Notes under the pieces: model-generated
Seen by the model: the letters and a program-made list of their open reading frames with translations, nothing else
Told to the model about the DNA's origin: nothing
Database searches by the model: none
Made by a program: the position numbers and the translations under genes
NCBI RefSeq assembly: GCF_040954835.1
Contig: NC_090704.1
Location: forward strand, 44,148,979 to 44,212,978
Direction of reading: 5' to 3'
Length of the DNA: 64,000 bases
Source: Lepisosteus oculatus
Taxonomy: Eukaryota; Chordata; Actinopteri; Semionotiformes; Lepisosteidae
Shown here: piece by piece, positions 1 to 64,000 of the stretch
How positions within the stretch are numbered: position 1 is the stretch's first letter
How the letters are laid out: each line of letters starts with the position of its first letter

Positions 1-2329
1 ATTTGCTCAACAGTGATAGAGAGGCTGTCAGAATCCCAATATTGATATTTCCCAGCAAGGAATTGTCTTTGTGGCAGGAACTCCACAAGTTGTTGGAAAA
101 GAAAAGTTGAGAACTATCACCTATATGAGAACAAGCTGCCTCCAGAAGACCGAGCTGACAGTTTTTTGGAACGAAAACAATAGTGAGAGAGCTAAGAGGG
201 GAAGGCCAGGTTTCCGTCATATAAACACGCTGCACAAAGCACTCATGTGATGCCACACCGTGGAAGAGCTCGGTCACGCCAAGCCGAATAAGCCTGCAAC
301 ATATCTCAGATACCAGACTCGAAACGGCCAAGAAAAAAAAAGGCAGAAGTGAAACAACATTTGCAGGATGTGAAAGCGTGCATGCCCCCTGCTACCTCAG
401 AAGACTGTGGCGTGCCCAGGGGGCTGGATTGGTTTCATTACCGCATGAGAAACTTCTTGCCAAACGGTAGATTTCATCCGACTTCTGTTGTGCAACGCTG
501 TAGGTTGCCGGGAAAAAAAGGGGGTACTACCACCCCGAGCGGATTCAATTCACCAGCTGTGGTGAACCTGCTAAAACTCACTAGAAACCACTCTCTGCAA
601 GGGATACCTTCTCTTTTTGCGTCGCTGAAGACACGGAATCACACGGATCTTGAAGGCTCTGGAACCATCAGCCTCATGATTTGGCATTCTGTAAAGTTTT
701 CTGCTCCTCCCCCAGTATCCGGAGGACTATGTAGCTGGATAACATTGCCGAAAAGCACAGAACTCAGAAGAAAAATTGCTGGAATATGTACGAATATAAT
801 TATTACGCTTCTGCCAAAGACCATGACAAAATCTTCAATAAAAATGGAGAGAATTCACTCTAATGGGCAATTTGGAAGAAACAATTTCCTGTAATACGAT
901 TTCATTAGCCAAAAACGCTCATAATATGACAAGGTCTTTGGTTCCAGCTTTGACACCAGAGATCTTGAACGTACTAACGATGAGTAATACTAAACAGAGC
1001 CCACAATATTGCACTTTTTGATTGTACAGGAGTACTAAATTGAGCACCGCTATATTGTAATAGCAGCAATTTTCATTGAAAGAGCTGCTTGGAAGGGATT
1101 ACGAGCCAGAACAGGCACATTTTTGTGGCAGAAGAAGTGCCCCCGACTTTTCAAAGTAAAAAGACTCATTGTGAATCACAGCTCTTCAGCTCAGCGGGGA
1201 GAATGTGCTAACGTTTCCTGGAAGAATCTGACCATATATAATAACTCTTTCATGGCATCTGCACAAGTGTCGTGCTTGTAAATATTGAGGCTTCCCTTAG
1301 TGCTTTTCTCTTCTTTTCCTCTCAAGGCTAAATGAGAATCAGATTTAGCACCTCGTGTTTCATAAGCACCAGAATCATTTTTTAGTGTATGCTTTAGTTA
1401 TGCGTTAGTCATTGAGAAGCAATGGCATTGTTTTTTCCAAGTTGTCTCATTTGGGAATCAAGATTTAGTGATGGCTGGTTGCTGTAGTCTAAACCTTCTT
1501 ACAATCATATCATTTGAACAGAATTATGCATTGCAAGAGAAAACACAACATTAGGCATGGAATAAAAAAAGCTATGCTGTACTCCAAATTATTGTAGATA
1601 ACTCCCTGGCTACTCCATTCATAGTTCTTCTGTGACACACTACAGATTTTTTAGAGGAAGACAGTTAGGCGGCTTGCAATAAGTCCAAGCAGACTGACTT
1701 GTAGAGTCCACAGGAAAGCAGTATGAAAACCACTGCTGTAGGTCACCAGAGAGAGACACCTCACTGTCAGGACATTTGTATTCACTTAAACTTTTACGAC
1801 AAAGCTAACATGTCAGATGCTCCGCTCCAAGGAGTAAGAATGATACAAACTCCACCCAGAACATGCCCCAGGGCAGACTCCGAGCCAGGATCCACACGCT
1901 GTGAGGCTGAGAGCGCCAAACGCAGTGCCGCTGCCACCCACATGTCCGTACACACACCATCGAAAGAGAAAACAACAAAATCTGGGGCAGAGTAAGGGTC
2001 TACAGCAGTGGTTCCCACTTCCCAGTGGGCCTGGGGACCCACGCACCAGCTGAGCCCTCAGTTTCACAATCAAAGCCTTCAGTGGCTTAATAATAAAGAA
2101 GATTCATCAAAACTGGCTGTTCCCAGCTCTAAAACATGCTGGAGCTTTAACAGCAACGTCTTAGATCAAGTAAGGCTCCAGGGATCTCATGAAGGCGGGC
2201 AGGAATGAAAACCAGCAGGTGTGTTGGTCACCAGGACCAGGACTGAGGAGCCACCGGAGCACATGGACGACGAAGCTGAAAGCAGGCTCGGATCAGATGG
2301 TCCCCCGGCGTCTCCCAGCACCTCCTCAC
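1..2329. other. stx8 intron 5 up to the window edge
   Basis: No coding exon of stx8 exons 6-8 was found here on the minus strand. It holds an old repeat at 1999-2100. An open frame without ATG at 349-894 has no recognisable family. Confidence 0.6.
1999..2100 (+). repeat. Old interspersed repeat fragment
   Basis: Reads CTACAGCAGTGGTTCCCA, then a CTGGGGACCC-like block, then AGCTGAGCCCTCAGTT, then an A/T-rich run with AATAATAAAG. The same order of blocks occurs inverted at 45210-45340, which marks it as interspersed. Family name not assigned. Confidence 0.45.
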
Positions 2330-2457
2330 CTTCAATGATCTTCTGCTGCTGCTGCTTTATCTCCCCAAAGCCCAGACCCCGGGTCTCCTCGGGCTCATTG
2401 ATCAACCAGGGGTTCCCCAGTCCCGCCGGGTCCATTCCTCCAGTCAGGAGACTGGAC
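2330..2457 (-). CDS. stx8: stx8 coding exon 5
   Basis: 128 nt encoding SSLLTGGMDPAGLGNPW, then NEPEETRGLGFGEIKQQQQ, and ending KIIE plus one base. Acceptor TGTGACAG, donor GTGAGG. The EEPEETRGLGF block is diagnostic of STX8. The next exon is not visible to the left. Confidence 0.95.
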
Positions 2458-5400
2458 CTGTCACAACAACACAGGGCAGAGCCAACTTACTTTACATCTA
2501 TCAGCTGAGGTCACTTGGCTTCTTTTATTTTTTGGCCATTAAGAAATAAATCTGGCAAGGTCTTTGAAGTCAAGAATTTATGAAACAAAATGAACACACA
2601 AGACACAAAACTAGCATTTCTGGACTACTACATACAGTTTTAGCGTGTTCCAAATCCCAGATCAGTGTATCTCACCTCCCACAGCCAGTTCCCAACATTG
2701 CCCCATGATAATACGGGTAGACAGAAATCTTGATATGGAAATGTTTGCAGAAGTTAAGCAATTCTCCACCAGGTAGGGACACACTTTAAACTGATGCTGA
2801 GACAACCTTTGGTACCAATCCAAAAATACATCCAAGCACAAATACAAATGACAAACTTTGCCTGGCAGGTTTAAAAGAAAAAACAAATATTTTCTCAACC
2901 ATGAAAATATGCCTCATTTACCCTAAATTTAAGCTACGTTCCTTCAGTAACCCAATAGGTTTCAGCTCATCAGCAAAGATTCCAGGTGGTCAAGACTGCT
3001 TGCTCACTCTTGCCTTTTTGCTTCTTTGTGGTCTGTCTTAAATACAGCATTCGTCACATGGGATTCTGGCTGGCAAAATACAAAAAACTTCCTTCATTCT
3101 ACGATTATCAATAAACTGAGGTCTGCCCATCTGATAACTGAAGCAACACAACATCTAAAATCTGTGACCTCAGCTGAATTCATAGAATCACTAGTGGTGC
3201 ATGAAGTGGCTTCATTCCTACAGTATATGTAATGCATTTTGGGATCTTTTGGGATAAAAAAAACACTTTATAAATGTAAGGAATATTATAGAGTGACATT
3301 CTGCTTCATGCATTGCATTACCATTACAAGACCAATGTTGATGGGGGATTTTTTCAATGCTGGTGACACTTTATAATAATAATAATAATAATTAATAATT
3401 GCTTACACATATAGCGCGTTTCTGGACACTCCATTCAAAGCGCTTTACAGGTAATGGGGATCCCCTCTACCACCAATGTGCAGCATCCACCTGGATGATG
3501 CAATGGCAGGCATATTGCGCCAGAACGCTCACCACACATCAGCTATTAGTGGGGAGGAGAACAGAGTGATGAAGCCAATTTATAGATGAGGATTATTAGG
3601 AGGCCATGACTGGTAAAGGCCAGGGGTAAACCTGGCCAGAACACCAGGGTACACCTTACTTTGTTCAAGAAATGCCCTGGGATTTTTAATGACCATAATC
3701 AGGACCTTTTTACAGTATGGTGTCCCAGTCACTATACTGGAGCATTAGGACCTACATAGACCACAGGGTGAGCACCCCCTGATGGTCCCACTAACACCTC
3801 TTCCAGTAGCACGTTTTTCCCAGGAGGTCTCCATCCAGGTACTGACCAGGTTCAAACCTGCTGAGCTTCAGTGGGCTGCCAGTGGTGAACTGAAGGGTGA
3901 TATGGCTGCTGAAGTCTGGTGAAAAATTCACGTTCTGCAATCTCAAAAGTTACCACTTTTATCCAAACAACTTTCTCTCTAATCTCTAATCATTCAATTT
4001 TATTTTTTTCAGATGTAGTATTAATTATAATTTAGTCTTTTTAAGAGAAAATTTTCCTTTCGAAGGAAACATTTCCGAACTTCTGCATTTTTGCCTGAAT
4101 TAAAAAAAAATCTAAAGGATTTTGTAAACAGTGCTGTTAAATTAGCATCAGGCCTCGTGGTTTCGGAAGAACTTAAAACTGACAGAAATGCAGACTAAAG
4201 AAAGGCCTGTTGTGTTATATTAAGAATGTAATGTGGTTTTCTGCTATTCTTATGCTAATCAAGAAAAGCTGCATCCAAACCTTAAAGCTGTCTTGCCGAA
4301 GGACCTAAGTATCTATCTGAAATCATTCAGGAAGAACTAAGACTGTATGTGTGCTCCACCTACTGGTCAAAGAGAAACAGGAATATTTTTCCAAGTATTG
4401 TAGGCACAAGGGGGTTAGTATATTGTACTGACTTTTCAAAGGGCTTTTATTGTTCACTTAATTGTTAAGGATGGACAGTGATCATGAAAACCCTTGTCTT
4501 TCAACAAGGGGCTGTTTTCAGGGCCAGTGCATTTCCTTCTTTACTCTCAGAAACAAGAACTGATGTTCCATCAGCCCAGGGAAGGCAACAAAGCAGTGCT
4601 TAGGCTGCCCCGTATCAGAGAGGCTAAACTATGCCATCATCCACAGTACCAACATTAGCATTAAGAGTCATTTTAAGGATCTGTTTTTGATCAAACTTTT
4701 AACCCAAGGCATTTCTTCTTCCTCAAAAAAGCACTTTCTTATTGGCACGGGTGGGCCCAGGGCACATTCTTTCATGTAAAAAGTATTCTTCATCCCCCAA
4801 TCCTCCAACATCAACCACATTAAAAATAAAAAATGCATGCATTCCAGCAATTACATCTCAAGTCTGAGAGGCATAACAAGCACAGAGGCAGAAGCTACAG
4901 TAGAATATTCCGTGTATTCTACTGTGTGATCTTAAGTTTACTGTGGATTTACTGTGGATAGGGCCACAGTACATTTAAGATTAAGACCCATGTAACTCAT
5001 CACACTGGGCTGTTCAGCTGATCGATAGCAATCGACAGAAAAAGGCAACAAACTGAAGAATAAGCATATGCACATCTACTGCTCATGACAGATGAAGAAA
5101 GACCATCCATGCACAAAGTCACACCATTATATTGGATATATAAGCCTTGGTCAGTATTTCCTCAACATTACATTAACATTCCATGCACATGTTCTAAGCA
5201 GGTGTAACAAACACCAACAAATATCACGACAATCACAACTTAAATTAGTACAAAGTTGTGAACACTTGACTATCACCCATGTACCGTCAACACAGTGTTG
5301 AAATTTCGACTCATTTTGCTGCTGTTCTTCAGGAATTCTGATGCTTCTGTTACTAGTTCTGCTTCTATTGTTCTACAACATAATCTGCTCAAAACGTAAA

Positions 5401-8400
5401 ATTTTCCATAGTTAAATATGAAAAATATTTATTTGGGGGGAATTGAAATGATTATTAGTTGTTTGTTTTGGAATTCTTGAATTCTTTACGGTTATTGTAT
5501 TTTGAATTCAGGAAACTTTGCTTTCTAAAAACAATTTGCCATAAATGTTCTACTTTACATATTATACCTTAATCAGCCCATTAAACAACCTAAACCTGCA
5601 ATCAAAACTGATAACCATTGATTCTCATTTGCTGTAGAGGGTGTGGGAAAGGTGCTTTAGGCATTTAAGTTTCCCAGGAAGATCTGAAATGCAAAACAAT
5701 AACACACTTCAAACATTACTCCGACTCATTAAAAAGATGTTCCACAATCATATGCCGATTAAGAGCTGATTTGACAGACTGATTCAAATTAAAGGCTTCC
5801 TCATTTTGTTTTAAGCAACACTATTGTAGAGTCGTACTAATCGGGGTCTGTAACCTCTAATGAATTCACTTTTTTTCCTCTTGCAGACTAAGCAATAGTC
5901 CAGGCAATTTGAGGCAATTTGCAGCACTGTCTCTCTCCAGCAACAGGCCTCTATTAATCAACAGAAAGACATGGTGAGAGGCCTCCAGCCAGCGCTAATC
6001 TTTCTGACATATTTGGTAACTATCTTACCGCGGGACAGCTCCTTACTTCCTCCTTCCTCTGATCTTGCCATGTTAGTGGTGTGAAGATTAAACTTTATCC
6101 AATTAGCCACCCACTGAGTCCGCCAAGTTAATCAGGCGCATCTGCGCACCGTCACACAACGGTGACGCGAACAGATAGTTTCTGATTTAAAGGGGCAGAT
6201 GTAACTAATTACTAGTTTTTGCATTATGATCAAATATAAAAGAGAAAGCTGGGGGTGGTGGGGGCTGGGCGGCGCTGGTTACAGGCCTTGAAATTTAGGC
6301 GCCATGTCTCTCTTTGCTTAGTTAAAGGCTAATCTCCCAAGAATGTAGTGTTTCACTGGTGGATCTTTCAGAACCTTCCCTTGAAAACAGTGGGTGGGGG
6401 GGGACACTTTAGATTATTCAAGCAGGCCTAACACCCCTAGACAAAGACCACACACTGAGGAGTATAATTTCACCCCATTTAAAATAATGTTCTACCAGAC
6501 AGAATTAAAATCGTTAAGCCACATGCACAGTGCCACCTAATTAATAAATTAGCATTAACTTCAGCCGGAAAAGGCTGAATATGTTTTGGATCTGCTTAGG
6601 TTAAGAATTTACGTTGCCTTTAGCACTGTAAGAGAAATTAAAAATACTAAGAAAAATGTAAGGTATCCAATATTAGTTTGAAGTGGTTTGTTTTAATACA
6701 CACGGCCACCTGCTGTTCAACAGTCTTTGTCATCAAAATGTTTTTGTACCACTTATAGGTCATTCAATAGCATCTGACCAGTTGCTTCCACATACAAGTT
6801 CAAGCAGTGCAGACCAAAAAAAACTTACTGCCCTAGTTAAGTCATTCAAGGAGCCTGATCCTGTGAAATTCAGAGGTTAGGCTTTCATTCAAACAAACAC
6901 GAGAGGAAGTCCAAATCACTGTTATCCAACCCCACTTCCCTTTGTTTCTAAAGCCATGTGACCCAGGTCAGCACGTCAGACAAAATATAATATAATGATG
7001 GCCTGGTTCTAGCTACTGTACAAAGCTGTCACTTAGACGAAGAATAATGTGCACTCAGGATACAGCTGACAGCATAGAGCTCTTTACTATATTTTATCCA
7101 CTTCATAAAGGATGTGCGCTCAGTGAACAGTGTAAACTATAAACTAAGTTTTTTTCATTAAATAGCCCCGAGGTTCTTGTCCAGGATGTGCCAAGCATGT
7201 GATCACTGGAGCAGGATTTTTAATGAATGAAATTTCTCTTAACACTGCTTCATATCAGGAGAAAAGGTCAGGCCATATCAGACTGGATGAGTTTGTCTTT
7301 TTCTCCAAGTACTCAGTTTCATAGTGTTTTTTTTTTAACCATATTACTGAAGACAACTGATACTGTTCCTCTGCCTTCGACCACAAATACCAGTAAACCA
7401 GAATATCACCTTTCCAGCTCTTAAAGCATTTACGCATACACTGTGAATACAATATTAGATTTTCATAACTCTTTCCGCAAGGAAAATACAGCAAAGTACA
7501 ATTCAGTACAAATTGTGAAAAAAACAAAGGGTTTTTCACAAAAAGAGTGGCCTTAGTGTGTTTTATGACCTTGTGGTTGTATGTCCCTAATAAGACATTA
7601 ATTTTTCAAATTACACCTTAGATGTAGTGATTTAAAGCTAGCTGGTAACACAATTTAAAGTTTGTGTTCTTTGCATTAATTATTTCACAACTTTTTATGT
7701 TTTTTTGTTTAACTTCAGCATCACAAACATAAGAATTTGCAACTGCAATTACAATTCACCTTCTTGACTGTTTACGTTCATGTTTTCTTGCATTTTACTA
7801 ACAATGGTAAAAAAAAACAATCATGTTTGAAGTCAGTCACACAACGTCACTTTTCCGTGACACGGTGAAGTCACAATCTTAAATTTTTCAAAGTACCTTG
7901 AGGAGTCGGGCTCTGTGCCATCCTTCTTAAAAGAGGCGTCTAGCTGTTCTTCCCGAGTAAGAAGATCATCCAAGAGGTTCTGTCTTCTGTCTCCTTCTGA
8001 CTGCATTCTGGAGGTTCACATTATTAAGGTCTGACTTAATGATTCAACGAGGCTTAAGAGACACAATGAACAGAAGCAGAGCCCTCCTTGTTGATGTACC
8101 ATGCAAGGTGCATTATAAAATAAAATACATTCAACATTAGTGATGAGTGAGGTTTTGATGCCGGCTAACAAGCTATCAATTTATCTCAACTACATCTCTC
8201 TGAAAATCAATTACAGATGTGTGCACCTGTCTTGTCTCTGCTGCCCCACCTGTGCAGGACACACCTCTCTCCACCCACGGAGAGGAATAGGTGATGCACA
8301 CAGAACCGACTGGTCTGAACCTGAAAAGGGGGTCTCCAGCACAGAGACAGAAAATCAAACCTTTCCCCCCATTCCTTGAAAAACACTGACCTCTTCTGGG

Positions 8401-10689
8401 CTGGAGGGGGAAAAACACAAACGAGGGAGCAGAACACAGAACCCTCCAGGGGGCGAGGGAAGGGAAAGGATACATGCGACGGGTGGAGGTGGACGTGAGC
8501 AGCCTCTCTCGCAGATGGGCGATCTGTTGCTTTAGCCTCTGCAGAGACGCTCTGATAGTCATGTTGAGCTGGAGAAACAAGAGGAGCCCACATTCCTGTC
8601 ACTCCCGCGTCCAGAACACAAACACATTTTAAATCTTTAGAGAAGAACAAGGAATAATTCAATTACTGATAAGAACATGCTTAAAATCATTTTCCTTCCC
8701 AATCACTTCCTAAGATTGGCCTGTTATCGGGGATTACTTTAACACTAGTGTTGTCTAAAGCAGGTAGTCTAGTGATGATTAATTATGATATCATATATCA
8801 TGTACAAGGTATAATGTAAAGGAACCCACATCATCCATCCTTGAATACAGCCCTCATTCTGCACCAGCAGCCCCACTGTACAGCAGATCAGGCAGAGAAG
8901 TATTAGGGGTGAGTGAGAGGGAACTTCAGGGGGGGCAGACTGTGCAAGCCCAGAGGGGAATTACTGCAGCCAGAACCCTGGGGCTACTGCACCTCACCTC
9001 TCAAAAAGTGCCACGGAATCATTAATGACCGAGCGATCAAGACCTCGGCCCGACGTCTCACACAGAGGACGGAATTCCTACAGGACCCTGTCCCCAGCCG
9101 CTACACCGGGACACCGGTCTTCCGGTCCCAGATGGACCGCTGACAAATATCCAAACAGAGACAACTGGAAGTTCTGATCCAGAGGGAAAAGCGTGACCAA
9201 CTAGTCCACTGACGTCACCTGTAGCAGCAGTCTGGCTTTCCTCTGTGGTCTCGCATCCCAGTACCGAATTGGTCCAGCTCTGCCGAGCTGCCAAGATCTT
9301 ACAAGATCAGACGCCAGGCTGACAGTACTGCCGCCACCTACTGTTCATTGCATTTGTGAAGAAAACGAAACGCGAGCACAATCACGACACATGCAGGCAC
9401 GTGGAAAAAAAACTGGGGTGAGCACAAGGGAGAACGCCTTGCCTTGGCAGGGTTTCCCCCGGTCCGGTGCTGCCGGTTCCGCTCGTGAATGTTTTCAGCA
9501 ATCTCCTGGGCCAGCCGGCAAGTGGCATCATAAACCTGTAGCCTTGAAAAGAAAGAATCTGCACGTGGATGTGTTGGAACGACAACTGGATCCGTGTTGG
9601 AAATGAACCCACAAGTGCTTGGGTTACTTTGTTTCTCGTCTGGCCTGCAGCTGCACCTTATATGCAGGTTGTTTAACAGTAGTTTAAAGAGAGGAAAGCC
9701 CACCGGCCCAGTCTAGATTTACTGCAGAACAGCCTGCCCACTGTGCTGCTGTGCAATGGAAATTCAGAAAGTGAGTTATTTAACCATAACCAGTGATCAG
9801 AAATGGGGCCTGGCCTTTGTTTCTCGCTTGCTTATACATTAGGGGAAAAAAACTACCTAATGTTAGCAACAAAAACAAATTGCCAAGATTTTCAAGCAAG
9901 CTATTAAAATTGCTAGTATTAATTTTAGAATAACAATTCATAATACTGTATTTCTTTGTCCACGTTACAGTTTAGGAAAGCCGTTGTATCACGAATTCGT
10001 ACTAATATGAATTCTAATTCATGACTTGACCACTGCCATGTGAATATTAATAAAGACCCATAGAAAATGCACTATTCTCACGTCACAGAAATACGACAGA
10101 GGCAAGCTATAGCTAAATCTTTTTAAAGACAGAGACAGCTGCACACGGTTTATTAATGATGCTCAAGATCTGTTCCGAACTCCTCTTAACATCACCCACA
10201 GTACGGCTAAATGCTATGACACAAACACTACAAACATCCTTAAATAAACACGACACAGAGAACAATATCAGCAAGTTACTTCTGGGATGTTATATGTAGA
10301 ACTGGTCGGAACGGTACTGAAATAAAGAACAGTGTTTTATTAAAACAGGTGGGAAAGCTTAAAGGCACTTGAGGGGAATATTCTGAGTCTATAAATTAAT
10401 TGGGAAGCTACTAAAATTAACCCGTTCCGTGCCAGAGCAGCGTTTTTAAAACTTCCGTAGCGCTTGAATCGGGAATTACAAAGACCACCAAATTAAATTA
10501 CATGATGCAGCAACGTGCAAAATCGTCACCAAACCAGTCTTCAATGTGCAATATAACGAACAACAACAACTGTGATAAACATTCGTCCTATAATCCTATT
10601 TGTAGCCCGTAGTGCCAAAAAATCACGATGAAATAGAATGTAACACATATATTTATTTTGTAACAAGCTTACCAAGGATCCTGTGACAT
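2330..10689 (-). CDS. stx8: Syntaxin-8 (partial: coding exons 1-5; 3' exons off the left edge)
   Basis: Qc-SNARE of the late endosome and trans-Golgi, which works with STX7, VTI1B and VAMP8 in membrane fusion. Five minus-strand exons join in frame: 10673-10689, 9443-9542, 8474-8568, 7897-8007 and 2330-2457 (451 nt, 150 residues plus one base). The product starts MSQDPW and tracks human STX8 throughout: YDATCRLAQEIAENI, MTIRASLQRLKQQIAHL, EGDRRQNLLDDLLTREE, and NEPEETRGLGFGEIKQQQQ. This is the N-terminal helical region up to the linker before the SNARE motif. The SNARE helix, 0-layer Gln and C-terminal membrane anchor are not in the window. Intron 2 uses a GC donor and intron 3 has U12-type signals. 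No frameshift or stop is seen. The start rests on the only ATG that joins a 17-nt first exon to exon 2 in frame and matches the family's short N-terminus. Confidence 0.95.
3110..3285 (+). repeat. Old repeat with L2-like 3' tail
   Basis: Ends in GGGATCTTTTGGGAT, ACACTTTATAAATG and TAAGGAATATTAT. This is a degraded form of the tail seen at 56800-56960, where AGCACTTTATAA leads into a TAAGGAATTATTAT run. The left limit is a guess. Confidence 0.4.
3373..3915 (-). repeat. 5S-rRNA-derived SINE (SINE3-like), near full length
   Basis: On the minus strand the head (from about 3915) reads GCCATATCACCC, GAAGCTCAGCAGG, GGTCAGTACCTGGATGG and AGACCTCCTGGGAA. This is 5S rRNA, whose matching segments are GCCATACCACCC, GAAGCTAAGCAGG and TTAGTACTTGGATGG. 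A roughly 300-bp body follows, then a 3' tail with AAAGCGCTTTGAATGG, GTGTCCAGAAACGCGC and an (ATT)n end. The tail resembles L2/CR1 LINE 3' ends. Two partial relatives lie at about 8990-9145 and 31465-31592. Confidence 0.8.
5880..6270. promoter_or_regulatory. Candidate conserved enhancer-like block in stx8 intron 4
   Basis: Non-repetitive stretch with dense sequence motifs: E-box CAGATG at 6196-6201 beside homeodomain core TAATTA at 6206-6211, and an inverted repeat CACCGT/ACGGTG at 6147-6152 and 6159-6164. Conservation cannot be judged here, so this is only a candidate. Confidence 0.25.
7897..8007 (-). CDS. stx8: stx8 coding exon 4
   Basis: 111 nt encoding IMQSEGDRRQNLLDD through FKKDGTEPDSS, with the last Arg codon split. 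Acceptor CCTCCAG lacks a polypyrimidine tract. Donor GTACTTTG. Confidence 0.93.
8023..8030 (-). promoter_or_regulatory. stx8: Candidate U12 branch site of stx8 intron 3
   Basis: Minus-strand ACCTTAAT contains CCTTAAY, the core of the U12 branch consensus. The branch A is about 16 nt before the end of the intron, and there is no pyrimidine tract between it and the acceptor, as expected for U12 introns. Confidence 0.7.
8471..8473 (-). promoter_or_regulatory. stx8: U12-type 5' splice site of stx8 intron 3
   Basis: Read on the minus strand from 8473 downward, the intron begins GTATCCTTTCC, a full match to the minor-spliceosome donor RTATCCTTT. The paired branch-site candidate is listed separately. 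Confidence 0.8.
8474..8568 (-). CDS. stx8: stx8 coding exon 3
   Basis: 95 nt beginning LNMTIRASLQRLKQQ and ending in the split Ile codon of RRI. Acceptor CTCCAG; donor GTATCCTTTCC, matching the U12-type 5' splice site. Aligns with human LTVTIRALLQNLKEK. Confidence 0.93.
8569..9442 (-). other. stx8: stx8 intron 2 (GC-AG)
   Basis: 874-bp intron with donor GCAAGG and acceptor CTCCAG. It holds a decayed SINE fragment at about 8990-9145. Confidence 0.75.
8990..9145 (-). repeat. Decayed fragment of the 5S-derived SINE body
   Basis: Contains CATTAATGACCG and AAGACCTCGGCC followed by GACGTCTCACACAG. This parallels the TTTTTAATGACCAT and CAGGACCTTTTTACAG order of the copy at 3373-3915. Limits approximate. 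Confidence 0.45.
9443..9542 (-). CDS. stx8: stx8 coding exon 2
   Basis: 100 nt encoding the Trp remainder, then LQVYDATCRLAQEIAENI, and ending GGNPAK. Acceptor TTTCAAG. The donor reads AAG then GCAAGG, a GC-AG intron, since no GT is available at the position the frame needs. Confidence 0.92.
9543..10672 (-). other. stx8: stx8 intron 1
   Basis: 1.1 kb, AT-rich, no repeat or coding signal recognised. Confidence 0.6.
10673..10689 (-). CDS. stx8: stx8 coding exon 1
   Basis: Seventeen coding bases giving MSQDPW, with the Trp codon split by the intron. The exon is followed on the minus strand by a GTAAGC donor. Too short to appear as an open frame; found because human STX8 begins MAPDPWF. Confidence 0.85.
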
Positions 10690-12627
10690 CGTTTGATCAA
10701 AAGACTCTCCAAGAATTACTTAATTCAGTAAATTTGACTTAACTATTTTGCGAAAGGCTAACAATCCCACTTCCTGTTTAGGTACTTGTGTCATGTGATT
10801 ATATACAGCTCACGACGAGGGACATACTGTCTAAACTCGTGAACCTGCCCTTTAGCGTGCAGGGAGAAAGAGATTAAACATTTTCTCACCTTTCTCACAT
10901 CAAACTTCGGGTTTGATGACGCGTAATCAAACGTTATTGTATCGTTGCATCAACATATTTTGAGAGAACTCTTAAGTTCACACAGATACCGGCCTCTTTC
11001 TCTTACAATCTTGGTGTTGCTGGTTTTGAGGAAAATAGCCCAAAGTCTTGAAGAGTCCAACTGCGATTGGACAAACTAAGACATAGTGTGCAAGCTGTCT
11101 GAGCAGACAGATAACTTATATAGTTCAGGGGCATTTTTTCCAAGTCATTTTTCATCACTTCAAAAACAGGACAAATCCCATTGTGTACCTATACATGACA
11201 ATCTATGTAACAGATTCTTGAGGTAATCACTCTCCTGTGAGATGGGACATAGCAGTGTTACTATGGATAACTTACTCGCCAGGCTTGATCACCACTGAAC
11301 ATGTCTGGCTGGAGCTGGAGTGAGGTGGCCTTGAGGGCTCAGAGACCAGTGAATAGCACCTGCAATTCAGGCTCTGAGAGGAACGCAGAGCCTAAGACAG
11401 AGATATGGCAATGCCCAAACATGATATTAGCCTGTGACTTTTACCATAGACCCATGGAGATGAAAGATATTGATTAGCATAATACATCCACTGGTGTCAT
11501 GTATGTCCCATAATTGTAAAAGTACACAAGCAGCAAAAAGCCTTTTCCTGATGACTTGAATTTGCTGAAAGCAATACAGTTCTTTGATTGCTTGGTAACT
11601 GAAGGATTTTAAAATGTTCTCCTTGTATTCTGTTCAAAAGGCTCTAGTTTAATTGTCCTTAAACATGTAATCAGTAGTGTCTTTTGCTTCTCACAAGCAG
11701 ATCTTTCAGTATAGACATGTTAACTTTTCATTTCAGCAATTTCGACAGCAGTCTAATATTTTTCCGCACAGCCCGTATACAACACCCCCATGTAAAAGAC
11801 GAGAAGTGTTTCACAACAAACGGATCGTGTTTAAACATAAGCAAAGATGTACTGCATGAAAAAAAAACTAGAACATTCAGGTTCTTGGAAAACTGTTTGT
11901 TGGTCCCTTTACCTCCTTAGCGCATTGCAGAAAAAGGTTCTGCTGCACAATTTTATTAAAGCAAATTCCTAAAATTATTGAAACATCATATGTATTTCAC
12001 AGGACTGGTGTCTGAACTTCACGTTTACTCATGTAAAGCAGAAAAACAATTTAAAATTGACTTTCGTTTTGGATATGTATATTGACATAGTTTATTCAGT
12101 ACCATGTTTACAGTATACCACGTGCCTTATCACATTCAAAATAAGCCAGAATATGATAATGAGGGTATATAACTGCTAATTTGTGAGAAGCCATGTGTAT
12201 AGTGTATCCATGGGTAAGATCAGTAAACACACATCATGTTCTTGCTGAGATAAGCAATACCATTCTGTGCTTTGTTTTGGATCAGGTGTCTTTGCTGTCA
12301 CAGGTCATGCTACAGGACAGGCCAGGCTGACAGCAGCGTGTGAAGCCCAGGGTCTGCAGGCAGGGTTGTGGTGGAAGAAGAGGAGGCTCTGGCTCGGGGA
12401 ATTTTCCATCGCACGGCTGGAGGAACATGGAAACGCCAAGGCTGACCCGGCCTTCCCCGCCCAGCCCACCGGATGACATCACAGCCGCGGTCCCGACCTT
12501 GAGCAAAACCTGTCAACACGGAGGCCCCGGAGAACACTGTTGCACCAACAGAGGACAGTCAAGAGGAACAGCTGAAGCTCCCAGCCCGCCCGCAGTCCTG
12601 ACAGTTCCACCGTAGAGCTTGACGGAC
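10690..12627. other. Head-to-head intergenic region between stx8 and the TBC1D24-like gene
   Basis: Holds the stx8 promoter and 5' UTR near 10690-11100 and the 5' leader of the TBC1D24-like gene near 12300-12627. No CpG island, TATA box at a convincing position or repeat was recognised. A possible 5' UTR splice acceptor is TTTGCTGTCACAG ending near 12303. Confidence 0.45.
12427..12615 (+). other. In-frame upstream ORF of the TBC1D24-like gene
   Basis: ATG at 12427 opens 62 codons rich in Pro, Thr and Ser. It ends at TAG 12613-12615, in the same frame as and 12 nt before the main ATG at 12628. It could damp translation, or be a chance frame. The encoded peptide has no recognisable family. Confidence 0.35.
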
Positions 12628-12979
12628 ATGGAGAGGCCAGTCCCGCAGATAAATATTTCAAAAACAGACGAGGAGCTCCCAGCCCCGTCGAGCTCCGCAA
12701 GGTCAAGGTCACACTCCTGCCAGGACAGGGAGAGCCGCCCCGCGGGGCTCCCTCCGGAAGATGAGCCGACGGAGCCGGGGGCGAGGAGACCCCGGTCGAG
12801 GTCCTTTTACAGTTTCGAGACGTCCAAGAGCACCAGCGATGGACCCCTGACCAGGTCCAACGCCATGAGGCCGCGATCTAAGTCTCTCCTGAGCGGCGAT
12901 GGGATGCTGTCCTGGCTGCAGTTCCGGAGACCCAGGACAAACTCCAGCGGCAAAAAGCCGCCATCGAAAGACCTAGATG
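12628..12979 (+). CDS. TBC1D24-like exon 1 (Arg/Ser-rich N-terminus)
   Basis: 352 nt, residues 1-117 plus one base. Carries four RxRxxS motifs ending at Ser30, Ser59, Ser86 and Ser106 (such as RPRSKS). Donor GTATGC at 12980. Context GACATGG at the start is favourable. Confidence 0.82.
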
Positions 12980-15900
12980 GTATGCCTGATAAAACAGTGG
13001 CGCACTACATGTGCTTCTCCTCATTTCATTCATTACCAGGATCTAATCTAAGAATAAAGTAAAGAAATTGAAAATATAATATTTCAGCTGTCCAAGAGTA
13101 AACAAGTTTACTAAAATAATGTATTATTATTGTTATTATATTATATATATTAAATTATATATATAATTTGTATATAATATTATTATATGATTATATCATG
13201 TTTTATTACATTATTTTTATTATATATTATTTTAGATCTATGGCTGAAGTAAAGAAGCTTTGTGTCTTTGGAAACCTGGTGAACTTATTCATGTTTAGTT
13301 CAGAGTTTTAGGAAGAGCTTATCTAATTAAGATACCAATGCAAATATCTTGTTATACCTGAGTAACTAAACTGGTAATCGTTTAATTTCATCAGCTTTAT
13401 TAATAGTACATTAAGAACTGAGGCAGAATAAGAAACAAGGTTTCTTAAAGTGTTCAGCCCTTAGTGTCTGTATCATATGTTTTCTCCTAGGAAGTGGAAA
13501 GAATGTGCTAAACATTCCAATTCTGACCATTTCGGAATCAGACAACTGGGAAGTTAGTTCATCCTCCACAATGAAATACTGGCAATTCGTAGACTGGGAA
13601 AAAATGGAGCCTAAATCTGCCCTAAACTACCAGAAGATCTTACAGAGTGACTGCAAGCAACTGAAGAGCATGGCCAGAGCAGGTTTTTGGTCCACAAGCC
13701 ACACTCTGAGAGCCAAGGCCTACCACCACATCATCCATGGCATCAGCTGTAGGTCTGTCACCCCAGACAGGGAGATCTACCAGCAGCTCTCTGAGAAACT
13801 GTTTGGGAAGAAGAAAACAAGCACTCACCCTTTCCCAGAATACATGGAGAATGGCGCAATCCCCATGTACTGTCTCAGCAAGACTGGGGTCAACTCGGTC
13901 AGGAAGATTCTCCTTTGTATCGCGGCACATTTCCCCGATATCACACACTGCCCAGTCCTGCCGGCCCTGGTGTCTCTGCTTCTGCATTTCAGTGAGGACG
14001 AAGCGGAGTGCTTCCACAGTGTGTGCAGACTCATTGCTTACAATGACCCGGACAAGCGCTACATAGACCAGACGTTCCTCGCCCACAGAGCCTCCTGCAT
14101 GACTTTCCGAGACCTCGCCAACAAATACTGCCATGGTGCCCACAAGCTCATCGCCACCTCCAACCAGAGTCTGTTTGACATCTACTCAGATTGGATAATG
14201 TGGATCTTTGGTGCCGGGCTTCCATTTGAGTACGCCATCCGGGTCTTGGATGTGTTCCTGCTGGAAGGCTACAAAGTACTCTACCGGGTTGCTCTGGTTC
14301 TGCTCAGTCTCTACAAAGGTTCTGTGCCCTCCACGCCCTCCCACATTGCCGATATCAGACAAGACATCATGAGCTTTGTAGGGAACATCTCTTGCCATAT
14401 CACGGTGGACAAGCTGCTGGAGAAGGCCTTCAGCATCCGCCTCTTTTCACGCAAAGAAATCAACCTGCTCTTGTCTGCTAACATGAGCGCCCTCCTGCAG
14501 AAGGGCATTAGCATTCATCAGAAGAGGTGAGAACAAGAAAACACAAAGATTTTTGTTCAAGATGTTTTGAGGGTTTCTCAATTAGTTCAATTAGTTTAAG
14601 TCTCAAGTCCGGTGAAAATACGAACGCTTTCCTGAAATGTTAATGGTACATTTCTTTTTAGCAAATGTTGTGACCATCTTATGACTTGCAAATAGTATTA
14701 TTCAGTATGTTTTCTTTTGCTGCTATACCCTGTACAGGGTAAAAACAGACTTGAGTTTTTCTGTAAAGTTTCCTTTCTGGAGAATTTGGGACTTTGTTTT
14801 TTTTTAATTCTGTTTTCTGTAAATGATTGTAATTCACCTGGTACCGGGGAGTGGAGCTCTGGTTTAGCTGGCTGGGATGTTCTGAAGAACCAAGATTAAA
14901 TTCCAAAATATGCAGAGCTGCACGTTACACTTTTTTTCTGCTCTGTGATCGTGCAATATCATATTCCAAATTGTTTCAGATCTGGATTCAGTCCTCTTAC
15001 CAACATGCTGGTACTCTCTCCCCACAGGATGTCCGTACATCTAGCAGTGGATCTGGATAACTTCAGCTCCAGTATTGTCACTGGACAGGAGATGAGGATG
15101 GTTTGGTCCTGGATTCCAGAGCGCTTTGCCCTGTTCCAACCCATCATGCTGTTCACCACCAGTGAGCATGGGCGCAGCCTGACGTCGTGAGTAGTCCCAG
15201 CTCTTCCTGGATGACAGCGTTCACAGATAAACGAACTCCAATCTCAAACACAACCCTTTAAAAAATGGTGGCTTATTAAAAAGTATGGGAATCTTTCAAA
15301 TCAATCTGTCTCCAGTAAATAAATATGCATAGATACAGATCAGTCCAGTATCTTTATCACTAATTTTAAAGGAATAGATTAGATTCTCTGATTTTCATTT
15401 TCTTTTTTAATTTAAAAAGGGAGTGCACCCTGTGGGAAATGTTTCCCCTCAATCGAAGTTAAACTCCTTCGCGAAAACATTGCAAAAGCAATAAAGCATT
15501 TCATGGAACAGAGCAGTTTTGACAAAATAATAATAAAAGTACATTGATGTATTCTGGCTTGGGGATAGCAAACTGAGCCATGAATCATAGGCCAATGTTG
15601 TCATTGTTTAATGCACATGAAGCAAGTTCCATTTCTGAAAACAATGCTTCCTCTATGGGTGGTCCATGCCTTTAAGGTTATACTACAGTTATTGTACTAT
15701 TTGAAATATGTTTTGAATTTTAATAGGAAAAGGGCCCATTGTGATATTAATGACTCTTTAACTCATAAATCCTTCTGCTTAAAGCATGACCATTTGGAAA
15801 ATAATAGCTGAGAATGTATGAAGATGCAGATTATAAGCTTTGCAAAAGACAGCTGCTGTTACGCTCGTCTCAAATCTGCATGACTGTCCTTTAGTACACT

Positions 15901-18900
15901 ATAAAGAACTACCTTTTGCCAACAAAAAGCTGTGAGCAATATGTTTAGGTTAAAAACGTCTTGAGAGAGCAAACCTTTACTTCATGAGCTGCCAAAGCTT
16001 TGCCTACATTTTGCTCAAGTATGCTCATATGAAAGAACAAACAGTTTCTTTCAGGCTAATAATAAATGTTATTCTGTATGTATAGAAATAATTTCAAACT
16101 GCTTAAAAAGGAAGAAATGAGATGTAGACGGTCCAGTACGAAATGAGCTTTTCAGCTTACTATCTCTGAAGTTTAAAAGCCAGCCCCAGAAAGGAGCGTA
16201 AACCTTTGGGGATCCAAATAAAAATATGGAAAGGAAGACAAATGTGAAAATCTGAATATTTTAGTTAGCAAATGTTGTTTTTATTGTTCGGATATCTGGG
16301 TACTGTAATTGGAAGAGTACAAGACAGATATTTGAGTGATTTCTTCTTCATTGCTCTCAATTAAATGACATTTACAAAACAGGCATTGTTGCCCATAAAG
16401 GGGGCGTTTTCTCAAGCCTGGGAAGATGGAGGAACTTTCTAACATCTATGCCATGAATCACCAGGGCAGGACAGTCCAAGAATAAATCACATGACTGTGA
16501 CATGAGAATGTGTGATTCTCTACATTGGTCATATTTTATGAGCAGTCTTGGTCCATAAATTTGTCTGACACATTGAGGGGCTTTTTACTAATCTGTTATT
16601 TAATTGCACATGTTTTAAAATGAAAACTATTGCCTTTAAATGTCAGAAAAGCAGACAGAGAGAAATGGAAAAACAATGTGCCGCTAATTGTACTTTTGAA
16701 CTTTAATATGCCTTTTTTTTTAAATAACCCTGATCAAAAGGAGTTCTCGTCAAAAAGTGAAAGGGAAGGGAAGTCTTAAGTTAATAGCTCTTTCATGAGC
16801 TGACGTCTCTGTCCTCATGGTACAGACACTCACTCAAACAAGCACAAAACCACTTGCCACACAGCTGGGTGGTCTGAGCAGGATGTGGCCGTGCCTCTGA
16901 CTGCTACAGTGAATGGTTCTGACCAGGGCCTGACCCTCTGACCCTCGAACACCTTTAACCTTTCTAAGGGCAGCATTCCGCGAGAACTAGCTCACTGTTC
17001 TCAGCCCAAAGCCGACATACGCATGATCATTGAGGAGGGCTTCACTTGACAAGATACACAGGTAGGTAATGAGGTAGGCACTTCAGCTGGCAACTCCTGT
17101 AACGAGCTAGACTGCCTGTAGCGAGACTGGCAATTAAGCTTAGATTAAGTCCTTCAGGAGCCAGTGGTTTAGTCCTGGTTTCTGGAACATTTAGCACACT
17201 TAAGGTACAAAATTCCCCTTGTGACTGTAGTCCATCAGGGAATAACACCTGCCAAACCTATCTAAGGTTAAGGGTATGCAACCTGAAAACGAAATGCACT
17301 GACGCGACGGCAATTTTGCAGGTTGAAGGCATATGTCCAGATAAGATCTGAAATTTTGTTGCTCTCGTTAGTCCATTGTGGTTTAATATCGCAGAATTTT
17401 CTCTCCATGGAAAAGAGTGGCTGGCTGGCAGTACCAAAAAACGTGCTGAGTAATACTGCCTTTAACTGGAATTTAAAACAAAGACACTCATCCTTAGATG
17501 GGTGCCTGCATGAAACTTGTTGGAAAATTGTTCATCTTTGCTCCTACTCACATTGAACTTTGGCATATTTATACTGTAATTACAGTATCATAATAGTAAG
17601 CGTATATTAGAATGATAATAAAAGCCCACAACCCATACGTTGGCCAGACAGATTATTAATGAGGATTAATAATTAATTTGTGTAGGTTGCCATGCATTGT
17701 GTGTACTCAGTGCTTTATTAAACGGAAGAGACAAAAGTGATCATTTTCATCCTTGTTAAAAATAAATTGTTGTTTTTTCCTCAGGTTCTATTCGCAAGTT
17801 GAAGGCAGTGAACCGACTGTTCTTCTGCTCAAAACTGAAGACGAGGAAGTGAGTAGATAACTGTTTTTTTAAGAACTGAAAGTCACAAAAATGCTTTGTT
17901 TAATAATGAAGGTATGATGTCAAAACAGGCATTTCCAACAACTGGTGCTGTGACTAAAAAGCTCAGTGAAATTCTGAGCTCTGAGTGATGTCAGGACTCC
18001 TCTCTTCACTCCGCAGGTCTGCGGTGCATTCCTCTCGTCCGACTGGAGCGAAAGAAACAAAGGTGGTGGGAAGGGCCTGAGCTTCTTTGGCACTGGGGAG
18101 TGCTTCGTTTTTACCGTGAGTGAAGGACAACTCTAAAAAATTTAAATAAAGCAAAACTATCTTCCAGATGGGTGGCATGATAGCGCGGCTTGGATTCTGG
18201 ATGGGGACCCTTTCTGTGTTGTTTGCGTGTTCGCTCAGTGTTCTCATGGACCCAGGTACTCCAGTTTCCTTCCAGCTTCCAAAGACGTGCTAACTGGGTT
18301 AACTGGTGTTTCTGAATCGTCCGAATGTGTGTGTGCGACCTGCTATGGATTGAAGTCCTACATTGCACCTTATGCATCTGGGAAGGGCTGCAGGGTGCTG
18401 CAGCCTTCACCAGGAATAACTGAGCAAGCAGGGGTGTTTTTGTGCAGCATTTCAGGGAATAACAGAATAACAGAACAGTAGCTATTGTACATTATGTGCA
18501 TTATCTACAACCAGTTTTAGAAAGACTTTCCAGATATTCACCCCTCCTCATGCCTCTTTACAAGCATGGCTCTTGACCATGCATGGGCCTCGAGAGGTGA
18601 CAATCGGCTGATCTGGCATTTCCTCTCCACAGCTGTGCCCTGAGATGGAGCGTTATGAGTGGGCCATCCTCCACCAGCCCAAGATCGCGAAGGAAACCCA
18701 CATCCACTCCTCACCACACCTGAAGCCTCCCCCAGCCCTGGCCACTGAGGTCCCACCTCCTGTGACGCTGGCCGGCCCAGGAGGGACACCCCAGGATCCC
18801 AGCTACCTGACTGTCCCGTTCTCCGTGCCCTCTGAAGGCCCCCCGCCCGAGCCTGCTCCCAGGAAACCCCCAAAGCATCCTTTCCCTGCCTCGATGTTCA

Positions 18901-19857
18901 TGGCAGGGGGCACCGAAAGGATTATCATCGGTAAGGTCGGGAGCAAAGAAAGTATCTTCCACTTAGCCCAACACATCCCACGCAGCAGACACCTCCCATC
19001 TTCACAGGGGATGTGCTGTAAGAACAGTTTCTGAATGACAGGAGGCCGTTCTGTCTATCTTGCTTTGTGAGGTTGTCAACCTATGAATTCCATCTAATTG
19101 TTTCTTAAAGGGTCCCACAGTCGACTCAAACCACAAGACAAGAGGGTGGGTTCCAGTAGACCACTCTCCTCTGTGAAAATGAGTCTCAGAAAATCTTTGG
19201 GCTTTTTTCTGATACATTTTATGTCCTACTTCTGTTTTGAATGTGTGGTCCTCTGCAAGGTCTCTGGGTTGCACGGTGTGTCAGTTTTCTACGGGCTTGT
19301 TTGTTCTTCCAGCCTTTCTGTCTCCACGTTCCTCCTGAAATTCCCTGTGCCACGTTGTGCAGGTGAACCACGGAAAACCAGTTTTAAGAAAGGAAAATGA
19401 ACATACAGGAAATTGATGGTTGAGATTAGGTTGTTTTTTTTCTTTAGTCAAGGTGTACTTTGCCAACATGTTGGCTAGCATGGAATAATTTGTGCCCTCT
19501 GTACGTGTGTGGGGACCTAATGACCAGGAAATGTCAAGGCAATTTAACAAGGTCCTGGTTCCTAATACGAGCTCAGCTGCTCAGATCATATTTTGATGTT
19601 TATTTCCAGTGGACAGACTCCCATCTTGGCTTAGAGGATTTCAGTATTTGCAGAGTTAAACACGCTGAGCTCCTGACATCCTGCTCTCCTGCTCTCTTCT
19701 CTCTCCAGGAGGCGGTGGGGGTCAGGCCTTGTGCATTGCAGCTGACCTGCTGAACGGATGGACAGAACACTGTGACACCTTCCAGAACCCCCCGCTCTGC
19801 CGAGACAGCTTCAGGATTCAGTGCCTGGAGGCCTGGGGAATCCAGAACTCTCTATAA
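12628..19857 (+). CDS. TBC1D24-like protein (TBC + TLDc domains), complete, 718 codons
   Basis: Seven exons join in frame: 12628-12979, 13491-14526, 15028-15186, 17785-17848, 18017-18115, 18633-18930 and 19709-19857 (2157 nt with stop). Residues about 165-445 match the TBC domain of human TBC1D24 ([38 protein letters not shown]). Residues about 470-715 match its TLDc domain ([41 protein letters not shown]). By family it acts on vesicle traffic and V-ATPase or oxidative-stress biology. Lys176, Arg180 and Arg383 align with the phosphoinositide-pocket residues K36, R40 and R242 of human TBC1D24. The Asp of human RDIPCR is Gly201 here (HGISCR). An added N-terminus of about 120 residues, rich in Arg and Ser, is absent from human TBC1D24 (559 aa). 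The chosen ATG is the first after an in-frame TAG. It is a divergent paralogue rather than clear TBC1D24. Confidence 0.9.
12980..13490 (+). other. TBC1D24-like intron 1, with AT-rich low-complexity tract
   Basis: 511 bp. Positions about 13120-13230 are almost pure A/T with TATATA and TTATTA runs. Otherwise nothing recognised. Confidence 0.6.
13491..14526 (+). CDS. TBC1D24-like exon 2 (TBC domain)
   Basis: 1036 nt, residues 118-462 plus two bases. Acceptor TTTCTCCTAG, donor GTGAGA. Contains the whole TBC domain in one large exon, as human TBC1D24 does. Confidence 0.95.
14527..15027 (+). other. TBC1D24-like intron 2
   Basis: 501 bp. Human TBC1D24 carries an 18-nt microexon (SVSLSK) at this junction. 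No convincing AG-18nt-GT equivalent was seen here. Confidence 0.5.
15028..15186 (+). CDS. TBC1D24-like exon 3 (start of TLDc)
   Basis: 159 nt encoding [14 protein letters not shown] through TSEHGRSLT. Acceptor CCCCACAG, donor GTGAGT. Confidence 0.95.
15187..17784 (+). other. TBC1D24-like intron 3
   Basis: 2.6 kb, AT-rich, no coding signal or clear repeat recognised. Confidence 0.55.
17785..17848 (+). CDS. TBC1D24-like exon 4
   Basis: 64 nt encoding [19 protein letters not shown] plus EE, matching human RFYFQCEGHEPTLLLIKT. Acceptor TTCCTCAG, donor GTGAGT. Confidence 0.93.
18017..18115 (+). CDS. TBC1D24-like exon 5
   Basis: 99 nt encoding [15 protein letters not shown] and then [12 protein letters not shown], the TLDc core. 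Acceptor CCGCAG, donor GTGAGT. Confidence 0.95.
18116..18632 (+). other. TBC1D24-like intron 5
   Basis: 517 bp, largely occupied by a decayed tRNA-derived SINE (18165-18400). Confidence 0.6.
18165..18400 (+). repeat. Decayed tRNA-derived SINE
   Basis: Head GGGTGGCATGATAGCGCGG, then TGGATGGGGACCCT, TTTGCGTGTTC, CTCCAGTTTCCTTCC, TTCCAAAGACGTGC and ACCTGCTATGGATTG. This is the block order of the widespread fish SINE with a TTTGCATGTTCTC body. A second old relative lies at 39511-39790. Confidence 0.6.
18633..18930 (+). CDS. TBC1D24-like exon 6
   Basis: 298 nt. Begins [16 protein letters not shown], continues through a Pro-rich linker longer than human TBC1D24's, and ends [12 protein letters not shown]. 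Acceptor CTCCACAG, donor GTAAGG. Confidence 0.92.
18931..19708 (+). other. TBC1D24-like intron 6
   Basis: 778 bp, nothing recognised besides splice signals. Confidence 0.55.
19709..19857 (+). CDS. TBC1D24-like exon 7 (last) with stop
   Basis: 149 nt encoding [24 protein letters not shown] and EAWGIQNSL, then TAA at 19855-19857. Acceptor CTCTCCAG. Confidence 0.95.
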
Positions 19858-20023
19858 CCCCAATAATAATGTGAAAAATGTAGTGAATAGAAGAAGTTGT
19901 TATTATTATTTATTCGTTTGTTTGACGTTTTTAACAACGGTTATTCACAGTTCAAAGTATTGTAACGCAACGGGGGCTCAGGCGGGCGCCCTTGCCGCAT
20001 TAGGTCGGCCCCTGCACCGTCCG

Positions 20024-20078
20024 GGGCTCGAACCCGGGACTTCCGCGTCTCTCTGCAGCGACCTAGCCCCGTGAGCCA
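20024..20078 (-). promoter_or_regulatory. tRNA-like Pol III A/B boxes within the LTR
   Basis: A-box-like TGGCTCACGGGG at 20067-20078 and B-box GGTTCGAGCCC at 20024-20034. The latter lies within the T-arm-like CCGGG-TTCGAGC-CCCGG. The flanks do not pair as an acceptor stem, so this is a tRNA-derived promoter relic and not a tRNA gene. The same motifs recur 298 bp on, in the other LTR. Confidence 0.6.
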
Positions 20079-20135
20079 AAGAGAGATCTCTCTACAGCCC
20101 AGTAGCTGTGGTCCTGCTATCACAGGGAAGGGCGG

Positions 20136-20143
20136 TGACGTCA
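20136..20143. promoter_or_regulatory. CRE palindrome in LTR
   Basis: TGACGTCA inside the 12-bp palindrome GGTGACGTCACC, a full CREB/ATF site. Repeated at 20434-20441. Confidence 0.55.
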
Positions 20144-20196
20144 CCCGCTCTGGTACGCCGGCTCTTACACAGCGCCTGTCGGCCGTAAGCGTTACA

Positions 20197-20209
20197 CTCT
20201 CCCCCGCTT
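20197..20209 (-). other. Polypurine tract of the miniature element
   Basis: Minus-strand AAGCGGGGGAGAG sits directly against the start of the 3' LTR. Confidence 0.7.
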
Positions 20210-20241
20210 AAATCGCCGTCCCCGGCGAAGGGCTATCCCGC

Positions 20242-20257
20242 CCCGCTTCTGACACCA
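20242..20257 (-). other. Primer binding site, tRNA-Leu type
   Basis: Minus-strand TGGTGTCAGAAGCGGG. The complement CCCGCTTCTGACACCA differs by one base from the tRNA-Leu 3' end CCCACTTCTGACACCA as I recall it. Confidence 0.75.
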
Positions 20258-20258
20258 A

Positions 20259-20494
20259 TGTAACACAACGGGGGCTCAGGCGGGCGCCCTTGCCGCATTA
20301 GGTCGGCCCCTGCACCGTCCGGGGCTCGAACCCGGGACTTCCGCGTCTCTCTGCAGCGACCTAGCCCCGTGAGCCAAAGAGAGATCTCTCTACAGCCCAG
20401 TAGCTGTGGTCCTGCTATCACAGGGAAGGGCGGTGACGTCACCCGCTCTGGTACGCCGGCTCTTACACAGCGCCTGTCGGCCGTAAGCGTTACA
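20259..20494 (-). repeat. 5' LTR of the miniature element (right copy)
   Basis: 236 bp. Carries on the minus strand an A-box-like TGGCTCACGGGG (20365-20376), a B-box GGTTCGAGCCC (20322-20332) about 44 nt apart as in tRNA genes, and CRE palindrome TGACGTCA at 20434-20441. Confidence 0.88.
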
Positions 20495-20639
20495 GTATAT
20501 TTAATTACTGATTGTTCCCGTTGGCTTTATTTTGATTGCTCAATAATTGTGTTTCATCTGAATGAGCTCAATGTTTATATATCCATTATGTGCTGCACAG
20601 CATATTGGTGTGGTTAATCTGTGTACATATTTTTGACCA

Positions 20640-20645
20640 ATTAAA
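20640..20645 (+). terminator. Possible poly(A) signal of the TBC1D24-like gene
   Basis: ATTAAA followed within 40 nt by T-rich sequence. It is the first plausible signal after the stop that I saw. If used, the LTR element is in the 3' UTR. Confidence 0.35.
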
Positions 20646-20877
20646 GAAAAGGTTTCATATTCTAATGTTGGCATTTTTTTCCACATGCTATTCATTACGT
20701 ATTGTGACACTAAAGGCGAAATTCTTTCTGGTCCTCCGTGCTTATATCTGTACTCGATTCTGACCTCAACGCTAGACCAAATTTACTAATATAAACTTGC
20801 AGAAAGACATCATATTGTAGAGTTTTTCGATCGCACTGCTAAACGGCGCCACTTCAACATCGTTGAACTTAATACAT

Positions 20878-21057
20878 CACCGGCTACGTCACAAACAGAC
20901 CCCACCAACTGCGCATGTTACTTGGGCTCCTAGCAACGGGCCCAAACAAAACGTCCTGTTGCTAGGTTACACGTACAGGAGGCTTTTGCGTGCAGAGAGG
21001 AGACATCCTAGCTCATCAAACTACAGAAATATTTTATCTTTAAAAGCGAAGACAACG
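20878..21057 (+). promoter_or_regulatory. cfap52: cfap52 promoter with X-box and forkhead-like sites
   Basis: GTTGCTAGGTTAC at 20958-20970 fits the RFX X-box GYNRYY-n-RRNRAC with one mismatch. CCTAGCAAC at 20929-20937 is the exact inverse of GTTGCTAGG at 20958-20966. AAACAAA at 20944-20950, between the two arms, and ACAAACA near 20891 resemble forkhead sites. RFX and FOXJ1 drive motile-cilium genes. The sites lie about 90-170 bp before the start codon. Confidence 0.55.
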
Positions 21058-21118
21058 ATGGCTGGAGACACGCCTGAGGTCCCGTTGCTTGAGCTGGAAT
21101 CAGTCATTGGATTTAATG
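21058..21118 (+). CDS. cfap52: cfap52 exon 1
   Basis: 61 nt, MAGDTPEVPLLELESVIGFN plus one base; human has LELDAVIGFNG. Donor GTATTC. Confidence 0.93.
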
Positions 21119-24100
21119 GTATTCATCTTTATCTTTTATTTTGGTTTGCTTTTAGCTTAGTTTGCGGGATGTAGTTTTCGCAGTTCGATCACAGTGATGT
21201 GTATTTCGGCGGCCTCTGAGTATTGTAAGTTTTGTAAACACACAAGAAAATACATATCATTTGTATTGAATGACGGTCGCGTTGTTTCAGTTTCGGGATC
21301 TTTTTTGAGATGCCTTGTGCCTGAGGGCACTTTGACCTTTCCAACAACGTTAACAGAAACGATTCAAGTACTTAAGTTTCGTTTCAAAGCTTCCTGCAAA
21401 ACATACTGTACAATTCGACACTGAAAGGTAAGAAACCCTGGACGTGTTGTGCTTGAGACACAATCCAATTAATTCAGAATTTCAGTCAGTAACATCAAGG
21501 TCGCTTTTACCGTATCAATGCTGTAAAGCTTGGTAAAGCGTTGGAACTTCGCGGCCCTTTATAATGAGGATTCACAACGCATCAACAAGGACAGTATTTA
21601 TATGACAGGCCAGGAGGCAAACCGTCCTCCACCAGCATCCCAGCAGGCTGTGCTCTCCAGGGAAGGTCAGGGGGTGGGGGAGATCAGGAGCAGGGTGACA
21701 GCAAAGATCCTCACACCAGGAGTGGAGTGGAAGACGGAGGTGGACCCTGGCAGCCAGCTGCAGTTCCCTAGGGAAGTCTGCAGCCCAGCCCTGCTTCCTG
21801 ATCCACTGTAGTGGTGTACAGCAGGCAGAAGAGACCTCGACTGTACTCCCTGCGGAACTGACAGCCCCATAGGAGGAGGGCATGGAAGCTGCACGTGAGA
21901 GGAAGAGGTGGCTGGAGACCCTTCATCTACCCTGTGGAGGCAGGGTGCCCCGGCTTTATAAGTCCATCAGTGTCACAGCTCCGCAGGCTTCTGGGAGGGT
22001 TCTGGCATGACGCTGAAGAGGGGCAGCTAGCGGAAGAGGCAGAAAAGGCAAGCTTCTGGCTGTGTTCGGAGGAGAAGAGATGGGTGCTGGGGGCCGAAAA
22101 CCCCTAATTCGAGGGAGGCCAGCTGCAGGGGGTGGCAGGGAGACGTCCCTGTCCCAGCCCCGCCGCTAGGAGATGTAAACTGGTGAAAGAAGACCCTGTA
22201 GATGGTCTGCAGGCACTATAGGAGGTGTGGCCGGAGAAAGCCGTGTGGGTTAACATCCAGCTGTATAGATGATAAAGGGGTATATATTATACTGTACATA
22301 AGGTTCAAATGATTCATGATTCATTTGTTCCAGTTCACGTTCTGAACAGCTAAATAAACATGGGGAAAAATTCAGTCAGGTCAGCCTTCTGTACAACACA
22401 AACATTTCTTGTTTGCAGTCATGTATTTGTACACTGCTGTTCAGCCTCCTCTAAACGGCTGTATAGGTACAATTGAAGTGGATATCTTCATATGCCTGTG
22501 TATCTGAATCATTTTACTCTTTTACTTACATTATTCCTTTAGAGATCTTCATTTCTGATAATAAACTAGTCCATCTTCATTCATGTTAACAGTGGTGGCA
22601 AGGTGATTATATACTGTAGGAGCAAAAAATTGGACTGAATTTATTTAACATGTGGGAGGTCTTGTACCCTTTTCTCAGGACAAGTGTTCTCTGGCCTGAT
22701 TGCCCACCCTGACCAGGAACACCTCATTTATCCTCTGGGATGTACTGTCATCATCAAGAGCCTCAAGAGCAACAAGCAGGAGTTTCTGCATGGCCACACA
22801 AACAATGTCTCCTGTGTGACTGTATCTAGAACTGGAAAATATGTTGCTTCAGGTCAAGTCACCTTCATGGGCTTTAAGGTAAACTGATGAATAAAAATTA
22901 AAGGGTATATGCTCTTAAATGCCTATCATAGAAAAATTAAATGGCAACGCTTTTGCACAGGTTACAGGACTGTTCCTTTTCTTCATACCTGACACGTTGT
23001 GCCTACTATTTTAGACATTTAGAGAAGCTTGTTTAACATGTCTTCTTCACTGTTTTTTCTTTGCATTAAGATTTTTGTCTGCTCTATTTGAATGATTTAT
23101 TTTTTGTGTTATTGAGGATTGTATGTTTTGTAAGTTGTCCCTGATATGGGCATCTATTAAACAAATTCATGCTAATTATTATTATTATTATTAATATTTT
23201 GTTGTATCTTGACTTCTACCATTTGAACAAGTAAAGTTATTGCTTCAACATGTAACAGACAAAGGGTCTCTGCCACATAACATGCAGGTGAAAACAGCTG
23301 CGTACATACAATGTTACCGTTGAAACAGCAATGATGAGAATGAAACATGGAATAATAATAATCCCCTGTTGTGGTATCATTGGCAAACCCAGACTGATAA
23401 ATCTTTCAGAATTTAGATCACTGTTATACATTAGGAAGAATAGTGGTCATAATACAGATTGCAGTCTCCACTGATTAAATCACTCCAATATGACCATTTA
23501 TCGTTGCATTAAAATGGACACAATTTCTGTGTTAATCATTGCAGGCTGATATCATTGTCTGGGATTACTCCAGGAAGGAAATGTACACTAGATTACAGCT
23601 CCACAAGGCAAAGGTTGAAGCCCTAGCGTTCTCCCCCAGTGACTTGTATTTGGTGTCCCTTGGAGGCCAGGATGATGGCAGGTAATTTGTGGAGTAAGGT
23701 GATAGAATATAGTACGTAGCAGAATAAGTGTGACAGTTACAGTAGGTCATGTAGATAATTAGGCCCAGGGTATATTCACGTGTGCTGCACAATGACAATA
23801 GGTTATAGAACATGTTGAGTTATAATGAGTTAATAGGACATGCTCCATTTCAGTCAGGCAGTGGTGGCTGGTTTGAACCTCACATGTTTGTCCTTTGCAA
23901 AGTCGTTGTTTGCTAAACTTGTCATCATTTTCATCCATAGTTATAAAACATAATCTCTAAACAAAAACAAAAAAATTAGAGGTGGTTATGAACAGTTGTT
24001 GAGGATTATCGTGATATTTATGATAATGGTAAATTAGGTACCCTCACGATCTGAAAATGCAATTAGAAGTCTTTAAAAAAATGGAGAAAACACTATATAT

Positions 24101-27100
24101 ATAAAAAAGAGGGAAACAATGGTTAAAAGTGCATTGATTTCATTCTGGAAAATTGAGAAACACAACTCAAGATCCAGGTGAGACACTGCTGTTGTGCTCT
24201 TGAACAAGATTTCACCCAAATTGCTCCACTAAAATGCCCAGCTGTATAAATGGATGTACAATAAATGAAAGCACTGGCCAAACAGATTGGTTGTAATATT
24301 TAAGTCACTTTCAGCTGACTGCTGTTCTATATTTAGACAGAGCAAATAAATATACAGTAATAAGCATGGATTAAAGATGCCATAGAGAAGCGCGTGTCAC
24401 ATGCAGCTGTAAGACTTGCAACACTGCGAGTTCAGCAAAATTGAACCAGAAATTGTGGGAACCCAGTTGTAACAAGTCTTATTGTTTTCAGTAACCTTAG
24501 TATTCTGTTTGGAGATGTAAAATCATCACATGTTTGTTATTTAAAGTATCTACAAAACTTCAATGACACATTTACTGTCAACAAATGTTGTGCGTGTCTT
24601 TCAGCATTGTTGTGTGGAACATCGAGAGCAGAGAGGCAATCTGTGGCAGCCCTGCCTCTGCCCACAGTGCAGGTCACTGCCTGACAGTCAAGTTCTCCAA
24701 CCAAAGTGATTACATTTTTGTATCGGCTGGAAAGTAAGTTAATGTGACCTCAATTGACATGATATGCATTCACGCTCATCAACCTGATAATCCACGAGAC
24801 AGAAGACTGATGGCTTTTAAAATGAAGAACACAGTTCAAGACATGTTGTTTATTCCAAATCATCTTTATTGGTTTCCTTAAACCTAGCTATCCTACATTC
24901 CAACTTAAAGGGTGTTAAGATGTTGAGCTATATCAAACTCAGTTACAAAAATCTCCAGCACAGTGGTAAGACTGAGTGTAGCACAGCAGTGATCCAACCC
25001 TCCTCTGCCCTTATGATCTCTGCAATGTAGAGATCACTCACATGTCTTGCCAAAAGCATATCGGTATTTAAATTTACAGTGTCACACAAGCATGGCTTTA
25101 TTGGAACACCGTGCTCTGTGTTAGCTTATGCAGGTCTGAGAGTAGGAATAATTAGACATTGTGACATTAGAATAATAACGATACTCTTTCTCATGCAGTG
25201 GGACACTTCGTGTTTGGGAGTTGGATCTTCCAAACAGAAAAATCCGACCTACGGAATGTCAGACTGGACAGCTGAAGAGAATAGTAAAGTGCTTAGAAGT
25301 AAGTCAGAGCTGGACTGACCAATCCCTAGAGATTAGAATGAAGAGGTATTAGTTGAATAGAGTTGTAAAAAAATGAAATGAAACAAAATAGTGTTTCTAC
25401 AGCTTGCAGTAAATGTGACAATGGTGTCATGACTATATTTTAGATTCCGGAGGATGACAGCTTTTTCTACTGTGGGACAACTACCGGGGATGTTCTGAAA
25501 ATTAATCTCAAAACCAAACTTCTCAACTACTGTGCACCTTTGAAAGAGAAATTCAGCAAGGTGGGTTCAACCACAGAAAGAAATTCAGAATAATGGTGGT
25601 GCTGCTTTTCAGGACAAGGTGTTCACATGCCAAATCACTGAATAACTATAGAAATAAGATGTTTGCCTTCTGTTTTAGAAATAGCAACATTTCCCTTTAA
25701 ATATGATAATTATTATTGGGGGAGAAGACCTATAAACAATTTCCTTGTGGAAAAACGCGTCTTTACTTATACAGTAGGTAACATTGGGCTGCTAGATTCC
25801 TGCATGTTATTTCTCATTACTGTATATACTGTACTGATACAACACAGTTTGCTTTGTTAAGTGAAATGTACAAAGAGATAAAATACACTTCAAAGGTATA
25901 TACACCCCCATGAAGCTACAACCTTAAGAGGAATAAAACAGAGCTATTACCACGGTTTTTTTTCATCCAAAGTGGGAAAAAAATGTGTTTCTTATGAATG
26001 GAAGGAATGCCGGTTCGGGAGAGACATTATTAAGATGAGTCTGGACTGTGGCGGACTGAACAAATTGTAATCCCGATTCTTTCTGTTACATGCAGCTCTT
26101 CTCTGAAAACAGAAAATTCAGTCCGAAAAGAGCAGTAATTGTTTCTGTTCCTGCAGGGGGTTAATACTCTGAAGATGCTGAAAACTGGCGATATGCTCGT
26201 GGGGTCAGGAGATGGCATGCTGAGCCTTTGCAAAGAGGCAAACTTCAAACCCATGAAGTATGATACAGTTGCTCTTGAAATCTAAAGGGATAACAGATCA
26301 TAGCCTATCCATGAAAAAAAAGTTTAAAACTGTTTGACAATGACCTGTATATGTGATTTGTTTTTTTGTATTTTAAGAAAAGTACAGCTAGAGGGTGGTG
26401 TGACATCAATCACTTTACGAGGCCAGGGGCACCAGTTCTTTGCGGGAGCAGAATCTTCTCAGATTTATCGGTTTAACTACGCTGACTTTAAAGAAGAACT
26501 CATCAGCACAGGCCACAGTCATGCTGTTAACGATGTTGCCTTCCCCTTGTAAGTATCACATGAACTGAAACATGGACAGTTTAGGTGGTTGGCATGCTCT
26601 ATAGTATTTATTACGTACTAGTTGTAGTTACAAGGCTAAAATGTCATAGCGCGCCAAGTATGTAACAAGGAACCAGAACGTCAAGTACAGAATTGTTTTT
26701 AATAAACCTTGACCTATTTAACAAGTAGATGATTTACCATAAGAAATAAAAGAGCGTTATTGAACTTAACAAAGGTAATAAAACAGGATTGAAATAACTT
26801 TCTACAATATTAAAGTCCAGTCCAGTTTGTGATATCTGTAGTTTTTGTTTTTGATTTTTACGTTAATGTTTGATTTATACATTCATTCTTTTTTTTTTTT
26901 TACATTTTTTGTGAGTGCCACATACAAGTGATTTAGTTCTTAACTAAATTTAAAGAGCTAGCTGAGTATATATCCGGGATACCTTTTCGGTATTGAAAGA
27001 CTTGGCAGTCACTCCTAGAGACATAAATGTTTGGAATGTGAGTTCAAAATTTGAAATCATAGGTCTCTGTCACAGCTCTCCTGTTCTCACAGTTTGTGGG

Positions 27101-30100
27101 TTTGTACAGTATGTGAGTATGTGTGGGTACCACCAGGGGGAGACAGCAGATTAAAAAAATGAAGTGGATTGGGCAATCTAGCATTTGAAAGCATAACAAT
27201 GTGCTATTATAAATATAATTTCATTTAAAAGGAAAGAAAAAGAGGGGTTATTATTCATCGTCTTTTTGCAGTGAAGTCTGAATGCTTGCTGAAATGTCGT
27301 TGCATTTTAAATAGTTTTTAACTAAAATGGTACTCTGATTGTTCTTCCAGTGGCTCCTCCGATCTCTTTGCTACTTGCTCAAAGAATGACATAAGAGTGT
27401 GGCACACCGAGACCTCTAAAGAGCTTTTACGCATAACTGTGCCTAACATGACGTGCAGTGCTGTGGAGTTCATGAGAGATGGAAGGAGTATTATCAGTGG
27501 TAAGGTTTTTACTTAATTTCACACTTGCTTTAACTCTTCATTTAATAAGCTTTTGCATATGCTGTCTTGTTAATGTAATGAATGTCATAAAACGTCTGTC
27601 ATCTAAAAAAAAACGATGGAAGCCAAACTTCAAGCCATTAACATAATGTTGTACCCTATTCAACAGTGTACTTCATGTGTTGCCTTCTTTGTTTCCATAA
27701 GGTTTTTTTTCAGTAATAAAAGGCCCAATTAGAAGTGATTGAGTTTTTCTTACTAAAGTGTATTGATCATCTGAAAGACTTTTGATGTGCTGGGAGGGTG
27801 TAAGAACATAGAAAGCACAGACTACAAATGACAAAACGTGTCATTTGACTCCATCCAAAAAACGCCCACCCAGAAGAAGAGGGAATGGAAGATGTCATGT
27901 ACGATAGGTGTCATCGAGTCTGGTGAGATAACAGTTGTTTCTTCTCTCTCAGCTTGGAATGATGGGAAAATCCGGGTCTTCACCCCAGAAAGTGGCAAAT
28001 TGATGTTTGCTATTAACAATGCGCATAGCATGGGTGTGACAGCCCTTGCTACAACCAGTGACTGCAAGAGGATTGTGAGCGGAGGAGGAGAGGGGCAGGT
28101 AAGCCATGTGCTGCGTTTAAAAATATTTAGTCACTCTTCAGCATCGCCTTTTATTGCAAAGGACATTTTCAGTAAAGTCAGATTTTGCTTATGGGTTAAT
28201 AGATGTTTTCCCATCTACTTAATACCTACTCTTCAAAGGAATTTTAAACATCTATACCGTTTCCTGTCGTCACATGTGTTGCAATTAACTTCACCGTTCA
28301 AAATGTGTCACCTACTGTGTATACTGGGAGCATACAATCTTCTTTTCATTTTTCTTGCCAGTCCAGATCGTTGGACGTACTGAAGTGTTCTTTTGTGTTC
28401 AGGTGCGGGTCTGGGAAATCGGGCAAGGCTTCCACAGGCTGGCCGAAACAATGAAGGAACACAAGTCCACCATCTCCTCTATAAAGATCAAAAAGAACGA
28501 CAAGGAGTGTGTCACTGCCAGCTCAGATGGGACTTGTATTATCTGGGACCTGGTGTAAGTGCCAGCGTGACTGTCTGTCCCTCAGTTCAGCTGCTTTTCA
28601 TCTCGCGTTTTCAAATATAATTCAGTTTTTCCTCCTTTTACACTACAGAATGTTTCTCTTTGGTTGGTGTTGTTGGCACAGTAAGCTGCAGTCACAATTT
28701 AATTTTATCCATTAGTGCCATGTGTCAGTCCATCCTGGCTGTGAGGAAAATACCCAAGTTCTTTATTAAGTGTGGCTTAAGTATTTGTGTAACAACAAAA
28801 ACTGTAGCACAACAGGGTGAAAATATTTGCTCGTGTGTGACTATAGGGCAGCAATATGCTGTTGTCAGAAGAAAAGTAAACTGCTCAATGACACACCATA
28901 CAGTTGGTTCAAAGTGAAAATAAACAACATGATTTAAATATCAGAAACAGAAAGATTTAATGCTTAACTGACGATCTTGAACCGGTTGTTTGTTATGAGA
29001 GTGTGCTGTTGCATGACCTATGCTTCCAATTCAAAAATATCAACTGTTTTATTGGATTTAACCCAAATTCAGTGTGTGTACTTTATGCTGCTGAAGTACA
29101 GAGCTCAAGCACTTGTCATGGTCAGAATCTAATTTCTTTTTAACTGAGGCATGCAGACAACTGTATCGTGGGATGCATTCAATTTATACCCAAAAAATGT
29201 TTTTTCAGCTCTCAAAGACTTTTTGTTTGGAGCTGTATTATGCCCTTCTGCCTAATGTATATGATAATGTATACTGTATGTGCCGCACCTGATTGGACAA
29301 GAGTCAGTGTCACTTTGCCTCTGCACACTTTTAGCTACACCATAAGCCATAATGCCACTTAGGTAGCATTTCTGAAACAAATACAATCTGAACAGCAAGG
29401 TGGGATACTGTATGTTTTAATTGCATTGCAGTCTCAATGTTAAAACATGGTGAAATAAAGCTGGTACTGTATGTCCACAATTAACATGATGGATGAGTAC
29501 CAGAAGGAGAGTGGACTATTTAAAATAAATATAGCATGTATTTCTTTAATTGCCAGATTAAACAATAACAAACCTGTAAAATCTCAGTGGTATATAGCGG
29601 CGATTTACCATTTTGTTTTTTCTCATTTGTACTGGTAGCCGAGTTGTGAGGAATCAAATGGTGCTGGCGAACACCCTGTTCCGATGTGTCTGCTACCACC
29701 CAGAGGAGTTTCAGATAATCACCAGTGGCACAGACAGAAAGGTAAGGCTGCAGCTGGACACTGGAATGCCAGAGCCATGTTCTTCAGTACATCGCATGGG
29801 CGGTACTGAGTGCCCCTGAATCTTGGTCCTATTATAGTGCACTTAAATACCTTTTGATATAAATTACTGCTTTATGCAGCACCTTTTTTTCCTCTAAATG
29901 TCCCTTTATTAGCCTTGTATAAGATGTTCTGCTCCAATGATTGCGCCATTAATTTCAGTGAAGAGAACCTTGTGACACTGTAATAAGAACGAATGATGAA
30001 GCCTGGGCTATTGCAAAACTCGCTAGGGTAGATCTCTTTTATCAAGGAGGTAAAGGGATGAATAAAGAAAGTACTTCTTATATCATCTGAGCTGACATAT

Positions 30101-33100
30101 TCCAATGTTCTTTTTTGAATTGCAAAATTGCATACTATATTTTGCTTAATGGTCTGTAAAAACAGAAATATAAATTACAGTGGAAAAAGTGAAAAGTAGG
30201 TATGCAAAATAAGGAAAAAAGGAATCACATAATAAAAACTAATAACAAAATATCTCAGAGTTTGATATTGATTTTAATTGTTAGTGACATTTAACATGAA
30301 TTGTATTGCATTTCTGAACAGAAATTGCCAGGTTGCTTACTTTTATATCAAAATAACTCTTTCTTTTATATTGTTTGTATTCGAGCCTTACATCAAAGGT
30401 CATTTAAAAGTGACACGTTCATTTCCTGTTTTTCTAAACACAGAAAACCTATAAACCATACTATTTTGGCATTCCTGAATAAATATTTTTCACTTTAAAT
30501 CAGCTTTATCAGCCTCATAAATGCAGTGGTGTCATGAACACATACCATTTAACAACATCAAAGACAAATTGATTAAATAAGAAATCATCACCTGTTTATT
30601 TCACGACCATCTTAACTGAGATGTAGAATTTTCCATCTCACTCTTAGCAGCTGATTAGCAATCAGTAACAGGATGGCATGCTGGGTCTTCATATTGATGC
30701 CGCTGAATAGAACTTTGCTTCACACCCTAATATGGACAGCAATGATATCTTCTGAGTGGAAGAATGCCAAAATCACCATCTGCTAGCTGAAAACATAGTT
30801 ACGCTGCCTGGTTAAGGACAGACAACTGCTAAAATTAAATATGTTTAGTGGCGATCAAGGTGCTACAATACACTGTGTACTGTGTGCACAAAATGTAGAG
30901 ATCATGAACAGATTGCAAATGCCAGAAACTCCAGAGGTTAGTAAATTTCTGTGATAATCCTGAAGTGATCATGTAAAAGCATGCAAGGCTGACTGGTCAT
31001 ACACTTTAATAAGGCAATCGTATATAAAATTTCAGAATTGGAAGAACTCCTGTCATTAATTTATTTCAGAGAATTTGGCTGACTTTCTCTAAGTTAGGGA
31101 GAAGCATGGTGAGTTTTTTTTGGCTTTTTTGCCTTTGAGCTCCAGAGTCTTGGGTTTTATTCTGGCTTTGCAACGAAGGCTTGACCTAAATAAATATTAT
31201 TCTAATTATGGAGCAGGGGCACAGAAACATTTTTGAAAGTCGTTATTAATTTATTAGTGGTTTTGATTTATATTAATTAATCCGTGAGTGGCCTGATTTA
31301 ATTATAATAATAATAATCATAATAATAATAATAATTGCTGTAGTAGTTCAGGTGGGTAGCTGCATCAGCATGTGTAGGCTGCAAAGGAACAAGTAACAGG
31401 TTTATTCCATGCTGAAAAAAAGAGGAAAGAAAACAGGTTGTGGAGCCTTCTTCAGGTGTGAGGTGTGAATTATTGCTTACACTTACATAGCGCTTTTCTG
31501 GACACTCCACTCAAAGCGCTTTACAGGTAATGGGGATCCCCTCCACCACCACCGGTGTGCAGCCCCACCTGGATGATGCGGCGGCAGCCATAGGGATCAA
31601 ATGCAAACCAGACACTTATGCTGTCCGTATAGAGAGCAGGCAGACAGTAACGATCACAGTTACTACCAGTAAAAGTTTTTCCACGTAATGTGCACCACAC
31701 TCACAGCAGACCATTAGCAGTTGGCTGTTTCCTACTATAAGAAACACATACCCCCTACTATTCTTTTTCTATGCAACTGTTTTGTACGTTAAATAGTATT
31801 TTTGAGAACAACGTGTGTTCCATATATGAGCAGGGTTGAATGAGGGTGTGTACTGTATTTGATTGTGTTGTTACACTAATTAGAAGTGTGGGCACACTTA
31901 TAATTGCCATTTAATTATCTATATTTGCTTCTGTTGAAGCCCTTACATGTATAATACATCTCATGAAGGTTGTTTAGATAAATATCAGTACAAGAAACAA
32001 AGATGTTAGTTTTCCTTTTTGAGTGTATTACTACTGCAGAGGGTTAAATACTTGACTTGTCTCAGCTAATCCTGTTTCAGAAATACATTTTTTTAGCCCA
32101 GGATTTGGGGTTTAACATAAGTAGCTGCTATTTATTTATATCTATCCACTCTTAGTTCTTTGTTTTTAATTAACAATCGTGTTGAACTAATAAGAGAAGT
32201 CATCAATTGTCATGGCGATTGTGTTAATAATGTGCTATAAATATCTTCAAATAGCAATTGATGTTGTAAGACCTAGCTGGAAGGAGACAGCTGCCAAACC
32301 CCAGAAATGATTAGCTCTCATTCTGAGGCATAAACATATTTTTTTTAACTGCTGTGCATTATGTTTTGACAGACGGTAGTGGTGCAAATTTACATATAGA
32401 GGACTTATTAGGAGAATATCAAGACAGTACCATAACATCCACAAATGAGCTGGGTCCTTTCTAGAATGCATGAGGCAATTGGAGTCATGAGTTCACTATA
32501 CAGTACCTACACATTATAACAGGACGAGGAGAACAAGTAAAATCCTCTAGGGTACTTAACGTCAGATGAAGAAGAAAAAGTGTAGTACATACCATCCTGA
32601 ACGAGGTAATTATAAGATAAAACCAAGATGTTTTAACATTAGTATTGGTTATCAGAGTACATGATTTGTATAATACAGAAGAAGTAACATTAATCAAGAC
32701 AACAGGAGAAATGCATCTGTTTAATTTTAATTTGGCCATATATCCACTGTTAGCTTCGTGCCTTTTCGGAATATTTACAGCTAAGTAAATGAATAACAGA
32801 TCTGGAAGACCTAGGCCTCAACATGTAATACTTGTCCCCTTTTATTTCTGTACCTCTTCATAGATATGATTTAAATCTGTGAAATTTAAAACAGTCTTTA
32901 TTTCTTTTTTTTTCTTTGTAGATTGGATACTGGGAAGTGTTTGATGGGTCTGCTATTCGGGAATTGGAGGGCTCTCTGTCTGGATCCATTAATGGCATGG
33001 ACATCTCAAGTGATGGCAACCATTTTGTTACTGGTACAGGACATAAATTATGTGCCAATAATATCAGAGGGGCACACCTTTTCATTGCTGTTATCTGTAG

Positions 33101-33731
33101 TGTTTGTCAGTTTTAAGTACATTTCTCTTCTTGAAGCATCAGAGCAGAAGATCATAAAAATATGAGCACAGCAGCACAGTGCTTTACCTTTACGCGTTAA
33201 AAGCACATTCGGGAATTTCCAGAATGAGTGATCAAACTGTTTTATTTTCAGTTAGACTGTCTAATTCAGTCGGCTACACGGGCTATGGTTTGATGTTATA
33301 GTACAACTGAAATTGAAACGCTTGAAATTCGCTTGAAATTCAAAAGTAAGGACCCTTATTTGTAACCTAAAGCATTGTTTTGTGGACATTTGGGACATGC
33401 ACCAGTTCCCTATATGGTTTTAGTGGTTTTGATTTATACCAAAGTACACTGTGGTAGTATTAGTTTCCTTGGCATTAATGATTAGTCTTTCAAATAATCA
33501 GACACAGAAATACTAAACACTGTATCCCTGGGGTGCCGTTTCCATGCAGGTGGTGATGACAAACTCGTAAAGGTCTGGGGGTACACTGAAGGAGAGGTGA
33601 CCCACATTGGCATCGGGCACAGTGGCAACATCACCCGTGTGAAGATCTGTTCCAACAGCAAGTACATCATCACTTCCAGTGCAGACGGCGCAGTGCTCAG
33701 GTGGAAGTACCCACACCCAGTCTCAGACTAA
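21058..33731 (+). CDS. cfap52: Cilia- and flagella-associated protein 52 (WDR16), complete, 619 codons
   Basis: WD-repeat protein bound inside the doublet microtubules of motile cilia and flagella; loss in humans is linked to laterality defects. Fourteen exons join without a break (1860 nt with stop), one residue shorter than human (620). The product matches human CFAP52 end to end: HPDQEH, YPLGCTV, SGQVTFMGFK, SPSDLYLVSLGG, TTTGDVLK, GGVTSITLRGQGHQF, KNDIRVWH, ISAWNDGKIR, NNAH, VTASSDGTCIIWDLV, CYHPEEFQIITSGTDRK and EVTHIGIGHSGNIT. WD signatures recur (VWDYSR, VWNIES, VWELDL, VWHTET, VWEIGQ, IWDLV, VWGYTE), as for two stacked propellers. The ATG context is ACGATGG. The gene runs head-to-tail after the TBC1D24-like gene. 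Confidence 0.97.
21119..22678 (+). other. cfap52 intron 1, with a GC-rich unexplained block
   Basis: 1.56 kb. Positions about 21620-22240 are clearly more GC-rich than the flanks and rich in CAGG and GGAGG. It may be an old mobile-element fragment. No coding family recognised. Confidence 0.45.
22679..22878 (+). CDS. cfap52: cfap52 exon 2
   Basis: 200 nt, from QVFSGLIAHPDQEH to GQVTFMGFK. Acceptor TTTCTCAG, donor GTAAAC. Confidence 0.97.
22879..23544 (+). other. cfap52 intron 2
   Basis: 666 bp, AT-rich with a short (ATT)n run near 23178. Nothing else recognised. Confidence 0.55.
23545..23681 (+). CDS. cfap52: cfap52 exon 3
   Basis: 137 nt, ADIIVWDYSRKEMYT to SLGGQDDG. Acceptor TTGCAG, donor GTAATT. 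Confidence 0.97.
23682..24604 (+). other. cfap52 intron 3
   Basis: 923 bp, AT-rich; holds a SINE 3' part at 24165-24310. Confidence 0.55.
24165..24310 (+). repeat. Decayed SINE 3' part
   Basis: Reads CTCTTGAACAAGATTTCACC, ATTGCTCCACTAAAATG and CCAGCTGTATAAATGG. This is the common fish SINE order of a GAGCAAGGCCCTTAACCC block before a CTGTATAAATGG block. Related blocks occur at 63670-63945. Confidence 0.5.
24605..24733 (+). CDS. cfap52: cfap52 exon 4
   Basis: 129 nt, SIVVWNIESREAICGSP to FVSAG plus AA. Acceptor CTTTCAG, donor GTAAGT. Confidence 0.96.
24734..25198 (+). other. cfap52 intron 4
   Basis: 465 bp, nothing recognised. Confidence 0.5.
25199..25298 (+). CDS. cfap52: cfap52 exon 5
   Basis: 100 nt, NGTLRVWELDLPNRKI to RIVKCLE. 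Acceptor CATGCAG, donor GTAAGT. Confidence 0.96.
25444..25560 (+). CDS. cfap52: cfap52 exon 6
   Basis: 117 nt, IPEDDSFFYCGTTTGDVLK to EKFSK. Acceptor ATTTTAG, donor GTGGGT. Confidence 0.96.
25561..26156 (+). other. cfap52 intron 6
   Basis: 596 bp, AT-rich, nothing recognised. Confidence 0.5.
26157..26257 (+). CDS. cfap52: cfap52 exon 7
   Basis: 101 nt, GVNTLKMLKTGDMLVGSG to NFKPM plus AA. Acceptor CCTGCAG, donor GTATGA. Confidence 0.93.
26378..26548 (+). CDS. cfap52: cfap52 exon 8
   Basis: 171 nt, KKVQLEGGVTSITLRGQG to VNDVAFP plus TT. Acceptor TTTTAAG, donor GTAAGT. Confidence 0.96.
26549..27350 (+). other. cfap52 intron 8
   Basis: 802 bp, AT-rich with a T13 run near 26890. Nothing recognised. 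Confidence 0.5.
27351..27499 (+). CDS. cfap52: cfap52 exon 9
   Basis: 149 nt, GSSDLFATCSKNDIRVWH to MRDGRSIIS. Acceptor TCTTCCAG, donor GTAAGG. Confidence 0.96.
27500..27952 (+). other. cfap52 intron 9
   Basis: 453 bp, nothing recognised. Confidence 0.5.
27953..28098 (+). CDS. cfap52: cfap52 exon 10
   Basis: 146 nt, AWNDGKIRVFTPESGKL to IVSGGGEGQ. Acceptor CTCTCAG, donor GTAAGC. Confidence 0.96.
28099..28402 (+). other. cfap52 intron 10
   Basis: 304 bp, nothing recognised. Confidence 0.5.
28403..28554 (+). CDS. cfap52: cfap52 exon 11
   Basis: 152 nt, VRVWEIGQGFHRLAETM to GTCIIWDL plus GT. Acceptor GTTCAG, donor GTAAGT. Confidence 0.96.
28555..29638 (+). other. cfap52 intron 11
   Basis: 1.1 kb, AT-rich, nothing recognised. 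Confidence 0.5.
29639..29741 (+). CDS. cfap52: cfap52 exon 12
   Basis: 103 nt, VRVVRNQMVLANTLF to IITSGTDRK. Acceptor CTGGTAG, donor GTAAGG. Confidence 0.96.
29742..32921 (+). other. cfap52 intron 12 (largest)
   Basis: 3.2 kb, AT-rich; holds an (AAT)n run at about 31302-31335 and a 5'-truncated 5S-type SINE at 31465-31592. Confidence 0.55.
31465..31592 (-). repeat. 5'-truncated copy of the 5S-derived SINE
   Basis: Matches the 3' 120 bp of the copy at 3373-3915: CATAGCGCTTTTCTGGACAC, AAAGCGCTTTACAGGTAATG and GGATCCCCTCCACCACC. It stops after GCAGCCATAG with no 5S head. Confidence 0.75.
32922..33033 (+). CDS. cfap52: cfap52 exon 13
   Basis: 112 nt, IGYWEVFDGSAIRELEGS to GNHFVT plus G. Acceptor CTTTGTAG, donor GTACAG. 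Confidence 0.96.
33034..33549 (+). other. cfap52 intron 13
   Basis: 516 bp, nothing recognised. Confidence 0.5.
33550..33731 (+). CDS. cfap52: cfap52 exon 14 (last) with stop
   Basis: 182 nt, GGDDKLVKVWGYTEGEV to LRWKYPHPVSD, then TAA at 33729-33731. Acceptor CATGCAG. Confidence 0.97.
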
Positions 33732-33904
33732 AAGACTGGCTGGCGGGCCGACTGGGTGCCATTCTGCCCAGGATCACAAGGCAAATGCTTGTAGGACAGT
33801 GACAGTAACCATGAGGGTTTCCCAGCTACCTGTGCAGTTGTACCCATTGTAACTTTCAAAACACAAATTAACTGCAGTATTTTTTCAGCTATACATAGTT
33901 GTTA

Positions 33905-33910
33905 AATAAA
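33905..33910 (+). terminator. cfap52: cfap52 poly(A) signal
   Basis: Canonical AATAAA 174 nt after the stop codon, followed by GTGTGAAG. Confidence 0.7.
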
Positions 33911-36594
33911 GTGTGAAGAATATTTAAAGAGCTGGCATTAATTGATGTGTAACTACATCACCCCAATATCTAACTCATGACTGCAGGGCAGTCTTTTTCC
34001 ACACTGCATTTATTGATCCCACTGGGATGGCAGACAAATTACAGGAGTCAAAAAGTAATTTATGGGTGTTTTGTACTCCTGCAAAACTCTTTGTCAATTC
34101 ATTTGATTAAAAAATGGCAAGAAAGCCAAATGTGTCTAGCGGTTTAAAAAATATTATTAGCTAAGTGCTGAAATAATATTAATGTTTTATTAAATTTAAT
34201 TATTGAAGATATAACAGAGATTTAAGTAGGTAACGATTCAGTCAATATGAACATATTTTGGGAAAATGATGCATTTGAGATTTTTATGTTTATGTTTGTG
34301 GTTGAAAACATCTTATGGAGAAAAGAGACAGCAACTTTGTTCTTAGCACAACAGTACACACTTCGAAAGTGTCGCTCTAGTCGGATGGTACAGTTGATTC
34401 AAATGGAGTAAAGTGCTGTGTTTCACATCCTGTACTTCCAGTGTTAGAAGTCTTCCTTGCATCAAATTCATTTGGTCTGAGAAAATACAGGCCTATTTAT
34501 TCTGCAGGCCAAAGGATGTAGTTTAACTGAATTTTAATGTATCAGTGAATTCATGTCAAGAGTGGACACCAGGATTCTGATAAAAGTGAATAAAGTCATA
34601 AAAGCATTACTTTAGTTGTATGAATACATATACCTATAGGAAATGGGAAATGCTATTCAAAATATATACCTTACATCAAGGCATTGAGCATACTGAATTA
34701 AAAATGTATCCTGCAGTTAGTTAACTTAAGTACTTAAGTGAAAAATACAGGAATACAGATACAAAAAAAAAAGGATTTCACAGTAATCCTTAGTGGCAGC
34801 TGAAGTATCGCTCCATGCATCCCAAAAAACAGAAAAAAAGGTCCTGTGTTGGGGAGAGTCGGGGTGGGGGTGGAGTTGAGGGGTGATTACTGGCTGTTTC
34901 TGATTAGGAGATCATTTTCATTCTGGTGTTTCAAAACCTAAATTATTGCGTCTGCCCACACACCCTGCCGGTGCAAGGCTGTGTTAAGTTAGCAAAACAC
35001 CAAGTTTACATAACAGGGCATTCAAAGGTCCCCAGTCTGCCCTGAACACTGAGCAGGTCTAGTATTTACTTGAGTGTGCTGGGTGCTCTATAGTGTGAAG
35101 AAGAGAGCACATGCGCTGATTCATTACTATCAATGTGGGGAAAGGTTAAAATGTCCCACAAAGATAACTCCTAAAAGACCAGATTAATTTCATTAGCAGT
35201 TTCACTTAAAACGTATAAAATATTTTTATTTTCATTGCCATTTACCCTCGCTGAGTAAATAATGCTTACTAGCTCTTACCTGACTGCATTCTGAATCCTG
35301 ACAGTAAGGAGCCTCTAATGTTTTTCCTAACTAGACCTGAAAAAATATGGTCCATTATCTTTTTCCTCCTTGTTTTGTATAATAACAATTGTTGATGAGT
35401 ACAATCAATGAAAAATACATATTTATCTTTGACTGTGCACTGTCCCGATTTCAAAACAATTCCCTTCATCACTAAATCCCTTTTCTTACTTTACATGACA
35501 AAAGGTTTTTGGAGGTTGTGTCTGTAATTTATCATTAGCTTCTTATCCTTAGGCTTCTGTTTGTCTTGACTTTCACAAGGAGATAGTGGCTTAATCAAAT
35601 AAAGATTATGGGTTTCTTATATTGGATGGATGGGATTCAACCTTGTTTTCACTGTACGTCCACAGCGTACCATAAATAAACACTTCTTCTACAGAATAAA
35701 GAAGGCATACAGAGGATGTGTGAATCACATCTCTGTGGGTTGATAGGTATTATGTATCCTTAATACCTAAATTTAGACAGAGACACACACCAATTAAAAC
35801 CCCTCCACTTCCTGCCTCCTGTCTTTGTTTTACTCTGTGATTGCTTTTTAAAATGCACAAGAGTCTGTATAGCTAGCCCATCAGTAGGGTGACTTATACT
35901 GAACATGAATTTGCCTTTGGAACCTGTAGCACAGCAGCCATAATCATGAATTATAAGAGACATTGGGAAAATTATTTCCCTTTAAATGAAGTGGCATCAC
36001 ATCTGTACATTGCAGCGAATCCTTGAAATGTTTATATGGCTTCCTGGTGACTGTTGATGAACTAAGAAAACAGGAAAAAAATCTGGGATGACCTTTTAAA
36101 GTATTTAGCCTCATTTATGTAAAAAAAACAGCACAATAATTATCATTACCATTATTGATGAGAATAACATTGCATTTTGAGATACCACTTCTAACTTTAT
36201 TTCTAAAGTTAATGAAGTCATTAAAGTGATTAACGCATAATCTGGGCTAAATGCTTTTTTTTTTAATTGAATGGCCACTCCATTGCATTAATTTCAATGT
36301 CACAACATACGGTCTCTGGAATTGCTTACGGGACCGCTAGAGGGCAGCAAACACTCGTAGGACTGAACGATCATTTCCAGTTCTTCCAGTTCGCGAAGAA
36401 CACACACCGTGTGTGTGGACAAAGTTTATTTTTCCCGTTTTGTGTCTCATCTTGAGCACAAAACTGATTTGATTCCACACTGCACATGACGCGCACAGCA
36501 TTTCCAAAAAGTTAATTTCTCTTTGTGTATTTATAAAAAAAAAATATGACAATTAGAACTTACTAAATAAAACCAGATATGTAACCGTGTCCCT

Positions 36595-36745
36595 TTGCTC
36601 CCAGCGTATTCCGTACACCCTTCTACTACCTCCTCTCACTGAGTATATTCACTGTGCATAAATTTCTGTATTTTGTAGCTATTCTGTGAAGCGCCTCGAG
36701 AAGCTAGTTTTAAAAGCGCTGCATATAAAAACAAGTTTTTAATGC
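36595..36745 (+). repeat. Old repeat with L2-like 3' tail
   Basis: Contains TGTGAAGCGCCTCGAGAAG and TTTTAAAAGCGCTGCATAT before an A-rich end, the typical AAGCGC-type tail of L2-like elements. Confidence 0.4.
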
Positions 36746-36939
36746 GGAATCGAAAGCTACAGAATGCAACACAAAGGAATGGATGATAGCAAATAATGCA
36801 TGCGTGACAACATTTCAGGTCGTGCACGTTCCTTACGAGGGGAAATACACCGCCGTTCGCGAAATGAACACAGAAACGTCTTTCTCTAAACATCTGTTGA
36901 GCCTCTATTTTTTTTTTTTGGCGCTTCCGCATAAACACC

Positions 36940-38900
36940 TTTTACCGTGTCAACCTGACGTCAGCAGGCAGCATCGCCGGCTGTCGCCGCGAGTAGCACT
37001 GTCTAGCCCTCCGCTCCCTCCACGGCGACGACGCGCCGTCAACACAACGGCAGCGGCTTTTTTTCTCTCTCCTCCCAAACTAAACCAGGCTAATAAGATT
37101 CAGAGTGGGAGGGCAGATCCGCCAAACAGAAACACACACCGGCCCCGGGAGTAGAGAGAGAGAGAGAGGAGGGAGAGCTGGAGCCAGTTATCTTTGCGAG
37201 GCAGGGAGGGGGAGAGAAAGAGAGAGAGAAAAGAGCTCGGGAAAGGAAGCAAGTGTGCGGCGCACAAAACATGGAGTTACAGACAACTCACCTTTCCAGT
37301 CATTCCAGGTGCTGCCAGCGACTGGGATAGCAATGCGCGCAAGAGCACTGAGGCATCATCGGAATGTCTGAGGGGTGTCACACATGCACACCCGCCTGTG
37401 TCGCCGTGCTGCTGCAGTCCGCCTCTCTGTCCTGTAGCGTGAGGAAGAACTTCATTACTCCGAGGCGGACAGGTGAGGAGCGCCGCCCCGGTGCCCGGCT
37501 CCGGCGTTGCTTATTCTCGTTTCTGAGCGTCAGGCGAGCAGGGGGAGAATGGATGACCAGGGGGAGGACAAACCGAGGAAGCACGAGAAGAGCAAGGCGC
37601 CCAAGCGCAAAGAGAAGAGGCGCAAACCTGGAAAGCTCTTCAGGAGGAAATCGCTGAAGTCGGTGGGGAATTTCATGAACAGGATCTTAAAAACTTTAGG
37701 CACCCTGGCTCACTTCGGCGATGTCAGCCCGCCCGATGCCGAAGACGACGACGGGGGGTTCCGGGATGGTACACCTTGCACGTTGAGTGCCCACTCAGGA
37801 AACCTTAAAGATGACATTCAGGTTGGGGAGAGCGCCGTCAAGAAGAGCGTGACACTGTCTTCCCACGGATCTATAAAGGAAAGGCTTTCTTGGAGCTACG
37901 GGGATAAAACGCCGGGTGTACTGGGTTTGAAGAATCACGGCAACACCTGTTTCATGAACGCCGTCGTTCAGTGCCTGAGCAATACGGACCTGTTCGCCGA
38001 GTACCTCGGTTTGGAACAGTACAAATCGGATTTCTGCCGGAGGAAAGTTAATGGGATTGTGAAAAGTGAAGATCTGCCCCACGCGAGGGGTGAAGTCACC
38101 GAGCAGCTGGCGTCGTTGGTCAGGGCGCTGTGGACACTGGAATATACGCCACAGTTGTCCGTTGAGTTCAAGGTAGGTCACCTGTGGCTATAGGATATAC
38201 CTACCCGTCCCTTTTATGCGTGCGTGTGTGAGTGAGCGTAAACGGCAGATTTACTGCCCAGATGGGGAAAGGGGGGAAAGTCAAAACGAAAAGCTGGACC
38301 ACAGACGCAAGATTTTAACGCGACCACATCGAGTGCAACTTTGCAGTTTGGCTTCAGTCAGCCCTGCCATGAGAGCGACATCTTGAATTAGTGGATCGGG
38401 GCTCGCAGTCGATTCGTAAAAGCGCCCAGCGACCCGTTGACAGTCAGCTGATTGGAGCACGGCTGTTTAAAGATAAACGCTGTTTTTTTTTAAAAAAGAA
38501 AGTGTTTTACGCAGGCACGTCTCCAGCAGGGCGCGATGCGATTATTCCTGTTGCAACAGGTCTCGGAGCCCGCGCCAGGCGCGGCGCTGATTACAGTTCA
38601 AACAGCGACCGCCGGTGCCTCTTCCTCGGTCCTGCTTATCTCGAAGCCCACCGCCACTTCCGCGAGCGAGCGCAGGTAACCCGGTGGGAGGAGCTCGGGC
38701 TCGTCCACGCCGGCCTGGGGGAGCTGTCTCCTGGGCTTTCAATGCAAACGCGCGGCGGAGACCGGAGGTCTCGCCAGGCTGCGGTTTCCTTCGCGCAGGA
38801 GCGTCTTTCTGCGGCGTCCCTTAAGGGAACCGGACAGTTTGGGATGTTTGGAGGAAGGGAAGGCGCGACTATAAACACAGTTCGGGTCGACTGTGGCTGT
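36940..38900. promoter_or_regulatory. usp43: usp43 CpG-rich promoter and first-exon region
   Basis: CpG is frequent across this span and rare in the AT-rich flanks. It includes GA-rich runs at about 37155-37240 and surrounds coding exon 1. The start of transcription is not defined. No TATA box at a convincing place. Confidence 0.6.
37549..38172 (+). CDS. usp43: usp43 coding exon 1 (Cys box)
   Basis: 624 nt, exactly 208 codons, ending TPQLSVEFK. Donor GTAGGT. Confidence 0.95.
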
Positions 38901-41900
38901 CGGCTCGTTAAGTACTGATGGAGCAAGTCCTTAACTGCTGAGGCAGTCCCCTTCACTGCCCGGGATCGCGTCTTTAAACACAGAGCCCTAGTGCTTTAGT
39001 GCATTCATGTAAGACGACTGTACCGCCAACACGTGCGGTTAGGGTTTGATCAGCCTTGTTGGTCTGGCTATTTGAGAACGAGGGCGACGTGACCATAAAC
39101 CGCCACCCCCCCATACACACACACACACAAATAATTACTCAATTGCATTCACTTAAAAGTTTCTTGAAGACTTTATTTAAGTTCTGATTGTAGGGACAAT
39201 CAGTGTTCAAGCTCAGGAATCGGTGACTTGTGTCAGTGATTGGTGCTGTGTTGGCTCAAACTTCTGGACAAAGAAGGGGCTCCCACAACCATTTGATTTG
39301 AAACAAGGTGGGTCTGTGGAATGTCCATCTTCTTTGACCTCAAGAGACAAGTCCACCCAAGGTCAGTCCTGGAATGTTTTTTTTAATCAGTGTCCCGCTG
39401 TAGCACTTCCTGGGCAGGTGCCATGAGGGATCACCAGTATCTGAACTGGGATTGGAATGCAGCTGCACTATTTTCTCCAGTTTGCCTTTGTTAGGATTGG
39501 CATGCCGGCGAGGTGGTTGGGGCTGATGCTTGAGAGTTCCTGGGTCAATTCCAGATGTTGGAAACCTTTGTGTGGAGTTTGCATGTTCTCCCCTAATCAG
39601 CGGTGCTCAGATTTCCTCCCGTCTTCCAAATGACATGCTGGCTGGCTTAATCGGTGGCCCTGAATCATCGCTGTGTGCTTGTGTCCTGGTGGTGACGGTA
39701 TCCCATCCAGAGTGCAGTTCGACCCTGTGCCCTGTTCTTGTGGGACAGGCTCCAGGCTGGCCTTTAAGAGTGATGACTGACTTCCTGACACTGGTTAGAG
39801 GGTGTTCATTGGTGATATAAGCCCTTCACTTCTAATACAGTGTAAATGCATAATAATAAAACCAAATGCAGAATTCCACCTTGTTTGCAAGTACTGTAGC
39901 TCTGACAAATCCATTGCCTCCCATTTTTCAGCCCTTGCCCCTGACTGATTCTGATTTATCTTAATTTGCTCAAAGCTGTAGATACCTCTGTTCTGTTACG
40001 AGTCAATTATATGCCTAAACAAGTCTGTAATGTATTTTTTTTTGCTGTTTGCACAAAGGCAGAGCCGCGCAGTAGCTAAGCCAAGAGATGCTATCCTTGA
40101 CAAGTCAGTGCTCTCCTTGTTGCCTGAGCTGTTCTCCCAATTAGCCCTCCAGGAATTTTCAGGGAGGAGGGAAGATGCACAGAACACGCCTGTGACCAGA
40201 ATTATTTAGCAGCCCAGATGCAGATGATTGCTTTCTCTACAAGTGCTTCTCACTTCTGTCATGGAGAGTTTGCTGCTTAACAGGAAACACTGGCCAGCGG
40301 ATTCTGAGACCTTCGGGGGGGGAACACAAGGCAAATATATGCGCTCCTGGAAGAATGCTGTTTGACCACAGCCTTACGGTCCTCATCTGTCTTTTGCATG
40401 AAGAACTTGCCCTTTTCATGCAGCACAAGCAACACGCAAAGTATAGCTAAAGCAAACTGCCAGCGAAAAGATCTCTGGGTAGACTCAGGTTGGCGTTGTC
40501 CTGGGACTGCAGAAGATTGTTCTCCGTGCTCGCCAGGAGGTGAACCTGAAGGGCTGTATTCTGAGTAACGTACAGTATGAGAGCACTAGACGAATGTATA
40601 GGAAGCATGATGGAGACGGCTCTGTTCGTCCTGCTCTGTGTGTGTTTGGGGCAGGATGTGGGGGATCGTGAGGAGTTCCCGAGCAGGGCTTCTTCTCCAG
40701 ACGCTGTCCAGCCGGGAAAAGCACGCTTCCCGCCTCACAGACGGAGGAAGCCGATACAAGAAACGAACTACTGCCTTTTTACTGTACGGCAGTAGGATGC
40801 ATGCCATTATTTTCCTTTTCAGTTAGCTTTGCCAAATACATAATTGGGTTTCAATTTGGAACATAGCTAGGAGGCTGTTTAGAGTTTAGGCAGAAGTGGT
40901 TGCAGTGAAGCCCTTGACTCTGAAAAGCATAGACTGTAAAGAACACTCATCTCGTACACATTGTGTTCCGAGAATAACGAGACATCAATGACCCCTGCGT
41001 CCTCCAACAGCATTATTCATGCTAAACCGGATGATTTAAGGGTAGGAATTTAACCAGGCTACGTCTCCATTAAATACGGCGGACCACATTGTAAGGAAGC
41101 TTAGGAATTTCAGTGAAAAGAGGATTTTTTCACTAAATGACTCTCTTTGGGGCAAAGTGGCCGGAAATTGTATTTACTAAGAGGATTTACTTCTATGAAA
41201 CTGAAAAACGCAATGCCATTTCAATTGTCCTGAATAAATCACTTTTAATTACAACCTTTTTTTTTAGTTACAATGGAGCTGAATTCATTTTAGGAAACTG
41301 ATATTGGAGAGTCTGATTTGCCCTAAAGTCAATCATACACAGCTGACAGCGATTTTAAGTACAGGACAGTCTATAAATAAAAACAGCCTGACGCGGTCTG
41401 ACAATGCTGCGCAGCTACTGAACTTGGTGTGTACAGTACTGCATGTGCTAGGAATGACACATGCAGATAAACAGGTCTTAATTACTGCAAAAGGGCAGAA
41501 GCCAAGTGTAATTAGCTTCGATCGGCCAGCCAAGGTCTAAATAGATGTTAGTGTCACAAAACATTTCACACAGATAGCTGTAGAAATGGAATCAGTGCTA
41601 GGAACAGGTGCTAGCATTAATTAGACTTCAAACTGTCTTTCTAATGTCATTGTATTGGCAGTTTGAGGAAGGTTCTGTCCCGGGCAGGGGACAGAGGGGT
41701 ATCTGCAGCATCCGGGGACAATAGGCACTTGAGACTCATTTCAGTGCTTCACTCTGAACCCTCTTGTAAGTTCTGCAGTGGTGTGGATTCCTAGCGTGGA
41801 TTGGCCCTGCTCTGGCCCCAGGGACTGCTGGTGTCCTCTGGCATGACCTCCGATTCAAGTTAAGTGTTTCCACAACGTTTCCTCAACCTAGTTGACATGA

Positions 41901-44900
41901 TACAATAAGACTTTCACAAGACCTTCAGAAAGAATGTACCAAGTGTGTCTCCTGGCCTGGGCTCATCCCACCTGCCACTTTCCACACACTCGGTATGTAG
42001 GATCCGCCTGTTCTCATGCTCGGAATCGTTTACTTCCCAGCTGCTTAATATTCGGGGTAGGTTCCTCTCAGTGCTCTGCTCACAGAATGCTAATCAGACC
42101 TTAAAATGAATGGTAGTGTCTTGATATGCGGCGTTGGACTGGGAGGAAGGTCGCTGGGTTTCTGCTTTCGGTAGATTGCTTCCCCAGCGTTCATTTTCGC
42201 TTCGCGTTTCGCTCCTGGGGGCCAAAAAATGGGATTTGTCCCGTAGCTCTGGAAACAGAGGTAGCAGCAATAACAAAAAACCCATCTCGACGACATTTAG
42301 ATCATAGGAACGAACTTCAACAAGCTGGTGCATTTCTGTATCTTTAAGTTTTCTAAATCCCCTCGGTGTAGTCAGTTTGTACTAGGTTAGGCAGAGCTTT
42401 GGCGCTGCCAGGTCTGAAATGGGTGTGATTTGTTGGGATTGTTGGTAGGCGGTTATCGCTGTAAATTGATGTCTTTGGAAAGAATAGCAAAATCCCCATG
42501 TGTGTGCTAACAGCCTGGCCCACAGTATGTGCAGCATCATTTTAAATCCTGTCCCTACCATAGTCATAAGCAAGACATTTGCCCTTCTATGATTGTAAGG
42601 GTTAGGCATTTAATAATAAGTAATGCAGACAGAGAATTACTAACAACTGTTTCGAATGTTTACTCTTGGCAAATGCCACATTCAGGCAAATTCACTTGAG
42701 TCACTTTGTGTCCTGAAGATGCCAGTTTGCGGTCGAGTCTCCAGCTGTTTCCTTTGTATTGACGTGTGCTTCCCAAACCATTCCTCAGTGCCCATAGTGG
42801 CGAGACTCTCTAGTGTCCTCGGTTTAGAAGGGTGTCCATTATACCAGCAGCCTTGACATTTCTTAGTGGTGGACATTGGAATGAAATGTGGTAGATTGAG
42901 GTGTTTGCAGATTATTTCATAATCATCTCCTAACTTGTGAAGGTCAGAAATCATTTGTCTGCAGTCCCTAAAGAGCTCTGTGTCATTCACCATGCTAACC
43001 TGCTACTGCTGTCTCCCTTGTGTCACCTCTTTTTATACCCTAGGGAAATGGGAAACCTTAAAAGGTATCTATATTGTGTCAGAGGCTTCCACTGCACTTC
43101 TGAAGAGCAGGGTGTTACTGTAAATCTTGATTTTGTTGGATTTTATTTATTAATGAATACCTAGAGGTACAGAAATGTACTCTATGAGCATAACAAAATG
43201 CTCATTGCAACGTTATGACAATTACAACAGAATATTTTTTTATTTTCTTAGTAACATCTTTCTGTGAAGATTTCTTACTCCCATTTTATTGGGGGGTGTA
43301 AATAAATGTTAAGAGCATTGTAAATCCCCTTACTCACTTTGCTTTCCTTGGCTTATATGACATCATGTACTGTATTCTGTTAGAAGAGGACAGAAACAAT
43401 GATATACAACTGTTTATTTAATGGAAATCTTCTGTCAGTACAATACGTTTCTGTTCTTAAATGAAATGAAACATCTGCTCCCCACAGAAAACCCTTTTGT
43501 GTATAACCTCTTAGACTAAACGTAGCATTTGGTCAACTTTTTTTTTTCATCTTGCAATTTATTTTTTAAAAAGCCCTGGTCTTAGTGTTCATCCAAATAA
43601 TATCTTCGAAACGAAGCGTGCTTTTCAGTGCGTTCGGAGGAAGAAGGCTGGTGGGCCCCAGACACTCAGGCACGGTTGGTTTCAAGCTAGATGTGGATTT
43701 ATCAAGTTCATGACCTGTCGGCGCGCGCGGTCTGCAAGTCTGAGCCGGCCGTTCTTCTTGTTGATGTCAGTGGGAGGGTGAGCGTGCAGATCTCCGAGAG
43801 AAATTGTTCGAGAAATTTCTGGACCCCTCATCCCTGCTTTGAACTCTTCTGTCCGCCCCCCAACATGCATTTCGCTTTTGTCACGTTGATCCATCACTTG
43901 CCACGTTACGGGTTCCGGGGGGACAAGGGGAAAAAAAAATGGCCCAGCGCGTTTACCCTTGAAATGTCGCCGCCTTGCAGTGTGACGTCTCCACCTGGTT
44001 GATTCATGGGTTATGAAAGAGGCAACGGCAGCAGAGATGAACTGCGACCCCGAGCCATGAAAGACTCCCGTTAATGAGAGCATGTGGCAGGAGTGCGCCG
44101 GTTGGCCTTCCCCTGGAAGAGCACTCCTTTGATTTTATTGGGCTCTGGATACGAAAAGGCGGGTGGTGCTCCTTTGAATGACTGAGAAGAGAAAAGGAGC
44201 GCGGTCGTTTATTTTGCCTTTGCTTCCTTCGGAATCAATTGGAGGGCAAGAGCAGCCGTGTCCTGTCTAGCGGGCCTCTGGCGAGCCGTCTTGAGGACTC
44301 GCCGACGCCACCCGCTGGTTCCGTGGAGGCTGGTATTGTTTTCCCCTCTCTGGTCGCCTTCCCCTGGCCATGCCAGTCCGCAACGGGGAGCAAGCCGTGC
44401 CGTGTGAAATGTCCGCACCATTGCTTGGCTTTGACGCGAGGAGGTCTGCCGGCTTGAGAATGGCAATCTTTTTGAGCGGCCATGTCATTAGTGTGTCTCG
44501 TTATGTTTTTTCCGGCTAAGGAAGCGTCTCTTCACTGCTCGTTTTAGCCACTGAGGACCCCCGCAGTGCGCGACCCCTCCTCGTGCGACTGTCTGCAGAG
44601 TAAGATGACAGCGCTCCTCCTTTACAGAACCTGCGAGAGGGAGAGGAATCCTGGGTTTGGATGTGTGCCTGACCATGCATGAAGCAAAAGCTGTTTCTGT
44701 TTCATTTTTAGTCGTCTGCGGAGCATGTGCGCAGATTTCACACCAATAGGGAGATGTTTAAAGAGACTGTCTTTTTTCCTTCCTCCACAGTGCTTGTGAG
44801 TGGTGTACAGACAGGTGCTGCTGTGCCTGGCAAAAAAAGAAAAAGTAACAGTAGAAATTAAAATGTTGGAAAAAGAATCCTTCTCCTTCCGTTCATAACA

Positions 44901-47900
44901 GGCTGGTGTATTCCAAAAATTAGGGCTGTGCCCAGATTTCACACACTAGTCCTTTAAAATAAAACCCAGCAGGTTTTGAGTGAAGCCAGTTCTGACAGCT
45001 GAGATATCCATGTGGCACGTTATGCCTGCCAGTTTGTGTTCGGCACAATGTGGTGTGAGGGTGTTTGTTTTCCATCTCCTGGAAAGGAATGGGAATGTTA
45101 AGTTGTTCGAAAAACTCTCCCCCGGTTAACTCATGGCTTTCGGGAAGAGATCCTGGTCCTCCTCCCTGTGGGATTTCCCAGTCCGCTAACTGGCACGTCT
45201 TGTTTTTCAGCGGTAATGAATTAAAAATGTAATGAATTCAATCAAAGCGTCAATTGGGTAAATAAGGGCTGAGGCTGTATGAAAACTGGCAGGCACAGGG
45301 GTCCTCCGGGACTGGGGGTTAAAAAGCGCTGCTTTAGGGATATTGCTTGACGGCCGACACTTCCACACAGTCCACACCCTGAGGCAGCGTTGTCTGGCGA
45401 GGGTGGGCCAGGTGTGGTAAGGAATACGCTTCACAGCCGCTCAGCGCTGTGTGATCCCCTGTCAGTCCCTGGGCTGTTTCCCTTTTTTTGCACTTGTGTA
45501 GGCGCTTGCTTGCGTTGTTCTGTCCCTGCACTGAAGCTGTCACACAGCTAGAGCGTCAGGGGCGGTTGAAGGAGGGATGTCCTCCTGGTTTTCCTCAGAG
45601 CTGTGCATTAGCTATGACCGTAAGGGGAAGGGTTGCAGGAAAGAGAGCACAGGCTGTGCAGTCGTATCTTTCGGGGCATCTTAATCAGATGACAGGCCTG
45701 ACGAAGAGGAAGAGCAGGAGAAGCACAGAGACGCCAGAGCTCCCCTTTACCCCTGACTGGGTGTTTGCTCAGTTGGTGCCTGGCTGCGTTCTGCAAGCAA
45801 GTGGCCGTATGTTAGCTTTACCAGTTAGGCTGGATGCAGAGCTATCGTCTATCGTCTAGCTGTAGACACGGTTAATCTCTCCACAATCCCTACATTGCGT
45901 GCATGGTAATCATTTGGTTTTGCACATGCAGGTTTTTGGATAAAACAAATGACTGCCTCTAGGTTTCAACGGAACACTTAAGCTATTATATTAAGCCTGT
46001 GATGTCATGATATGCTGAAGCCTTTATTGTGTGTTTGCTCAAGGATTTGAGGATCTAAAACTGTACACATGAAAACCCGACTGAATTTACCATTCTTTTT
46101 TTTAGGCTTATTCTCGATTTGAATGATGCTTCAGCACCCCAGATTGAAAGATCTCTGCATCACAGTCGTAGTGGGGGTTTGGATACAGTGCAGCTGTTCC
46201 CCATCTCCAGGCTGCGCCTTCACGTATCTCTAGCTGAATCACTGAAATATGTCCCGGATTCCTGCATTTTCCCCTCCATCCGTTTTATAACTGTTTCATC
46301 CCATTCAGAGCCTATCCCAGCAAGGCGGGAGGCCCTCAAAGTCCTGCAGTTTTCTGAATCTCAAATTGAGCATGAGCAGGCACTAAAGATTATTTCTCTG
46401 TTTTCATTTTCTCTAAAAATAAACAACATTATTAAATGCAAAACAGATTACCTTTCTAGAAAGGGTTCAGCCTATACAGGGTCCAGGCAGGTGAGGTCTT
46501 TGTGTCTTTTTAAAAAAAAAGCTGAAGCCTGAAGATCTATTTAAGAGTAATTAATCACCTGTGTTTTTAGATTTATTGTCCCAAATGGCAATATTGTTGA
46601 CTACAACTGTGTCCCAGAGAATAAACTACTCACAGCCAATTTATACAGTAACTGTTAAATCTAACAGCATCATTTTACTATATATATAATAATAAAATAA
46701 ATTATGTGATGAGCTCGGGAGACTGAATTTAGTTTTAAAAAAAATGGAAAGGTCATTTTCTAAACTGAAAATCTCTGCCAATTTTTGCACGTGGGAAGTT
46801 GCTTCTAGGAAGTGAAAAAGGCTGTGGGGGCAACTTTTGGACTAGATGCAACATTTCCGTGGTGAAGCTGCAGTTTTTTTATCGCCTTAATATAGTAACC
46901 ATTTGGGTTTCTGTTTCAAAAGTGCAAAAGGTTATCTAAGCCACATTCCTTCAAGAAAAGGCAGCAGTTCGTGGACTGTGAACGAAGGGAGGACTTCAGC
47001 ACAGGTTGCAAAAATGACTGTTTCAGAGTTTGCTTTTTAATGACTAAATTACAGCCCCTGAAACTCATTTTTCGGTTTATTGCTTATGAGATGCCAGTGG
47101 CAAAACGAGCCCTATGGTTTCAGTTTCTGTGGCACATAGTCCACTGGGAGGAATGCCAAGGAGCCAGGTTAGAGAAAATGAAAACTGTGAACAGTGTAAC
47201 ACTTAGGGCTTGGAAGAGTTAGCCAATAACCTCATTGCAAGTGAGCAACCACAAACAACACAACATCGTTCCACATTCTTCTGTTAGTTTTTTTTTGCCT
47301 GCTTGTAATGGTGAGAATCATGGCAAAACAGTCCAAACACGGTTTCAAATACTTTATGAAAATTCTAGTCTGTACCACTGTACTGTCATTGAAGTACAGT
47401 TACAATCTGGAACATGTCATTTCTTAATTATGACACATTAGACTGCTGTGATCGCTGAATTTTGACTATTGGATAAACATCTTTGCTGTATTAAAACCTT
47501 ACAAATGCAAATTTTTCTCTTTGGTGTGATACCCTTGATAATTTCTGATTCAAATTAAAGTTCTGCCTGGTAGTTTTCACAGGAACTTTTTCAATATACA
47601 ATAACATGCAGATTAATTTGAAAGTGAAATTTGCACTCTAAATCTGTTTTTTTTGTAACCATTAAGCAATCTAAACTCATTACCTTCCTGTAACAGTGCG
47701 AAGATGCAGCAGAGTTTCCTTCTCTGGCATTGTCATGATTTGTTTTTTCATGTCGAAAACATTAGAATATGTACTTCGTCGAAAGCCGAAGTACAATCAG
47801 GCGAAATCAGACGCCTCTTGACTGCCAATATTTTGTTTTTTTTATTTAGTGAAAGACCTGCTTATCATTGTGACCATACAGTAGCCAAGTTACACCTGTA

Positions 47901-50900
47901 GTGTAACAGGAAAAATACAATTATAAGAAAGATCTTGAAAGATAACAGTTGTTTTACACTTCATTTTAAATCTTCACATAGTGTTGAGATTGTTTCTGAA
48001 ATGTCTGGGCCATTTCCCAATAATCTAAAATTCCTAATAGTCTAACAAATAGGTTTTTAATTGTTTGAATCCGAATACCAAAGTAAAAAGCATAATATCT
48101 ACCTGCTCTCCTCTTTTCCATTTCTGTGTCCTGTGGAAAACTGGTGAGGAGTCTCTCTAATCTCTAAAAATTAGGAGTAATTCTACAGAGAAGGGGAATC
48201 TGTAAGTTTTCTTTTTCAACAGCCTACAGTATATCCACTCGGAATTGGTTTAACGGGACCAGTTTAACAGCATCTCCCAGCTCTTCAGGTGCTGCTGCTG
48301 TAACACTTATGACCCAAATTTTTGTTTTTGTGATAGTCATATATTGTAGGAACTCTATCTTTGATAGAAAACTTGCTCTCATTTAAAATATAATTCAGAA
48401 ATATTTCCAAGCAGCAGGACTTAAAAGCCCCAACAGATATCTCTGCACCCATGTGGAATATTGGTTACAGGAGTGTCGATTGATTGTTTTATTTAAGGCG
48501 TGCACATATTGTTTTATTAGGAGCATGACAATATCAGATTTATATATTTTTCAAGGAAGGCAAGTGAGATACATTAATAAAATGAGTATTCATATTATTC
48601 ATACCCTCCAGGACTAGAGTTGGACAGCTCTGTTTGCAGGAGGACCGCAATTTCAGCGTCTGATTCTGTCACCACAGACTGTTCACCACAAACCAGAGCA
48701 ATGTGCCTCTTCACCATGGAGACTGTGCAGCCCCGACAACATGAAAATGTGTAAATAAGGATTAGAGGGGAAAGTAAACACTGTGCTTTCTCCCAGGAAC
48801 TTGCTACAGGTTCAGCAAAGAGCAGAACTGCGCTGAGACTTCAGGACGACCTTTAAACATGACTTGATTCTTCACGAGGAGCAAACTCCCAAGCTGTGTG
48901 GTGGAGTCAAATGCCAAAGCTCCGGGGAATTCATGATGGGTATCGACTGGGTTTTGGTATTGTTAAGGAACAAACAGCCTGCACCAGGCCACCTATAGCT
49001 GTCCCGTGCCTTCTGAGATATTGAAATGGATATCAGAAGCCCCAAATGTTACAACGTGAAAGGGAAATAATGTGAGCAGGAATTGGATTTGTGGTTCAGT
49101 GCTGCCTATTACACATTTAATTTTGAGGAAGTGAAATTAATCACAGGAACTTAAATGGCAGAGTGTAACAAATCTTAAACTGACAGCAAAATTTGCGACC
49201 TGAGTATTGTGGTGATTTAACGTGAACTAGACGCAACATGCTACCGTGGATCCTGAGAAAATATTTTCAATAATTAATCTTACTAAGTACTATGTTCTCC
49301 GTAATGTTTGGTTTACAAACAGAGGGCCTGCTTTCCGCAGAAGTAATGTTCATTTCAATCTCACACAAGCAAGGCCGCTTGGGCTGAACTGACATCGCGT
49401 GTCTCCGTTAACGTGATTTCTGTGGTTGGAGCCCGACTTGCGTCAAGGTAGAGCCAGACAGAAGTAAGCAAAACCAGGGGCAGAGATTGCAGTGACCCTG
49501 CAGAAACTGTAGTTTTAAATGAAGCAAATCATCTCTGATGACTGTTATTGAGTTCTGATATATGCAGATAAATCACTTGTACTGTAATTGCAGTTTCAGG
49601 GAAGATTGCTTTCCCGTCATTAGTCTTTCTGGAAACTTCTTTTGTACTGGTGCTTTTTTTTCCTGCTAGATTTATGTTACCATCTAGAAATCTGGGCAAA
49701 GAAACAAACTGCAATATCGGCAGTTTTCTGAATCCAGATTATGTAGGTGTGAGGAGTGTAGCTGATTACACTGAAATGCAGGGGCAGTGGGAGGGTTAGA
49801 AGGTGCTAACAAAATAAGAAATGTCCTGGCAGCCTCTCCCAACATCTCTTCAATACACAGTCTGGCAGAAACAACGTATTTGTTATTAACTTGACAGTTA
49901 ATAACTGAACTGTTCCAGCGGTGAGCAGGGTGTTCATTGGTACAAATTATTCTCTCTTTATGTATATATTTTTGGATGGATTTCTACCAAGCAAGCGATA
50001 AGAAACAAAAGTCACGCTCATGTTTTGTGACAAACTTAATATCTGGGCACTCATTGTAGCTGCAGTGGTGATGCAAAAACTACTTTGTAGCATGAATTCT
50101 ACATAGAATTTAGAATTGCCTGTCTTGTCACTCAACCTCGATAGTAGTGCTTTCATGGAAGAAAGTTTTTTTTTTTCCCACTTTTAGATTGGAGTTTATC
50201 AACTGAGCCAGTGCTCATCCATGGCAGACTGTCAGTGGTTTGTTTGCTATCTTGAAAAATGATGCCACAGATTGTGACTTGCTATTATCTGACTCCCATA
50301 TAAGTATTAAACATATTTTCTTGCATGCTCCTTTATCCCTTTATGAGTAACTAACGGTGTTCGACACCACTAGTGGAATTATTCTGTCAAGATGAGTTAA
50401 AAGGTGTCTTGTAGCCTTTATGTTCGGTCATATTGTTTTCAGGAGGATTAGTTAATGAATTGCTCGGTGAACCATTGTGCTGCATCTTCTGTGTCGTGTG
50501 CAGGGATTCTTTTTTTTGTGGAATGCAGCACCTTGTTTTATTTTACAAGACATTTTCATTAGCTCTCCTACCCACAAGTGGTGATTTTAATCAAAGTATG
50601 GGAAAAAATACTGTATACACGAACCAAGTGTCTCCTTCACCTCTGCTACCTTGACTCTGTCTATTCCACGTCCTAAAAAAACTGTAAATGCCTCAGTAAG
50701 CCCCTCTCTCTTGCCCACCTTTGACTCTCTAGATCCCTCCTTCACCTCCTCTCCACCCTTTAGCCCCCTGGGTTCCCTTCTCTCTCTGTGTGGGGGACCT
50801 GACTTCCCTGACCTGCAGCAAGGGGGCTGGGCCCTAGCCCAGTGGCTTTCAGCTGCTTTCTGAAGCCAATAAACATTCCCACACGGATTTTCTCATCGGG

Positions 50901-53900
50901 CGAGGTTGTTCCTGAACCGAGCTGCCTAGTTGAGGCTTGTTTCTGCTCTCCAGCTTGGTAGCTCTGCCTGCTCTGCCACTGTGTGAATCGAAGGTCAGCC
51001 ATCAAGCCTGGAGCAGTGTCTTGAGAGCATTCTGTTCATTAGCCAAAAACTATTCGTTCATATCTGCGAAAGCTTACATTTGTTTCACTAGTTTAATGAC
51101 AGTGCTTGTTTGATACAATGACTCTGTGTTTGTTAAAATTACAAGCACTGTGTCGCCCATGCTGTATATTGGAAAGTGACTAATAGTGGCTTTCAAAGAC
51201 AAAATTCTTGTTGGTTTTTGAATAACCTTGGTCAGACCTGAGGAACCAGGGAGGTTCTCTCAATTAGAGCATCTCGCGCTGGGGGCAATATGTTCCGGTG
51301 CCTGACGATGTCATAATTAAGGTAATTAACTGCTTAATTAATTGAAGTGGCCAGCATGATCCAGTAACCCAGTAACTGTTCCTGGCGCCTTTTATTCCCC
51401 AGCTATGTCAGAGGAGCGGAAACACAAGTCCGCGTGAAGACGAGAGACGAGTGTTTCCTCTCCGCAGGGAGGTGAACGCCGAAGAGAAAGATCAGATCTA
51501 GCGCTGGTGTGCTGATGGATGTGTCGCACTAGCTCACTTTTTTTTTTTCCTCCTGCAGGTCATTTTTGAGCGGCATGCGGCAAGTTCTGTCTCGTGTCAG
51601 AATTCGTGGGATGATGTTATGAGCTCGCCCAGTTTTCCGTAGAGACAGTCCACTCAGGGAAGTGGCAAAGGTCAGAACAAGAGGTTTCTGTAGAAGGGAG
51701 ACGCAGACTCCAGATTCCAGTGAATATAGTGCTTCCAAAGCAGCTCAGAGTGGCCTTCTCCAAACTGCCCAGGCTAGTCCTTCACTACCTCCCTGCTGTA
51801 AATACGATCTTAAAAGTTTTGTTTTTAGTGTTGTTAATAATTGTTATATCGGCTTTTGACTATACTTGCTTCTTATTTTGACAGGGTAATAGGCACAGCT
51901 CTTGATATGTTTTGCAGTCAATTACTCTCATTTACGGCATGGAGCACATTTCATCCCGAGGGATACAAAAGCACTTTGCACTTAGGAGGGGACCTACTGA
52001 ACTTTATCCACTACTGCCATGCAGCTTCCATCTGGGTGACGGAGAGTAACCATTCTGCAACAGCAGCCCCAGGCCAGGTAGAGAAGGGAGACATTGCCAG
52101 TTAGGGGATACTATAGGGAGGCCAGATTCTACAAACAGTTGAATTTGGCCTGGTTTCTGCAGACAGCACAATATTAATGCCTGTATGGCAGGATCTCGAA
52201 TTTTGAATTAGCCCGGATCTCATCTGGAGGACACCTCCTGCTCAGTGTGTCCTGTCACCATGCTGGTCCAGAAGAAAGACGGATACCTACTGGAAATCAG
52301 TAACCAAGTAATCAGTCTCGCAACCAAGTACTCACTTCCTTTTACTGTCCCAGATGGGAAATTGGCTTTACCGCAAAAGACATAACACAACACACAATAG
52401 AGTTAACACAACACGAGTCCATTAACAAACATGTATGCTGATAAAGAAAAAAAATATTAAGTAAAATGTAAAATCAGTTGACCAAATTAAGCGGGTTAAT
52501 AGCTGTGGGAATAAAAGATAACCTAGTTCTGTTACATTTGAAACTAGGTGGTCTAAATGGAAGGAGCTCAAACTCATTGTGCAAGGGGTGGTTATGGCAG
52601 TCAGTGAGTATATTGGCCTATTGCACTTTTTGTTTGACGTAGTTGGTCCGAAAGCAGTAGCTGTTGTGCCCCAGTAATTGTGGTGCCTACGTTCTCAGTC
52701 CTGCTCAGTCTGTTTTTGTTGTGTGTGCTACCAAACCAGGTTACCGCAGTGACCAGCCCGACTTGCTTAGCCTCTGAGATCTGTTAAGATCAGACTAGAA
52801 GGTGGTAGTGCTTTTGTCATTTCCTGAAGAAGTCATTCAGTCAGATGTGTCGACACACCCTGGTGTGTTGAATGAAAGAGTACAGAGATATGGAACAAGA
52901 GATAATGCAGGATGTCGCCTTAAACCGAGCAGTTTCTGTGCTTCAAGGAGCTGCACCCTAGATCTTGCTCTGTTGGGCTTAGGGTCTGGCGATACCGATT
53001 CTGTGTTGGGTTACATTTTAGATTCAGGTCCAATACAGGGGGTGAGGGATTGTTTAGTACTAGGAGTGCATTAAAGCTTCAGAAAAAAAATTGAGACCAC
53101 TTTAAAAAAACATGTGCATCACATTTTATTGACACTCTGTGGATTAAAGCCAGCCCTTCTAGGTTAGGATGAAATATGCACAAAACAAAGCTGGCAGGTC
53201 ATTCCTGTTTGGGCACATTTTTGCACGTCCAAGTGAATCAGTGCTATACTGAGTTAAGCCTTATGGATAGCATCACATTTTCTTTACTCAAGCAATCTCC
53301 CTGTAATGGCCCTGTAATGCTGTTTTTAAGTCTTTAAAATTTTATAAAACATTCCGTTCACTACATGTGTGATCTAATATAAAAAGGAAGCACTTCACAA
53401 AAATGCTGTTTGAACCCTACTCCCATATCTTAAATCTATACTTCTGATTATTGGCACTCTGAAATGACTTTGATGACCCTTAGTATAGAACAAGTTCAGC
53501 ATGGGTTTATTCCATTCTGAAAAGTATAGTATAGAATGTGTTCCAACCCACTAGAGAGTAAAAATCCTCCTGTGTAAAGAGAATCGTAGCTGCAACAGTA
53601 TTTCCCCTCCTGATATTTACTCTTAGGTTTTGGGCATGGAAATGTTTGCTCGCCTTCTGCATCAAGAATTAATGGCTGGGGTGGCTCTTTCTTACAGAGG
53701 CGTTTACATGATCGTGTGAATGCTGATTGTTGGATTATAATACAGCCGAGTTCCAGGGGCCTTGGTGAGCAACTAGATCAGGGGTTCGAGTCTGGATCTG
53801 GGCACAGGCCAACCAGGAAGAGGCTGACCACCGCTGTGGGGAGGGGAGGGAGGGATAGTTGGGCAGGGCTCTCTGTCACACAGCGCCCCCTGCAGGCTCA

Positions 53901-54303
53901 TGCTGCTATCAGAGAGGGTGAAACCCCTCCTCTGGTCAGCCCTGAACAACTGGCAAGAGACATGGAAAAACACAGCTGGCTATTTCCAATCCCGTGGGTT
54001 GAGCAAAACATGAAAATCCCAGATTAGAAAGTTTTTTTTAATAAAAAGTTCAATTCTGTTATTCCTGCTGTGATTCTGCCACTTTCCCTCTTACCTGCTG
54101 TACTTGAATGAGTAACCATGTATGCTAACCATCGTTTCCGACGATTCCTTCCCCAGAACACTGTCTCGAGGTACGGCTGCCAGTTCCGAGGAAACTCCCA
54201 GCACGACGCGCTGGAATTCCTGCTCTGGCTGCTGGACCGAGTCCATGAGGACGTCAACTCCTCTCCCAACAGCAACGGCGGCAAGACCAAAGCTACTGGG
54301 AAG
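37549..54303 (+). CDS. usp43: Ubiquitin carboxyl-terminal hydrolase 43 (partial: coding exons 1-2)
   Basis: Cysteine-type deubiquitinase of the USP (C19) family. Exons 37549-38172 and 54157-54303 join in frame, giving the first 257 residues. The N-terminus is strongly basic (KAPKRKEKRRKPGKLFRRKS at about 16-35), longer and more Lys-rich than human's. The Cys box GLKNHGNTCFMNAVVQCLSN is identical to human USP43, with catalytic Cys134 at 37948-37950. Matches follow in EVTEQLASLVRALWT, EYTPQLSVEFK and NSQHDALEFLLWLLDRVHED. The zinc-finger CPxC region, the His box and the long C-terminus are not in the window. ATG at 37549 (GAGAATGG) is the first in the frame, preceded by near-cognate codons only. 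The 16-kb intron 1 and an intron 2 of at least 9.7 kb are unusually long for this window. Confidence 0.95.
39113..39129. repeat. (CA)n microsatellite
   Basis: Short run of about seven CA units. Confidence 0.7.
39511..39790 (+). repeat. Decayed tRNA-derived SINE
   Basis: TGGGTCAATTCCAG, then TGTGTGGAGTTTGCATGTTC, TTCCTCCCGTCTTCC, AATGACATGCTGG and GGGACAGGCTCCAGGC, in the block order of the common fish SINE. Relative of the copy at 18165-18400. Confidence 0.65.
41300..41560. promoter_or_regulatory. Candidate conserved non-coding block
   Basis: Non-repetitive, with two homeodomain-like TAATTA and GTAATTAG cores near 41477-41515. Both strands are open across it by chance or constraint. Conservation untested. 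Confidence 0.2.
43620..44620. promoter_or_regulatory. GC-richer candidate regulatory block in usp43 intron 1
   Basis: About 1 kb with raised GC and CpG (a GGCGCGCGCGG run near 43731) inside AT-rich intron. No repeat or coding family recognised. It could be an alternative promoter or enhancer. Confidence 0.25.
45210..45340 (-). repeat. Old interspersed repeat fragment
   Basis: Minus strand reads TTTTTAACCCCCAGTCCCGG, AGGACCCCTGTGCCTGCCAG, TTTTCATACAG and ACCCAATTGA, the same block order as 1999-2100. Confidence 0.45.
51230..51440. promoter_or_regulatory. Homeodomain-site-rich candidate block
   Basis: Three AATTAA-type cores within 33 bp at 51313-51345, set in non-repetitive sequence. Conservation untested. 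Confidence 0.25.
53745..53950 (+). repeat. tRNA-derived SINE-like fragment
   Basis: GGGGTTCGAGTCTGG resembles a B-box, about 35 nt after GGCCTTGGTGAGC. Further on, ACAGCGCCCCCTGCAGGC is typical of fish repeats. Confidence 0.4.
54157..54303 (+). CDS. usp43: usp43 coding exon 2 (QQD-type box)
   Basis: 147 nt, 49 codons, NTVSRYGCQFRGNSQHD to GGKTKATGK. Acceptor CTTCCCCAG, donor GTAAGA. Human has YGSQFQGNSQHDALEF here. Confidence 0.95.
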
Positions 54304-56799
54304 GTAAGAGAGTCCCTGGTTCCTAGAAGACCACCTAGTGACAGAGAGCAGGCTGTCACCATGAACACGGGCACCCGTATCTGTTCTGCAGTAGCTTAGC
54401 CTCTTTCAGGAATGTATGGGAGTGCACAAGATGCCCAGATGTAGCCCGCTGGGACAGCTTAGTGCATGAGAAAGAGAAAGCTTGACACGTATGAGCTGAA
54501 AGCTGCTTCTCCCATCCTCGCCCAGTGACTAAGGACTGCTGGTTTGTTTAACAGGCAGACACCATTCCTGCATTGCCAGATAAATAATTCAGCTTCTGTG
54601 CTACTTTTACAAAAAAAAACTGCAGCGCTGTAGTCCACAGCCGCCTAAGCGCAGACAATGCATCCTCTGCCAGTGTGCAAGTATGCGCGAGCATGTCTCC
54701 TTACAGTGCGAATTCCATAGAATGCTTTCACAAAGCCTGGAGGGATACAGTTGGGCTGTATGCATGCCGAAAGGCTGGGTGGCAACAAAATCAAATCGCG
54801 GAGCGCTCTGGAGAGTGCCATGCCGAGGAATTGTAGTAGGGGGATTGTTCTCAATTAAAATGCCGTGCCTTCCATGGGGGCCTGCTGATTTCTCTTTGCA
54901 ACTGGCTGGCCAGCTGCGATTGTGCCCTCCTGGCTGTTTTATCTCGGCTGTGAGAGGCGGAAATGCTGGCGCCCACACTCCAGGGACTCACACATCTTCA
55001 GGATTAGGTTTCTTCCAGGCTGGGCAGGCTAAGAACTGCTGATACCAACATTCTGGATGGTGACGACCCTTAAGATCTTTTAAATATATTGCCGATGGAA
55101 TAAAGAATAAAATGATGTAATTGGATGATGTTTTCCTTGCATTTTGGTGCTGTGAAACACCTAAATAGTTTCCGTAAAGCTGTTAGGGAATTTATAAGCA
55201 CACAAATAGAACTTAGAGCTGTTTATTCTTTATTAAAATGTTGTTGTTTTACTCCTTTTTTCAGCATGGAATGTGATGCAATAACCTCCTTTCAAAGAGC
55301 AAATCTTGGTTTTTCTTAAAGCTTCCCTGCAGGACCTTACCTGTAACTTCAAAAAACCTTGCATTGATTTTGAAAAATGCAAAAGCTTAAGCATTTTGAA
55401 ATCTCAAAGCAAAAGCAGAACTATTTAGAAATTAGACCAACTGGAAAGCTGCACCAACTTCAAACACTGGGCCGTTGCCTGTGCTGAATACTGTGGAGTT
55501 TTTCAAACACGCAGTGAAAGAATAATATTTGCCTTGTGAGAAAAGATGGCAAGCCACTTAGAAAAAGCCTTATTAGATCTGAAACAAGTGAGTGTAAATG
55601 AAAATAAAAACTGTGTGTGCCCCTTTCTTGTTACTTGGTTGGGTGCCTTAATGAACCAGATGAAATCCTATGCTGTGTACTGAATAGAATAATGAGGGGC
55701 TGTATTTTGCTTGATGAACACAGGTCTCTTTAGATGGTCTTCCTTCAATACCTGAATAGGAAACTCTTTCTCAGAGGAGGTCGTGCTGCTTTCCATTGCC
55801 TGGCCTGCATTCACAGCTCTTTCTGAGACCAGGTCCCACTGTGTGGAACATTCATGCTTGTTTCCCAAACCAATCAAGGGTTTCAGTTTTCTAAAGGAAG
55901 TGATTTTTTTGCTTGTTTGTGGCCAAAGCTAGCATTCTCTGCCCTGGCTAATATTCTGTGTTCAGATGCAGGGACTGATTTTTTGAACAATTAATCCCCC
56001 TTTACCTCCCTGCCCCTACCTTGAGATGGCTAATTCTACAGTTTTGTAGGAAGTTCGAATGAGGTCATAGAAGAATGGACCATTTTCAGTTGTATTCTTC
56101 CTATCTTGCTCTTTTGATTGCTAGTGACTAATTGATTGCAGATTCTCATTTAGGCACTTCTCTAAAGCACATTGGAGTGACAGCTTCAACAATCAGCCAA
56201 GGCACTTAGTTTCAGATGCCAGGACTCTCTGAATAAAGAAATGCCTTCTATTTCCAGCCTTAAAAGCGTCGACCTCTTAATTTACACTTGTGACCTAGAC
56301 TTTGTGCTTTAATGCGGATCTGGAAGTGATCTCTGTGATCAAACTGATGTTAGGACATGTTGTAGGTGTGTCTGCATGCTCTTTCGGAATCCAGATTGCA
56401 AAGTTGCATGTTCACACCAGTCTGTACTCATCAGAGTTAAAGATCCCTTCAGGTTTGGTAAGGTGGCAGCTTCTTCTCCTGTAAAATAAACTCCCATTCT
56501 TGAGATGATTGTAGAGCAATTTTCCTTCCATAAAAAGGCTTTCAACTGTACAGGAAAAATTCCAGAAGTAGCCATTGCCTACTTGGTGGAAACAGTTAAG
56601 AATACAAAGAATGAATTTCCGTTAGAACTTTGTAGACCGACAAGCAAAGGGTGAAATAATCTTTTTTTACCACGAGAGGAGGTGACAGCAAACCGAAACC
56701 CGATGACATTAAAGATCAATTGTGCTTTCTGAAAGAGGCCGTGTGTAAACCCTGGTATTGTTCTCTCTGAATTCAGGTGGTGAATTACATTCTCACTCC

Positions 56800-56960
56800 T
56801 CCCCCTGGTTTGTTGCCTAGTGGGGCTCCTGGTGCAGTATGGGTACTGTGCGTTACCCATGTGGTACTTCTGACAAGGATGAAGTGGGACCTTCTATGTG
56901 TAAAGAGGTTTGAGATCCTTAGGGATGAAAAGCACTTTATAAGTCTAAGGAATTATTATA
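56800..56960 (+). repeat. Repeat with L2-like 3' tail
   Basis: GTAAAGAGGTTTGAGATCC, AGGGATGAAAAGCACTTTAT and TAAGGAATTATTATAATAG. This is a close form of the L2-like 3' end that ends in an ATT run. Confidence 0.55.
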
Positions 56961-59900
56961 ATAGGCTTAGTGTGAGAAATGGAAAAGGCTGAGCTCTTCG
57001 GCTGTGGTTAAGGAGATGGTGCAGGAGGCCAGGCAAAGAGCTGAGTCTGACTTCTGTCTGGACAGAATCCCAATTTTGCCTGCGTTCGCCTCTTGAGACT
57101 GGCACACCGTTAGTGTGAAAAGGTGCCTGCGCTGAGATGAAAGACTAGTATAATAACAGCCGAAAGATAATCGTATCATCCCAGGTGTTTGAAATCGATT
57201 TGCAAGAAAATGTAAATACAGGTGGTGAAATGGTTTCTCTCTACAAGCGAGGCAAGTAGAGCTGTAAAAGAAAATGAGATAAAAAATCAAAGGGGGCTAG
57301 GAAAACTTTCAGGTATTCTCACTTTTGAAGATGGATAGACAGCTCGTGCAGCAGGAGCTAATTAAAGTGGCCTTCCAGCATTATTCAAGAAGAGCGCTGT
57401 CACTTTGGCAGCGTGTTTTTTTTTCCCCCACTGCTTCAGTGTTCGGTGTTGTACTGCAGATGAACAAACCTTCCCTGTCGAATAGTTTTGAAGCTGCAAA
57501 TAGCTGGAGGTCCTTGCCGTCTATGGAATAGAAATCTGGACCCCGCAACTTTGCTGAAGTCCTCAGGTTTGCTAGGAGGCAGCTGCCTGCCAGGGACTGC
57601 AAGGACAGATGATATAGCAAGAGACTCGAATTGAGCCAGATGGTGGTTGGAAGGGGTGAGAATACTCGCAGAGGCAAAACACAAGTCTTCCAGTTACTCA
57701 GGCTTGTGTAGGAAAGACGCTTGAGCATGTTTTTATATATGATTTTTGATCCGTCTCGGTATAAACTGTGACATCTTCCGGAGTTATGGCTGCTAGTTTT
57801 CCAAGTAAAGTTCATCTCCTCTGGAACTAAGCAGATGACAGGCTGATATTGTTCCAGCCCCGGAGTGCCTGACAGCCAGTGAAAAGCCCTGAGAGATAGG
57901 AGGGCTCCCCCTACTGGTTGGCAAAAAACACAAACGGAACTAATGGTTATTTTGGAGCTGTGGCATATTCTTTAACACTCTAGACTGTGATTTATATTCA
58001 GGGAGTTGAAGTATTTTGTGAAAGTTCCTGACATTCACAAATATTGGCATCTTATTGCAATTTTTTAGATTTCAGTTTCACTGCGCAGTGAACTAAGGAA
58101 TAGGCTACAAAAGCATTTGAGACCCCAGTTTTCAAGCGTTTTTGTGTCTGGCGCCATTACAAGATGCAATACAATGGAGCATATGAGGTATCAGAGCAGG
58201 TGTGAGCCTGTCTGTTCTACAGAGCCCTCATTACCAGAGCATCGGCCTGTGTAGCTGTGATATACAGCTATACCAAACAGACTTTTTAAATTGAAGTAAA
58301 CAGCTCTCATTTTCCTCTACGGGCAAGAGCAGAGCATTTGTAACTCATGCTTGGATGGAGTGTCCATTTGAATGATGTGTAGGTCAAGTGCTGGGGAACG
58401 GTTCTGTTCAGGTATGGACTCAGTTTGTTCTGTCTTTCATTACTGTTTACTGTAGCCAGGACCACGCAAGCAGACAGAATTGCTTCTTACTTGCAGTACG
58501 GTATAGGTGGCACACCTGGTGACCTAGAAGTGATAACTCTAAATAAGAGAGAGGACAAAAAAGTTCTTATGTGTGTTTTTTTAGAACAGCTCATCCTTCG
58601 CTTTACAGCCTCCCCTAAATATGTCACAGGAGCCCATAAATTGAATCCTGCTGTGATTTTCTCATCCCCAGCTCGTTTTGTTCAGTGACTGATGCACGGT
58701 GGTGGAGGGGGCAGCTAATCTCAGAGGCCGTCTGTTAGAAAGAGAAAGGGTTTCGGACAGCTGGACACGCGGGTCGTGTGTCTGTCGCTGCTCTTCGGAA
58801 AACCCTCAGAGGGGGTCTGGAACGCTCTGACCTATGCCGGAGGAATGCGCCGCGAGCGGAGGTCTGGTTTGTGTCACCCAGCCGCAGAACTGGATAAAGA
58901 GCAGATGAAAAGCTTGGAATGGGAGGCGAGAGTGGAATCTGGAGAGCTGGTGCCATTTGACTGGCATGAGGTTCAAGTCTGGTCTTGCTAAAGAGTAATA
59001 ATCCCACTCCAACTCCACTCATAATTTTTAAAAATTACCCCCGTTAAATCCTTATCTCTCAGCCTTCTATGAGAACAGAAGGTCTGGGTGCCCTAATGTT
59101 GCTCTGGGCTTATTATGTATGCATGTATTCCAGCTTAAGTGTTGATAATGGCTGGCCCTTTTGTCTTGGGCGTTGAAAAGTTGCCTTGATGTAAACTGCT
59201 CTGACTTGGTAATTCAGTCTCTGGGTGCCGCCGTGTCTTTGCTGGCAGTCAATGGACCTCGGCTTCCATACTTTTAAATGGTGTCAAATGCAAATGTATT
59301 AACTTGCTGTTTAAAAGGCAATAATAAGACCAGTGAGTGACAGACACCAGTTTAATGGGCCACAGGGTTTATTTTCAGTCTGATAGAGCACGCAGTGTAA
59401 TATTGACCTTAGGCTGACACCAGGGGTGATGGATATACATTTCTCTGTTCTGGCCCTGCGGACTGGGGGAACATGCCTTGTAAACTTTGCTCCCTTTCCT
59501 ATTCTGAAGTTTTACTCATCCTGGCCCAAAAAAACAAACCATAGCAACTACTGCTTTCGCAGGGATCTACAGAGACCCGTGTTTCTCCAGTCTTGAACTG
59601 CAAGACTGGCGTGTCCACCAGCCACAAGCCTGGGAGTCTCGAGGCTGACTCGACTGAGTGGAAGCCAGCGAGGGGCTGGTTTGCGTAGGAGACTCTGTGG
59701 GTGACCCTCGCCAGGACGGTCCGCAGACAGGCCTGTTGAAAAGCAGTGGAACTGGGAGAACCTGCGTTTCAGTTCTGCACGTGACCCCCCACGGACCTGG
59801 ACACCTGTAATTATTTTCTCTGACGGGTTTTTATTAAGAAGCAGAGCATGCGTGGGGACATGCAATATTTTATTAAGTCCCTGAGGATCACAAAAACAAT

Positions 59901-62580
59901 TATTCTCCTTTTCTTCTACTGTACGTCGCCTTGCTTCTCTCGAGCTGCCCCAGCACAAAGTGATGGATCCCAAGAGACATGCATGCAGTTTGACTGGACC
60001 CCTCCGAAGGAGATCCTGTGGGAATAATGGGAAGAGAGTGGATGGGGAATGCTCCACACCCTTGTGTGATGTGTCTTTGGCCAGTTCTGCTTCCCAGTTA
60101 ATAAACAATAATGCTCAATAAAAGACCAGAGCCAAATTCCACATCCTACTGGGTACTGAGTGCTTTGCTTTAACAATCTCTCAGTCCCTCAAGCCCAGTT
60201 CCCACCACAGTGAGGCTGCTAACTAATCAGGTTTTGTCGAATGAGTGTATTAAATTGTGTGTTTTTTGGTCTGCTTACAGTGTGCCTCCACAATGCCCGA
60301 TTTAAAAGTGTGCGACCCATGACAAACAAGCTGTTGTCAGGTGGTGAACAAATCTAGAAGGGTATGGTAATGATGAGGTCTTGCTTCTCCTTTGTGGACA
60401 TGAAATCAATGTTTTAACAGTCTGAGGTCTCTGAGTCAGGGATGCTGTCCTGTATCTCCAGGGCCAGTTAAACAGATCAATACACTTCTAGGCTGTGCCA
60501 AAGGATTTGAAGCTGTGTCAGCCCTGTGCCCCTGAAGGGTCTTGCAGGCTGAGTCAGTGACTCTTCCCCAGTACCAGCGACACCTGGCAATGCCCGTCTC
60601 AGCTGGTTCAGTCTCCGCAGGGCTGGAAGTTTTGGAGGAACAGTTTTGTGAGCAAATTGTTATAAAAAATTCAGATGTGTGGAATGCAAACGGCAAGTTT
60701 TTCTGAATACTTAAATAAAACTAGAGTGAAAAAATGGGGAAAGGGATAAAAATCTGTGTTGTGCCGCCTCGAAATGAAAACAAGCTGGAGAAGAGTTTCT
60801 CCCGTCCCTTCAGCGCCTTGCTAAGGAAACATTAAGAGACCAGTCTATTAGAAGTGTCTTTTTATCGGTGTTAAAACATCCTGGCTGATGACAGAGTTTC
60901 TGGGGTTGGGAGCACCAGTACCAGCTAATACGATTAACAGAGCAAAGAAACTTTTTAGATCTGCGCCTTATAAAATATTTCTCGGCGTGCTTTTCCTTTT
61001 CTGGAAGTGTGCTTCATGCATTATTCAGGTTTATCCGTTTAGGTGCTGTATCTATTCAGTTCCGTGGTCGCAGTGTGGCTCTATTTACTAGATCCTGAGG
61101 AGTTAATGATTGAAGAGGCTGTTCCCAGTCCCTTTTTTAGTGGTGTTGGCCTGTTCTGATTGATTTCTGTGCAGCAGGATATCAAGGCCACCGTGAGAGA
61201 CAAAAGGCATCATCTGGGTTCTTTTGAAATCATTTGTTCTGCAACAAAAATATAAAGGCTGCTGTCTTTGAGCTGTAAACTGTGCGGATGTTGTGTCGGT
61301 ATTTTCTAATGGAAGATGAACTCTTTTTTTCCCAGCAATTGCTCAAAATCAATTCGATAAAAGGAAATTTAAAACAAAATAAAACCTGTAACAACCACAT
61401 CCTCAAAATGCCTTAGAAATGTGCCTCGGGCCAAGCCACTTAGAATTTTTCATCCTCTTTTTGTATGAAACCCTATGAAACACTTTATCCTTTAGGGGGC
61501 AAAGTATTATTTAGCTCTCGGCTAATTCTCGAAATATCTGTCCTTAGTGTTGCCATTCTGTAACTATGGCATGTGTATTAAGTGCCAAGAACAGGAGATA
61601 CTGTTCATCCTGACATCATGAAGAAACCGTAACATTCACGCATTAAAAAAAAAATAGCTGGATGTACAGTAATCCTTGGATCCATTAGCTAATAAATTCC
61701 CAAATGAGCGAGAGGTGCAATATTTTCTTTCGTGTAACTGTTCTTACAGTATGTCCATTCAATGGGTGGAAGAACCTTTTAAAAGGATCCACAGGAAAAA
61801 CAACATTTGACTTCAGTCTGTGGTACATGAATATATAATGCATGTTGCAGCTTCTGTAGCTTGTCTTGGAGGTATGGAAAAGCATATTTAACATGTACCT
61901 CTTCTGATGGGGAAAATGAGCAAATTAGGGCGAGGGTTGCTAACAATAAGCAAAATTCACAAGGCTCTCTGGCCATTGTTTTGTATATTTACAAGGTTAC
62001 GTTTCTTTTTGGTAAAAGATGCAATCCAAAAGTTGACCCTAAGTATCATTTGGAGGGCTGTACTGGGGTGGAAATGGGTTTGTTTAGATTCCTTGCTGCC
62101 TCCAAGAGTTCTTTTCTCCTTACAAAAAGAAAAAAACAGTGTAAAACCTGAGAAGTAGTTGTAAATGTTCTTTTGGTGCTCTAGTTGGGTGTCAGGCAGT
62201 GGGAAGGACAGCTGACAAGCTGAGGAAGAGTGGGAAGCAAGCAGAGTGAGGATAGTGCTGGTTTGGAAGAAGAAGGACTGAGAACCTGTCTCTCGGAGCA
62301 GCAGCCTGCTCTGCTCTGCGGGGAGACTGACTGCAGGCACAGGCAGTTATGTTGTGATGAAAGCAAATTGAACAACTTGTCTGGCACCAAAAGCTTTCAT
62401 GGGATCTGAGCTCATCCCTGCAGTGACATTCAGAGGGAGACAATAATAAAAAAAATAACTTTAGAGAAGCAGACCTGTCAGGCTACCAATAATACCCGTA
62501 ACAACGATTGATATCCTGCACTAAATTGCAGCTGGGGTTAAAACTGAATGAACGATGTACAAGACACGGTGCTTAATCTG

Positions 62581-62651
62581 AAAACATGCTCACACTTGTG
62601 AAAAAGTGCTTCTCCTTGTGAAAACGTGCTCACATTTATGAAAACACGTGC
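62581..62651. repeat. 20-bp minisatellite, about 3.5 units
   Basis: Successive 20-bp units begin AAAACATGCT, AAAAAGTGCT, AAAACGTGCT and AAAACACGTG, the first three ending in CTTGTG or TTTATG. Confidence 0.7.
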
Positions 62652-63669
62652 AGGCCTTTGCTGGTGTTTTTTGCAGTTCACGTCAGTATCCCACAGAAAT
62701 ATCGGATCTGAAAAGCAGCGTGGAGACTGAAGCTACAGTACTAAGGCTTATTATTTTAAAAAAAGGTTCCCTGCCTGTCAGAAGGGCAAGTGAGGTCTCG
62801 TGATGGGAGGCTGTGTGCACGGCTGGCCGCTGTTCAGAGGAATTGGGATCTTCTACTGTTGTGATTGAAGTATCAGAAGGATGACATGAATGATTAAAAC
62901 TTTCAAGGGAACAAAGGACCATAAAATGCAAAGAGTTTGTGCCATAAATAGTGAGAATGTCAGATGCAGACTGATCAGTTTTAGACTCCGATCCAGACAC
63001 TCTCAAATACTCTACAAAAGTCATGCAGTATAAATGTTTTAAGCATGTATTCCAAGCCTGGAGAGACATACTGACACTACCAAGAGGTCTCGGCTCTGGC
63101 CTCCTGGCCGCCTGCTCAGCAGTGAATGAAGAAACCACTTTGCTCCCGGGATGCCATTTAAAGGCCTCTAATGGATTTAGTTCGGTCTTTAAATATTTAA
63201 CGCGGTCTTAAAAAACATTTTATTAAATCTGTAAATATTTCAAAGTGCCTTTAAATAGTTCAAGAAAGCTTCAAATATTTAGAGACATCTTACCTTTACA
63301 GGCAATTTTTTCTTAACATTTTTTTTTCTCTAAGTAAGAACAGAAGTATTCAAACCTGTTTTTGAGTGACCTTCTTTTAAACCTCTCCAGTTGTCTGTGG
63401 AGAGGGCTACTGTAGGTGTGTTGGCCTGTTGTTTTCTTCAGCTGCATCATAAAGTTATCTAAACACCTACAGTAACACTCTGCTAATCTGTAAATTGTGA
63501 AGAACGTCTTGACTTGTATTAGCAGATGCTTTTAACATATCTGACATTATTTACAGAAAGATGTGTGAGGCTCGCTTTCTCTTTAGTCATTCTTTTTGTA
63601 ATAAGGATCCAATTTTTGCTAAATGACAAAGACTGTTCTGTCTGGAAAGATTTGCAAATGACAGCAGAT

Positions 63670-63945
63670 AATTGTGGCTCTGTGGCTAAGGATCTGTGTC
63701 TGTGGCTGGAAGGTTGCTGGTTTGAATCCTGCATCCGGCAGAGGAATCCTACTCCGCTGGGCCCATGAGCAAGGCCCTTAACCCCATTTATATGGGGTGC
63801 CATATAAATAGCTGACCCTGTGCTCTGACCCCAAGCTTCTCTCCCTGTCTATGTGTCTCATGGAGAGCAAGTTGGGGTATGCGAAAACACAAATTCCTAA
63901 TACAAGAAATTGTATATGGCCAATTAAGTGATCTATCTATCTGTA
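63670..63945 (+). repeat. tRNA-derived SINE
   Basis: Head GGCTCTGTGGCTAAGGATCT (A-box region) and GCTGGTTTGAATCC (B-box), then GAGCAAGGCCCTTAACCCC and GTGCCATATAAATAGC, and a simple-repeat end with ATCTATCTATCTG. Confidence 0.7.
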
Positions 63946-64000
63946 AATGACTCAAGATGCTAGATTTATGTGGAGAAGGTACATGTACATTCGTTATTTA

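What the first reader, a model, noticed from the sequence alone, without database searches (positions are those of the whole stretch)
19961..20494. Miniature LTR retrotransposon whose LTRs carry a tRNA-like Pol III promoter and a CRE
Seen: two 236-bp LTRs with TG..CA ends, one visible difference, 62-bp interior, tRNA-Leu-type PBS, PPT and GTAT duplication. Each LTR also has, on the element's own strand, A-box-like and B-box motifs at tRNA spacing and the palindrome GGTGACGTCACC. Known: TRIMs are LTR elements without coding regions, and plant Cassandra TRIMs carry 5S rRNA Pol III promoters in their LTRs. Inferred: this is an animal counterpart that uses a tRNA-derived promoter, recently active because the LTRs are nearly identical. 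I do not know of a described vertebrate family with this design.
Basis: partly seen in the sequence, partly recalled or inferred. Interest (0 to 1): 0.75.

Follow-up and report, generated by a model that had tools for sequence, protein, structure and literature searches.

The report
Tiny retrotransposon with tRNA-like promoter
A 534-base "parasite of a parasite" in a vertebrate genome carries a tRNA-gene-like promoter in its repeated ends and apparently moves with proteins borrowed from a larger element; the basic design was published in 2024, but many copies here are mirror-image fusions that seem to record where its RNA begins and how its DNA is copied.

Summary
The window holds a 534-bp TRIM on the minus strand: 236-bp LTRs (one difference), 62-bp interior, tRNA-Leu-type PBS, PPT, GTAT duplication, perfect B box, loose A box, CRE. 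The design is not new: Kojima (2024) described Helenus, TRIMs with tRNA-derived LTRs, including vertebrate families with 4-bp duplications; the Helenus features tested here are met. The host genome adds facts. (1) The family is large and young: 1,796 LTR hits; 9 of 28 canonical LTR pairs identical. (2) The likely partner is a Gypsy-type element with the same PBS, an unrelated LTR and long open gag-pro-pol frames; recombinants join the two. (3) CRE, A box and B box keep fixed spacing, and the DNA from CRE to the expected start is nearly invariant, as in 7SL/EBER-type Pol III genes. (4) In the sample least biased for this, 10 of 57 structures are head-to-head fusions of truncated LTRs, 7 of them centred on LTR 104-117, where a Pol III start is expected. 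Over all samples 25 of 28 carry ordinary 4-bp duplications, and 8 of 22 typed arm pairs mix subfamilies. I read them as integrated dimers of minus strong-stop cDNA joined at the RNA 5' end. I found no precedent for point 4 in the searches made.

The parts
19957..19960 (.). target-site duplication GTAT (left)
20495..20498 (.). target-site duplication GTAT (right)
20259..20494 (-). 5' LTR, 236 bp, TGTAAC...GTTACA
   Evidence: LTR position p lies at 20495-p
19961..20196 (-). 3' LTR, 236 bp, one difference from the 5' LTR
   Evidence: LTR position p lies at 20197-p
20197..20258 (-). 62-bp interior without a coding region
   Evidence: exact PBS core in 82 and PPT core in 87 of 90 complete interiors
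20241..20257 (-). primer-binding site TGGTGTCAGAAGCGGGG, tRNA-Leu type (tRNA end recalled)
   Evidence: first 16 nt also directly after the LTR of the Gypsy-type element (L121, L122)
20197..20205 (-). polypurine tract GGGGGAGAG
20434..20441 (-). CRE TGACGTCA in the 5' LTR (LTR 54-61); second copy at 20136-20143 in the 3' LTR
   Evidence: kept in 115 of 123 complete LTRs
20378..20391 (-). 14-nt palindrome AGAGAGATCTCTCT (LTR 104-117), inferred RNA start; second copy at 20080-20093
   Evidence: centre of the head-to-head fusions
20365..20376 (-). A-box-like TGGCTCACGGGG in the 5' LTR (LTR 119-130); second copy at 20067-20078
20322..20332 (-). B box GGTTCGAGCCC in a 5-bp T-arm, 5' LTR (LTR 163-173); second copy at 20024-20034

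Best explanation
A Helenus-type TRIM (TRIM with a tRNA-derived, Pol III type 2 promoter in the LTR), mobilised in trans by a Gypsy-type element of the same genome. Proposed cycle: RNA starts near LTR 104-108, about 12-15 nt before the A box, helped by a CRE about 50 nt upstream (inferred from spacing, conservation and junctions). Pol III crosses the T4-free element and ends in flanking DNA, so R runs from about 104 to the LTR end (inferred). tRNA-Leu primes at the PBS; partner RT, integrase and particles copy and insert the cDNA with 4-bp RTAY-type duplications (duplications and partner shown; use in trans inferred from shared PBS and recombinants). When two minus strong-stop cDNAs fail to transfer, their 3' ends, which are palindromic because the palindrome sits at the RNA 5' end, anneal and prime each other. 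The product has U5 ends on both sides, TGTAAC...GTTACA, and integrase inserts it (structure and duplications shown; route inferred). Longer arms come from RNAs with more than one PBS (tandem copies).
For: Family: 1,796 A-box-region hits, backward control 0; 701 LTR-PBS junctions. TSDs, flank-nonredundant: canonical 28 of 28, solo 16 of 17, tandem 5 of 6, head-to-head 25 of 28 complete. PBS/PPT 82 and 87 of 90; CRE-to-A-box spacing 65 in 109 of 111; A-to-B 44 in 110 of 110; mean non-majority per column 0.007 (LTR 52-63) and 0.005 (64-103) against 0.035 (1-51), 0.111 (173-200), 0.019 (201-236). CRE would lie at -50/-43 for a start at 104; 7SL -50/-43, EBER -51/-44, vault -53/-46 (PMC7279448, passages). 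Partner: 173 LTR-PBS-gag junctions; 22 of 93 listed gag-pro matches lie in frames of 1,600+ aa with no stop in the match; protease, RT and integrase; its LTR shares no BLAST match with the TRIM LTR and has AATAAA. L123 joins partner-LTR end, TRIM interior, TRIM LTR and gag; L046, L124, L125 are further chimeras. Fusions: 10 of 57 structures in the A-box sample, 7 of 10 centred on the palindrome; 18 of 29 overall; 7 of 11 offset ones still have an arm ending at 100-115. 8 of 22 typed arm pairs are from different subfamilies, so two RNAs. The CRE palindrome gives 0 centres at <=1 mismatch against 19.
Against: No transcript data. A box is loose in the TGGCTC subfamily (2 mismatches). The palindrome itself is no better conserved than the LTR average (0.029 against 0.030); the full 14-mer is exact in 26 of 136 LTRs, its 12-nt core in 106 of 123. 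Centred fusions fix the RNA 5' end only to somewhere within the palindrome. 4 of 11 offset fusions have no arm ending at 100-115. 12 of 29 fusions were found by searching for the centre and 7 came from a PBS set that I picked for lacking exact A-box hits. No TTTT is expected in 68% of shuffles (1358 of 2000), so T4 absence is weak evidence. Pfam recognised no Gag.
Confidence: 0.8

Rival explanations
1. The tRNA-like stretch is a passenger from an old SINE; the TRIM is transcribed by Pol II, with the CRE as an ordinary Pol II enhancer element.
For: CREs occur in Pol II promoters (general knowledge); no cloverleaf; loose A box; no Pol III terminator in the element.
Against: No TATA-box or poly(A)-signal match in the LTR; fixed A-B and CRE-A spacing; fusion centres where a type 2 Pol III start is expected; B box GGTTCGA in 114 of 123 LTRs. 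The partner's LTR, by contrast, has AATAAA and no B box.
Confidence: 0.15
2. The head-to-head fusions arise by snap-back of a single minus strong-stop cDNA rather than by pairing of two.
For: Self-priming of minus strong-stop DNA is described for HIV-1 (passage in PMC4668388); 14 of 22 typed arm pairs are of one subfamily, and one has identical arms over 111 nt (L099).
Against: 8 of 22 typed pairs mix subfamilies; arms differ more than canonical LTR pairs (Mann-Whitney p 5e-4, 25 against 28, though ages are not matched and samples are selected).
Confidence: 0.2
3. Fusions come from rearrangement, nested insertion or assembly error after ordinary insertion.
For: Nested and segmentally amplified copies exist: L111-L119 share one outer flank.
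Against: One 4-bp duplication frames the whole fusion in 25 of 28; the same centre recurs at sites with different flanks; the equally good CRE palindrome is not used.
Confidence: 0.05
4. A tRNA-derived SINE dimer rather than an LTR element.
For: Tandem-looking structure and tRNA-like stretch.
Against: TG...CA ends, 4-bp duplications, PBS and PPT kept, solo LTRs with duplications 16 of 17.
Confidence: 0.01

Closest known systems
Helenus (TRIMp3), animal/vertebrate families, Kojima 2024, PMC10886601
   Same: TRIM with tRNA-like A and B boxes in the LTR, PBS and PPT, 4-bp duplications, Leu-type primer, tandem arrays, Gypsy-type partner suggested by the PBS
   Different: Not mentioned in the searched main text: CRE/CREB/ATF, palindrome, inverted, strong-stop or dimer. 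Partner recombinants are seen here.
Cassandra (plant TRIM with 5S promoter), PMC10853983 and PMC7215508 (passages)
   Same: Pol III promoter inside the LTR of a TRIM; tandem arrays
   Different: 5S-derived rather than tRNA-derived; the passages seen describe direct arrays, not head-to-head fusions
7SL, EBER, vault and 4.5S RNA genes (type 2 Pol III promoters with an upstream CRE), PMC7279448 (passages)
   Same: CRE about -50, boxes A and B downstream
   Different: Host or viral genes, not mobile LTRs; that paper says SINE copies lack the CRE. Here the CRE lies in U3 and travels with each copy
HIV-1 minus strong-stop self-priming, PMC4668388 (passages)
   Same: Strong-stop cDNA primes on itself
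   Different: Described there as aberrant or abortive cDNA; here the inferred products are integrated with duplications

Membership tests
Helenus | short non-coding LTR element (311-1263 bp) | tested here: met
   534 bp; longest stop-to-stop stretch 86 codons
Helenus | tRNA-derived sequence with boxes A and B in the LTR | tested here: met
   no tRNA fold, which the paper also reports for most families by isotype mismatch
Helenus | PBS and PPT between the LTRs; vertebrate primers His, Leu or Lys | tested here: met
   the tRNA-Leu end was recalled, not fetched
Helenus | 4-bp duplications in animals | tested here: met
   28 of 28 canonical copies
Helenus | mobilised by Gypsy in animals | tested here: inconclusive
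   same PBS, RT and integrase, recombinants; no clade analysis and no mobilisation test
Helenus | sequence similarity to a published Helenus consensus | not testable with these tools
   Repbase and supplements not available
Cassandra | 5S rRNA promoter in the LTR | tested here: not met
   no 5S match in Rfam up to E=5
SINE | A-rich or LINE-like tail and long variable duplications, no LTRs | tested here: not met
Retrozyme | hammerhead ribozyme in the LTR | tested here: not met
   no hammerhead in Rfam up to E=5
Type 2 Pol III gene with upstream CRE | CRE near -50 of a mapped start | tested here: inconclusive
   position fits if RNA starts at LTR 104-108; the start is inferred from the fusions, not mapped

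The most novel reading that the evidence does not exclude
Minus strong-stop cDNAs of a Pol III-driven TRIM routinely pair through a palindrome at the RNA 5' end and are integrated as mirror-image dimers, about one in six insertions in the A-box sample; these dimers form a genomic record of the transcription start and of which RNAs were copied together. Because LTR copying rebuilds U3, such elements carry their upstream CRE with them, which SINEs lose.
Probability: 0.55. Interest if true: 0.75.

Novelty: new variant of a known kind. Interest (0 to 1): 0.6.

Why it matters
The fusions would give, from genome sequence alone, evidence for where a Pol III-type LTR element starts its RNA and for co-copying of two RNAs, and would show that a reverse-transcription dead end can be integrated. 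The CRE placement suggests how a Pol III retroelement keeps an upstream activator that SINEs leave behind. The partner makes the trans-mobilisation question concrete in a vertebrate.

Tried and rejected
Rfam and ARAGORN for a real tRNA: nothing usable. Exact-pattern scans of viral contigs and genome contigs, and blastn against phages and plasmids: no match; these collections are not vertebrate, so the tests are weak. Looking for the partner among 20 PBS-junction loci lacking exact A-box hits: those read clearly were TRIM copies or fusions; L079 matched only at 77-87%. The partner came instead from flanks of L023, L046, L097 and L108. A coding element using the TRIM LTR was considered (L046); the other GTTACA-type loci examined are chimeras, and L046's far end was not seen. 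Pfam on 20 stop-free ORFs of the window: no RT or integrase. CRE palindrome as a fusion centre: 7 sites, each with 2 mismatches, which I take to be an LTR variant.

Full report
What is in the window. Two 236-bp LTRs differing at one base flank a 62-bp interior, with GTAT on both sides. PBS, PPT, A-box-like and B-box motifs lie on the minus strand. The CRE is at LTR 54-61, a 14-nt palindrome at 104-117, the A box at 119-130 and the B box at 163-173. The element is G+C-rich (0.65), the LTR CpG ratio is 0.93 against 0.47 for the window, and this is the only copy in the 64 kb. TTTT is absent from the element; the first TTTT downstream begins about 82 nt outside it.

Is it more than chance? The A+B pair is matched by 6 of 2,000 LTR shuffles and by none of 536 window tiles; the opposite LTR strand also reaches 2 mismatches. 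The tRNA alignment to a panel recalled from memory beats 1,000 of 1,000 shuffles. The CRE in its place occurs in 2 of 20,000 shuffles and anywhere in the LTR in 36 of 20,000. A palindrome of 14 or more occurs in 16 of 1,000. The RNA fold is not special.

The family. The host genome (unnamed, 1.2 Gb) holds 1,796 hits of a 20-mer over the A box with up to one mismatch (backward control 0) and 701 LTR-PBS junctions with up to three. Only 100 rows of each list are shown. From I grouped the 100 listed hits by eye into 64 clusters and fetched the first 60 (L009-L068; exact A-box matches, contigs C1-C4). From I took 20 loci chosen for lacking an exact A-box hit (L071-L090). After merging loci with similar flanks, 104 structures became 88; this merging is too strict in one case, because loci sharing the coding element's interior were lumped. 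Exact 4-bp duplications: canonical 28 of 28, solo 16 of 17, tandem 5 of 6, head-to-head 25 of 28 with both ends complete, other inverted 1 of 1. Of 75 exact duplications, 62 are RTAY and 72 have central TA. Nine of 28 canonical LTR pairs are identical and the most divergent has 26 differences.

Promoter. In 123 complete LTRs, CRE is exact in 115, GGTTCGA in 114 and TRGCTCACGGGG in 118 (the last biased by sampling; 24 of 28 in the PBS set). The CRE-to-A distance is 65 in 109 of 111 and A-to-B 44 in 110 of 110. Mean non-majority per column is 0.007 over LTR 52-63 and 0.005 over 64-103, against 0.030 for the whole LTR. A box (0.027) and palindrome (0.029) are not better than average. With a start at 104 the CRE is at -50/-43, the 7SL place; EBER, vault and 4.5SH are within a few bases (PMC7279448, passages). 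That paper says SINE copies lack this site.

The partner. Flanks of L023, L046, L097 and L108 hold PBS plus a gag-protease frame. In L097 it is open over 462 aa; Pfam finds the protease (PF13650, above cut-off) but no Gag; the CCHC knuckle was read by eye. The LTR-PBS-gag junction occurs 173 times; the listed ones have two LTR ends, GTTACA (42 exact, many on small contigs) and GCTACA. Two GCTACA loci (L121, L122) have an LTR without a BLAST match to the TRIM LTR, with AATAAA and no B box; its full length was not determined. RT (7.6e-38) and integrase (1.5e-15) pieces lie downstream in one of them. Of 93 listed gag-pro matches, 22 by my count lie in frames of 1,600 aa or more with no stop in the matched stretch, so unbroken copies exist. 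GTTACA loci seen with their upstream side are chimeras: L123 reads partner-LTR end, TRIM interior, TRIM LTR, gag; L124 has TRIM LTR-interior-LTR before gag; L125 is an inverted fusion; L046 has one complete TRIM LTR before gag. Chimeras mean that the two RNAs are copied together.

Mirror-image fusions. In the A-box sample 10 of 57 structures are head-to-head pairs of LTRs cut near position 104; 7 of 10 are centred on the palindrome and 3 are offset. Over all samples there are 29 (10 A-box, 7 PBS, 12 from searching for the centre), 18 centred and 11 offset. The simplest are 252 bp, two 133-base arms sharing 14 bases, for example L018, L030 and L099, framed by 4-bp duplications. The four without an exact duplication: L023 and L096 run into a PBS, L062 matches 3 of 4 bases, L081 lacks one end. 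Arms of different subfamilies occur in 8 of 22 typed pairs. In offset fusions, 7 of 11 have an arm ending at 100-115; L062, L071, L083 and L086 do not by that measure (L071 and L086 at 99). Genome-wide there are 68 centres with up to 2 mismatches, backward control 0; at least nine of them (L111-L119) are one event amplified with its flank. The CRE palindrome gives 7 sites, all with 2 mismatches, and none with 0 or 1, against 19 (the patterns are 26 and 28 long).

How it works. The cDNA made from the PBS ends at the RNA 5' end. If that end is palindromic, two cDNAs can pair and extend, giving a duplex with U5 at both ends. U3 and U5 tips are inverted repeats (TGTAAC/GTTACA), so integrase can use it. 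Arms with interior and further LTRs fit RNAs carrying several PBSs from tandem copies, which also exist. Shown: structures, duplications, mixed arms, chimeras. Inferred: Pol III use, start site, cDNA pairing, trans-mobilisation.

What is known. Helenus is this kind of element (PMC10886601; abstract, sections 2, 3, 4 and figure legends/tables read). Its main text mentions tandem arrays but not CRE, palindrome, inverted, strong-stop or dimer. Cassandra papers and a Triticeae template-switching paper (passages) describe direct arrays and chimeras; the words inverted and palindrom are absent from the latter. HIV-1 strong-stop self-priming is known (passages). Literature searches: open-licence PMC only, so a precedent elsewhere is possible.

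Noticed in passing
63673-63930 (+): tRNA-derived SINE-like stretch with A-box-like TGGCTCTGTGGC and B-box-like GGTTTGAATCC 44 nt apart; no second copy in the window.
   Followed up: partly
42685-43002 (-): ORF with a weak Sleeping Beauty HTH match (PF25787, E 1e-3, below cut-off): perhaps a Tc1-type remnant.
   Followed up: no
3394-3514 and 31468-31592: Dispersed repeat, 86.5% identical.
   Followed up: no
27832-28380, 37477-38190, 13415-14527 (+): Host gene pieces: CFAP52 exon, ubiquitin hydrolase start (perhaps USP43, recalled) and a Rab-GAP TBC domain.
   Followed up: partly
L111-L119: Nine loci on small contigs share one outer flank and one TRIM-fusion-gag junction: a single event amplified with its surroundings.
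   Followed up: partly
C11:5428821-5430647 of the host genome (between L096 and L097): A gag-protease piece lies between two bare 252-bp fusions, with PBS sequence at both inner ends, one matching the recalled tRNA-Leu end over 18 bases.
   Followed up: no
insertion sites of the family: Strong target preference: 62 of 75 exact duplications are RTAY, 39 of them ATAT.
   Followed up: partly
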